A stretch of 40,640 bases of DNA, taken from NCBI GenBank assembly GCA_018664825.1, contig JABJNO010000022.1, positions 1 through 40,640 on the forward strand. Direction: 5' to 3'. The notes beneath the pieces were generated by a model, which saw nothing but the letters and a program-made list of their open reading frames with translations, was not told where the DNA came from and searched no databases. Of this stretch, positions 1-40,640 are shown in pieces (position 1 is the first letter of the stretch; every line of letters begins with the position of its first letter). The position numbers were made by a program, and so were the translations under genes. The stretch comes from Candidatus Parcubacteria bacterium (GTDB taxonomy: Bacteria; Patescibacteriota; Patescibacteriia; UBA1558; GWA2-36-10).

Positions 1-2
1 TT

Positions 3-1403
<1,401 letters not shown>

Positions 1404-1430
1404 ATTAATAAATAATTTTAAATTAAACAT

Positions 1431-4400
1431 ATGCCTACTCCTTCTTCAACAAAAACAACTTTCATGGCCACAGAAAAAACAACTGTGATGGAATTTGATG
1501 CCATTAGATTAAAATTGGCGTCTCCCGAAGAAATTCACGGATGGTCAACTGGTGAAGTATTAAAACCAGAAACCATTAACTATCGCACTCAAAAGCCAGA
1601 GAAAGATGGTTTGTTTTGCGAAAAGATTTTTGGACCCACAAAAGATTGGGAATGTTATTGTGGTAAGTACAAGAGAATTCGTTATAAAGGAATTACTTGT
1701 GACAAGTGCGGCGTAGAAGTGACTCGTGCTGTTGTCCGTCGTGAAAGAATGGGACACATAGATCTAGCTGCCCCTGTTTCTCATATTTGGTTTTTACGTG
1801 GTATTCCATCAAAAATTGGTCTAGTACTTGATTTGAGTATACAAAATTTGGAAAAAGTTATTTACTTTGCTTCATTTATTGTTGGTCATGTAGATGATGC
1901 TGCTCGTAAAGAAACAACCGACCAAATCAAAGCCGAACTACAAAACAAACGAAAACAAATTGACAATGAATTTAATCAAAGATCTCAAGAAATAAATAAG
2001 CGTAAAGCAAAACTTTTGGCCGACGGTGAAGTCAAAGGTAAGGCAGAAAAGAAGATCGAAGAAGAACTGATGAGTCTAAATGTTGCCAAAATAGACAAGA
2101 TAAAAAGTCTAGAAGAGGCAGCTGATATAGCCTTGAAAGAACTGAAAGACTTAAAAGTATTACAGATTGTTTCTGAAAATAAATATCAAGAATTAGCCCT
2201 TCGTTATGGACATGTGTTTGAGGCAAATATTGGAGCCGAGGCAATTCGTGATCTTTTGAAAAAAGTTGATTTGAAAAAATTATACGAAGCTATTGAAGCA
2301 GAAATTAAAGTTGCTATTGCTTCAAAACAAAAAAAACTTATCCGTCGTTCAAGATTGGTTAAGAGTTTGTTGAATAACAAAATCAAACCAGAGTGGATGG
2401 TTATGAGTGCTATCCCAGTTATTCCTCCAGATTTGAGACCTATGGTCCAGCTTGATGGTGGTCGTTTTGCTTCATCTGATCTAAATGATCTATATCGTAG
2501 AGTTATCAACCGTAACAATAGATTAAAGAGACTAAAAGATCTGAGTGCTCCAGAGGTAATCCAAAGAAATGAAAAAAGGATGCTTCAAGAAGCAGTAGAT
2601 TCTTTGATTGATAACAATGCTCGTCATGGTAAAACAGTGACAGCATCTACCGGTCAAAAAAGAACTCTAAAGAGTATCGCTGATATGCTAAAAGGTAAGC
2701 AAGGTAGATTCCGTCAGAACTTACTTGGTAAACGTGTCGATTATTCTGGTCGTTCCGTGATTGTAGTTGGTCCTCATTTGAAAATTGGTCAATGTGGTTT
2801 ACCAAAAACGATGGCCTTGGAACTTTTCCGACCATTTGTGATATCAAAATTGATTAAAGCAGAATTGGTATACAATGTACGTAGTGCTAATAGATTTATT
2901 GAAGCTGGACATCCAGAAGTTTGGGCTATCTTAGAAGAGGTGGTCAAAGGAGCGCATGTTTTACTAAATCGTGCCCCAACACTTCATCGTCTAGGTATTC
3001 AGGCTTTTCAGCCAGTACTTATAGAGGGTAAAGCTATTCATTTGCATCCCTTGGTATGTTCTGCCTTTAATGCTGACTTTGATGGTGACCAAATGGCTGT
3101 CCATGTACCACTGACCGAAGAAGCTAAAACAGAAGCAAAAAATATAATGCTTTCTACTGCCAATCTTTTGAAACCAGCTACTGGTGAGCCAATTGTTACT
3201 CCTAGTCAAGACATTGTTTGGGGAGTTTATTATATGACTTATATTCACCCAGGCTCCAAAGTAACCAAATATTTTACAGATGAAAATGAAGCTGAAAGAG
3301 CGTTTATTTTGGAAGAAATAAAATTGCAAGACCCAATAAAAATCAGAGCTCAAAGAGCTGATAATAAAATAATCGAAACATCTATTGGTAGAATTTTATT
3401 CAATAGTGTTTTGCCAAAAGAAATGGGCTATGTCAATGATTTGATTGATAAAAAAGGTCTAAAAAATATTATTGCAGAATCATTTAGATTATTTTCTCAT
3501 GATGAAACTGTAAAACTTTTGGATGACGTAAAAGATATTGCCTTCGAATTTATTACTTCTTCTGGTATGTCTTGGGGGATGGATGATATTCCAAAACTTG
3601 AATGCAAAGCAGAGTTGATGAAAGAGGCAGAAACAAGGATAGAAGAAATAAAAGGACAATACAACAATGGTTTGCTTACCAACAAAGAAAGGTATGTAAA
3701 GGTTATTGAGGTTTGGACCGATATCAAGAATAAAATTACCGAAAAAAGTCAAAATATTTTTGATCCAACCAACTCAGTATCCAATATTATCAATTCTGGT
3801 GCTCGTGGTTCTTGGTCTCAGATGATTCAAATCATGGGTATGAAAGGTTTGGTTATTAACCCTGCTGGTGACATTATTGAGTTGCCGGTCAAGGCAAACT
3901 TCCAAGAAGGCTTGGATGTATTGGAATACTTTATTTCTACTCATGGTACTAGAAAAGGTTTGTCTGATACTGCCTTGCGTACAGCGTCAGCTGGTTATTT
4001 GACCAGAAGATTGGTAGATGTTTCTCAGGATGTAGTTATTCTTGAGGAAGATTGTAAAGACAAAGAAGGACATATTTTGACTAGAGAAGAATCAAAAGAA
4101 ATCAATGAACCAATCGCAGATAGAGTGGTTGGAAGAGTTTTGATTGATGGTATTAGAGATCCAAAGACAGAGAAAATAACCATCAAGGCAAATACTCTGG
4201 TTAACAAAGATCTAAGTGAAGAAATTCGTGAAATGGATTTAGATAGAGTAAAAATCAGATCACTATTGACCTGTAAATCAGTCAGAGGCGCCTGTCGAAA
4301 ATGTTATGGTTATGATCTTGGTTATAACAAATTGGTAGAAATGGGCACAGCCGTAGGTATTGTAGCTGCCCAGAGTATTGGTGAGCCTGGTACACAGCTT

Positions 4401-5315
4401 ACCATGAGAACTTTTCATACTGGTGGTGTTGCTGAGGGTGATATTACCCAAGGTTTGCCAAGGGTAGAAGAGTTATTTGAAGCTCGCCCACCAAAGAAAA
4501 GATCAATCATTGCTCCGATTACTGGAATTGTTGAAATTGATGATGATACTGCATTGTTTAGTAAAGATCAAAAGATTATCAAGATAAAACCACAGGAAGC
4601 TAGAATTGCTAAATATGATATTTCTAAAGGTACAGACAAAAGAGTAAAAAATGGAGAAGAGGTTTCTAAAGATCAATTACTCTATATAGCAAAAGAGACA
4701 GAAATTCGAGCTGGATTTGATGGAGTGATAAAATTAACTGAAAAGCAACTACAACTTATCAGTAAAGACAAAGAGGTTCATGAGGTTATTATCCCGGCTG
4801 GGTACAATCTTTGGATAAAAGACAAGGAATTGGTCATGGAAGGTCAACAGATTACAGAGGGTAGTATTGATTTACATGAATTATTTGAAGTCAGTGGAAA
4901 GCTTGATGTTCAAGAATATGTAATGAAAGAAATTAAACATATTTATTCTTCACAGGGACAGAATCTGAATGATAAACACGTTGAATTGATTGTTAGGCAA
5001 ATGTTCTCAAGGTTTTTAGTCAAAGAAGTTGGAGAAACAGAGTTGTTGCCAGGGGAAGTTATTACTTCTACTCAATTCAATGAAGCCAATAACAAGGTAA
5101 GTAGTAAAGCAACTGGTGAAGTATTATTGTTAGGAATCACCAAGGCAGCTTTGACTTCCGATTCATTTTTATCTGCCGCTTCATTTCAAGAAACAGCCAG
5201 AGTATTGATTGATGCGGCTATTTCTGGAAAAGTTGATAGATTAAGAGGTTTGAAAGAAAATGTTATTATTGGTCGCAAGATTCCAGCAGGTACAGGTTTT
5301 ATAGGAAAGAAATAA
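1431..5315 (+). CDS. rpoC: DNA-directed RNA polymerase subunit beta'
   Basis: [15 protein letters not shown] active-site motif, [20 protein letters not shown] zinc finger, [18 protein letters not shown]. Start may be 1431 or the in-frame ATG at 1464. Confidence 0.98.
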
Positions 5316-5335
5316 AACAACAAAAACATTATAAC

Positions 5336-5363
5336 AAAACCCCCACTTTTTGGGGGTTTTTGT
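5336..5363 (+). terminator. Intrinsic terminator after rpoC
   Basis: AAAACCCCCA / TGGGGGTTTT stem followed by a T-rich tract. Confidence 0.9.
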
Positions 5364-5388
5364 GTTTTTAGGAGGTTTATTTTTATCC

Positions 5389-5417
5389 TTAAGTATGGTA
5401 AAATATATTATACTTAA
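5389..5417 (+). promoter_or_regulatory. Candidate ftsK promoter/operator: extended -10 (TGG-TAAAAT) inside an inverted repeat
   Basis: TTAAGTAT (5389-5396) and ATACTTAA (5410-5417) flank TGGTAAAAT (5396-5404). Confidence 0.45.
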
Positions 5418-5439
5418 AGAGTTATAAACACATTTAAAC

Positions 5440-7671
5440 ATGCCTAGAAAAAGAAACTACGATGACGATGAGTTGGTGGATCATTGGAGTATAAATACAG
5501 AAACAAAAGGCGCTATTTTTACTATCTTGATATTTGTAGTGGCTTTTTTGAGTATTCTATCAATTTTTGATTTAGCAGGAGTATTTGGTCAATGGTTAAA
5601 CTATGGTTTATCATTTTCATTTGGTAGAGCTGATTGGGCCTTTATTCTTATCCTATTATATCTAGGTTTATTATTATTCAAAAGTAGAGTTTATAAAATT
5701 CGTTTTATTACCTATATTGGATTATTTTTGATATTAATGTCGATATCTGGTATTTTGAATTTTTTTGTAAACGAGTTTAGTTTTAGAGAAATTACTAGCG
5801 AAGGAATTGGCGGTGGAGCTATGGGTTATGGAGTTGGTCTAGGCCTTGGAAAGCTTTTGGGTTTTTGGGGATCTTTGACAGTTTTTGTAGCTAGTTTGTT
5901 GATAGGAATATTTTTGGCCTTCAATACGTCATTTAAAGATATTATTGAAAAAGGAAAATCACTTGGAATTTTGAAAGAAAAATTTGTTGGCGAAGAGGTT
6001 GATGACGATGAAGAAGAAGAGGAAGAAGACGAAGAATTTGTTCCAGGAGATGACGATGAAGAAGAAGAGGAAGAAGAAGCTGACGATGAAGAAGAGGAAG
6101 AAGAAGCTGACGATGAAGAAGAGGAAGAAGAAGAAGACAAACCTACGCGCAAGAAAATAAAAAAGTTTGTAGTGCCTATTGATTTATTGGAAGAATCAAA
6201 CACTGAGCCAGATTCAGGAGACGTCAATGCCAATATGAAAAAAATTCAAAAAACTTTTGAAAATTTTGGTATGGAAGTTACCATGGGAGAGGTCAATGTT
6301 GGGCCAACTGTTACTCAATATACACTCCGTCCAGCTGAGGGTGTGAGGCTTTCTCAGATGCTCACTTTACAAAATGATTTGGCTCTAGCCCTAGCTGCTC
6401 ATCCATTGCGCATGGAAGCACCTATTCCTGGTAAGTCTTTGGTTGGTATTGAGGTACCAAATCAAAGTGTATCAATGGTCAAGTTAAAAGACATTATAGA
6501 TACTGGCGCCTATAGAAAAAGAAAGAGTAATCTATCTTTAGCCTTGGGTAAGGATGTGGCAGGTACTCCTATATTGACCAACCTAGCTGATATGCCACAT
6601 ATGTTGGTGGCTGGTGCCACTGGTTCTGGTAAATCTGTTTGTATAAACAATATTATTCTTAGCTTGATATATCAAAATTCTCCTGAGGAATTAAAATTTA
6701 TTTTAGTTGATCCAAAACGTGTAGAGCTATCAGCTTATGCTGGCATTCCTCATTTATTGACCCCGGTCATAAACGAAACTGATAAGACAATAAACGCTTT
6801 GCGTTGGGTGGTAAAAGAGATGCACGAAAGATATAAACTTTTACAAGCATCTGGCAAGAGAAATATTAGTAGTTACAATAAGGCGGTAATAGTCAATAAG
6901 ATGCCTTATATAGTGGTGATTGTAGATGAGTTTGCAGCCTTGATGTCGCTAGCTCCAAAAGAGGTAGAGGCAGCCATTGTCAGCCTTGCTCAGATGGCTC
7001 GAGCTGTTGGTATTCATCTTGTCTTGGCTACTCAGCGTCCGTCCGTCGATGTTATTACTGGGCTTATCAAGGCCAATATTACGGCTAGGGCAGCATTTGC
7101 AGTAGCCTCTTCTATGGACTCTAGGACAATACTAGATACCTCGGGTGCAGAAAAATTACTTGGAAAAGGAGATATGCTGTTTGTGACTGCCGAAAGTTCA
7201 AAACCAAAACGTATTCAAGGTGCTTATGTCTCAGATGAAGAAATAAATGCGGTAGCTGATTTTATAAAAGAAAAAGCTGATCCAGAATATGATGATACTG
7301 TCACTGAAAAAGTAGGTAAAGCAGGAGCAACTGGTTTTGGCGGTGGTGACCAAGAAGACGACTTGGCCATGGAAGCAAAAGAGGTTGTATTAAAAGCGGG
7401 TAAAGCCTCTGCTACATTATTACAAAGACGATTACGAGTTGGCTATGCACGAGCAGCTAGGTTGTTGGATATACTAGAAGAAATGGGAGTGGTTGGTCCA
7501 CCAGAAGGTTCAAAGCCGCGCGAGCTTTTGATTAGCCAAGACGACTTGGAAGAAAATTTTGATTCTTCTCTTGACGAAGAAGAGACAGAAGAAGTAGAAT
7601 ATGAGGACGATGAAAATGAAGAGGAAGAAGTAGAAGACGAAGATGGTGAGGAGGAGGAAGATGATCGTTAA
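5440..7671 (+). CDS. ftsK: DNA translocase FtsK/SpoIIIE with acidic linker and acidic C-terminal tail
   Basis: N-terminal TM helices, Walker A GATGSGKSV, VDEFAALM, LATQRPSVDVITGLIKANI; C-terminal RRLRVGYARAARLLDILEEMGVVGP resembles the gamma domain. Confidence 0.95.
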   Translation: MPRKRNYDDDELVDHWSINTETKGAIFTILIFVVAFLSILSIFDLAGVFGQWLNYGLSFSFGRADWAFILILLYLGLLLFKSRVYKIRFITYIGLFLILMSISGILNFFVNEFSFREITSEGIGGGAMGYGVGLGLGKLLGFWGSLTVFVASLLIGIFLAFNTSFKDIIEKGKSLGILKEKFVGEEVDDDEEEEEEDEEFVPGDDDEEEEEEEADDEEEEEEADDEEEEEEEDKPTRKKIKKFVVPIDLLEESNTEPDSGDVNANMKKIQKTFENFGMEVTMGEVNVGPTVTQYTLRPAEGVRLSQMLTLQNDLALALAAHPLRMEAPIPGKSLVGIEVPNQSVSMVKLKDIIDTGAYRKRKSNLSLALGKDVAGTPILTNLADMPHMLVAGATGSGKSVCINNIILSLIYQNSPEELKFILVDPKRVELSAYAGIPHLLTPVINETDKTINALRWVVKEMHERYKLLQASGKRNISSYNKAVIVNKMPYIVVIVDEFAALMSLAPKEVEAAIVSLAQMARAVGIHLVLATQRPSVDVITGLIKANITARAAFAVASSMDSRTILDTSGAEKLLGKGDMLFVTAESSKPKRIQGAYVSDEEINAVADFIKEKADPEYDDTVTEKVGKAGATGFGGGDQEDDLAMEAKEVVLKAGKASATLLQRRLRVGYARAARLLDILEEMGVVGPPEGSKPRELLISQDDLEENFDSSLDEEETEEVEYEDDENEEEEVEDEDGEEEEDDR
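6049..6138 (+). repeat. Imperfect tandem repeat (about 27 bp) encoding a poly-Asp/Glu linker in FtsK
   Basis: GCTGACGATGAAGAAGAGGAAGAAGAA unit repeated with a 27-nt offset (6079, 6106), preceded by a related copy. Confidence 0.8.
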
Positions 7672-7679
7672 TAAAATTT

Positions 7680-8357
7680 ATGGCAGGATTTAGACAGAAG
7701 AAAATAAGCCTTGGGCAAACCTTACCTGATAAACTTAGAAAAGCTAGATTGGAAAAGGAAATTTCCCTAGAAGAAGCCCAAGAAGCAACAAAAATACAAG
7801 CAAAATACTTGGAGATATTAGAGGGTGGTGATTATCAGTCGTTGCCTGGTGAGATTTATGCCAAGGCATGGATAAAGATTTATGCTAAATTTTTGGATTT
7901 AGAAATTGGAGAGTTACTAAATGATTATAAACTAGAAAAGATAGTTAATGATCGGGTAAGTAAAATGGACAAGCCAGCTCAACTCAAAAAACCATCTCGA
8001 TTCAATGTTTTGGGGCCACGTATTTTAAAAGTTTTCGGAATTAGTATTGTGGTATTATTTTTGCTTGGATATTTAGGTTGGGAAGTAAAAAATATCATTG
8101 CTGCTCCACCGATTACTATTTATGAACCGCCAAATAATTTTAAAACTTCGGAAAGTAGAGTACTTATCAAAGGGCAGACTGAGGTAGAGGTTCAGCTGAC
8201 AATAAATAATGAAATTGTTTTGCCGGATGAAAATGGAAATTTTAGCCAGGAAATAAATTTGGTAAATGGCTTGAATAATTTGGAGATAAGTGCTAAAAAG
8301 AAACATAGCAAGACTAAAAACTTAGAGTTAATAATCTTGAGGGAAGATCTTGAATAA
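7680..8357 (+). CDS. RodZ-like protein: N-terminal HTH, one TM helix, extracellular Ig-like domain
   Basis: LRKARLEKEISLEEAQEATKIQAKYLEILEGGDYQSLPGEIYAKAWIKIYAKFL is typical of HTH_25/RodZ; TM segment; PPITIYEPPNNFKTSESRVLIKGQTE resembles an Ig-like domain. Confidence 0.85.
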   Translation: MAGFRQKKISLGQTLPDKLRKARLEKEISLEEAQEATKIQAKYLEILEGGDYQSLPGEIYAKAWIKIYAKFLDLEIGELLNDYKLEKIVNDRVSKMDKPAQLKKPSRFNVLGPRILKVFGISIVVLFLLGYLGWEVKNIIAAPPITIYEPPNNFKTSESRVLIKGQTEVEVQLTINNEIVLPDENGNFSQEINLVNGLNNLEISAKKKHSKTKNLELIILREDLE

Positions 8358-8414
8358 ATAATAATTAAAACGCAAGCAATACAGGCTAGTTTGCTGGAAG
8401 GAAGGCTCAAAAGT

Positions 8415-9440
8415 ATGGCCAAAATTAAAAATACCAAAAAAACCGACGATAAGTTGGATCAAGGAGTAAAATCCGCAATTGATCAGATTCGCACTCGTTT
8501 TGGCGAGGGATCTATCATGAACTTGGGAGAAGCAAAATCTATGAATGTAGAGGCAGTCAGCACAGGTTGTTTGTCGCTTGATATAGCTTTGGGAGTGGGT
8601 GGTGTACCAAGAGGAAGGATTGTCGAAATCTACGGTCCAGAAGCATCAGGTAAAACAACTCTAGCCCAACACATAGTATCCGAAGTACAAAAAATAGGCG
8701 GAGTAGCTGCCTTTGTTGATGCTGAGCACGCCTTAGATCCAGAGTATGCCAAAAAAATAGGTGTGGATACAGAGAACTTACTTATTTCTCAACCAGACAA
8801 CGGAGAGCAAGCCCTGGAAATTGTAGAGACGCTGGTCCGTTCAGGCGGGGTCGATGTAGTAGTAGTAGATAGTGTAGCTGCTTTAGTGCCTAGAGCTGAA
8901 ATAGAAGGTGAGATGGGTGATTCACACATGGGTCTACAAGCTCGTTTGATGAGTCAGGCTTTGAGAAAATTGGCTGGTATTGTCCACAAAAGTAAAACCA
9001 CAGTTGTCTTTATCAATCAGATTAGGATGAAAATCGGAGTTTTCTTTGGTAATCCGGAGACCACTACCGGTGGTAATGCTTTGAAATTTTATTCTTCAGT
9101 AAGAATAGAAGTTAGGCGCAGTGCTCAAATAAAACAAGGAGAGAAGATTATAGGTAATCAAGTAAAAGCAAAAGTTGTAAAAAACAAAGTAGCAGCACCT
9201 TTTAAAACAACTACTTTTGACATTATGTATAACGAAGGTATCTCTGTTGCTGGAGATGTTTTGGATACATCCCTTGCTTTTGGTATAATAGACAAATCTG
9301 GTAATTCTTATTCTTATGGAGAAACAAAATTGGGAGTAGGCAGAGAGACGGTCAAAACTTTTTTGAAAAAGGATAAAAAATTACTTGCTGAAATAAAAAA
9401 GAAAGTTTGGAAAGAATTTCGATCATCCGAAGTAGAATAA
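8415..9440 (+). CDS. recA: Recombinase RecA
   Basis: [80 protein letters not shown]. The listed start at 8391 is TTG; ATG at 8415 follows GGAAGGAAGG. Confidence 0.97.
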
Positions 9441-9454
9441 TTTTATAGATAAAT

Positions 9455-9493
9455 TTTAAACCGCCTGTTTGAGCTTGCTCAGGGCGGTTTAAA
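9455..9493 (+). terminator. Hairpin terminator after recA
   Basis: TTTAAACCGCC...GGCGGTTTAAA inverted repeat; U-tract weak. Confidence 0.6.
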
Positions 9494-9509
9494 TTAGTAT
9501 AATTTATAC
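9475..9509 (+). promoter_or_regulatory. Candidate promoter of flippase gene, leaderless configuration
   Basis: TTGCTC (9475-9480), 17 nt, TATAAT (9498-9503), then 6 nt to ATG at 9510. Confidence 0.55.
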
Positions 9510-10936
9510 ATGTCAGTCGCTAACAAAATATTTACCAATACAATTTGGCAGATGTCTATACGCGCCGTCAACATTTTGATTGGCGTTTTTTCTATTGCCT
9601 TGATCACTAGGATGTTTGGGAGTACTGGTTACGGGTTTTATACTACCACCACTGCCTTTGTGCAAATTTTCATGATTCTTGCCGACCTGGGACTCTACCT
9701 CACTTTATTGAGAGAGATATCCAAGGCAAAAGATGGGCAAGAAGAAAATAAAATCATAAATAATATTTTTACTATTAGGGTATTGTTTTCCATTTTAGTT
9801 TTGATATTGATTCCAGTAGCCATCCAGTTTTTTCCTTATGCGCCTATAGTCAAGACAGGGGTAATTTATTTTATGGGGGCATTATTTTTCCAAAGCTTGA
9901 TTACGACCATTACAGCAGTATTTTCCAAAAAATTGGAAATGCACAAAGTAGCCATTACAGATTTGGTACAAAAGGTTTTTTATTTTGCAGGCTTAGTATA
10001 TTTCTTTTACAATGCAAACTCACTCAATATTATTTTAGGAGCCAACTCTATTACTACTGGTATTGGTTTTCTAATAATTTTGTACTTTTTGAGAAAACAC
10101 ACCAAACTAAGACTGGCCTGGGATTTTGCTTATTGGAAAAAAATATTTTATGTAGCCTGGCCCTTGGCTATTACCGTAGTTCTCAATCTTTTGTATTTCA
10201 AAGCAGATACCCTTGTTTTGTCGGGTTTTCATAGTCCAGAAACAGTGGGTATATATGGGGCACCTTACCGGGTCTTGGAGGTGATTAGCACCTTTCCGCA
10301 TATGTTTTTGAGCCTTATTTTACCACTCCTGACCGCTGCTTGGGTAAATAAAAATACCAAAAAGTTTAATGAAATATTACAACACAATTTTGATTTTTTT
10401 AGTATATTGATTATGGGGATGATTGCCCTGTTATTATTGATTAGTAAACCACTGATGATTACCTTGGCAGGAGAGGAGTTTGCGGCCTCTGGTCCAATTT
10501 TAAATTTGTTGGTAGTAGCTACAGCTAGTATTTTTTACGGCACCCTATTTACTTATGCAATTGTTTCACTCGGAAAACAAAAACAAATGGTAAAATATTT
10601 TTTGATTACAGCGGTGGTTGGTATGTTGGATATTTTATTTTTATTCCTCCATTTTCTTATTGGGGAGCCGCCGGCATGACTTTGGTTGTAGAATTATTGA
10701 TGGTTGGCTTTGCTTGGCATGTAGTAAAGAAAAATATTGATGTTAGCTTGAACTTAAAAGTGTTTATGAAAGCTTTATTGGCAGGAGTAGCTACTTTTAT
10801 CATTGCTTGGTTTACAAAAGGCCCAACAATTTGGCTGACTACACTGACTGTGGTCTTGATTTATCCTTTTATTTTGTATTTACTAAAAGTGACAGATAGG
10901 GCATCATTAAAAATGTTAATATTTGGTAAAAAATAA
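9510..10936 (+). pseudogene. Polysaccharide flippase (Wzx/MATE-like) split by an apparent -1 frameshift near 10630-10645
   Basis: ORF 9510-10679 is a multi-TM flippase. Its last residues (LHFLIGEPPA) look out of frame, while frame 2 reads IPPFSYWGAAGMTLVVELLMV, a typical flippase C-terminal segment continuing into ORF 10676-10936. Confidence 0.75.
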
Positions 10937-12207
10937 TGAGTATTTTTATAGCAATTTTATTTTTTATAGTTTTTTTCTACCTTAGTTGCAAAAGACCTGT
11001 CTTTGGTTTGAGTGCTATTATAGTTTTATTACCAACTTATCTATGGCGCTATGATTTTTTTGGACTGCCAACTACTTTTTTAGAATTGATGATAGTATCC
11101 TTGTTTATAATTTGGCTTTGCAAAGACAAAAAGTACAAAAGGATAAATTTTTCTTTAAACAAAAAATCAGACAATCCAATTCCTCCAAAATTGAGATATA
11201 CATTGCTAGCTTGGCTGCTTGTGAGCTTGATAGGACTAGCTACAAATTTTAGTTTGGCGTCACTTGGTTTGTGGCGAGCGTATTTCTTGGAACCAATGAT
11301 GTTCTTTTTGATTTTTATACACACTGTCCGTGATAAAAAAGATTTTTTGTGGATTATCAAAGCTATTGCCCTGCTTCTATCTTGGTTATTTGTAGTTACT
11401 GTGTACCAGTACATGACCAACTGGAATTTTATACCTGCTTACAACCCACCAAATGATTTGAGATTGACGGGGATTTTTTCATATCCCAATGCACTTAGTT
11501 TATTGACTGCTCCATTAGCAATATTTTTATCTACTTGGTGGCTAACTCTCAAAAATAAAACTGATAATATTTATTATTTATTAGCAGGGATACTTGGTTT
11601 GAGTCTTTCTATATTTGCAATCAGTCAGGGGGCTATGTTGGCTATTTTGATAAGTGTAGCTGTTTTGCTAATTTTGGCTAAAAAAACAAGAAAATGGGCT
11701 ATTTCATTGTTTAGTCTGGCTATAATCTTGTTTATTGTCGTCCTGCCAAAATTAAACATAGATTTAAATCCAGATCTGAACTTACAATCAAGCTCAGTAG
11801 ATATTCGTCTCAATCAATGGAACGAAACATTGGATATGTTGGGAGACAAATTTATTTTGGGGGCAGGTATAGATGGATATCAGACAGCTTTACAAAATCA
11901 CCATCAAACAGAATGGCTAGAGATATATCTTTACCCACACAATATATTTTTAAATTTTTGGACAGAACTTGGGCTTTTAGGCTTGTTGGTCTTTATAGTT
12001 ATGTTGAGTCTTATTGTTTCTAGATTAATGGACTTGTTTAAAGATAAAAATAAACTAACATGGCCACTGACCTTGGTATGGACAGTTTGGTTTGTACATG
12101 GTCTTGTGGATGTGCCATACTTTAAAAATGATTTGAGTATATTATTTTTTGCACTACTAGCAATCACTTTTTATGGAGGATACAAAAAACAAAAACAAAA
12201 AAATTAA
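10936..12207 (+). CDS. O-antigen ligase/polymerase-like multi-TM protein
   Basis: Multi-TM protein with a C-terminal YPHNIFLNFWTELGLLGLL motif typical of Wzy_C/O-antigen ligase. Confidence 0.85.
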   Translation: MSIFIAILFFIVFFYLSCKRPVFGLSAIIVLLPTYLWRYDFFGLPTTFLELMIVSLFIIWLCKDKKYKRINFSLNKKSDNPIPPKLRYTLLAWLLVSLIGLATNFSLASLGLWRAYFLEPMMFFLIFIHTVRDKKDFLWIIKAIALLLSWLFVVTVYQYMTNWNFIPAYNPPNDLRLTGIFSYPNALSLLTAPLAIFLSTWWLTLKNKTDNIYYLLAGILGLSLSIFAISQGAMLAILISVAVLLILAKKTRKWAISLFSLAIILFIVVLPKLNIDLNPDLNLQSSSVDIRLNQWNETLDMLGDKFILGAGIDGYQTALQNHHQTEWLEIYLYPHNIFLNFWTELGLLGLLVFIVMLSLIVSRLMDLFKDKNKLTWPLTLVWTVWFVHGLVDVPYFKNDLSILFFALLAITFYGGYKKQKQKN

Positions 12208-12793
12208 TAGTCTTTCAGTTTCAACCTTGATTATCGCCAACCTATTTCCACTAGGCGGTGTTTTATTTTTTGGGATGGACATAGTATCGGTTATTTTACT
12301 TTATTGGTTTGAGAGCATTGTGATTGGGTTTTTCAATGTTTTGAAAATGATAAAAATAAAAGGATCGCTAAATTCTCCTTACATCCCATTTTTTATTTTG
12401 CAGTATGTCATTTTTTCTAGTGTACATTTTTATGCAATATTAGGAATACTAAAATTAGGATGGACAACTGGTGAGGCTCAAGATATATTTTTGCTAATCT
12501 CAAAATATTTTAATGTAATATTCTTTACACTGTGTACTTTGATTATTAGTCATGCTTTTTCTTTTGTTTCAAATTTTATAAACAAAAAAGAATATTTATA
12601 TAAAAAATTATTCCAGCAAATGTGGGCACCTTACAAGAGGATTATAATCATGCAGGTGCTTGTTTTGGCTATTGTTGTTGTGTTTATTTATACAAACCTC
12701 AATACCAGTATGGTTGCTTTATCTGTTTTGATTGTCTTGAAAATATTATTTGATATGCGGGCACACATAAGAGAACACAATAAAGTTTTGTAA
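12173..12793 (+). CDS. Membrane protein, DUF6498-like
   Basis: LLYWFESIVIGFFNVLKMIK motif and multiple TM segments; overlaps the preceding gene by 35 nt. Confidence 0.6.
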   Translation: MEDTKNKNKKINSLSVSTLIIANLFPLGGVLFFGMDIVSVILLYWFESIVIGFFNVLKMIKIKGSLNSPYIPFFILQYVIFSSVHFYAILGILKLGWTTGEAQDIFLLISKYFNVIFFTLCTLIISHAFSFVSNFINKKEYLYKKLFQQMWAPYKRIIIMQVLVLAIVVVFIYTNLNTSMVALSVLIVLKILFDMRAHIREHNKVL

Positions 12794-12807
12794 AAATAAA
12801 ATTTATA

Positions 12808-12842
12808 TTTACATAAGGGCTAAATTTTAGTATAATATATGT
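12808..12842 (+). promoter_or_regulatory. Promoter of galU, leaderless configuration
   Basis: TTTACA (12808-12813), 17 nt, TATAAT (12831-12836), 6 nt to ATG at 12843. Confidence 0.7.
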
Positions 12843-13703
12843 ATGAAAAAAGTTAGAAAGGTTGTAATTCCAGTGGCAGGCTTAGGTACTCGTTTTTTAC
12901 CAGCCACCAAGGCTCAACCAAAAGAAATGTTGCCCTTGGTAGATAAGCCTATTATCCAATATATTGTTGAAGAAGCGGTCGCATCCGGCATAGACGAAGT
13001 TATTTTTGTGACATCTTCCACAAAAAGGGCCATCGAGGACCATTTTGATCGTAATTTTGAATTAGAATATAGATTGAGACAAAAAGGAAAGAGAGAGCAA
13101 CTATCAGAAATATATACTATTTCTGATATGGCCAAGTTTATCTATACTAGACAAAAAACACCAAAGGGGTTGGGCCATGCTATCTGGACAGCCAAAGAGT
13201 TGATTGGGGACGAGCCTTTTGCAGTGATGTTGGGAGATGATGTGATTGATTCCAAAACACCAGCCCTGAAGCAATTGATAAAAGTGTTTGATAAATATCA
13301 AGATATTGTAGTTGGTGTCACCAAGGTGGCCAAAAAAGACACTGGAAAATATGGCATTATAGATCCAGTACCAATAGATGAAAATACAGTAGAGATAAAA
13401 CGCTTTATAGAAAAACCAAGTCCCGCTAAAGCGCCATCAAACTTGGCGGTCACAGGAAGATATGTTTTAACCTCAGAGATTTTTGATTATTTAGGTAAAC
13501 AAAAAAAAGGAGCCGGCGGTGAAATTCAGCTTACAGACGCAATTGCTAAGTATATCAAAAAAAGAGCAGGCTATGCGTGTATTTATAAAGGAGATTATTA
13601 TGATTGTGGTAACAAACTAGAATACGTAAAAGCAATAGTCAATTATACTTTAAAAAGAAAAGATTTTAGAGCGCCATTAAAAAAATATTTGAAAAATTTA
13701 TAA
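12843..13703 (+). CDS. galU: UTP--glucose-1-phosphate uridylyltransferase
   Basis: VIPVAGLGTRFLPATKAQPKEMLPLVDKPIIQYIVEEA; FAVMLGDDV; RFIEKP; full-length GalU architecture. Confidence 0.96.
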   Translation: MKKVRKVVIPVAGLGTRFLPATKAQPKEMLPLVDKPIIQYIVEEAVASGIDEVIFVTSSTKRAIEDHFDRNFELEYRLRQKGKREQLSEIYTISDMAKFIYTRQKTPKGLGHAIWTAKELIGDEPFAVMLGDDVIDSKTPALKQLIKVFDKYQDIVVGVTKVAKKDTGKYGIIDPVPIDENTVEIKRFIEKPSPAKAPSNLAVTGRYVLTSEIFDYLGKQKKGAGGEIQLTDAIAKYIKKRAGYACIYKGDYYDCGNKLEYVKAIVNYTLKRKDFRAPLKKYLKNL

Positions 13704-13704
13704 A

Positions 13705-15081
13705 ATGAAGAGGCACTATAAAAAATTTACATTATTTATTCTAGCAATTTTTTTGGTGGTGTCTGGTTTTGGTTGCAAAGGTGTGAATTGTGGAAATTCA
13801 CAAGAATTCAAAAAGGTTACTCTCCAATATTGGGGAGTGTGGGATTCTTCAGCCAACATCATACCGCTTATTAGAGAGTATGAAAAGGCTCACCCAACTG
13901 TAAAAGTTGAATACAAGCAATTACGTTTTGAAGAATACGAAAGAAAACTTCTAGAAGCTTGGGCTGATGACAGAGGTCCAGATGTCTTTGCTTTACCAGT
14001 GAGCTGGCTAAAAGAATACGAACATCGTTTGGCCCCAATGCCAAGTAATACCAAGGTACCCGTCTATGAACTACAGGGAGCTATTCGTTCTGAAATGGTA
14101 ACTACGCTAAAAACATTTAGTGGCCTAAGTCCTTATGATGTTAATAAATTATTTGTACCAATAGTAGATGACAATGTAGTTATAAACAACAAGGTTTATG
14201 GACTACCATATGCTTTGGACACTTTAGTTACTTTTTATAACTCAAATATTTTGGCCAATCAAAATATTCCAGAGCCAATAAAAGACTTTCATGATTTGAT
14301 TGAGCAAACTCCAAAAATTACCACTTCTCGTGATGGCAGTAGTATTTTGCAGTCAGCTGTGGCTCTAGGAGGCACTGATAATATTCCTGTTTTCTTTGAT
14401 ATATTTTCTAGCATCATGCTTCAAAATGAAGTAAATGTCAAAGGTGATTTCTTTGATCCACTAGACGACAAAGCATCAGCTCAAAGAATGGCAGAGGTAT
14501 TCAATTTTTACGCTGACTTTGCTAAACCAGGTAGAGCTAGTTATAGTTGGAATGCTGATATGGACAACGCTTTTGATTTATTTATAAATGGCCGCTTAGC
14601 TTATTTCTTTGGCTATAGTTATCATGCCAATGAAATTCGTGAAAGAGGAGTTTCTTTCGAGTGGGATGTTACAAATTTTCCTCAAGCTAGAGGTGCTAGT
14701 GAAACAAAGTATTATGCAGATTATTGGGTAAATGTAGTACCAAAAAAATCCAAATCTACTAACGTTGCTTGGAATTTTGTTCAAACAACAGCCACGGATA
14801 AAGGCCTTATCAAAGGATATTTGAATGCCAACAAAAAACCAACCGCTTTACGTTCACTGGTAAATGAACAGTTAAACAATAACGATGTTAGGATTTTTGC
14901 TGAGCAGGTTATGACCGCCGACAATTGGTACAAGGGTTATGACCAGCCATCTGCCGAAAGGTATACCAAAGAAATTATAGATGGATTGTTGGATGGGACA
15001 TTGTACCTGGATGATAGGGGATCAACTTTAGAACTTTATGTGAGTCGTATAAATAAAACTTATTCAAAAATAGATGAGTAG
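13705..15081 (+). CDS. Extracellular solute-binding lipoprotein (ABC sugar SBP, family 1-like)
   Basis: Lipobox VSGFGC; VTLQYWGVWDSSANIIPLIREYEKAHPTVKVEYKQL; YGLPYALDTLVTFYN; WVNVVPKKSKSTNVAWNFV. Confidence 0.88.
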   Translation: MKRHYKKFTLFILAIFLVVSGFGCKGVNCGNSQEFKKVTLQYWGVWDSSANIIPLIREYEKAHPTVKVEYKQLRFEEYERKLLEAWADDRGPDVFALPVSWLKEYEHRLAPMPSNTKVPVYELQGAIRSEMVTTLKTFSGLSPYDVNKLFVPIVDDNVVINNKVYGLPYALDTLVTFYNSNILANQNIPEPIKDFHDLIEQTPKITTSRDGSSILQSAVALGGTDNIPVFFDIFSSIMLQNEVNVKGDFFDPLDDKASAQRMAEVFNFYADFAKPGRASYSWNADMDNAFDLFINGRLAYFFGYSYHANEIRERGVSFEWDVTNFPQARGASETKYYADYWVNVVPKKSKSTNVAWNFVQTTATDKGLIKGYLNANKKPTALRSLVNEQLNNNDVRIFAEQVMTADNWYKGYDQPSAERYTKEIIDGLLDGTLYLDDRGSTLELYVSRINKTYSKIDE

Positions 15082-15721
15082 AATTATTATTACAATTTTT
15101 ATCCTTTTATTGATTCCTATCTCTGGACACGCTGGATTTTTGGATGATATATCTTGTATCAACAACGGACAATGTGGATTAGATTCCATAGTCAAGGGCT
15201 TTGTAAATCTTACTAGGCTAATGCTAGGATCTATGGGAGCATTTGCTTTACTATATTTTGTCTGGGGAGGTATTCAGTGGCTCACTTCTGGTGGTAATGC
15301 AGATCGAGTAAACAAGGGTAGGCAGATAATGATAAATACCTTTTGGGCACTAGTGATTGCTTTTGGTAGTTTTATACTGTTAGATTTTTTTGTAAACGAT
15401 GTTCTGGGAGTAAAAGATGAATATCAAATCACCTCTGTTTGTAGTAATCCTACAACCAGTAAAGGTACCGCCTGTAATCAGACAGTGGGCAGTCCTGGCA
15501 ATAGTTTTTATATGTGCACGGGTCATGGGTATGAAGGGGCTTTAGAGGTTTATAATGGTAAATGTAGATCTCGATGCGAAGTCAAAGGATTGGACGATGA
15601 GATTTATCAAACTCCGTTTGTTTGTAGACATATTTCTTCTTTTGGCGGGGCAATTCCTGCCAATGCCGCTAGTAGTCTTTGTCCAGAAGGATCTGATTTT
15701 TTATGTGTACCACCGTCATAA
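15074..15721 (+). CDS. T4SS/VirB2-like pilin paralogue 1 with Cys-rich C-terminal extension
   Basis: Signal peptide plus two TM helices; shared core WGGIQWLTSGGNADRVNKGRQIM; extension carries several Cys. Confidence 0.75.
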   Translation: MSRIIITIFILLLIPISGHAGFLDDISCINNGQCGLDSIVKGFVNLTRLMLGSMGAFALLYFVWGGIQWLTSGGNADRVNKGRQIMINTFWALVIAFGSFILLDFFVNDVLGVKDEYQITSVCSNPTTSKGTACNQTVGSPGNSFYMCTGHGYEGALEVYNGKCRSRCEVKGLDDEIYQTPFVCRHISSFGGAIPANAASSLCPEGSDFLCVPPS

Positions 15722-15739
15722 TAACCTAAAATATTATAT

Positions 15740-16063
15740 ATGAAAAAGAAATTTTTTACTTTTTTAGCACTTTTATTGATACCATTCTCGACTTATGCTG
15801 CCGGGGTATCAATAGAAAACCCTCTTAATGCAGGTAGCATAGAGGAGCTTATTGGTAATGCTATTCGAGGATTATTAGGTATTAGTGGAGCCTTGGCTTT
15901 ACTTATGATGGTTTGGGGTGGTATTTCTTGGATGACTGCTCATGGTAATTCCGAAAGAGTCAAAAAAGGGCGTGATACAATGGTTTGGGCAATATTTGGT
16001 TTGGTGGCCATATTTAGTAGTTATGTGGTTATAAATTTTATTTTTACAGAGCTACTAGGCTAA
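15740..16063 (+). CDS. T4SS/VirB2-like pilin paralogue 2
   Basis: Signal peptide, two TM helices, WGGISWMTAHGNSERVKKGRDTM. Confidence 0.8.
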   Translation: MKKKFFTFLALLLIPFSTYAAGVSIENPLNAGSIEELIGNAIRGLLGISGALALLMMVWGGISWMTAHGNSERVKKGRDTMVWAIFGLVAIFSSYVVINFIFTELLG

Positions 16064-16067
16064 TAGA

Positions 16068-16096
16068 TTGCGAAAAACTCGATTTTAATTTATAAT
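16068..16096 (+). promoter_or_regulatory. Candidate promoter of pilin paralogue 3
   Basis: TTGCGA (16068-16073), 17 nt, TATAAT (16091-16096). Confidence 0.5.
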
Positions 16097-16125
16097 ATAA
16101 TTAATAAAGTTTTAAAATACCTTTT

Positions 16126-16140
16126 AAGAAAGGGGGTGAA
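16126..16140 (+). promoter_or_regulatory. Very strong Shine-Dalgarno site of pilin paralogue 3
   Basis: AAGAAAGGGGGTGAA before ATG at 16144; near-complete anti-SD complement with one G.U wobble. Confidence 0.75.
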
Positions 16141-16143
16141 AAA

Positions 16144-16491
16144 ATGAGAAAATTAGTTACTGGTTTATTACTTGTGATGCCAATGATGGCATCTGCCCAA
16201 ACTACAGAAGAATGGGGTATAGATGATTTAGATCAAGTAAATCTAGGTACAAGGAGTTTGAGAGACACTATCGCTGGTGTTATCAATATTGTTCTAGGTT
16301 TCTTGGGTATCTTAGCAACAGTTATTATTTTACTTGGTGGTTTCAAATGGATGACTTCACAAGGTAGCACTGATAAAGTTGATGAAGCTAAAAAGCTTAT
16401 CGGCGCCGGTGTTGTTGGTTTAGTTATTATCTTGACTGCTTATGCAGTATCAAGATTCGTCTTAGAGTCATTAGCAAACGAAACTGTTTAA
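16144..16491 (+). CDS. T4SS/VirB2-like pilin paralogue 3
   Basis: Signal peptide MRKLVTGLLLVMPMMASA; core LGGFKWMTSQGSTDKVDEAKKLI. Confidence 0.82.
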   Translation: MRKLVTGLLLVMPMMASAQTTEEWGIDDLDQVNLGTRSLRDTIAGVINIVLGFLGILATVIILLGGFKWMTSQGSTDKVDEAKKLIGAGVVGLVIILTAYAVSRFVLESLANETV

Positions 16492-16507
16492 GTCTCATAG
16501 ACCTATG

Positions 16508-16558
16508 TAGTCTAGACTATAGTAGGTCATATTGTATGACCTACTAGAGCTTGGACTA
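16508..16558 (+). other. Long perfect hairpin between pilin paralogues 3 and 4
   Basis: TAGTAGGTCATA-TTG-TATGACCTACTA (12 bp stem, 3-nt loop), with outer TAGTC/GACTA pairing. Confidence 0.8.
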
Positions 16559-16568
16559 AATTTAAATT

Positions 16569-16967
16569 ATGAAAAAATTAAAACAAAAATTATTTTTATT
16601 GATTTTATTGATGCCAACTTTGGCAAATGCTGAAAGTTTAGCAGATAGCAAAGGAGGCTTGGATGATGCGGTTGCTGGGACAGGATTACCACAAAAGACT
16701 ACTTCTGAAATGATTGGCCTGATTATCAATGCAGCCCTGTCTATACTAGGTGCTTTATTCTTGACCTTGATTATTATTGGTGGCTTCAAGTGGATGACTG
16801 CTGGTGGTAGTAGTGAAAAAATAGGCGAGGCCAAACAAACAATTTCCAATTCGGTAATCGGTTTAGTGATAGTAATAGCTTCATATGTGATAGTAAATAC
16901 TGTCTTTCAAAGATTGGCCGGTGAGCTCGGCAGCGGAGGCAGCGTCAACGGAGTTCCTGCTCCATAA
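16569..16967 (+). CDS. T4SS/VirB2-like pilin paralogue 4
   Basis: Signal peptide; IGGFKWMTAGGSSEKIGEAKQTI core; Gly/Ser-rich tail. Confidence 0.82.
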   Translation: MKKLKQKLFLLILLMPTLANAESLADSKGGLDDAVAGTGLPQKTTSEMIGLIINAALSILGALFLTLIIIGGFKWMTAGGSSEKIGEAKQTISNSVIGLVIVIASYVIVNTVFQRLAGELGSGGSVNGVPAP

Positions 16968-16984
16968 TAATAAATTATATAAAA

Positions 16985-17020
16985 TTTAAACCCCCTCAAG
17001 TTTTCTTGAGGGGGCTTTTT
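16985..17020. terminator. Bidirectional intrinsic terminator between pilin array and minus-strand lipoprotein
   Basis: AAACCCCCTCAAG-TTTT-CTTGAGGGGG-CTTTTTG. Confidence 0.9.
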
Positions 17021-17021
17021 G

Positions 17022-17702
17022 TTACCGGTCTACGGTAACGCTATAGTGCCAGTCGACCGGCTCCAGATAACCTTTACCCAGGTCAACCCACTGATCTCCC
17101 TTTTCTTTATCGATAGGGATTCGGATTTGCTGGGCCTCTTTGTAGAGGCGGTTACCTTGCCAGATTTCGACAGTGGCCAGGAGAACGCCATCAACGGCGT
17201 CGAACAAAGGTGTTCTACCGTAGGGCGGAATCATTCCAAATTTGCGACCACCTGCAGTGATGCGCATAGGATAGGCATCGAGGTTGAAGATACAGCCTTG
17301 CTGAAGGGTACGATTTTGGAGCATCATATCAGTGACCACGATGGGCTCACCAGTGTAGAGTCCAGTCTTGATCAGTTCAAGTCCGCGCTTGCTGTCGCCG
17401 ATCGTATTGTCGAAACCTTCACCGTAGGTGAAAACTTCGATTCGAAGGGTCTCATGGGTCTTCATCCGACGATGGTGAGTCCGACCAGGATCGACTTGCC
17501 AGTAGTCCCGGTTGTCTTCATGAATCTTGATGAAGATAGGTCGGGGGGTTTGATTGATCACTACGGGTTGGATCTCGACGTTGGGGTTGTTACGCGGGGC
17601 GTTGAGCCGCATACCTTTGGTATTGCGGATTCCAGCTCCACAGCCACCGAGCATCGACAGCACGATAACAGCGAACAGAGCGGTAGTTAGATGCCTTTTC
17701 AT
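17022..17702 (-). CDS. GC-rich secreted lipoprotein of unknown function
   Basis: MKRHLTTALFAVIVLSMLGGCGAG signal peptide/lipobox; SD AAGGAG 6 nt before ATG; TTGACA-17-TACAAT promoter. GC about 55% over a sampled line. Confidence 0.8.
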   Translation of the reverse strand: MKRHLTTALFAVIVLSMLGGCGAGIRNTKGMRLNAPRNNPNVEIQPVVINQTPRPIFIKIHEDNRDYWQVDPGRTHHRRMKTHETLRIEVFTYGEGFDNTIGDSKRGLELIKTGLYTGEPIVVTDMMLQNRTLQQGCIFNLDAYPMRITAGGRKFGMIPPYGRTPLFDAVDGVLLATVEIWQGNRLYKEAQQIRIPIDKEKGDQWVDLGKGYLEPVDWHYSVTVDR

Positions 17703-17713
17703 TGGCTTCTCCT

Positions 17714-17729
17714 TTATTTAAGGTACTTT
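17714..17729 (-). repeat. Leader block AAAGTACCTTAAATAA, shared with 31635-31650
   Basis: 15/16 identity to AAAGTACTTTAAATAA in the leader of the gene at 31671; both sit in 5' leaders upstream of an SD. Confidence 0.6.
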
Positions 17730-17763
17730 TATGGGCAGAATTGCCCTTTTTGAACATCGCTAT

Positions 17764-17792
17764 ATTGTATCACATTTATGCTATTTTGTCAA
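17764..17792 (-). promoter_or_regulatory. Near-consensus promoter of the GC-rich lipoprotein
   Basis: Minus strand TTGACA (17792-17787), 17 nt, TACAAT (17769-17764). Confidence 0.8.
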
Positions 17793-17812
17793 TAGTAATT
17801 ATTGTTTTGTTT

Positions 17813-17827
17813 TGCTATAATTATGAT
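17813..17827 (+). promoter_or_regulatory. Extended -10 promoter of DUF2079-like gene, leaderless configuration
   Basis: TGC-TATAAT (TATAAT 17816-17821), 6 nt to ATG at 17828. Confidence 0.6.
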
Positions 17828-19711
17828 ATGTTAAAAATATCTAAGAAACAAGGAAAATGCGCCAAAATACTGTTTATGGGTATATTTTTTTATGTTTTGG
17901 TGTTTTCTTATCTATCTTTACAAAAATATCTAAACTTTGATTATCATATCTATGACTTGGGCATTTTTAGCCAGGTATTTTTCAATACTTTACGTGGAGA
18001 TTGGTTTCATCTAACGATCAATCCAAATATATATTTAGCAGACCATTTTACGCCTATTATGATTTTGTTGTTGCCGATTTATTGGATTTGGCAATCCCCT
18101 ATTTGGCTCCTTGTTTTACAAAGCCTTGTTTTTGGATTATCTGCTTGGCCACTTTATCTAATAGCCAAACAAATTACCAACAGTAGTAAGCTAGGAATGA
18201 TTGTTGGCTTGGTTTGGTTGCTCAACCCATATGTGCATAGCGCCAATCTATTTGAGTTTCATTTGATGCCCTTGGCTGTGTTTTTTATTTTTTGGACTTT
18301 TTATTTTTATAAAAAAAATAATTTCGTTTATTTTTTATTATTCTTTATTTTGAGTCTACTGGTGCGAGAAGACATCGCGCTTGTATTACTAGGGTTCTTT
18401 GTTTTGAGTTTGGTAGATAAAAGAAAACTAAAATGGAAACTAACAACTTTATTTTTGCCGATCATATATTTTGTTTCAGCTCTAAAGATAATAGATTATT
18501 TTTATCAAGGAGGTAACTACAAATTTTTTATTTATTATGGTTGGCTCGGGGGAGATAGTTTGAGTACTATTTTGTGGAGCTGGATTACTCATCCCATTGC
18601 ATTGTTGATACATATTTTTAGTTTACAAAACCTTGGTACAGCCATTATTGTTTTATTACCATTTTTATTTTTACCGTTACTTAGAAAAAAATATTTATGG
18701 CTAATGCTTTTTCCATTTTTACAATTATTGATGACAGCTAGCAGCCTAGATTTTATGGTTTATAGCGGACATTATATATTATTGTTTTTGCCAGCTTTAT
18801 TTATTGCCCTGATCTTTGCAATCCAAAAGATAAAAAATAAAGAAAGATTTTTGGGTAGTGATTTGATATACAAAAACAAACAGGCATTTTTTATAATAAG
18901 TGGTTTTACGGTTTTGTATTTTTTGATTTTCTTATCCCCGGTCAAATCTATTGTTTTTGCAGATTATAATCAAGAAAGACAAAACATAAACCAAGGGTTT
19001 GTTTCTATGATTGGGGAGCAAGACAGGATAATAGCCGAGTCTACATTTGTGCCTCAACTTAGTTCCCGCAAAGATTTGCATGCATTATCATATAGTTATT
19101 TTGGTGTTAGTCAATTTGCTGGTTTTGAGTTCAAGGCTCCAGAAGTCGAGTATATTTTGGTAGATTTTTCACAAGCTATGTCTATTTTGACTGAAAAACA
19201 TCAAAATCAACTATTACTAGAGCACAAAGAAAATATGGCCTCCAATTGGAGAGAGTATTTAAATGATTACAACCTGATCAAGGCTAGTAATAACGTACTT
19301 TTATGGCAAAATAAAAAAAACAACCCAAATGTAGAAAACTTGGATTTGTTTGCTAGACAGATAAAGCTAGATGAGTTTGATAGTTTAGATTTTTTGGTGG
19401 AAAATCAGTACAGTGATAATCATCTCAAGCTAACTTTTCAAAAAACACATGCAGAAGAAAAAGAATACCTAGTGCGTTTTTATAAAGAAGATTATTTTTA
19501 TGATGTTGTTTTGGACTATATGATGTTTCCAGAAAAAGAATGGGCAGACAATGAGTTGATTAGTTTTTATTATTATCCTGATCAACAAGTTGAGTCTTTC
19601 CAAATATTTAGCTGGTATGGTCAAAACAAATTTGGCAAAAGAAAACAATTGGTGGTAGATATAGATGTTGAGCCCGAGTCAGACAAGATCAATCTATCTG
19701 ATATACAATAA
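17828..19711 (+). CDS. DUF2079-like multi-TM protein (GT-C-like)
   Basis: FDYHIYDLGIFSQVFFNTLRGDWFHLTINPNIYLADHFTPIMILLLPIYW is typical of DUF2079. Start placed at 17828, downstream of the -10 box, rather than the listed 17702. Confidence 0.82.
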   Translation: MLKISKKQGKCAKILFMGIFFYVLVFSYLSLQKYLNFDYHIYDLGIFSQVFFNTLRGDWFHLTINPNIYLADHFTPIMILLLPIYWIWQSPIWLLVLQSLVFGLSAWPLYLIAKQITNSSKLGMIVGLVWLLNPYVHSANLFEFHLMPLAVFFIFWTFYFYKKNNFVYFLLFFILSLLVREDIALVLLGFFVLSLVDKRKLKWKLTTLFLPIIYFVSALKIIDYFYQGGNYKFFIYYGWLGGDSLSTILWSWITHPIALLIHIFSLQNLGTAIIVLLPFLFLPLLRKKYLWLMLFPFLQLLMTASSLDFMVYSGHYILLFLPALFIALIFAIQKIKNKERFLGSDLIYKNKQAFFIISGFTVLYFLIFLSPVKSIVFADYNQERQNINQGFVSMIGEQDRIIAESTFVPQLSSRKDLHALSYSYFGVSQFAGFEFKAPEVEYILVDFSQAMSILTEKHQNQLLLEHKENMASNWREYLNDYNLIKASNNVLLWQNKKNNPNVENLDLFARQIKLDEFDSLDFLVENQYSDNHLKLTFQKTHAEEKEYLVRFYKEDYFYDVVLDYMMFPEKEWADNELISFYYYPDQQVESFQIFSWYGQNKFGKRKQLVVDIDVEPESDKINLSDIQ

Positions 19712-21257
19712 CAGACTCATCAGCGTAGACAGGGTTTATGTCAGGCGCTAGATTTAAGTTAGCCACAAAGACTTTGTGTCTAGCTTTTTCTGTAAGAATA
19801 TATTTAGCTCCAAAATTTTCTTTTATCAGGTTCCCTATGTCATATCTGATATCGCCAGTGGTAATGTCTATGTATGTTTTTTGTAGATCAGCATCATAGT
19901 TGTACATAAAAGTAGGATCAAGTCCTATTAGATAATAGTTGTGGTCATTGTGATAAAATAGTATAGGCCATTCGTCCCAGTCAGCATGAAAAATTATAGA
20001 ATTTTTTTCAGTATTTTCTTTTAGCCAAGTACTTGCTTCTGAAAATTTATCAAATGACCAACGGTCATTGAGGGAGGTGCGGGTTGTTTGTTTGTACATT
20101 GCTGGTACAAGCACTAGGGCCATAGCTATGATAGTCAGTCCTATGTAGTATTTTAGGTATCGAGGCATTTTTTGCCATTGGGATTTGATTTGTTTGTAGC
20201 CAATCATTTTTTTGACATCGGTAAATCCTGTGGCTACAAAAAATAATGCCAAGGGAGTGAAATATTCTATATAACGACGAGATTTGATAGATAAAAATAA
20301 AAAAATAAACATCAATAAAAAGCTAAACCAAGTGTTTAGGCTTATTTTTTTATAATTTGGTACCAAAAGCATCAGTATAAAGAATCCAGCAATAAAAATA
20401 TGAGGGACATCTGATATCAAATGCATGATAGTAGTGCCGTACCATTCTCCGCCAACATTGAATTGGTTGCCAAAATTGATAATGCCTATTTGAAATACTT
20501 GTTGATAATAAAAATTTAGATTTTGTGGCCAATAAGGATTGATAATTAGCCCCAAAAATAAGCCAGTCAAAAGAGCTAGGAATATTTTTATTTTTTGATC
20601 ATTTTTGTGTGAAAAAACTTTAAAAGTTCTACCCCAAAACATTTTTAATTTATCAGTATGGACATATTGATAAATTTTTTCAGCAATAAAATATATCAAA
20701 GTTATCAGTATAGCTAGCGGCCAGCCACCATATAGCCAGACAAAAACAAATCCCAAGACAACAGTTAGCCATATTTTTCTTTTTATCAAAGCAAAGATAA
20801 GTAGCCATAATAAAAGGAGGGATAGGCTGTTTGCTTTTATCAAGGCCAGTCGAAAGTTTAGGCCATTGAGCGTGATGAATAATATAGTAAACAAAAGAGG
20901 CCAAACAATCTCTAATTTTTTGAGGAGCCAATAGAAAACCATGATCATAGCTACTGTAAATACTACCGTAGCTATTTTGACAGCAATCAAGGGATTGTCA
21001 GTCAAATATGTAAAAGGCAATATCAATATATGATACAAAAGATGATGATCAGTAAAATTGTCTCGGAGAGTGCTAAATTGCATCCAGGGCATAGTCTGTA
21101 ATAATTGTCCGCTTTTTAAAAAGGAGACTATTTTGGCATGATAAAAACCATCAGGATCACCTATATATCTTGGCCACTGTAGCCAGCTATAATATAAAGA
21201 TATTATTGTAAAAACAAGAACGTAGTCTAGTTTCCACTTTTTTAGCTTTTTTAGCAT
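19689..21257 (-). CDS. GT-C membrane glycosyltransferase, STT3/PMT-like
   Basis: Multi-TM; IGDPDGFYHAKIV and DHHLLYHILILP resemble acidic/His loop motifs of STT3-like GT-C enzymes; soluble C-terminal part with WDEWPILFYHNDHNYYLIGLDPTF. Confidence 0.7.
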   Translation of the reverse strand: MLKKLKKWKLDYVLVFTIISLYYSWLQWPRYIGDPDGFYHAKIVSFLKSGQLLQTMPWMQFSTLRDNFTDHHLLYHILILPFTYLTDNPLIAVKIATVVFTVAMIMVFYWLLKKLEIVWPLLFTILFITLNGLNFRLALIKANSLSLLLLWLLIFALIKRKIWLTVVLGFVFVWLYGGWPLAILITLIYFIAEKIYQYVHTDKLKMFWGRTFKVFSHKNDQKIKIFLALLTGLFLGLIINPYWPQNLNFYYQQVFQIGIINFGNQFNVGGEWYGTTIMHLISDVPHIFIAGFFILMLLVPNYKKISLNTWFSFLLMFIFLFLSIKSRRYIEYFTPLALFFVATGFTDVKKMIGYKQIKSQWQKMPRYLKYYIGLTIIAMALVLVPAMYKQTTRTSLNDRWSFDKFSEASTWLKENTEKNSIIFHADWDEWPILFYHNDHNYYLIGLDPTFMYNYDADLQKTYIDITTGDIRYDIGNLIKENFGAKYILTEKARHKVFVANLNLAPDINPVYADESVIVYQID

Positions 21258-21279
21258 ATAGATAGTTTATCAGAAATAT

Positions 21280-21320
21280 GACAAAAGAAAAATCTCCGCC
21301 AGGCATGGGTACGGAGATTT
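21280..21320 (-). terminator. Terminator-like hairpin in the leader of the GT-C gene
   Basis: Minus strand AAATCTCCG-13 nt-CGGAGATTTTTCTTTT. Confidence 0.65.
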
Positions 21321-21362
21321 ATATTTGCGATTAAAATTTTCTTACTGAACAATGATATATCC

Positions 21363-21391
21363 ATCTTATTCTTTATTTTTTTAATAGTCAA
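21363..21391 (-). promoter_or_regulatory. Candidate minus-strand promoter upstream of the terminator-like hairpin
   Basis: TTGACT (21391-21386), 17 nt, TAAGAT (21368-21363). Confidence 0.45.
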
Positions 21392-21512
21392 GTCATTTTT
21401 TACACAAGCTCAAGAAAAGCCTTTAAGCATTGATTTTTTGCTATATAATTGCTAATATTAATTTGAACATACATAAGTTTAAGCTTATGTTTTATTTTTA
21501 AAATAGTTAATT

Positions 21513-22217
21513 ATGAGTGGACATTCCAAGTGGTCAACTATAAAGCGTGCCAAAGAAGCCAAAGATGCAAAGCGTAGTAATATTTTTACTAAGCTATCAA
21601 AAAATATAGTAGTAGCAGCTAGAGGAGGTTCTGATCCTGATACAAATTTTCAATTACGAATGGCTATGGATAAAGCCAGAGCTCTTAGTATGCCAAAAGA
21701 CAATATTGAAAGAGCTATCAAAAAAGGAAGTGGTGAGGATGAAGGTGGACACATAGAAAGTCTTCTGTATGAGGGCTATGGACCAGGCGGAGTGGCTATA
21801 ATCATAGAGGTGCTGACTGACAACAAAAATAGAGCAATATCAAACATAAAACATATATTATCAAAGCGCGGTGGAAATTTAGGAAATGATGGTAGTGTAA
21901 AATGGATGTTTGAGACCAAGGGAGAAATAGTTTTGGATAAAAAAGAAATAAACGAGGATGAAGAATTAAAAATTATCGAAGCTGGAGCAGAAGATATAGT
22001 AAACGACGAAGAAATAAAAATAATTACCAGTATAGATGATTTGGAAAAAGTAAAAAATCAACTTCAAGAATTTGGTTTTGATGTGAAAACATCAGATATG
22101 ATATATTTAGCCAAAGACAAAGTAGAGGCCAAGGACGAAGAAAAGCTCCTGGGTCTCCTGGATGCTTTGGACGACGACGACGACATCAACAATATTTATA
22201 CTAATGCCAACATCTAA
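21513..22217 (+). CDS. yebC: YebC/PmpR family protein
   Basis: MSGHSKWSTIKRAKEAKDAKRSNIFTKLSKNIVVAARGG; MPKDNIERAIKKGSG; LYEGYGPGGVAIIIE. Confidence 0.97.
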   Translation: MSGHSKWSTIKRAKEAKDAKRSNIFTKLSKNIVVAARGGSDPDTNFQLRMAMDKARALSMPKDNIERAIKKGSGEDEGGHIESLLYEGYGPGGVAIIIEVLTDNKNRAISNIKHILSKRGGNLGNDGSVKWMFETKGEIVLDKKEINEDEELKIIEAGAEDIVNDEEIKIITSIDDLEKVKNQLQEFGFDVKTSDMIYLAKDKVEAKDEEKLLGLLDALDDDDDINNIYTNANI

Positions 22218-22714
22218 TGTCAATTCAAAAAACAACAATTTTGGGATTTGATCCCGGTATAGCTGATACTGGTTTTGGTATTATAGAAAAAATAGGAAAC
22301 AAGATAAAATTTGTAGACACCGGTAGTATCCAAACTTCTAAGGAAAAAGATTTTTGTGATCGTTTGGAAGAAATCTATGAAGCGGTAGATAAAATCATCA
22401 AAAAACATAAACCAGATATAGTGGGGGTGGAAAAATTATTTTTTGCTAAAAATGTAAAAACTGCCATGGATGTAGCGCAGGCAAGAGGGGTGATTATGTT
22501 GGGTATCAAAAAAAACAAAATAAAGCCATTGGAATTTACTCCTATGCAAATAAAACAAGCGGTTGCCGCCAGTGGAGCAGCAAACAAAAAGCAGGTTGGT
22601 CTAATGGTCAAAACAATTTTGAACCTCAATGCTGTACCAAAGCCAGATGATGCGGCCGATGCACTAGCCGTGGCCATTACTTCATCTTTTTATAATAAAA
22701 AATTAGTTTCTTAG
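22217..22714 (+). CDS. ruvC: Crossover junction endodeoxyribonuclease RuvC
   Basis: ILGFDPGIADTGFGII; GVEKLFFAKNVKTAMDVAQARGV; PDDAADALAVAI. Confidence 0.96.
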   Translation: MSIQKTTILGFDPGIADTGFGIIEKIGNKIKFVDTGSIQTSKEKDFCDRLEEIYEAVDKIIKKHKPDIVGVEKLFFAKNVKTAMDVAQARGVIMLGIKKNKIKPLEFTPMQIKQAVAASGAANKKQVGLMVKTILNLNAVPKPDDAADALAVAITSSFYNKKLVS

Positions 22715-22715
22715 T

Positions 22716-24194
22716 ATGAAAAAATTAAAAATAGTATCAGTAAGCTCAGAGGTAGATCCGTATTCAAAGACGGGTGGTTTGGCAGATGTAGCCAGATCTT
22801 TACCCAAGTCTTTGCATCGTCTGGGACATGATGTGATGATCGTCACTCCGTTTTATAAAAAAGTAATTGATCAAAAAAAACATAAACTAGAAAAAATATA
22901 CAGTGATGTCAAAGTGCGCATTGATAAAAAAAACGAAGTAAAGGTAAGTTATTATAGAACAGAGCTTTTGCCTGGCTTGAGAGTATATTTTGTTCGCAAT
23001 GATAAGTTTTTTTCAAGACGCAAAGATCTTTATGGATCTTCACATGAAAATGCTAGATTTTATATGTTTGATGTAGCGGTTTTAAAATTGATATCTTTAC
23101 TCAAACACAAGGCAGATATTATCCATTGTCATGATTGGCAGACAGGACTGATTCCTTATCTCAAGAATACTAGTTTCAAAAAAAGTCAGACCATGGCCAA
23201 AACAGCTACTGTTTTTACAATTCATAACTTAGTATTTCAATTGGGTAGAAATTGGTGGGAGATACCTTTGAACAAAAAAGATAAAGGAACCGGCTCCCTG
23301 CCTCTTTTTAATGATCCAAATTTGGAGTACGTCAATTTTGCCAAAAGAGCAATCCTAAACGCCGATGCACTCAATACAGTATCAGAAACATACGCCGAAG
23401 AAATATTAAAACCAAGCTTTGGTCAAGATTTGCAAAGAATATTGATAAACAGAAAGAAAAAATTATTTGGTGTGGTCAATGGTATAGACAATAAAGAGTT
23501 TAATCCAAATAATGATCCAAGTATCAAGGTAAACTATGATCACAAAAAATTGCAAAGAAAAAAAATAAACAAAAAATATATTCAAAAATTGTTTAAGCTG
23601 CCAATCAGAGAAGATGTCCCTGTGATTTGTAGTACCTCTCGACTTACTTATCAAAAAGGATTTGAATTGATACTGAGGATTATACACAAGATAATGCATT
23701 TTGATATGCAAATGATCATCGCTGGTGCGGGAGATAAAAAATATATTAGTGAGCTCAAAAAAGTTGCCAAAAAATATCCAGACAAATTAGTAATCATTCC
23801 TTCACATGAAAAAACTCTAAAATATGAAAACCAACTTTATGCAGGTTCTGATATGATATTGATTCCTTCTCATCATGAGCCCTGTGGTATCAATCAGATG
23901 AAAGCTTTTCGTTATGGTTGTGCTCCGATTGTCAGGAGTACAGGGGGCCTCAATGATACGGTAATAAATTATGAGCCGGGTAACGAGGGAAATGGCTTTA
24001 AATTTAAGAATTTTAGCTCCAAAGAATTATTGGTAGCAATAACTCGAGCTTTGGAGACTTACAAATATCACAAAGTTTGGCGAGATTTAATTTGTCGTGG
24101 TATGAAACCATCATTTTCTTGGGAGCATCCCGCCAAAAAATATATAGATCTTTATAAAAAGGCTCTAAAATTTAAAAAAGAAAAAGATGAATAA
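22716..24194 (+). CDS. Glycogen/starch synthase family GT5, paralogue 1 (divergent)
   Basis: VSSEVDPYSKTGGLADVARSLPKSL; HCHDWQTGLIPYL; FTIHNLVFQ; SHHEPCGINQMKAFRYGCAPIVRSTGGLNDTV. Confidence 0.92.
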   Translation: MKKLKIVSVSSEVDPYSKTGGLADVARSLPKSLHRLGHDVMIVTPFYKKVIDQKKHKLEKIYSDVKVRIDKKNEVKVSYYRTELLPGLRVYFVRNDKFFSRRKDLYGSSHENARFYMFDVAVLKLISLLKHKADIIHCHDWQTGLIPYLKNTSFKKSQTMAKTATVFTIHNLVFQLGRNWWEIPLNKKDKGTGSLPLFNDPNLEYVNFAKRAILNADALNTVSETYAEEILKPSFGQDLQRILINRKKKLFGVVNGIDNKEFNPNNDPSIKVNYDHKKLQRKKINKKYIQKLFKLPIREDVPVICSTSRLTYQKGFELILRIIHKIMHFDMQMIIAGAGDKKYISELKKVAKKYPDKLVIIPSHEKTLKYENQLYAGSDMILIPSHHEPCGINQMKAFRYGCAPIVRSTGGLNDTVINYEPGNEGNGFKFKNFSSKELLVAITRALETYKYHKVWRDLICRGMKPSFSWEHPAKKYIDLYKKALKFKKEKDE

Positions 24195-25341
24195 AATAAC
24201 TTGGGTAAACTTTTTTCATATTTATCAACCCCCTTGGCAGCAAAGAGGTGTAATCGAACAAATAGCCATAGAAAGCTATGAATATTTGATTACTTTATTT
24301 GAAAAATATCCAGAATTTAAGGCCAGCATAAATATAACTGGTAGCCTATTAGAGCAGTTGAATGATATTAGACCTGATTTGTTAGCCAGATTGCAGAAAA
24401 TAGCTAGAAAGGGGCAAATAGAGCTCACAGGGTCATCAAAATATCATGCTTTATTACCTTTATTACCTGATTTAGAGATAAAAAGACAAATAGAGTTAAA
24501 TCAGGAAGTTTTGGGTCAATATTTTGATTTGGATAAAATTAAGGGATTTTATTTACCAGAAATGTCATTTAGTTTGTCAGCTGCCAAAATTATCAAAAAA
24601 TTAGGTTTTGAGTGGCTTATTTTGGATGAAATTCATTATAAAGAAAAAATAGATAATCAGATTTTATACAAAATAAAAAAACTCGGCCTGAAGGTAGTTT
24701 TTAGAAATAGAAAATTTTCAAAATCTTATCCAGCTGAAATTATTTTTAATAAATTCAAGAAAAAGTTTGAATCAGAAACAATTATTACGGGTACAGACGG
24801 TGAAATATACGGACATTTCCATGAAGACTGGCAAGGGCATCTAGAAAAAATACTACAAAAAAAATATTTGCAAGTAATGAGTATAAGTAAATATTTGGAG
24901 ACTTTGAAAAAAACAAAAAATATAGATGTACGAGCAGCTTCTTGGGAAAGTACCGAAGCAGAACTAAAAAACAAGACACCTTATAGTCTTTGGAGTAATC
25001 CAAAAAACAAAATTCATAAATTGCTTTGGCAGATGGTAGATTTTGCTGAGCAGATGGTCAGTAAATATAAAAAAGATAAAAATTGGCAGTGGTCTAGGCA
25101 GCATTTAGATAGAGGTGTGTCCTCTTGTACTTTTTGGTGGGCCACAGGCAAGAGGCCATCGGCATTTTCTCCGCTTACTTGGAATCCAGACATGATAGAC
25201 AATGGTAGTGAGGAATTAATTAAAGTTGTTAGATCTTTGGAAAGTGCAACAACTAAAGAAAAAATTAAAGCAGAGAAATTGTATATAGAAATCAAAAAAA
25301 ATACCTGGCTTACTCATTGGCGTAAATACAATAAAAAATAA
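24187..25341 (+). CDS. Glycoside hydrolase family 57-like (alpha-amylase/4-alpha-glucanotransferase)
   Basis: WVNFFHIYQPP, GFYLPEMSFS, ITGTDGEIYGHFHED correspond to GH57 conserved regions. Confidence 0.85.
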   Translation: MNKITWVNFFHIYQPPWQQRGVIEQIAIESYEYLITLFEKYPEFKASINITGSLLEQLNDIRPDLLARLQKIARKGQIELTGSSKYHALLPLLPDLEIKRQIELNQEVLGQYFDLDKIKGFYLPEMSFSLSAAKIIKKLGFEWLILDEIHYKEKIDNQILYKIKKLGLKVVFRNRKFSKSYPAEIIFNKFKKKFESETIITGTDGEIYGHFHEDWQGHLEKILQKKYLQVMSISKYLETLKKTKNIDVRAASWESTEAELKNKTPYSLWSNPKNKIHKLLWQMVDFAEQMVSKYKKDKNWQWSRQHLDRGVSSCTFWWATGKRPSAFSPLTWNPDMIDNGSEELIKVVRSLESATTKEKIKAEKLYIEIKKNTWLTHWRKYNKK

Positions 25342-25342
25342 T

Positions 25343-26419
25343 ATGGCAAGACAAACATTATCAAAGGGAGAAAAGGAAGAAATAGCAAAGGTAGCAAATC
25401 AAAAATTTGCTGAAGGTTTGCTTAAAAAAGAATTACCAAAATATTTTGATGATTTTAAAGAATTAAAAAGCTTGAGTTTAAAACCTTTTAAGAATCACCT
25501 TGGTAAAAGTAGTGCAGTTTTTGTAGTTGAGTATTTGATAAAATATTTAGACAAAGATGGCTCTTCCAAGGAGTTGGATTTATTTTGTTCTGCCCACACC
25601 GATGGATCAAGGGAGGGGGCGTACATCAAAACAAAATTTTTGTATGAACAGGGGTTTGATAAAGGTAAATATAGAGTATCCAAGCCTTTATTTTTTGTGC
25701 CAGAGCAAAAAGCCTTTGTTTATGTGGCTTCTATTGGAGAGAGTTTATTTAAATTTTTCAAAGAAGATCCAGGGGCCGATTTGGATTCGGCCTTAACCTT
25801 GGCGGCTGGCTGGATAAAAAAACTTCATGGCTTTGATTTGAAAAAAAATAAATTTGATTGGCCTGATTTTAGGGTAGCCAATATGATACCAACTCCAGAA
25901 AAGTTTATGGCTGATTTTATAGAAGACGACAAAGAACAAGGTAAATTGGTGACTGACCTTTATAATCAAATGCATGAGTTGGAGCTAAAATATCAAACAG
26001 AGTATCCACAATCTTTGATTTATGGAGATTATCATCCAGAAAATATTATCATAAATGGTTTGGATGCTAGTGACTTGGAAATGATTGATTTTACCGATCT
26101 GGCCTTGGGCGATCCAATGGTAGACTTGGGAGCTTTTATTCAGCAGTTTGATTTTATGGGGCACAATTTTGTATCTAGAGAAAAAATAAACCAGAATAAA
26201 AAACTTTTTGTGGAAGCTTATTTCAAAAAACCATTAGATGAAATAAAAACAGAATACATAAAAAGAATAAATCTTTATCAATCTTGGACAGCTTTACGGA
26301 CAGCTATATTTTTGTTTTATATGAGAGATATGGACAATCCGATTCATGATTTATTAGAAGATTGTAAAAATTATATTAACTTGTCAGCAAAAGAGGAAAA
26401 AGAAATTAATTTACACTAA
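25343..26419 (+). CDS. APH-family phosphotransferase (small-molecule kinase)
   Basis: LIYGDYHPENIIING...MIDFTDLALGDPMVDLGAF matches the APH Brenner motif and metal-binding loop. Confidence 0.82.
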   Translation: MARQTLSKGEKEEIAKVANQKFAEGLLKKELPKYFDDFKELKSLSLKPFKNHLGKSSAVFVVEYLIKYLDKDGSSKELDLFCSAHTDGSREGAYIKTKFLYEQGFDKGKYRVSKPLFFVPEQKAFVYVASIGESLFKFFKEDPGADLDSALTLAAGWIKKLHGFDLKKNKFDWPDFRVANMIPTPEKFMADFIEDDKEQGKLVTDLYNQMHELELKYQTEYPQSLIYGDYHPENIIINGLDASDLEMIDFTDLALGDPMVDLGAFIQQFDFMGHNFVSREKINQNKKLFVEAYFKKPLDEIKTEYIKRINLYQSWTALRTAIFLFYMRDMDNPIHDLLEDCKNYINLSAKEEKEINLH

Positions 26420-26421
26420 GT

Positions 26422-27000
26422 ATGAAAAATCCAAAACACAACATCATCTTTGAGGGGCCAGAGTTGGCGGGTAAAAGTTTTTTGATGAGCGAAATTTATA
26501 ATTTTTTGGAACCAAAATACAACACAGGTGGAAAAATATTAGATGGTTGCCACTGGTTCAATTGTGATGTAGGTATTTTTGGTACAAAATTTGGTGAAGT
26601 TGTTGTAGAAAAATATTTGGATTTGATGGAGGCTATAAGTGATACAAATGTAATGGCAGAAAAATTTCATCTTACTGAGGCTGTCTACCAAAGACTTTAT
26701 CATGAAAAAGAATTTGATTATAAAGATATTGAAGATCGTCTAAAAAAACTAAATACAAAGATTATTTTGGTCACTTTTGATGAAGATGAAAAAATGTTGT
26801 CCAAGCGACTAGAAGATAGGCTCAATCTTTATCCTCACTATAGCCGAATAGCTCAAAAACCAGGGGATTATATCAAACAACAACGAGTGTATCTTCAGCT
26901 CATAAAAGACAGTCAACTTGAGTATTTGGTGGTCAATGCTTCACAATTGCCAAACCCAGAAATAGTCGAGCAAATTTTAAAATTTTTAAAAGAAAAATAG
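26422..27000 (+). CDS. P-loop kinase, thymidylate-kinase-like
   Basis: IIFEGPELAGKSFLMSEIYNFL Walker A; LEDRLNLYPHYSRIAQKP lid-like segment. Confidence 0.65.
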   Translation: MKNPKHNIIFEGPELAGKSFLMSEIYNFLEPKYNTGGKILDGCHWFNCDVGIFGTKFGEVVVEKYLDLMEAISDTNVMAEKFHLTEAVYQRLYHEKEFDYKDIEDRLKKLNTKIILVTFDEDEKMLSKRLEDRLNLYPHYSRIAQKPGDYIKQQRVYLQLIKDSQLEYLVVNASQLPNPEIVEQILKFLKEK

Positions 27001-27004
27001 ACCA

Positions 27005-27046
27005 ATAAAAGCACCTTTTTAAAATTAGTATAAGAAGGTGTTTTTT
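27005..27046 (+). terminator. Intrinsic terminator whose T-tract abuts the next promoter
   Basis: GCACCTTTTT...AAGAAGGTGTTTTTT, immediately followed by GATATAAT. Confidence 0.65.
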
Positions 27047-27054
27047 GATATAAT
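27046..27054 (+). promoter_or_regulatory. Extended -10 promoter for ROK kinase gene
   Basis: TGA-TATAAT (TATAAT 27049-27054); ATG at 27080. Confidence 0.55.
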
Positions 27055-27079
27055 AGATGTGTAATTTTTAAAGATTTTA

Positions 27080-27925
27080 ATGAAAAAAGCTTTTGTAGGT
27101 TTTGATGTAGGAGGTACAAATATAGAGGCTGGCCTAGTATCCGAGCAAGGCAAGATTTTGGCTCTTTTTTCACACCCAGCTCAGACAAACAAAGGCAAAA
27201 AACAAATAGCTCAAAATACGATCAAAGTATTGGAAAAGCTTTTGACTCCGGATATAAAATGTTTAGGAATTTGTTTGGCCTGGCCCAGTCCAGCTAATAT
27301 GCCTTTGACTATTTCGGAGATAAAGAAAATTATCAGTCAAAAGTATAAGTGCCCTGTATTTTTTGAAAATGATGCTAACTTATTTACTTTGACTGAAGCA
27401 CTGAGAGGGCAGGGTAAAAAACATAAAACAGTGGTAGGTGTTACCCTTGGTACAGGCGTCGGTTGTGGAGTGGTAGATAACAAGAAAATATTCAATGGTC
27501 GCGGAGAGGCTTCTGAGTTTGGACACGTATCTTTAAATTTTGATGGACCGAAATGTGTTTGTGGTAATAAAGGTTGTTTTGAAGAATATGCTGGTTCCAG
27601 GGCTTTGAAGCGCTTGGCCAAGAAATATAAATTAACCGCCAAGAATGGACAAGAACTTTATAATCTAGCAAGACAGGGTAATAAAAAAGCTTTGAAGCTT
27701 TGGCAAGAATTTGGTAAGTATTTAGGCATTGGTTTAACATCAATAACAAATGCTTATGATCCGGATGTTATTATTTTAGGAGGACAAATTTCCAAGGCTT
27801 ATAAATATTTTGACAAAGCAATGAAACAAGAAATAAAAACCAAAGCTTTGTTGAAGCCACCAATAATCAAAGTATCAAAATTTAAAAATGCAGCTATAGC
27901 GGCAGCAGCTTTCGCTAGCAAATAA
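27080..27925 (+). CDS. ROK family sugar kinase (glucokinase-like)
   Basis: AFVGFDVGGTNIEAGLV; ENDANLFTLTEA; GVTLGTGVGCGVV; FGHVSLNFDGPKCVCGNKGCFEEYAG. Confidence 0.93.
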   Translation: MKKAFVGFDVGGTNIEAGLVSEQGKILALFSHPAQTNKGKKQIAQNTIKVLEKLLTPDIKCLGICLAWPSPANMPLTISEIKKIISQKYKCPVFFENDANLFTLTEALRGQGKKHKTVVGVTLGTGVGCGVVDNKKIFNGRGEASEFGHVSLNFDGPKCVCGNKGCFEEYAGSRALKRLAKKYKLTAKNGQELYNLARQGNKKALKLWQEFGKYLGIGLTSITNAYDPDVIILGGQISKAYKYFDKAMKQEIKTKALLKPPIIKVSKFKNAAIAAAAFASK

Positions 27926-27930
27926 TTTTT

Positions 27931-29088
27931 ATGAAAGATTATACACAAGATTGTTACAAAGAAGCCATTAAAGTATTAAAAGCAAATTCTACAAAATTTG
28001 GTGTATTGGCTAGTGGTAAATCTGCCAAGGCCAAGGGTAGAAGTTATCGTTCGGTTTTTGGTAGAGATGCTTCAATATCATCTATGGGCATGGTTTTGAG
28101 TAAAGATAAAATATTACTAACTGCAGCTCGTCATAGCCTAGAAACTTTGGCCAAATATCAAGCTGATAATGGTCAAATAGCTTTTTGGGTAAAACCAGAA
28201 AAGAAGGAAGCGGATTTTTATTATACCGGTTCTATTGATTCTACTTTATGGTGGCTTATTGCTATCAAGTTTTTTGATAAAAATACAAAACAGAGCTTGA
28301 GCAAAAAGTTTAGTAAGCAGATTAAAAAAGCCATCAATTGGTTGGAGTGCCAAGAACATCCCAATTTTCATCTTTTGAGTCAAAACGAAACTAGTGACTG
28401 GGCCGACTTGATGCCTCGTACTGGTTTTGTACTTTATAGCAACTCTCTTTGGTATTGGGTAAAGCGTATGTACAATCTAAACAAGGCGGATCAAACCAAA
28501 GAATATTTTAATTATATTTTTGATAGAGCAAGTACTCCAAGTAAAAAAGTATTCAAAGAAAATACAAGACTAGAAAAATTACTTTCTCATATCAAAAAAA
28601 ATAAAAAAGATCCAAGCTATCTTAGTTTTGTAAATTATACTTTTTATGGAACAGAGGGTGATGTCTTTGGGAATATATTGGCTTGCCTGGTTGGCTTGGC
28701 TGATGACAAAAAGACAGAAGAGGTTATTGATTATTTATTGGCTCAAAATGCCAACAAACCACATCCAATCAAAGCAACCCTTAGGCCGATAAATAGAAAG
28801 GATAATATTTGGCGACCTTATATGTATCATTTGAAGCTAAATAAAGTAAATGAATATCACAATGGTGGTATCTGGCCTTTTATTGGAGGATTTTGGGTGA
28901 TGCTTCTAAATATTTTTGACCAAGAAATTTCTCACGAAGCATTAAATAACCTTGCCAAGTTGAACAAACAAAACAATTGGCAATTCAATGAATGGTTTCA
29001 TGGGAAAAATGGTAAAGCCATGGGTATGCCACAACAATCATGGAATGCAGCCATGTATATAGTGGCTTATAAAAGTTTAAATAATTAA
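27931..29088 (+). CDS. Glycogen debranching enzyme-like (amylo-alpha-1,6-glucosidase / (alpha/alpha)6-barrel hydrolase)
   Basis: SVFGRDASISSMGMVL; YYTGSIDSTLWWLIAIKFF; NGGIWPFIGGFWVMLL; EWFHGKNGKAMGMPQQSWNAAMYI. Confidence 0.78.
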   Translation: MKDYTQDCYKEAIKVLKANSTKFGVLASGKSAKAKGRSYRSVFGRDASISSMGMVLSKDKILLTAARHSLETLAKYQADNGQIAFWVKPEKKEADFYYTGSIDSTLWWLIAIKFFDKNTKQSLSKKFSKQIKKAINWLECQEHPNFHLLSQNETSDWADLMPRTGFVLYSNSLWYWVKRMYNLNKADQTKEYFNYIFDRASTPSKKVFKENTRLEKLLSHIKKNKKDPSYLSFVNYTFYGTEGDVFGNILACLVGLADDKKTEEVIDYLLAQNANKPHPIKATLRPINRKDNIWRPYMYHLKLNKVNEYHNGGIWPFIGGFWVMLLNIFDQEISHEALNNLAKLNKQNNWQFNEWFHGKNGKAMGMPQQSWNAAMYIVAYKSLNN

Positions 29089-29097
29089 TTTTATATA

Positions 29098-30579
29098 ATG
29101 TCAAAATCAAGAAAACTAAAAGTATTGATGGCTGGGGCAGAACTAGCTCCGTTTGCCAAAGTAGGCGGCCTGGGCGATGTGATGGGAGCCCTACCAAAAG
29201 CCCTAGCTAGAAACAATGTAGATGTAAAAGTAATGTTGCCTTTTTATGGTCATATTGATAAAAGAAAACACAAAGTAAAGTTAGTCGAGAAAAATATTTC
29301 TATAGAGATTGATAATGAAGTAGATTCTTTTGATCTTTATAAGACAACTTTACCTGGTAGTAGGGTGCCTCTTTTTTTGGTAAAGCATCCAATTTTTGAT
29401 TTTAAAAAAGTATACATAGGAAGTAAGAATGTTGTTAAGATGTCTGGCAAGAGAAAAGAAATTAAGGATATTCAAAGATTTGCATTCTTTGCCAAAGCAA
29501 TTGCCAGAACTATTGAAAAAAAGAAATGGGAACTAGATGTTGTCCATGCTCATGATTGGCACTTGGCATTGTTGCCAACTTTTATTGATGAGTATAGTTT
29601 GAGACATCCACATTTTAGAAATATAAAAACTTTATTTACAATTCATAATTTGGCTATGCAGGGTATCACGGGCTTGGATATTGTAGATTATGGTGGCTTG
29701 CACAACAAAATGACCCCAGCCTTGATGGAAGATTATTATGACAAAGACGGTGATGTGATAGATTTTATGAAAGTAGGCATTTTGTCAGCTGATTATATCA
29801 ATACCGTTAGTCCAAATTATGCCAAAGAAATTTTGACCAAAGAATATGGCGAAGGCTTAGAACAATATTTACAACGTCGTAAGAAAAATCTTTATGGCAT
29901 CATCAATGGTATAGATGTCAGGGTATTTGATCCTCAAAAAGATAAATTTTTGAAAAAGAAATATTCCTTGAAGACTGTTGGTAAAAATAAAAAAATTAAT
30001 AAACAATTTTTACAGACCAAACAAGGATTGGCAAAAAATGATGTACCTTTATTTGGTCTGGTATCTAGACTGGTCAGTCAAAAGGGGATGGATATATTGG
30101 TACCAGCTCTAGATAAAGTACTAGCAAAGAATGAAATGCAGGTAATTGTTTTGGGCACTGGTGATCCAATGATTGAAAAACAAGTTGTGGCTTTGGCCAA
30201 AAAATATCCCAAAAAAGTAAAAGCCAATATTACCTTTAGTCTGGATATGGCCCAAAGAATATATGCAGGCAGTGATTTCTTTTTGATGCCTTCTCGATTT
30301 GAGCCTTGTGGATTGGGACAAATGATGGCTATGCGCTATGGTACAGTGCCAATAGCTCGTAAGACAGGGGGTCTCAAAGATACAGTAAAAAATAACAAAA
30401 CAGGAGTTGTTTTTGAAAAATATACCATCACTGCTACCAAGGTAGCTCTGGAGCAAGCTTTGAAAATTTATAACAACCCAGTCAAAATGGAAAAAATGGT
30501 CAAAGCTGGCATGAAAGAAGATTTTTCTTGGGAGAATTCTGCCAAGATGTATAAAAATTTGTATAAAAAACTAAAGTAA
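29098..30579 (+). CDS. glgA: Glycogen/starch synthase family GT5, paralogue 2 (more canonical)
   Basis: AGAELAPFAKVGGLGDVMGALPKAL; HAHDWHLALLPTF; PSRFEPCGLGQMMAMRYGTVPIARKTGGLKDTV. Confidence 0.94.
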   Translation: MSKSRKLKVLMAGAELAPFAKVGGLGDVMGALPKALARNNVDVKVMLPFYGHIDKRKHKVKLVEKNISIEIDNEVDSFDLYKTTLPGSRVPLFLVKHPIFDFKKVYIGSKNVVKMSGKRKEIKDIQRFAFFAKAIARTIEKKKWELDVVHAHDWHLALLPTFIDEYSLRHPHFRNIKTLFTIHNLAMQGITGLDIVDYGGLHNKMTPALMEDYYDKDGDVIDFMKVGILSADYINTVSPNYAKEILTKEYGEGLEQYLQRRKKNLYGIINGIDVRVFDPQKDKFLKKKYSLKTVGKNKKINKQFLQTKQGLAKNDVPLFGLVSRLVSQKGMDILVPALDKVLAKNEMQVIVLGTGDPMIEKQVVALAKKYPKKVKANITFSLDMAQRIYAGSDFFLMPSRFEPCGLGQMMAMRYGTVPIARKTGGLKDTVKNNKTGVVFEKYTITATKVALEQALKIYNNPVKMEKMVKAGMKEDFSWENSAKMYKNLYKKLK

Positions 30580-30584
30580 AATAT

Positions 30585-31523
30585 ATGTCAATGAAAAAAC
30601 CTGAGATTAGAAAAGATTACATTCAGGAAAAATATGTAATCATTGCCCCCAAGCGTGGTAAAAGACCACATGATACCGTACGTCCACAGCAAGCCCAAAA
30701 GAAAATGGTGACTTCTTGTATTTTTTGTCCAAACAATTTGCATGGCGTACCTAGTTTGTATAAAAAAGGTAAAGATGATGATTGGGATATAAATATTATA
30801 GCCAACAAATATCCAGCAGTGTCTCTAGACAATGACAAGGCCTATGGACAACAGGAGGTAGTAGTAGAGACGTCAGACCATACACTTGAGTTGGAAGATT
30901 TGTCTACCGAACACATAACAGATTTGTTGGACGCTTATTCTGAAAGAACAAAAGAGATTTCCAAAAATAAAGAAATAGATTATATTTTGATTTTCAAAAA
31001 TGATGGTGGTGTAGCAGGGGCTAGTCTCCAGCACGCGCATAGTCAGATTTTTGCAACCAAGTTTTTACCACCTCACCTTTTGGATAAATCACAAAGACAG
31101 CAAGCCTACAAACTAAAACATGGCAATTGTGTTTATTGTGATGTTATAGCCAAAGAGTCAAAAAGTCCTAGGCTGATATATAAAGACAAAAATGTAGTAG
31201 CCTTTACACCGTATGCTTCAATGTTTAACTATGAAGCTTGGATAATGCCAATTGCTCATCGAGATAATATTACAGAGTTGACCACGGCCGAAAAAAAATC
31301 TTTTGCCAAAGTGTTAAAACATCTTTTGATAAAAATAGGTGATTTGGATTTACCTTACAATTTTTATTTTCATCAAGTAATAAATGATAACGATCAACAT
31401 CTATATATGAAGGTAGTACCACGTGGTTCTGTTTGGGCTGGAGTAGAGATAGGATCTGGCCTAATTATCAATCCTATTGATCCTGCTGAAGCAGCTGAGT
31501 TTTATAGAAAAGGCTTGAAATAG
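30585..31523 (+). CDS. galT: Galactose-1-phosphate uridylyltransferase-like (GalT/HIT superfamily)
   Basis: CIFCPNN and GNCVYCDVI metal sites; GASLQHAHSQIFAT HxHxQ; YNFYFHQVI. Confidence 0.88.
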   Translation: MSMKKPEIRKDYIQEKYVIIAPKRGKRPHDTVRPQQAQKKMVTSCIFCPNNLHGVPSLYKKGKDDDWDINIIANKYPAVSLDNDKAYGQQEVVVETSDHTLELEDLSTEHITDLLDAYSERTKEISKNKEIDYILIFKNDGGVAGASLQHAHSQIFATKFLPPHLLDKSQRQQAYKLKHGNCVYCDVIAKESKSPRLIYKDKNVVAFTPYASMFNYEAWIMPIAHRDNITELTTAEKKSFAKVLKHLLIKIGDLDLPYNFYFHQVINDNDQHLYMKVVPRGSVWAGVEIGSGLIINPIDPAEAAEFYRKGLK

Positions 31524-31545
31524 TTGGTATAAATTATGTGTATCT

Positions 31546-31586
31546 AAAAAACCCTCCTCGAGCTGAGCTTGAAGGGGGTTTTTGTT
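31546..31586 (+). terminator. Intrinsic terminator after galT-like gene
   Basis: AACCCTCCTCGAGCT / GAGCTTGAAGGGGGTT with GT pairs, then TTTTTG. Confidence 0.8.
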
Positions 31587-31593
31587 TACAAGG

Positions 31594-31622
31594 TTGACAA
31601 TTTGGGGCTTTGATGGTATTTT
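31594..31622 (+). promoter_or_regulatory. Promoter of small membrane protein gene
   Basis: TTGACA (31594-31599), 17 nt, TATTTT (31617-31622). Confidence 0.7.
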
Positions 31623-31631
31623 GCTATGAAG

Positions 31632-31647
31632 TTTAAAGTACTTTAAA
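31632..31647 (+). promoter_or_regulatory. Perfect 16-bp palindrome near the predicted TSS (operator-like)
   Basis: TTTAAAGTACTTTAAA; overlaps the leader block shared with 17714-17729. Confidence 0.55.
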
Positions 31648-31670
31648 TAACCCAACAAGGAGTCAAAACC

Positions 31671-32087
31671 ATGGAAATCACGCAAATTGCGCCTTTGTCT
31701 GTAATCATAGCAGGAGCCGGCTTTGGTTTACTTATTCTCTACTATACACAAAGATTTTTTGCCCAGAGCTCAATCAAGACAAAATCATTTTTCCTATTTT
31801 ACATCCTTTTCCCTTTTTTGGTGGTTTCGGTATTATTCCGAGGATTCATCAATATTGGTGAGATGAGTGAGACAGTAGATTATATACTGATTGCAAAATA
31901 CCTGGGTAGCTACTGGGTAGCTATCAGTGCTCTGTTTTTGCTCGAAAAAGTATTTGACGGATCGTCATTCTTTTATTGTATGATGATACTTCTAGCTTTG
32001 GCTGGACTGATACTGACTCCACAATTTGCTCCGCAAGTCTTGGATCAGTTTATGGAGATCCTAAATGAGCAGTTGTCTGCTCTCTAA
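31671..32087 (+). CDS. Small multi-TM protein of unknown function
   Basis: SD AAGGAG (31657-31662) 8 nt before ATG; about four hydrophobic segments; promoter upstream and terminator downstream. Confidence 0.75.
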   Translation: MEITQIAPLSVIIAGAGFGLLILYYTQRFFAQSSIKTKSFFLFYILFPFLVVSVLFRGFINIGEMSETVDYILIAKYLGSYWVAISALFLLEKVFDGSSFFYCMMILLALAGLILTPQFAPQVLDQFMEILNEQLSAL

Positions 32088-32094
32088 ATACAAA

Positions 32095-32128
32095 ATAACC
32101 CCGTATGAGAAATACGGGGTTTTTATTT
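32095..32128 (+). terminator. Intrinsic terminator
   Basis: AACCCCGTAT-GAGA-AATACGGGGTTTTTATTTT. Confidence 0.9.
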
Positions 32129-32199
32129 TATCTATTTTCCCAATATATAAGCTTCGGCTCCTATGGGTTTGTCAGAGTCTTTTTTAATAATCGAGCTCA

Positions 32200-32586
32200 T
32201 TATTCTTTTTTTAGAGAATCTCTTATTTCTCGTAAAAGTAAAATATCTTCAGTTGGTTGAGTTGGCTTGGCTTCTTCTTTTTTCTTTAGTTTATTGATTT
32301 GTTTGATTACGATAAATATTGCAAAAGCAATAATCACAAAATCAATAATAGTGTTGATGAATAGGCCGTATTTGAGAGTGACAGCTTCTACACCTTCGGA
32401 AGCTTCTTTTAAAGTTATTGATAGATTTGAAAAATCAACTCCACCCAAGAGGATGCCGATTGGGGGCATGATGATGTCAGCTACAAATGAGCTAACTATT
32501 TTTCCAAAAGCAGCGCCAATGATGATACCAACGGCCATATCCATGACATTGCCTTTGAGGGCAAATTTTTTGAATTCTTTTAACAT
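32200..32586 (-). CDS. mscL: Large-conductance mechanosensitive channel
   Basis: [55 protein letters not shown]. Confidence 0.97.
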
Positions 32587-32589
32587 ATA

Positions 32590-33150
32590 TTATTTTAATA
32601 TTTTTTTTATTTTTAAAATGATTTCCTCAGTATTTTTATCGTGAATCAATAAATAATCAGCTTCGTTATTTTTAGGCTCATCAAAGCTAGGTTTTTGTAT
32701 TTTTTCGTATAAATCTTTCCAACCATGTCCCCCTATTTTTTTATCAAATCTTTCTATATTTTTATATAGCTTTTCTTCAGTTATTTTGTGCCTAATAATG
32801 ATGGTTTTTATTTTTTTGTTGCTTTTTTTTATTATTCCTAGTATTTTATCACGAACTTTTTTTCGGCCATTATTTGAATCAAGTAAAACGGAGTATCTTT
32901 CTGCCAACAATGTTGATATCAAAGCTTTTTGTATAGCCTTGTTGCTTTTTTGTCTAATTATATAAGCAGGACCATCTACAGAATTATTGTCTTGAAAAAC
33001 AGGGTAGTTTTTATTTAAAAAATTAAGTATGGAATCAGAATCAATTTTTATTAATTCTGGCACAGCTTTATTTATTTTTTTAGCCAAAGTAGTCTTCCCT
33101 GATCTGGAAAAACCATTTAGTATTATCAGGGCCTGTTTCATATTTTTCAT
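32590..33150 (-). CDS. P-loop NTPase / small-molecule or zeta-toxin-like kinase
   Basis: LIILNGFSRSGKTTLAKKINKAVPELIKIDSDSI Walker A and kinase-like layout. Confidence 0.7.
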   Translation of the reverse strand: MKNMKQALIILNGFSRSGKTTLAKKINKAVPELIKIDSDSILNFLNKNYPVFQDNNSVDGPAYIIRQKSNKAIQKALISTLLAERYSVLLDSNNGRKKVRDKILGIIKKSNKKIKTIIIRHKITEEKLYKNIERFDKKIGGHGWKDLYEKIQKPSFDEPKNNEADYLLIHDKNTEEIILKIKKILK

Positions 33151-33152
33151 TT

Positions 33153-33689
33153 TTAAATATAATTTAAGACATTACTTAATTTTTTGATAGTTTTTTTGAT
33201 TTTTTTACCTTGAGGATCTTTTTTCATGTACTCGGACTCAATCAGTAGTGCATCTACACCAACTTTTCTGGCCGGAGTATAATCCCAACGACAATTATCG
33301 CCAACCATCAATGCTTTGTTTTTTGGGATAGCTCTTTTTTTTAAAATTTTTACTATAAACTCTCCTTTTGAGCCATGATGCAATCTAGTGGCATGAATTT
33401 CATCAAATAAGTTTTCTAATTTAAAGTGAGCTACTTTATTGTTTATTATATTATCAGCTTCTTTTGGTGGATGTGGATGAGTTGAGAGTAATATAGTAAT
33501 AACTCCGGCTTTCTTTAATTTTTTTAGTGTGTTCAATACAGTGGGTATCATAATCAGGTGTTTGTTGTGATTGTCTTCACTCTCATCCAATAAATATACC
33601 CAATGTGGCTTTTCTTTATATCTTGTTTTTTTTGGATACCAAAGGGTGCCATCGCCATCAAAAAATATAATTTTCTTTTTCAATTTCAT
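33153..33689 (-). CDS. HAD superfamily hydrolase (magnesium-dependent phosphatase-like)
   Basis: IIFFDGDGTLWYPK, ILLSTH, MVGDNCRWDYTPARKVGVDALLI. Confidence 0.82.
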   Translation of the reverse strand: MKLKKKIIFFDGDGTLWYPKKTRYKEKPHWVYLLDESEDNHNKHLIMIPTVLNTLKKLKKAGVITILLSTHPHPPKEADNIINNKVAHFKLENLFDEIHATRLHHGSKGEFIVKILKKRAIPKNKALMVGDNCRWDYTPARKVGVDALLIESEYMKKDPQGKKIKKTIKKLSNVLNYI

Positions 33690-34558
33690 ATCTTAAATCT
33701 TTGCTTAAACATATTGTGAGCTTTTTTTAAAGCCAAGGGGTATCCTTCTACCACACCTTGCATCACAAGGATTGGTATTTTTTTGAAATATAGTTGTGAT
33801 CTATATAGGAATTCTTTATCTTTTTTACCATTGTAAAGTTCATAAACTCTGTGGGTAAATTTATTGCCGTAGATCCATAGGCTTGTAAAATCAATAGCAG
33901 GGTCTCCAAATTCACGATCACTAAAATCAATAATATTTAATCGTTTCTTTTTATTGTTCCAAAGTAAGTGTTCCCACTTTAAGTCAGTGTGTATTAAGGT
34001 GTTTGAATATTCTTGCTTGAGAACAATTTTTAGCTCATCAAAAAATATTTCAACTGCTTTTATCTCATTTTTCTTGAGTTTAGGAAAAACAAGTTTTCTG
34101 GCATTACGAACTAATGCATTGTAGTTTTTCTTTACATTAGTTGGTTGAACTTTAAATTTGCGAATAATAGGCCCAGGGGTTGCATGTAGCGACGTGATGA
34201 AGCTGGCTAGCTGTTTAGCAATCTTTTCTTTGTCAACTGCGCTTAAGCGCTTAAATTGCGCTGGTTTTAGCTCTTTACCATCAAGCATCTTATATCCAGC
34301 AAATGACTTATCTTTGGATATATAGGTATATTCAGGAATACCAACGGTGACTTTGTTTTTTAGATAATCAAGTAATCTAGTTTCGTTGTATAATTGATTT
34401 TCTAAGTTATCAGCAGCTTTTTTGGGAGTACGAAAAATAGTTTTATTATCAAGAGCCATAGCAAAATGATCCCAGCCATGTTCAAGTAGAGTATATTTTT
34501 TATATTTTAGTTTTGGGAATTCTTTTTTTATTTTTTCTAAGAAAATTTTTGCTTCCAT
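33686..34558 (-). CDS. APH-family phosphotransferase
   Basis: TLIHTDLKWEHLLWN...LNIIDFSDREFGDPAIDFTSLW; overlaps the HAD gene by 4 nt. Confidence 0.82.
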   Translation of the reverse strand: MEAKIFLEKIKKEFPKLKYKKYTLLEHGWDHFAMALDNKTIFRTPKKAADNLENQLYNETRLLDYLKNKVTVGIPEYTYISKDKSFAGYKMLDGKELKPAQFKRLSAVDKEKIAKQLASFITSLHATPGPIIRKFKVQPTNVKKNYNALVRNARKLVFPKLKKNEIKAVEIFFDELKIVLKQEYSNTLIHTDLKWEHLLWNNKKKRLNIIDFSDREFGDPAIDFTSLWIYGNKFTHRVYELYNGKKDKEFLYRSQLYFKKIPILVMQGVVEGYPLALKKAHNMFKQRFKI

Positions 34559-34562
34559 AAGA

Positions 34563-35771
34563 TTATTTTATCTTGGCAAATTTTCTTTTACCAGCCTGGA
34601 CTATATCCCCAGATTTTATTCTCAACTCTTCTTTGAAAGATAAAACTTTTTCGTCATTTAGTCTCATACCACCACCATTTATCAAGCGACGAGCTTCACT
34701 TTTTGATGTAGAAAAGTTCAACTCTACTAAAAGGTCAATGGGGCTTATACGATTGGCTGATATTTTGTGTTCAGGAATATCAGTTGGCTTTCCTTTGTCT
34801 GCAAAGATTTTGACAAATTCATCAGCTGCTTTTTTGGCTTGCTTTGCTCCATGATAGATAGAAACAATTTCTGTAGCTAATTGGAATTTGTAGTCACGAG
34901 GATTTTCGCCATCCTTGAGTTGTTCGGCTATTAGGTTTATTTCAGCTTGAGGAATTCTAGTACAAAGCTCATAAGCATCTATAATCATACCATCGGTCCA
35001 AGACATTACTTTTCCAAACATATTAGCTGCTGAATCATTGAGGGCTAGCATATTACCTTCGGTCTTGCCCATTTTTTTGCCAGAGTTGTCTACCAAGAGT
35101 TTCATGGTGATGACAAACTTTTCTTTGTTTGCCATAGACTTCATCAAGGTGCGACCAGACAGCATATTAAAAGTTTGGTCATTGCCACCAACTTCACCAT
35201 CGACATCCATAGCTACTGAGTCATAGGCCTGAAGAACGGGGTACATAAATTCGTGTAAGTGGATTGGCTTGCCAGCCTTGATGCGTTCTTGAAACATATC
35301 ACGTTCCAAAAGTTGTTGGACTGTAAATTTTGTAGATAGATTGAGCACATCACCAAAATTCATTTTGTTGTGCCAAGTGCTATTGTATTTTAGTTCAACT
35401 TTATTTTTGCCAGCAAACTCCAAAATAGTCTTAGCTTGTTTTTGGTAGTCTTTGGCATTTTGCAAAACTTGCTTAGGAGTCAGGGCTTGGCGAGTAGCAG
35501 ACTTGTCAGTTGGATCACCGACAGTACCAGTAAAATCACCAATCAAAAGTATGACCTTGTGGCCCAATTCTTGGAACTGCCTGAGCTTTTCCATGGGTAT
35601 AATATGCCCTAGATGCAAAGTCGGCCCAGTTGGATCTATACCCAAATACAAAGTGAGCTGTTTATCACTATTTAGTTCATTTTCTAAGAATTCTTTGGAA
35701 GGGTAAATATTGGCCACGCCCCTAGTCAAAATCTCTTGAATTTTTTCCTTATCTGTACTAATCTTACTCAT
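34563..35771 (-). CDS. tyrS: Tyrosyl-tRNA synthetase with C-terminal S4 domain
   Basis: TGPTLHLGHIIPMEKL, VGGNDQTFNMLSGR, KKMGKTEGN; S4-like SKSEARRLINGGGMRLND. Confidence 0.94.
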   Translation of the reverse strand: MSKISTDKEKIQEILTRGVANIYPSKEFLENELNSDKQLTLYLGIDPTGPTLHLGHIIPMEKLRQFQELGHKVILLIGDFTGTVGDPTDKSATRQALTPKQVLQNAKDYQKQAKTILEFAGKNKVELKYNSTWHNKMNFGDVLNLSTKFTVQQLLERDMFQERIKAGKPIHLHEFMYPVLQAYDSVAMDVDGEVGGNDQTFNMLSGRTLMKSMANKEKFVITMKLLVDNSGKKMGKTEGNMLALNDSAANMFGKVMSWTDGMIIDAYELCTRIPQAEINLIAEQLKDGENPRDYKFQLATEIVSIYHGAKQAKKAADEFVKIFADKGKPTDIPEHKISANRISPIDLLVELNFSTSKSEARRLINGGGMRLNDEKVLSFKEELRIKSGDIVQAGKRKFAKIK

Positions 35772-35813
35772 ACTTTTTACTTTAGTTATTATATTTAAAT
35801 TATAGCGTATTCT

Positions 35814-35831
35814 TGCTATAATTAAAACACT
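35814..35831 (+). promoter_or_regulatory. Extended -10 promoter of PBP gene, near-leaderless
   Basis: TGC-TATAAT (35817-35822), 9 nt to ATG at 35832. Confidence 0.55.
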
Positions 35832-38780
35832 ATGCCAATACCACAGTTAAAGTCAAATTTTAAGCGCCGCAGTATTGCTGATTCAGATGCTGGATTTAGT
35901 TCTAGGCGCATAGTAAGCGATGTCAGGAACAAGAAAAAGAAAAAACCTGGCCGTTTTTTGTATAAAAAAGGCTCTTCTAGCAAATCTCACAAGACAAAAA
36001 AGTCTGTTAGTGGTAAATGGTGGGTTCGTTTTATCAAGCGTACTTGGCCATATGCCCTGGGGTTGGTATTTTTGGGTGGTATCTTTATCGTAGGATTATT
36101 TGCCTATTATTCAAAAGATTTACCAGATGTTGGTAACTTGATTGATAGATCAGTAGCCCTAAGTACCAAGATTTATGATAGTTCTGGTGAGGTATTGCTT
36201 TATGAGCTTCATGGAGCAGAAAATCGTACTCATATTAATTTGGAAGATTTACCTGATTATGTCAAAAATGCCACAATAGCAATTGAGGACAAGGATTTTT
36301 ATAATCATTCGGGCATTTCTTTGCGCGGTATTATTCGTGGACAGGTCATGCCTCGTTTACAAGGTAAGCGAGCCCAGGGCGGCTCTACTCTTACTCAGCA
36401 ATTTGTCAAAAATGCCATTCTTACCAATGAGCGCAGAGTCTCCAGAAAGGTAAAGGAGTGGATTTTGTCTTATCAACTTGAAAATAAGTATTCCAAGGAT
36501 CAAATTTTGGAATTTTATATAAACGAAATACCTTATGGTAGTTCTGCTTATGGTGTAGAATCAGCTGCGCATTATTATTTTGGTAAAGCTGCCAAAGATT
36601 TGACTTTGGCAGAAGCGGCAACCTTGGCTGCCTTACCACAGGCACCTAGTTATTATTCTCCTTATGGTGGTAATAAAGATGCTTTGATGGGCAGGCAGCG
36701 GACCGTTTTAAAACTTATGGTTGAACAGGGTTATATTAGTGAGGAAGAGGCAGACTTGGCTCGAGCCGAAGAACTAAATTTTAAACAAAGAATTGAAAAT
36801 ATAAAAGCTCCGCACTTTGTGATGTATGTCAAAAGTCAATTGGAAGAAAAATACAGCGCAACTATGATTGAGCAAAGTGGTTGGAAGATTATTACTTCAC
36901 TTGATTGGGATCTCCAGCAAAAAGCCGAGGCAACTATTGAAGAAATTGCTCCTGATAATCTAGAAAGATTTGAAGCCACCAATGCAGCTTTAGTTTCTGT
37001 AGATGTGGAGACTGGGAATATTTTGGCCATGGTCGGTTCCAAGGATTATTTTGATGACGAAATAGATGGGCAGGTAAATGTAGTTACGTCACTCAGGCAA
37101 CCAGGTAGCTCTCTCAAGCCTTTGGTGTATTTGACTGCTTTTGAAAAAGGCTATCGTCCTGATACAATGCTATTTGATTTGGAAACAAACTTTGCTTCAG
37201 CAGGAGAGGCTTATGAGCCAAAAAATTATGACTTAGAACAAAGAGGCCCAGTGACAATGCGCCAGTCTTTGGCAGGCTCTCTCAATATTCCAGCTGTAAA
37301 AACTCTTTATTTGGCAGGAGTGCACAATGTGACTGATTTGGCAGGAAAATTTGGCTATACATCTTTGGGTGATCCTGATAGATATGGACTTTCATTGGTT
37401 TTGGGTGGAGCAGAAGTAAAATTACTTGAACACACAAATGCTTATGCTACATTTGCCAGAGAAGGAGTCTATAAAGACAGTGTTTCTATACTAAAAGTTG
37501 AAGATTCAGACGGTAATATAATAGAAGAATACAATGAAGATAAGGGTAGGAGGGTAATAGAAAAAGAGCATGTAAATTTGTTGAACAATGTTTTGTCAGA
37601 CAATGGGGCCAGGGCCTATGTTTTTGGAGAGGCCAATTATCTGACTTTGCCAGACAGGCCAGCTGGTGCCAAGACAGGTACTACCAATGATTATCGCGAT
37701 GCTTGGTTGATGGGTTTTACTCCAAACATTGCCACAGGTGTCTGGGTAGGCAACAACGACAATACAGCTATGGCCGAAGGAGCCAGTGGATCAAGCGCGG
37801 CTGCTCCAATTTGGAATAAATACATGAGAGAAGCTACGGCGACCAGAGAAGTAAAATATTTCAAAGAACATGAGCCCGAGGAATGCGACAAGCCAATGGT
37901 TTGTGGTGGTGAAGGTCAAGAAAAAACAGTACGGATAGACAAGATGTCAGGTAAGTTGGCCACCGAATATACTCCATACACTCAAATAGAAGAAAAGAAA
38001 TTTTTGGAACTCCACAATATTTTGTATTATGTGAATATAAATGATCCATTGGGAGAGCCTCTTTCTGATCCAAACAAAGAGCCGCAGTATGGTCTGTGGG
38101 AAGGTCCTGTTTTGAAATGGATAGAAGAACAAGGTTACACAAATGAGAGCGTGCCAACTGAAGAGGATGATATTCATTTGGCACATTTGCGTCCAAATAT
38201 AAATTGGCGCACACCAAATAATAATCAGACAATAAAACAAGCTTCTTTTGCAATGCAGGTGACTGCCAGTGCACCACGAGGGGTGGAGCGGGTAGAATAT
38301 TTTGTGGGAGATCAAAAAGTAGGCACTTCTTATAACGAGCCTCATAGCTACACTTATAAAGTAGACCCTTTCCTTAGCAATGGTACATATGAAATCAAGG
38401 CGATTGCTTTTGATGACCAGGATAATTTTTCTGAAACAATTCGCAATATAAATTTGCAACTAGATAGTTCTGCTAGAGATTATAATATTATTTGGCTCCA
38501 ACCAAATGATGGAGGTACAATCAGTAAAGCAGATTTGCCAATAAGTATAGAAATAAATATCGACAAACCAAATATGGTTCGTAAGATAGATTTTTATTAT
38601 CTAACCCCAGATGACAACTCGCATTGGTTTACTTATCTTGATTCTCCAATTCCAAACAATATTTTTACCACTCTAGGAGAAGAACTTGATTTAGGAGTGC
38701 ACAAACTTTATTTGGTCATAAAGGATAGTTCGGGAAATTTGGTGCGCACTCCGCCACTCATTATAAATATTGTAGAATAA
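35832..38780 (+). CDS. Class A penicillin-binding protein (glycosyltransferase + transpeptidase) with C-terminal Ig-like region
   Basis: ATIAIEDKDFYNHSGISLRGIIR, GGSTLTQQFVKNA; PGSSLKPLVY (SxxK), GSLNIPAV (SxN), AKTGTTNDYRDAW (KTG). Confidence 0.95.
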   Translation: MPIPQLKSNFKRRSIADSDAGFSSRRIVSDVRNKKKKKPGRFLYKKGSSSKSHKTKKSVSGKWWVRFIKRTWPYALGLVFLGGIFIVGLFAYYSKDLPDVGNLIDRSVALSTKIYDSSGEVLLYELHGAENRTHINLEDLPDYVKNATIAIEDKDFYNHSGISLRGIIRGQVMPRLQGKRAQGGSTLTQQFVKNAILTNERRVSRKVKEWILSYQLENKYSKDQILEFYINEIPYGSSAYGVESAAHYYFGKAAKDLTLAEAATLAALPQAPSYYSPYGGNKDALMGRQRTVLKLMVEQGYISEEEADLARAEELNFKQRIENIKAPHFVMYVKSQLEEKYSATMIEQSGWKIITSLDWDLQQKAEATIEEIAPDNLERFEATNAALVSVDVETGNILAMVGSKDYFDDEIDGQVNVVTSLRQPGSSLKPLVYLTAFEKGYRPDTMLFDLETNFASAGEAYEPKNYDLEQRGPVTMRQSLAGSLNIPAVKTLYLAGVHNVTDLAGKFGYTSLGDPDRYGLSLVLGGAEVKLLEHTNAYATFAREGVYKDSVSILKVEDSDGNIIEEYNEDKGRRVIEKEHVNLLNNVLSDNGARAYVFGEANYLTLPDRPAGAKTGTTNDYRDAWLMGFTPNIATGVWVGNNDNTAMAEGASGSSAAAPIWNKYMREATATREVKYFKEHEPEECDKPMVCGGEGQEKTVRIDKMSGKLATEYTPYTQIEEKKFLELHNILYYVNINDPLGEPLSDPNKEPQYGLWEGPVLKWIEEQGYTNESVPTEEDDIHLAHLRPNINWRTPNNNQTIKQASFAMQVTASAPRGVERVEYFVGDQKVGTSYNEPHSYTYKVDPFLSNGTYEIKAIAFDDQDNFSETIRNINLQLDSSARDYNIIWLQPNDGGTISKADLPISIEINIDKPNMVRKIDFYYLTPDDNSHWFTYLDSPIPNNIFTTLGEELDLGVHKLYLVIKDSSGNLVRTPPLIINIVE

Positions 38781-38820
38781 AAAAACACCCTCTATATAAA
38801 TTTGGGTGTTTTTATTTTTT
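38781..38820. terminator. Bidirectional terminator between convergent PBP and small membrane protein genes
   Basis: AAAAACACCC...GGGTGTTTTTATTTTTT. Confidence 0.85.
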
Positions 38821-38830
38821 GCTAATATTT

Positions 38831-39073
38831 TTAGAATCCTTCATTGGCGTGTAGTTTATCAGCTTGCTCAAGACTAATGTCTTCTCCTCGCTCATGGACT
38901 CTATTTAATGAGTTTAAAACAATACTCAGTAGTCCTAGGAGTAGAGACAACAAGGAAAGCCACAGGGGTAAAAAAACACCCCAAGTATGCAGAAAGGCGA
39001 CTATGGCCAAAAATATCAAGAATAGGCCAATTGTTATATTTAGTGATACAGGGCAATAACAGCGCTGATTCAT
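38831..39073 (-). CDS. Small two-TM protein of unknown function
   Basis: Strong SD AAAGGAGGTGG just upstream of ATG; MNQRCYCPVSLNITIGLFLIFLAIVAFLHTWGVFLPLWLSLLSLLLGLLSIVLNSL. Confidence 0.75.
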   Translation of the reverse strand: MNQRCYCPVSLNITIGLFLIFLAIVAFLHTWGVFLPLWLSLLSLLLGLLSIVLNSLNRVHERGEDISLEQADKLHANEGF

Positions 39074-39122
39074 AATGCCACCTCCTTTCGTTAAAGATAA
39101 GAAAGTATGTGATTATATTTAT

Positions 39123-39151
39123 ATTGTTCACTTTTTTGGTTTTTTTGTCAA
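39123..39151 (-). promoter_or_regulatory. Candidate promoter of small two-TM protein gene
   Basis: Minus strand TTGACA (39151-39146), 17 nt, AACAAT (39128-39123). Confidence 0.5.
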
Positions 39152-39196
39152 TTTTTGGTATTGCTTCGAAGCCCAAAACATTATAAGATGTTTTAT

Positions 39197-40640
39197 ATGG
39201 AATTTAAACTGGTATCAAAATTTAAACCAGCTGGTGATCAAAATCAAGCAATAAGTAAATTGGTTGATGGGCTAAACAAAGATTATCGAGATCAGACTCT
39301 ATTGGGAGTGACTGGTAGCGGTAAGACTTTTACTATTGCCAATGTAATCAATAAAATAAAAAAGCCTACACTAGTGATTTCTCACAACAAAACATTGGCT
39401 GCTCAGCTAGCTTCTGAATTTCAAGATTTTTTCCCAAACAATGCAGTGCATTACTTTGTATCATATTATGACTATTATCAACCAGAGGCATATATGCCTA
39501 CTTCTGATACTTATATAGAAAAAGAAACTCAAATAAACGAAGAGATTGATAGGTTGAGGCATGTTTGCACCCAGAGCCTGCTTAGCAGAAAAGATGTAAT
39601 CATCGTAGCTTCTGTTTCTTGTATTTATAATTTGGGTAGTCCACTTGTTTACAAAGAATATAGAGCAGAATTGAAAGTTGGAGAATATTATAACCGTTTC
39701 AAGCTTTTGAAAAATTTAAATCATCTTCAATATCAAAGAAATGATACAGTGCTGACAAGGGGTTCTTATTCTGTCCGTGGAGAGGTGGTGGATATCTTTG
39801 CTTCTGGTCAAGAAAAAGATTTTTATAGGCTTACTTTTTTTGGTGACGAGCTAGAAAATATAGAATTGATAGATTTGCTCAACAATCAACCAAAAGAAAA
39901 GTTAAAAACTTTGGATATTTATCCAGCCAAGCATTTTTTGGCTATTGAAGAAAATAGAGAAGAGATAATAAAGAGCATCCGTAAGGACCTAGACAAAGAA
40001 GTAGCTGGTTTTTATAAAAAAGGAAAAACACTAGAGGCCGAAAGACTCAAGAGTAGAGTCAATCATGACCTGGAGATGATTTCAGAGACAGGATTTTGTA
40101 CGGGGATAGAAAATTATTCTAGATATTTTGATGGGCGCAAGATAGGTGATCCGCCGCATGCTTTGATAGATTATTTTCCAGATGATTTTTTGTTGATAAT
40201 AGATGAATCGCACATGACGGTCTCTCAGATTGGTGGGATGTACAATGGAGATAGGGCTAGAAAGATGAATTTGGTAGACTTTGGTTTTAGGCTCGAGGCA
40301 GCCCTTGATAATAGACCGCTCAAGTTTGATGAATTTGATAAACAGAGAAAAAATGCTATTTATATTTCAGCCACACCAGCTGATTATGAGCTTGATGTAT
40401 CAAAACAAGTGGTAGAGCAATTGGTTAGGCCGACTTTTATACTTGATCCAGTGGTTGATATCCGTCCCAGCAAAGGTCAGCTAGATGATTTGATGACTGA
40501 AATAGAAGATACAGTAAAGAAAAAAGAAAGAGTATTGGTGACTACTATTACCAAGCGATTGTCAGAAGATTTGACGGAAACTCTATTGGAGAGGGGTATA
40601 AAGGTACAATATTTACACTCGGAGATAAAAACCTTAGAAA
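39197..40640 (+). CDS. uvrB: Excinuclease ABC subunit B, 5' part (runs off window)
   Basis: MEFKLVSKFKPAGDQNQAISKLVDGL; LLGVTGSGKTFTIANVI; YYDYYQPEAYMPTSDTYIEKE; LIIDESHMTVSQIGGMYNGD. Not in the ORF track because no stop is reached. Confidence 0.96.
   Translation, partial: MEFKLVSKFKPAGDQNQAISKLVDGLNKDYRDQTLLGVTGSGKTFTIANVINKIKKPTLVISHNKTLAAQLASEFQDFFPNNAVHYFVSYYDYYQPEAYMPTSDTYIEKETQINEEIDRLRHVCTQSLLSRKDVIIVASVSCIYNLGSPLVYKEYRAELKVGEYYNRFKLLKNLNHLQYQRNDTVLTRGSYSVRGEVVDIFASGQEKDFYRLTFFGDELENIELIDLLNNQPKEKLKTLDIYPAKHFLAIEENREEIIKSIRKDLDKEVAGFYKKGKTLEAERLKSRVNHDLEMISETGFCTGIENYSRYFDGRKIGDPPHALIDYFPDDFLLIIDESHMTVSQIGGMYNGDRARKMNLVDFGFRLEAALDNRPLKFDEFDKQRKNAIYISATPADYELDVSKQVVEQLVRPTFILDPVVDIRPSKGQLDDLMTEIEDTVKKKERVLVTTITKRLSEDLTETLLERGIKVQYLHSEIKTLE

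Follow-up and report, generated by a model that had tools for sequence, protein, structure and literature searches.

A GC-rich, fast-evolving lipoprotein gene convergent with a VirB2-like pilin array in one family of Patescibacteria

The Patescibacteria family considered here consists of ultrasmall, host-dependent bacteria. VirB7 is a small lipoprotein partner of VirB9, and genes of outlying composition are normally taken as recent transfers. According to one report, VirB2 arrays are widespread in Patescibacteria, and one such array is essential for the epibiotic growth of Ca. S. epibionticum (PMC12102498). The window analyzed in this study, a stretch of 40,640 nucleotides from Candidatus Parcubacteria bacterium (contig JABJNO010000022.1), contains a comparable PF18895/PF04956 array, with which a lipoprotein gene lies tail-to-tail. 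The lipoprotein itself is not a pilin, and the available part of that report describes the arrays without a lipoprotein partner, a compositional anomaly, or an intergenic hairpin. Like VirB7-type T4SS lipoproteins, it evolves rapidly and adjoins T4SS pilus genes, but it is larger (approximately 205 aa when mature, with a probable beta structure) and occupies a separate convergent transcription unit. Membership of the VirB7 family found no support in Pfam or NCBIfam, and the scan of window proteins revealed no VirB9-type gene; neither VirB9 nor VirB10 genes were seen in the window, and the same genome encodes a VirB4-type ATPase at another location. The gene also shares high GC, its own promoter, a Shine-Dalgarno motif (SD), and a mostly lineage-specific occurrence with the GC-rich accessory or horizontally acquired genes of AT-rich bacterial genomes. 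It differs from them in being syntenic and conserved in the family and in having kept its composition at saturated divergence.

In the gene order of the window, rpoB/rpoC, ftsK, and recA are followed by polysaccharide genes and a gene for a solute-binding protein, and then by the VirB2-like T4SS pilin array. Four pilin genes occupy positions 15074-16967, all on the forward strand: a longer pilin-like gene of 215 aa (15074..15721; PF18895, E 2.5e-5, just under the curated cut-off), a T4SS_pilin/TrbC-VirB2 family gene (15740..16063; PF18895, E 1.6e-12, and PF04956, E 8.9e-8), a T4SS_pilin-family gene (16144..16491; PF18895, E 1.1e-7), and a further VirB2-like member of that family (16569..16967; PF18895, E 5.5e-11), which is convergent with the lipoprotein gene. 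On the other side, the divergent neighbor is an ORF for a DUF2079 membrane protein (17702..19711 (+); PF09852, E 2.6e-61), whose true start probably lies near 17829.

The lipoprotein coding sequence (17022..17702 (-)), delimited by its ORF and translation and by its orthologues, encodes a precursor of 226 aa with a signal peptide and an LGGC lipobox at residues 18-21 (17640..17651 (-); Cys21), the sequence features of a bacterial lipoprotein cleaved by signal peptidase II. It is preceded by a TTGACA-17-TACAAT promoter (17764..17792 (-); -35 at 17787-17792, -10 at 17764-17769) that matches the consensus at 11 of 12 positions and has TG before the -10 box, and by the SD AAGGAG (17709..17714 (-)), 6 nt before the ATG. 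The sequence-only reading of this region had described the promoter, the SD spacing, and the lipobox in these terms, and all three held; its terminator belonging to the gene alone did not, because the hairpin at 16988..17017 (no strand assigned) is bidirectional and common to the convergent pilin gene 3. Two further elements were considered and rejected. A small 5'-UTR hairpin (GGGC-AATTCT-GCCC, 17733..17746 (-)) had a comparable counterpart in only about half of the orthologues and is not taken as a conserved element. An antisense ORF of 223 codons (17019-17690 (+)) is open across the whole lipoprotein gene because TTA, CTA, and TCA codons are nearly absent from the latter; since this frame is broken in most orthologues and has no Pfam match, we regard it as a by-product of codon usage rather than an overlapping gene.

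The GC content of the lipoprotein CDS is 0.518, compared with 0.353 for the window, and amounts to 0.59, 0.39, and 0.58 at the three codon positions. None of 392 equal-length stretches of the rest of the contig reached this value (maximum, 0.436), and the CDS topped the GC ranking of 531 ORFs of at least 90 aa in the 586 kb of stretches sampled from the 1.16-Mb genome (G000). The composition step is sharp at both edges of the gene, and the 150 nt upstream of the CDS has a GC content of 27%; the GC excess is therefore confined to the CDS. These comparisons, which the sequence-only reading had proposed, bear out its description of a GC-rich gene in a region of roughly one-third GC. The codon-adaptation comparison proposed with them gave a codon adaptation index (CAI) of 0.36, at the 0.6th percentile, and a codon usage anti-correlated with that of ribosomal-protein genes (r=-0.17), so the gene is not optimized as they are.

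The gene had further been called an orphan. A profile search found orthologues in 16 of the 21 genomes of the family, including the window's own (15 full-length copies and one fragment at a contig edge), and no match in 16 genomes of the order that fall outside the family; the gene is thus conserved and family-restricted, although it belongs to no Pfam, NCBIfam, or PDB family. A single-protein search matched seven other genomes of the family, a first contig search with the single sequence as query gave no match, and a second contig scan returned two homologous records, from a Patescibacteria group bacterium and an uncultured bacterium. An alignment of eight members contained no stretch conserved enough to serve as a query. 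In one genome, a weak second match to the profile (G002:C66:1413-1652; E 1.4e-4) may represent a paralogue.

The orthologues are linked to VirB2-like pilin genes, as at a T4SS pilus locus, in these 16 of 21 genomes, and the gene is convergent with the array wherever the locus could be read. Three genomes of one genus (G006, G019, and G020; L110, L111, and L112) keep the pilins and have DUF2079 directly after them, leaving an empty site, while G016 of the same genus carries the lipoprotein gene; in the two remaining genomes, which gave no match, contigs break near the pilins. Among the 15 full-length copies, the lipobox Cys is invariant, the SD motif is always present, and a sigma-70-like promoter matching 10-12 of 12 positions, with a spacing of exactly 17 nt, lies 49-87 nt from the start codon. 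Each of these CDSs also exceeds its adjacent pilins in GC, by a mean of 11.5 points overall and 27 points at third positions (Wilcoxon p=6e-5); GC3 ranges from 0.40 to 0.81 in the lipoprotein copies and mostly from 0.18 to 0.40 in the pilins (0.50 in the GC-richer G012). The flanks of the orthologues, from 150 to 60 nt upstream, have a GC content of 13-38%. Mean identity among the copies is approximately 20%, compared with 44-55% for the neighboring pilins. The nearest relatives of the copies are those of the same genus, and the distances among the lipoproteins are correlated with those among the pilins (Mantel p=0.02 and 0.0006). By these sequence comparisons, the gene is vertically inherited and fast-evolving.

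The mature domain, to which the sequence-only reading could assign no family, matched no family in Pfam or NCBIfam at the curated cut-offs, with only chance-level matches across the 15 orthologues, and searches of PDB by sequence and of phage and plasmid sequences found no natural relative. Along approximately 50 positions, the profile matched Ig proteins designed de novo (E 5e-6), which would be compatible with an Ig-like beta-sandwich without establishing one. Two AlphaFold models, each built on three sequences, were mostly beta but of low confidence (pLDDT 46 and 43), and the mature lipoprotein is probably all-beta.

Within the array, the stretch that separates pilin genes 2 and 3 carries a conserved hairpin (TAGTCTAGACTATAGTAGGTCA-loop-TGACCTACTAGAGCTTGGACTA; 16502..16562 (+)). 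A pattern search placed the hairpin in 18 of the 21 family genomes, and G012 brings the total to 19; G024, a member of the same order, has it as well, and there is about one copy per genome. In its alignment, 95% of the cells are paired, and three pairs have changed on both sides (10 cells) in a compensatory manner. It matched no Rfam family, and a class-wide search gave a single further weak match, apparently unrelated. The hairpin is a candidate new structured RNA, perhaps an element for mRNA processing or stability of the pilin transcript.

Taken together, we consider it probable, with modest confidence, that the gene is native to the T4SS-pilin locus and encodes a surface lipoprotein that has been inherited vertically and evolves fast, and that selection on its mRNA or coding sequence maintains the GC content. 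Its anatomy predicts that a strong housekeeping-type promoter drives the gene as a single unit, facing the pilin array tail-to-tail, and that translation begins by SD-led initiation. The signal peptide and lipobox suggest that the precursor would be exported and lipid-anchored at Cys21. The conservation of the locus suggests that the lipoprotein most likely acts at the cell base or surface alongside the VirB2-like pili, where it could serve as an anchor, an adhesin, or a surface partner; judged from gene order, a surface partner of the pilus would be the most economical function. It would not be essential to the pilus everywhere, since three genomes keep the pilins without it. The retention of GC richness and a strong promoter in every full-length copy points to selection for structure or stability, acting on the mRNA or the coding sequence, as the simplest cause of the GC excess.

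We considered the folding of the coding sequences, in tests with 15-30 permutations per gene and mostly truncated sequences, which were chosen while exploring, so that their p-values are descriptive. The lipoprotein CDSs were more stable than synonymous permutations keeping the protein and the codon counts (mean z -2.9), compared with approximately -1.0 in low-GC genes of the same genomes, and a local synonymous null (-2.65) and a dinucleotide null (-3.26) agreed with this excess. GC as a trivial cause of the signal was rejected, because genes of GC-richer relatives showed little excess (-0.63 in G012, 45% GC; -0.33 in G049, 64% GC). The window's own copy had a weak excess under the local null (-0.6). 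The excess was nearly equal on the sense (-2.65) and antisense (-2.46) strands and so fits an action at the RNA level and a cause at the DNA level alike. Other SD-led GC-rich genes showed the same tendency as the lipoprotein CDSs; in G000 and G016, 12 GC-rich genes that lack an SD were intermediate (mean -1.87), and the link between the signal and the SD is thus not a clean one.

The SD-led genes form a distinct class in composition. An SD was carried by approximately 15% of the sampled genes, compared with approximately 3% in control windows, in agreement with the earlier remark that most neighboring genes lack one, and the anti-SD sequence ACCTCCT is intact in the 16S of the relative G016 (the 16S of the window's own genome is partial). 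In the window's genome, the 77 SD-led genes average 41.8% GC, compared with 35.9% for the rest (p=1e-17); the values in G016 are 45.5% and 35.8% (p=7e-12). G027, which belongs to a different family of the order, shows almost no such link (29.8% and 28.9%, p=0.04). Approximately 67-77% of the 5% most GC-rich genes carry an SD. The GC-rich SD-led genes are mostly accessory, with few homologues in relatives, and the lipoprotein is a conserved exception; GC richness would be a maintained coding-sequence property common to the SD-led GC-rich accessory genes of the two family genomes sampled. A second lipoprotein-like gene (MKHILTIILILAASMLFVGC...) of the window's genome (L048, 3380-4105 (+)) is SD-led and has a GC content of 50.4%. 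As a tentative extension, possible rather than probable, this one Patescibacteria family may have two gene regimes: an AT-rich, SD-less majority and an SD-led GC-rich class of approximately 10-15% of genes, mostly accessory, with coding sequences selected for secondary structure, of which the lipoprotein gene would be the most widely conserved member found.

Among the other explanations for the GC excess, two are unlikely to a similar degree. The gene may have been acquired before the radiation of the family and not yet have ameliorated. The search of 16 other genomes of the order found no copy, which places the gene's origin or arrival at the base of the family and fits this history; however, orthologue identity of approximately 20% implies that synonymous sites have turned over many times, and slow decay would not be expected to leave the GC3 gap to the pilins that persists at this divergence. 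The second assumes a diversifying surface-antigen locus whose high GC is sustained by GC-biased gene conversion or recombination. It would account for the fast divergence of the protein relative to the pilins, and competent, exchange-prone lineages are plausible here. We consider it improbable, as conversion tracts should spread into the flanks, whereas the GC excess stops near the CDS borders, and the GC effect spans many unrelated SD-led genes.

Less probable still is ordinary translational selection for high expression, in which optimal codons would accompany the strong promoter and SD. The near-consensus promoter and SD of all orthologues are what this explanation predicts, but ribosomal-protein genes have a GC3 of mostly 0.20-0.36 and almost no SD, and the opposite codon usage of the lipoprotein gene argues that its GC does not derive from such optimization. 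The earlier proposal of a specially selected, highly expressed surface protein accordingly fares well on the promoter, SD, and lipobox Cys shared by all 15 full-length copies and poorly on codon usage.

The other earlier proposal, that one GC-rich gene was recently acquired by horizontal transfer from a foreign donor, is very improbable. The composition is the most extreme among the sampled ORFs, and most other GC-rich SD-led genes are accessory, as such an origin would suggest; nevertheless, syntenic orthologues of the same composition occur in 14 other genomes, plus one fragment, and the low-GC flanks, the lack of phage or plasmid homologues, and the vertical pattern also stand against it. 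The patchy distribution of a recently transferred gene was not seen, and the sequence-only reading had itself named homologues of the same composition in syntenic positions as the mark of a native gene; similarly GC-rich syntenic homologues across the family refute a recent transfer. An assembly chimera or contaminating sequence, suggested by the sharp composition steps at both gene edges, is excluded for practical purposes, because the same gene order recurs in independent assemblies of 15 other genomes.

Under the preferred reading of a native lipoprotein of the pilin locus, the composition outlier is syntenic and vertically inherited, with a GC excess kept at saturated divergence, and composition alone would therefore mislead about its origin. 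The gene adds a new candidate component to a pilus locus with a presumed important role in life on host cells. If the coding-structure signal holds, it would indicate that, in ultrasmall bacteria dependent on a host, selection on the structure of mRNA or DNA is specific to a class of genes and tied to SD-led initiation.

Follow-up and report, generated by a model that had tools for sequence, protein, structure and literature searches.

The boxA element is the binding site of NusB and NusE (S10), normally found on rRNA operons, and its usual benefit is protection from the terminator Rho. BoxA-dependent complexes also resist pausing and intrinsic stops, and an RNA-chaperone role on rRNA has been proposed for them (PMC10250234). 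Outside rRNA, boxA regulation has so far been thought to be limited to a few genes per species, with 0–7 putative sites per gammaproteobacterial genome (PMC5725501). Among these leaders are those of E. coli suhB and, in other genera, of prsA, rpsJ and genes for ParE-like toxins; the boxA-like site lies a short distance 5′ of a protein gene's SD, and most of the genes serve translation or Nus functions (PMC5725501). None of the papers listed by a literature search joined boxA, NusB and Patescibacteria.

The window considered here is the whole stretch of 40,640 nt analysed from a Candidatus Parcubacteria bacterium. It contains two 16-nt blocks, AAAGTACTTTAAATAA at 31635–31650 on the plus strand and AAAGTACCTTAAATAA at 17729–17714 on the minus strand, which an initial annotation of the DNA had described as near-identical; the coordinates were verified, and the blocks agree at 15 of 16 positions. 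Each indeed lies between a TTGACA-N17 promoter and a downstream AGGAG, and the lipoprotein block directly abuts its SD, as that annotation had stated. The features of the two loci are as follows.

31594–31622, plus strand: promoter of the small membrane-protein gene, TTGACA-N17-TATTTT (pattern match)
31635–31650, plus strand: block, with boxA-like core GTACTTTAAAT from 31638 (held-out score 10.4, P 0.0027)
31658–31662, plus strand: SD AGGAG, 7 nt 3′ of the membrane-protein block (sequence)
31671–32087, plus strand: 138-aa hydrophobic membrane protein with neither a Pfam match nor convincing relatives
32097–32129, plus strand: terminator hairpin AACCCCGTATgagaAATACGGGGTT, then a T run (sequence)
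17764–17792, minus strand: promoter of the lipoprotein gene, TTGACA-N17-TACAAT (pattern match)
17733–17746, minus strand: leader hairpin GGGCAattcTGCCC, 5′ of the lipoprotein block (sequence and predicted fold)
17714–17729, minus strand: block, with boxA-like core GTACCTTAAAT (held-out score 9.7, P 0.0048)
17709–17713, minus strand: SD AGGAG of the lipoprotein gene (sequence)
17022–17702, minus strand: 226-aa lipoprotein-like protein, GC-rich (0.52), with homologues in 7 genomes of the same family
16991–17014, no strand assigned: terminator hairpin common to the convergent pilin and lipoprotein units (sequence)
16115–16137, plus strand: pilin-3 leader stretch, not a member of the motif (score 0.9)

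Two further features were absent from the initial annotation, namely the GGGCAattcTGCCC hairpin of the lipoprotein leader and a perfect palindrome, TTTAAAGTACTTTAAA (31632–31647), that overlaps the 31635 block. Within the window, only the membrane-protein and lipoprotein genes have a strong SD (AGGAG/GGAGG). Three neighbouring genes of the T4SS_pilin family (PF18895) occupy 15740–16967.

Taken literally, the block is not enriched: with up to two mismatches allowed, the 1.16 Mb genome holds 12 sites compared to 20 in the reversed control, and the remaining matches fall mostly within or across ORFs. Likewise, the 35 leaders of the window contain two position pairs with at least 15/16 identity against a shuffled mean of ~0.3, and 1 of 15 shuffles also reaches two such pairs. 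Both results are in keeping with a chance likeness between two AT-rich leaders, an explanation that is nevertheless hardly credible, since, for the degenerate core that the blocks share, it is contradicted by the held-out scores and by the enrichment of that core genome-wide and across lineages. Even when the genes of the window were excluded from training, the held-out copies kept the scores listed above, with P values taken against shuffles of their own leaders. The block is therefore an instance of a genuine, degenerate and oriented leader motif, while the identity of the two blocks beyond the motif core may well be chance.

The motif itself, attGTtCtTTnaAAa, was obtained de novo by EM from leaders collected over the whole 1.16 Mb genome, 94 in all, each running from the 3′ end of the −10 up to, but not including, the SD. 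Its log-likelihood was 280 (gamma 0.91), compared with 43–48 for shuffled leaders, and its consensus is GT[T/A]C[N]TT[N][N]AAA (GTWCNTTnnAAA). At a score of 8, it is found in forward orientation in 64 of the 94 leaders, reversed in 2 and reverse-complemented in 7. It lies mostly 13–21 nt after the −10, often starting at 13–16 nt (mode 15 nt), and a median of 12 nt upstream of the SD. Both distances have long tails, that from the −10 extending to ~127 nt, and some leaders hold two copies. The common 5′ leader that had been suggested for two genes is real and heads ~70, far more than anticipated, but what matters is the degenerate motif and not the 16-mer; the leader of pilin-3, put forward as a looser third relative, is excluded by its score of 0.9.

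The genes that carry the motif form a distinct class. Simple rules served to call genes and promoters (crude ORF calling), so that gene starts are predicted, and on this basis ~150 of the 1232 ORFs of the genome have a strong SD. These ORFs are GC-richer than the others (median 0.43 vs 0.36) and are far more often preceded by a TTGACA-N16-18-TANNNT promoter (60/149 vs 48/1083); the TTGACA-N17-TANNNT pattern itself occurs 144 times in the genome and 7 times in the reversed control. Most other genes are without an SD, including those for r-proteins, ATP synthase and most other housekeeping functions inspected. The genome as a whole can be described in terms of two expression classes, one of ~150 SD-led, GC-richer and mostly self-standing genes and the other an SD-less, AT-richer majority.

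Of 76 strong-SD genes for which a promoter was recognised, 64 have the motif. Among genes with strong promoters, it accompanies 53 of 63 that are SD-led and only 7 of 71 that are SD-less, at least one of the seven resembling a mis-called start; for protein genes, this rejects the idea that the motif is tied to the promoter rather than to the SD. Upstream of SD-less genes in general, it is not enriched (23/941 vs 35 reversed). Members of the class stand by themselves, with a terminator 3′ of 51/94 (vs 119/941) and an upstream gap of 157 nt (vs 21 nt). Their proteins serve varied functions: the 94 members match 46 Pfam families, hardly any of them common to several, and thymidine kinase, Clp protease, HSP20, a class I tRNA synthetase and others occur once each. 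This mixture rules out the motif as the signature of a phage or a single operon. Clearly, the oriented motif between a TTGACA-N17-TANNNT promoter and a strong SD marks a class of autonomous, GC-richer transcripts.

Conservation in relatives could be judged at one of the two loci. Homologues of the lipoprotein in seven same-family genomes are mostly GC-rich within AT-rich surroundings and have a TTGACA/TATAAT-like promoter upstream; the GC-richness is retained in most of the distant homologues. At the corresponding position, the leader of the G011 homologue has AAAAGTACTTCAAAT (P 0.016); P is likewise under 0.05 for the leaders of G009 (0.020) and G002 (0.042), that of G010 is borderline (P 0.076), and 3 of the 7 have no significant site. 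For the 138-aa membrane protein, no convincing orthologue was found, a single weak match in G026 being unsupported on inspection. Beyond these loci, the same motif was rediscovered de novo in G068, which belongs to another family of the class, and was weak in G016, which is of this genome's own family. A count by hand put GTWCNTTNNAAA-N3-30-AGGAG-N4-9-ATG at 89 occurrences across 286 genomes of the phylum, compared to 17 for the reversed control, and a stricter pattern was seen 17 times, compared to 3, in 91 relatives, although rows related by descent are not independent.

Of known elements, boxA is the best match for the motif, a likeness absent from the readings of the initial annotation. 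A scan with GTWCNTTGAAAACTRNATA, whose pattern was chosen on the suspicion of boxA so that its GTWC and GAAAACT parts do not count as independent finds, gave matches from many phyla, 51 of the 83 read adjoining 16S or 23S ends. When 50 rRNA-linked boxA sites from many phyla were scored with the mRNA-derived matrix, the median was 13.1 of a possible 16.3, and a score as high as 13.1 is attained by 1.2e-5 of this genome's positions. The conserved rRNA-leader box of the class, CTTTGACAA followed by AGTGA, falls within the top 1% of positions by the leader matrix in 11 of 24 leaders. The genome's own rRNA box, GCATTTTGACAA, is a weak match (score 2.7, rank 3 of 486), and several other members of the family also have an rRNA box with a low score. 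NusB (TIGR01951 over cut-off) and NusG are encoded, and a candidate S10 (NusE) at C1:14531-14863 was recognised by a short sequence motif only.

Much like boxA of rRNA operons, the motif has the core GT[T/A]C[N]TTnAAAA, a 5′ leader position and a fixed orientation, and on non-coding RNAs it is followed by structured RNA. It differs in heading ~70 mRNAs and several small RNAs instead of rRNA, in a genome whose own rRNA box matches it only weakly and where Rho was not found. With the non-rRNA leaders it shares a site close 5′ of a protein gene's SD, but here the arrangement is genome-wide and the genes concerned are mainly accessory. Lambda-type nut sites (boxA plus a boxB hairpin) also have such a core, sometimes with a small hairpin nearby, as in the lipoprotein leader; here, however, such a hairpin is no general feature, and it is located 5′ of the core. 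From these comparisons, we infer that the motif is a boxA-type element.

The motif is not confined to protein genes. Of 28 terminated transcripts that lack an ORF of 45 aa, 10 carry it, compared with 2 for the reversed motif; an SD is nonetheless present in two or three of the ten, and several are strongly folded. Candidate small RNAs of 130–210 nt, each with a promoter, the boxA-like motif, a strong fold, a terminator and no ORF of 45 aa, include L032 (C3:191129, minus), L061 (C15:12383 and 12781, both minus), L041 (C16:19436, minus) and L045 (C7:4577, minus). In addition, L060:3182-5449 (plus strand, C14 of the same genome) holds a tandem series of promoter-led units, in which two near-identical promoters lead to paralogous structured RNAs of ~290 nt that start with AGTTCTTTC and have a terminator at the end; neither has an Rfam match near the gathering score.

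Because the motif also heads ORF-less terminated transcripts, a boxA-like reading is favoured over a pure translation signal, and the motif probably constitutes a boxA-like Nus-factor leader of autonomous GC-richer transcripts that works without Rho. The initial annotation had suggested a translational enhancer, and an element that, together with the SD, recruits the 30S subunit to GC-richer mRNAs through S1-type or other ribosome contact, independently of NusB, would account for the strong tie to the SD and the median spacing of 12 nt. It is unlikely all the same, and in its plain form disfavoured, given the structured transcripts that have the motif without SD or ORF, the clustering nearer to the −10 than to the SD and the resemblance to boxA. 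Pairing with 16S rRNA was rejected as its basis, complementarity being non-significant in the 16S of three relatives (P 0.61, 0.13 and 0.17).

The main alternative use of the element would be repression of the suhB type, in which boxA-bound NusB–NusE prevents translation as long as free Nus factors are abundant and so couples genes to ribosome synthesis. The placement near the SD is as in suhB, where up to 100 nt can be inserted between boxA and the SD without loss of repression (PMC5725501). Yet the suhB outcome includes termination by Rho, which was not found here, the motif here is also on untranslated transcripts, and its presence on most genes of the class is unlike a selective regulator, all of which leaves this use rather improbable. 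An operator had been suggested as well, and a DNA site of a global transcription factor, or one in the initially transcribed region, could explain why the motif often begins 13–16 nt after the −10 and why the 31635 copy is a perfect palindrome. The strand asymmetry (7/94 reverse-complemented at score 8), the variable distance to the −10, the paired copies of some leaders and the strong promoters of SD-less genes that mostly lack the motif make any such site very unlikely, and speak against a symmetric operator in particular.

Rho was sought across the lineage. Its RNA-binding domain (PF07497) was found in 0 of 19 genomes in which controls matched, and the full-length model (TIGR00767) gave no match over cut-off, the weak matches in G000 being ATP synthase. 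With Rho not found in the lineage, the benefit of a boxA-like leader cannot be protection from it. We infer instead that NusB and NusE (S10) would bind the element while the leader is emerging from RNA polymerase, and would then remain tethered to the polymerase together with NusG, as on rRNA. The likeliest benefit would be better elongation and folding of structured transcripts that are poorly covered by ribosomes, possibly in the form of resistance to pausing and intrinsic stops or of an ordered release of the SD or a closing helix.

The NusB of this genome (L061:13508-14371, minus strand, C15) is fused to a C-terminal NUDIX domain, whose closest solved structure is an Ap4A hydrolase. Open frames of 286–306 aa at NusB in most same-family genomes, compared to only 151–161 aa in G023 and G026, suggest that the fusion is widespread in the family. 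As NusB is fused and the motif usually starts within ~15 nt of the 5′ end, transcription starts being placed from promoters only, the Nudix domain may act on the 5′ ends of these transcripts. It is a speculative and doubtful extension that, in a Rho-less lineage, NusB–S10–boxA is the standard leader of autonomous coding and non-coding transcripts, with the fused hydrolase, of the Ap4A-hydrolase or RNA-pyrophosphohydrolase kind, perhaps acting on their 5′ phosphates or caps.

If the boxA-like reading is true, ~70 coding leaders and a set of small RNAs in 1.16 Mb would make the Nus complex a general device for mRNA and small-RNA expression and, with no Rho found, its anti-Rho role would be separable from its other roles. 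The motif also offers a practical signature by which to recognise autonomous accessory genes, as well as unknown small RNAs, in a phylum that is still mostly uncultured.
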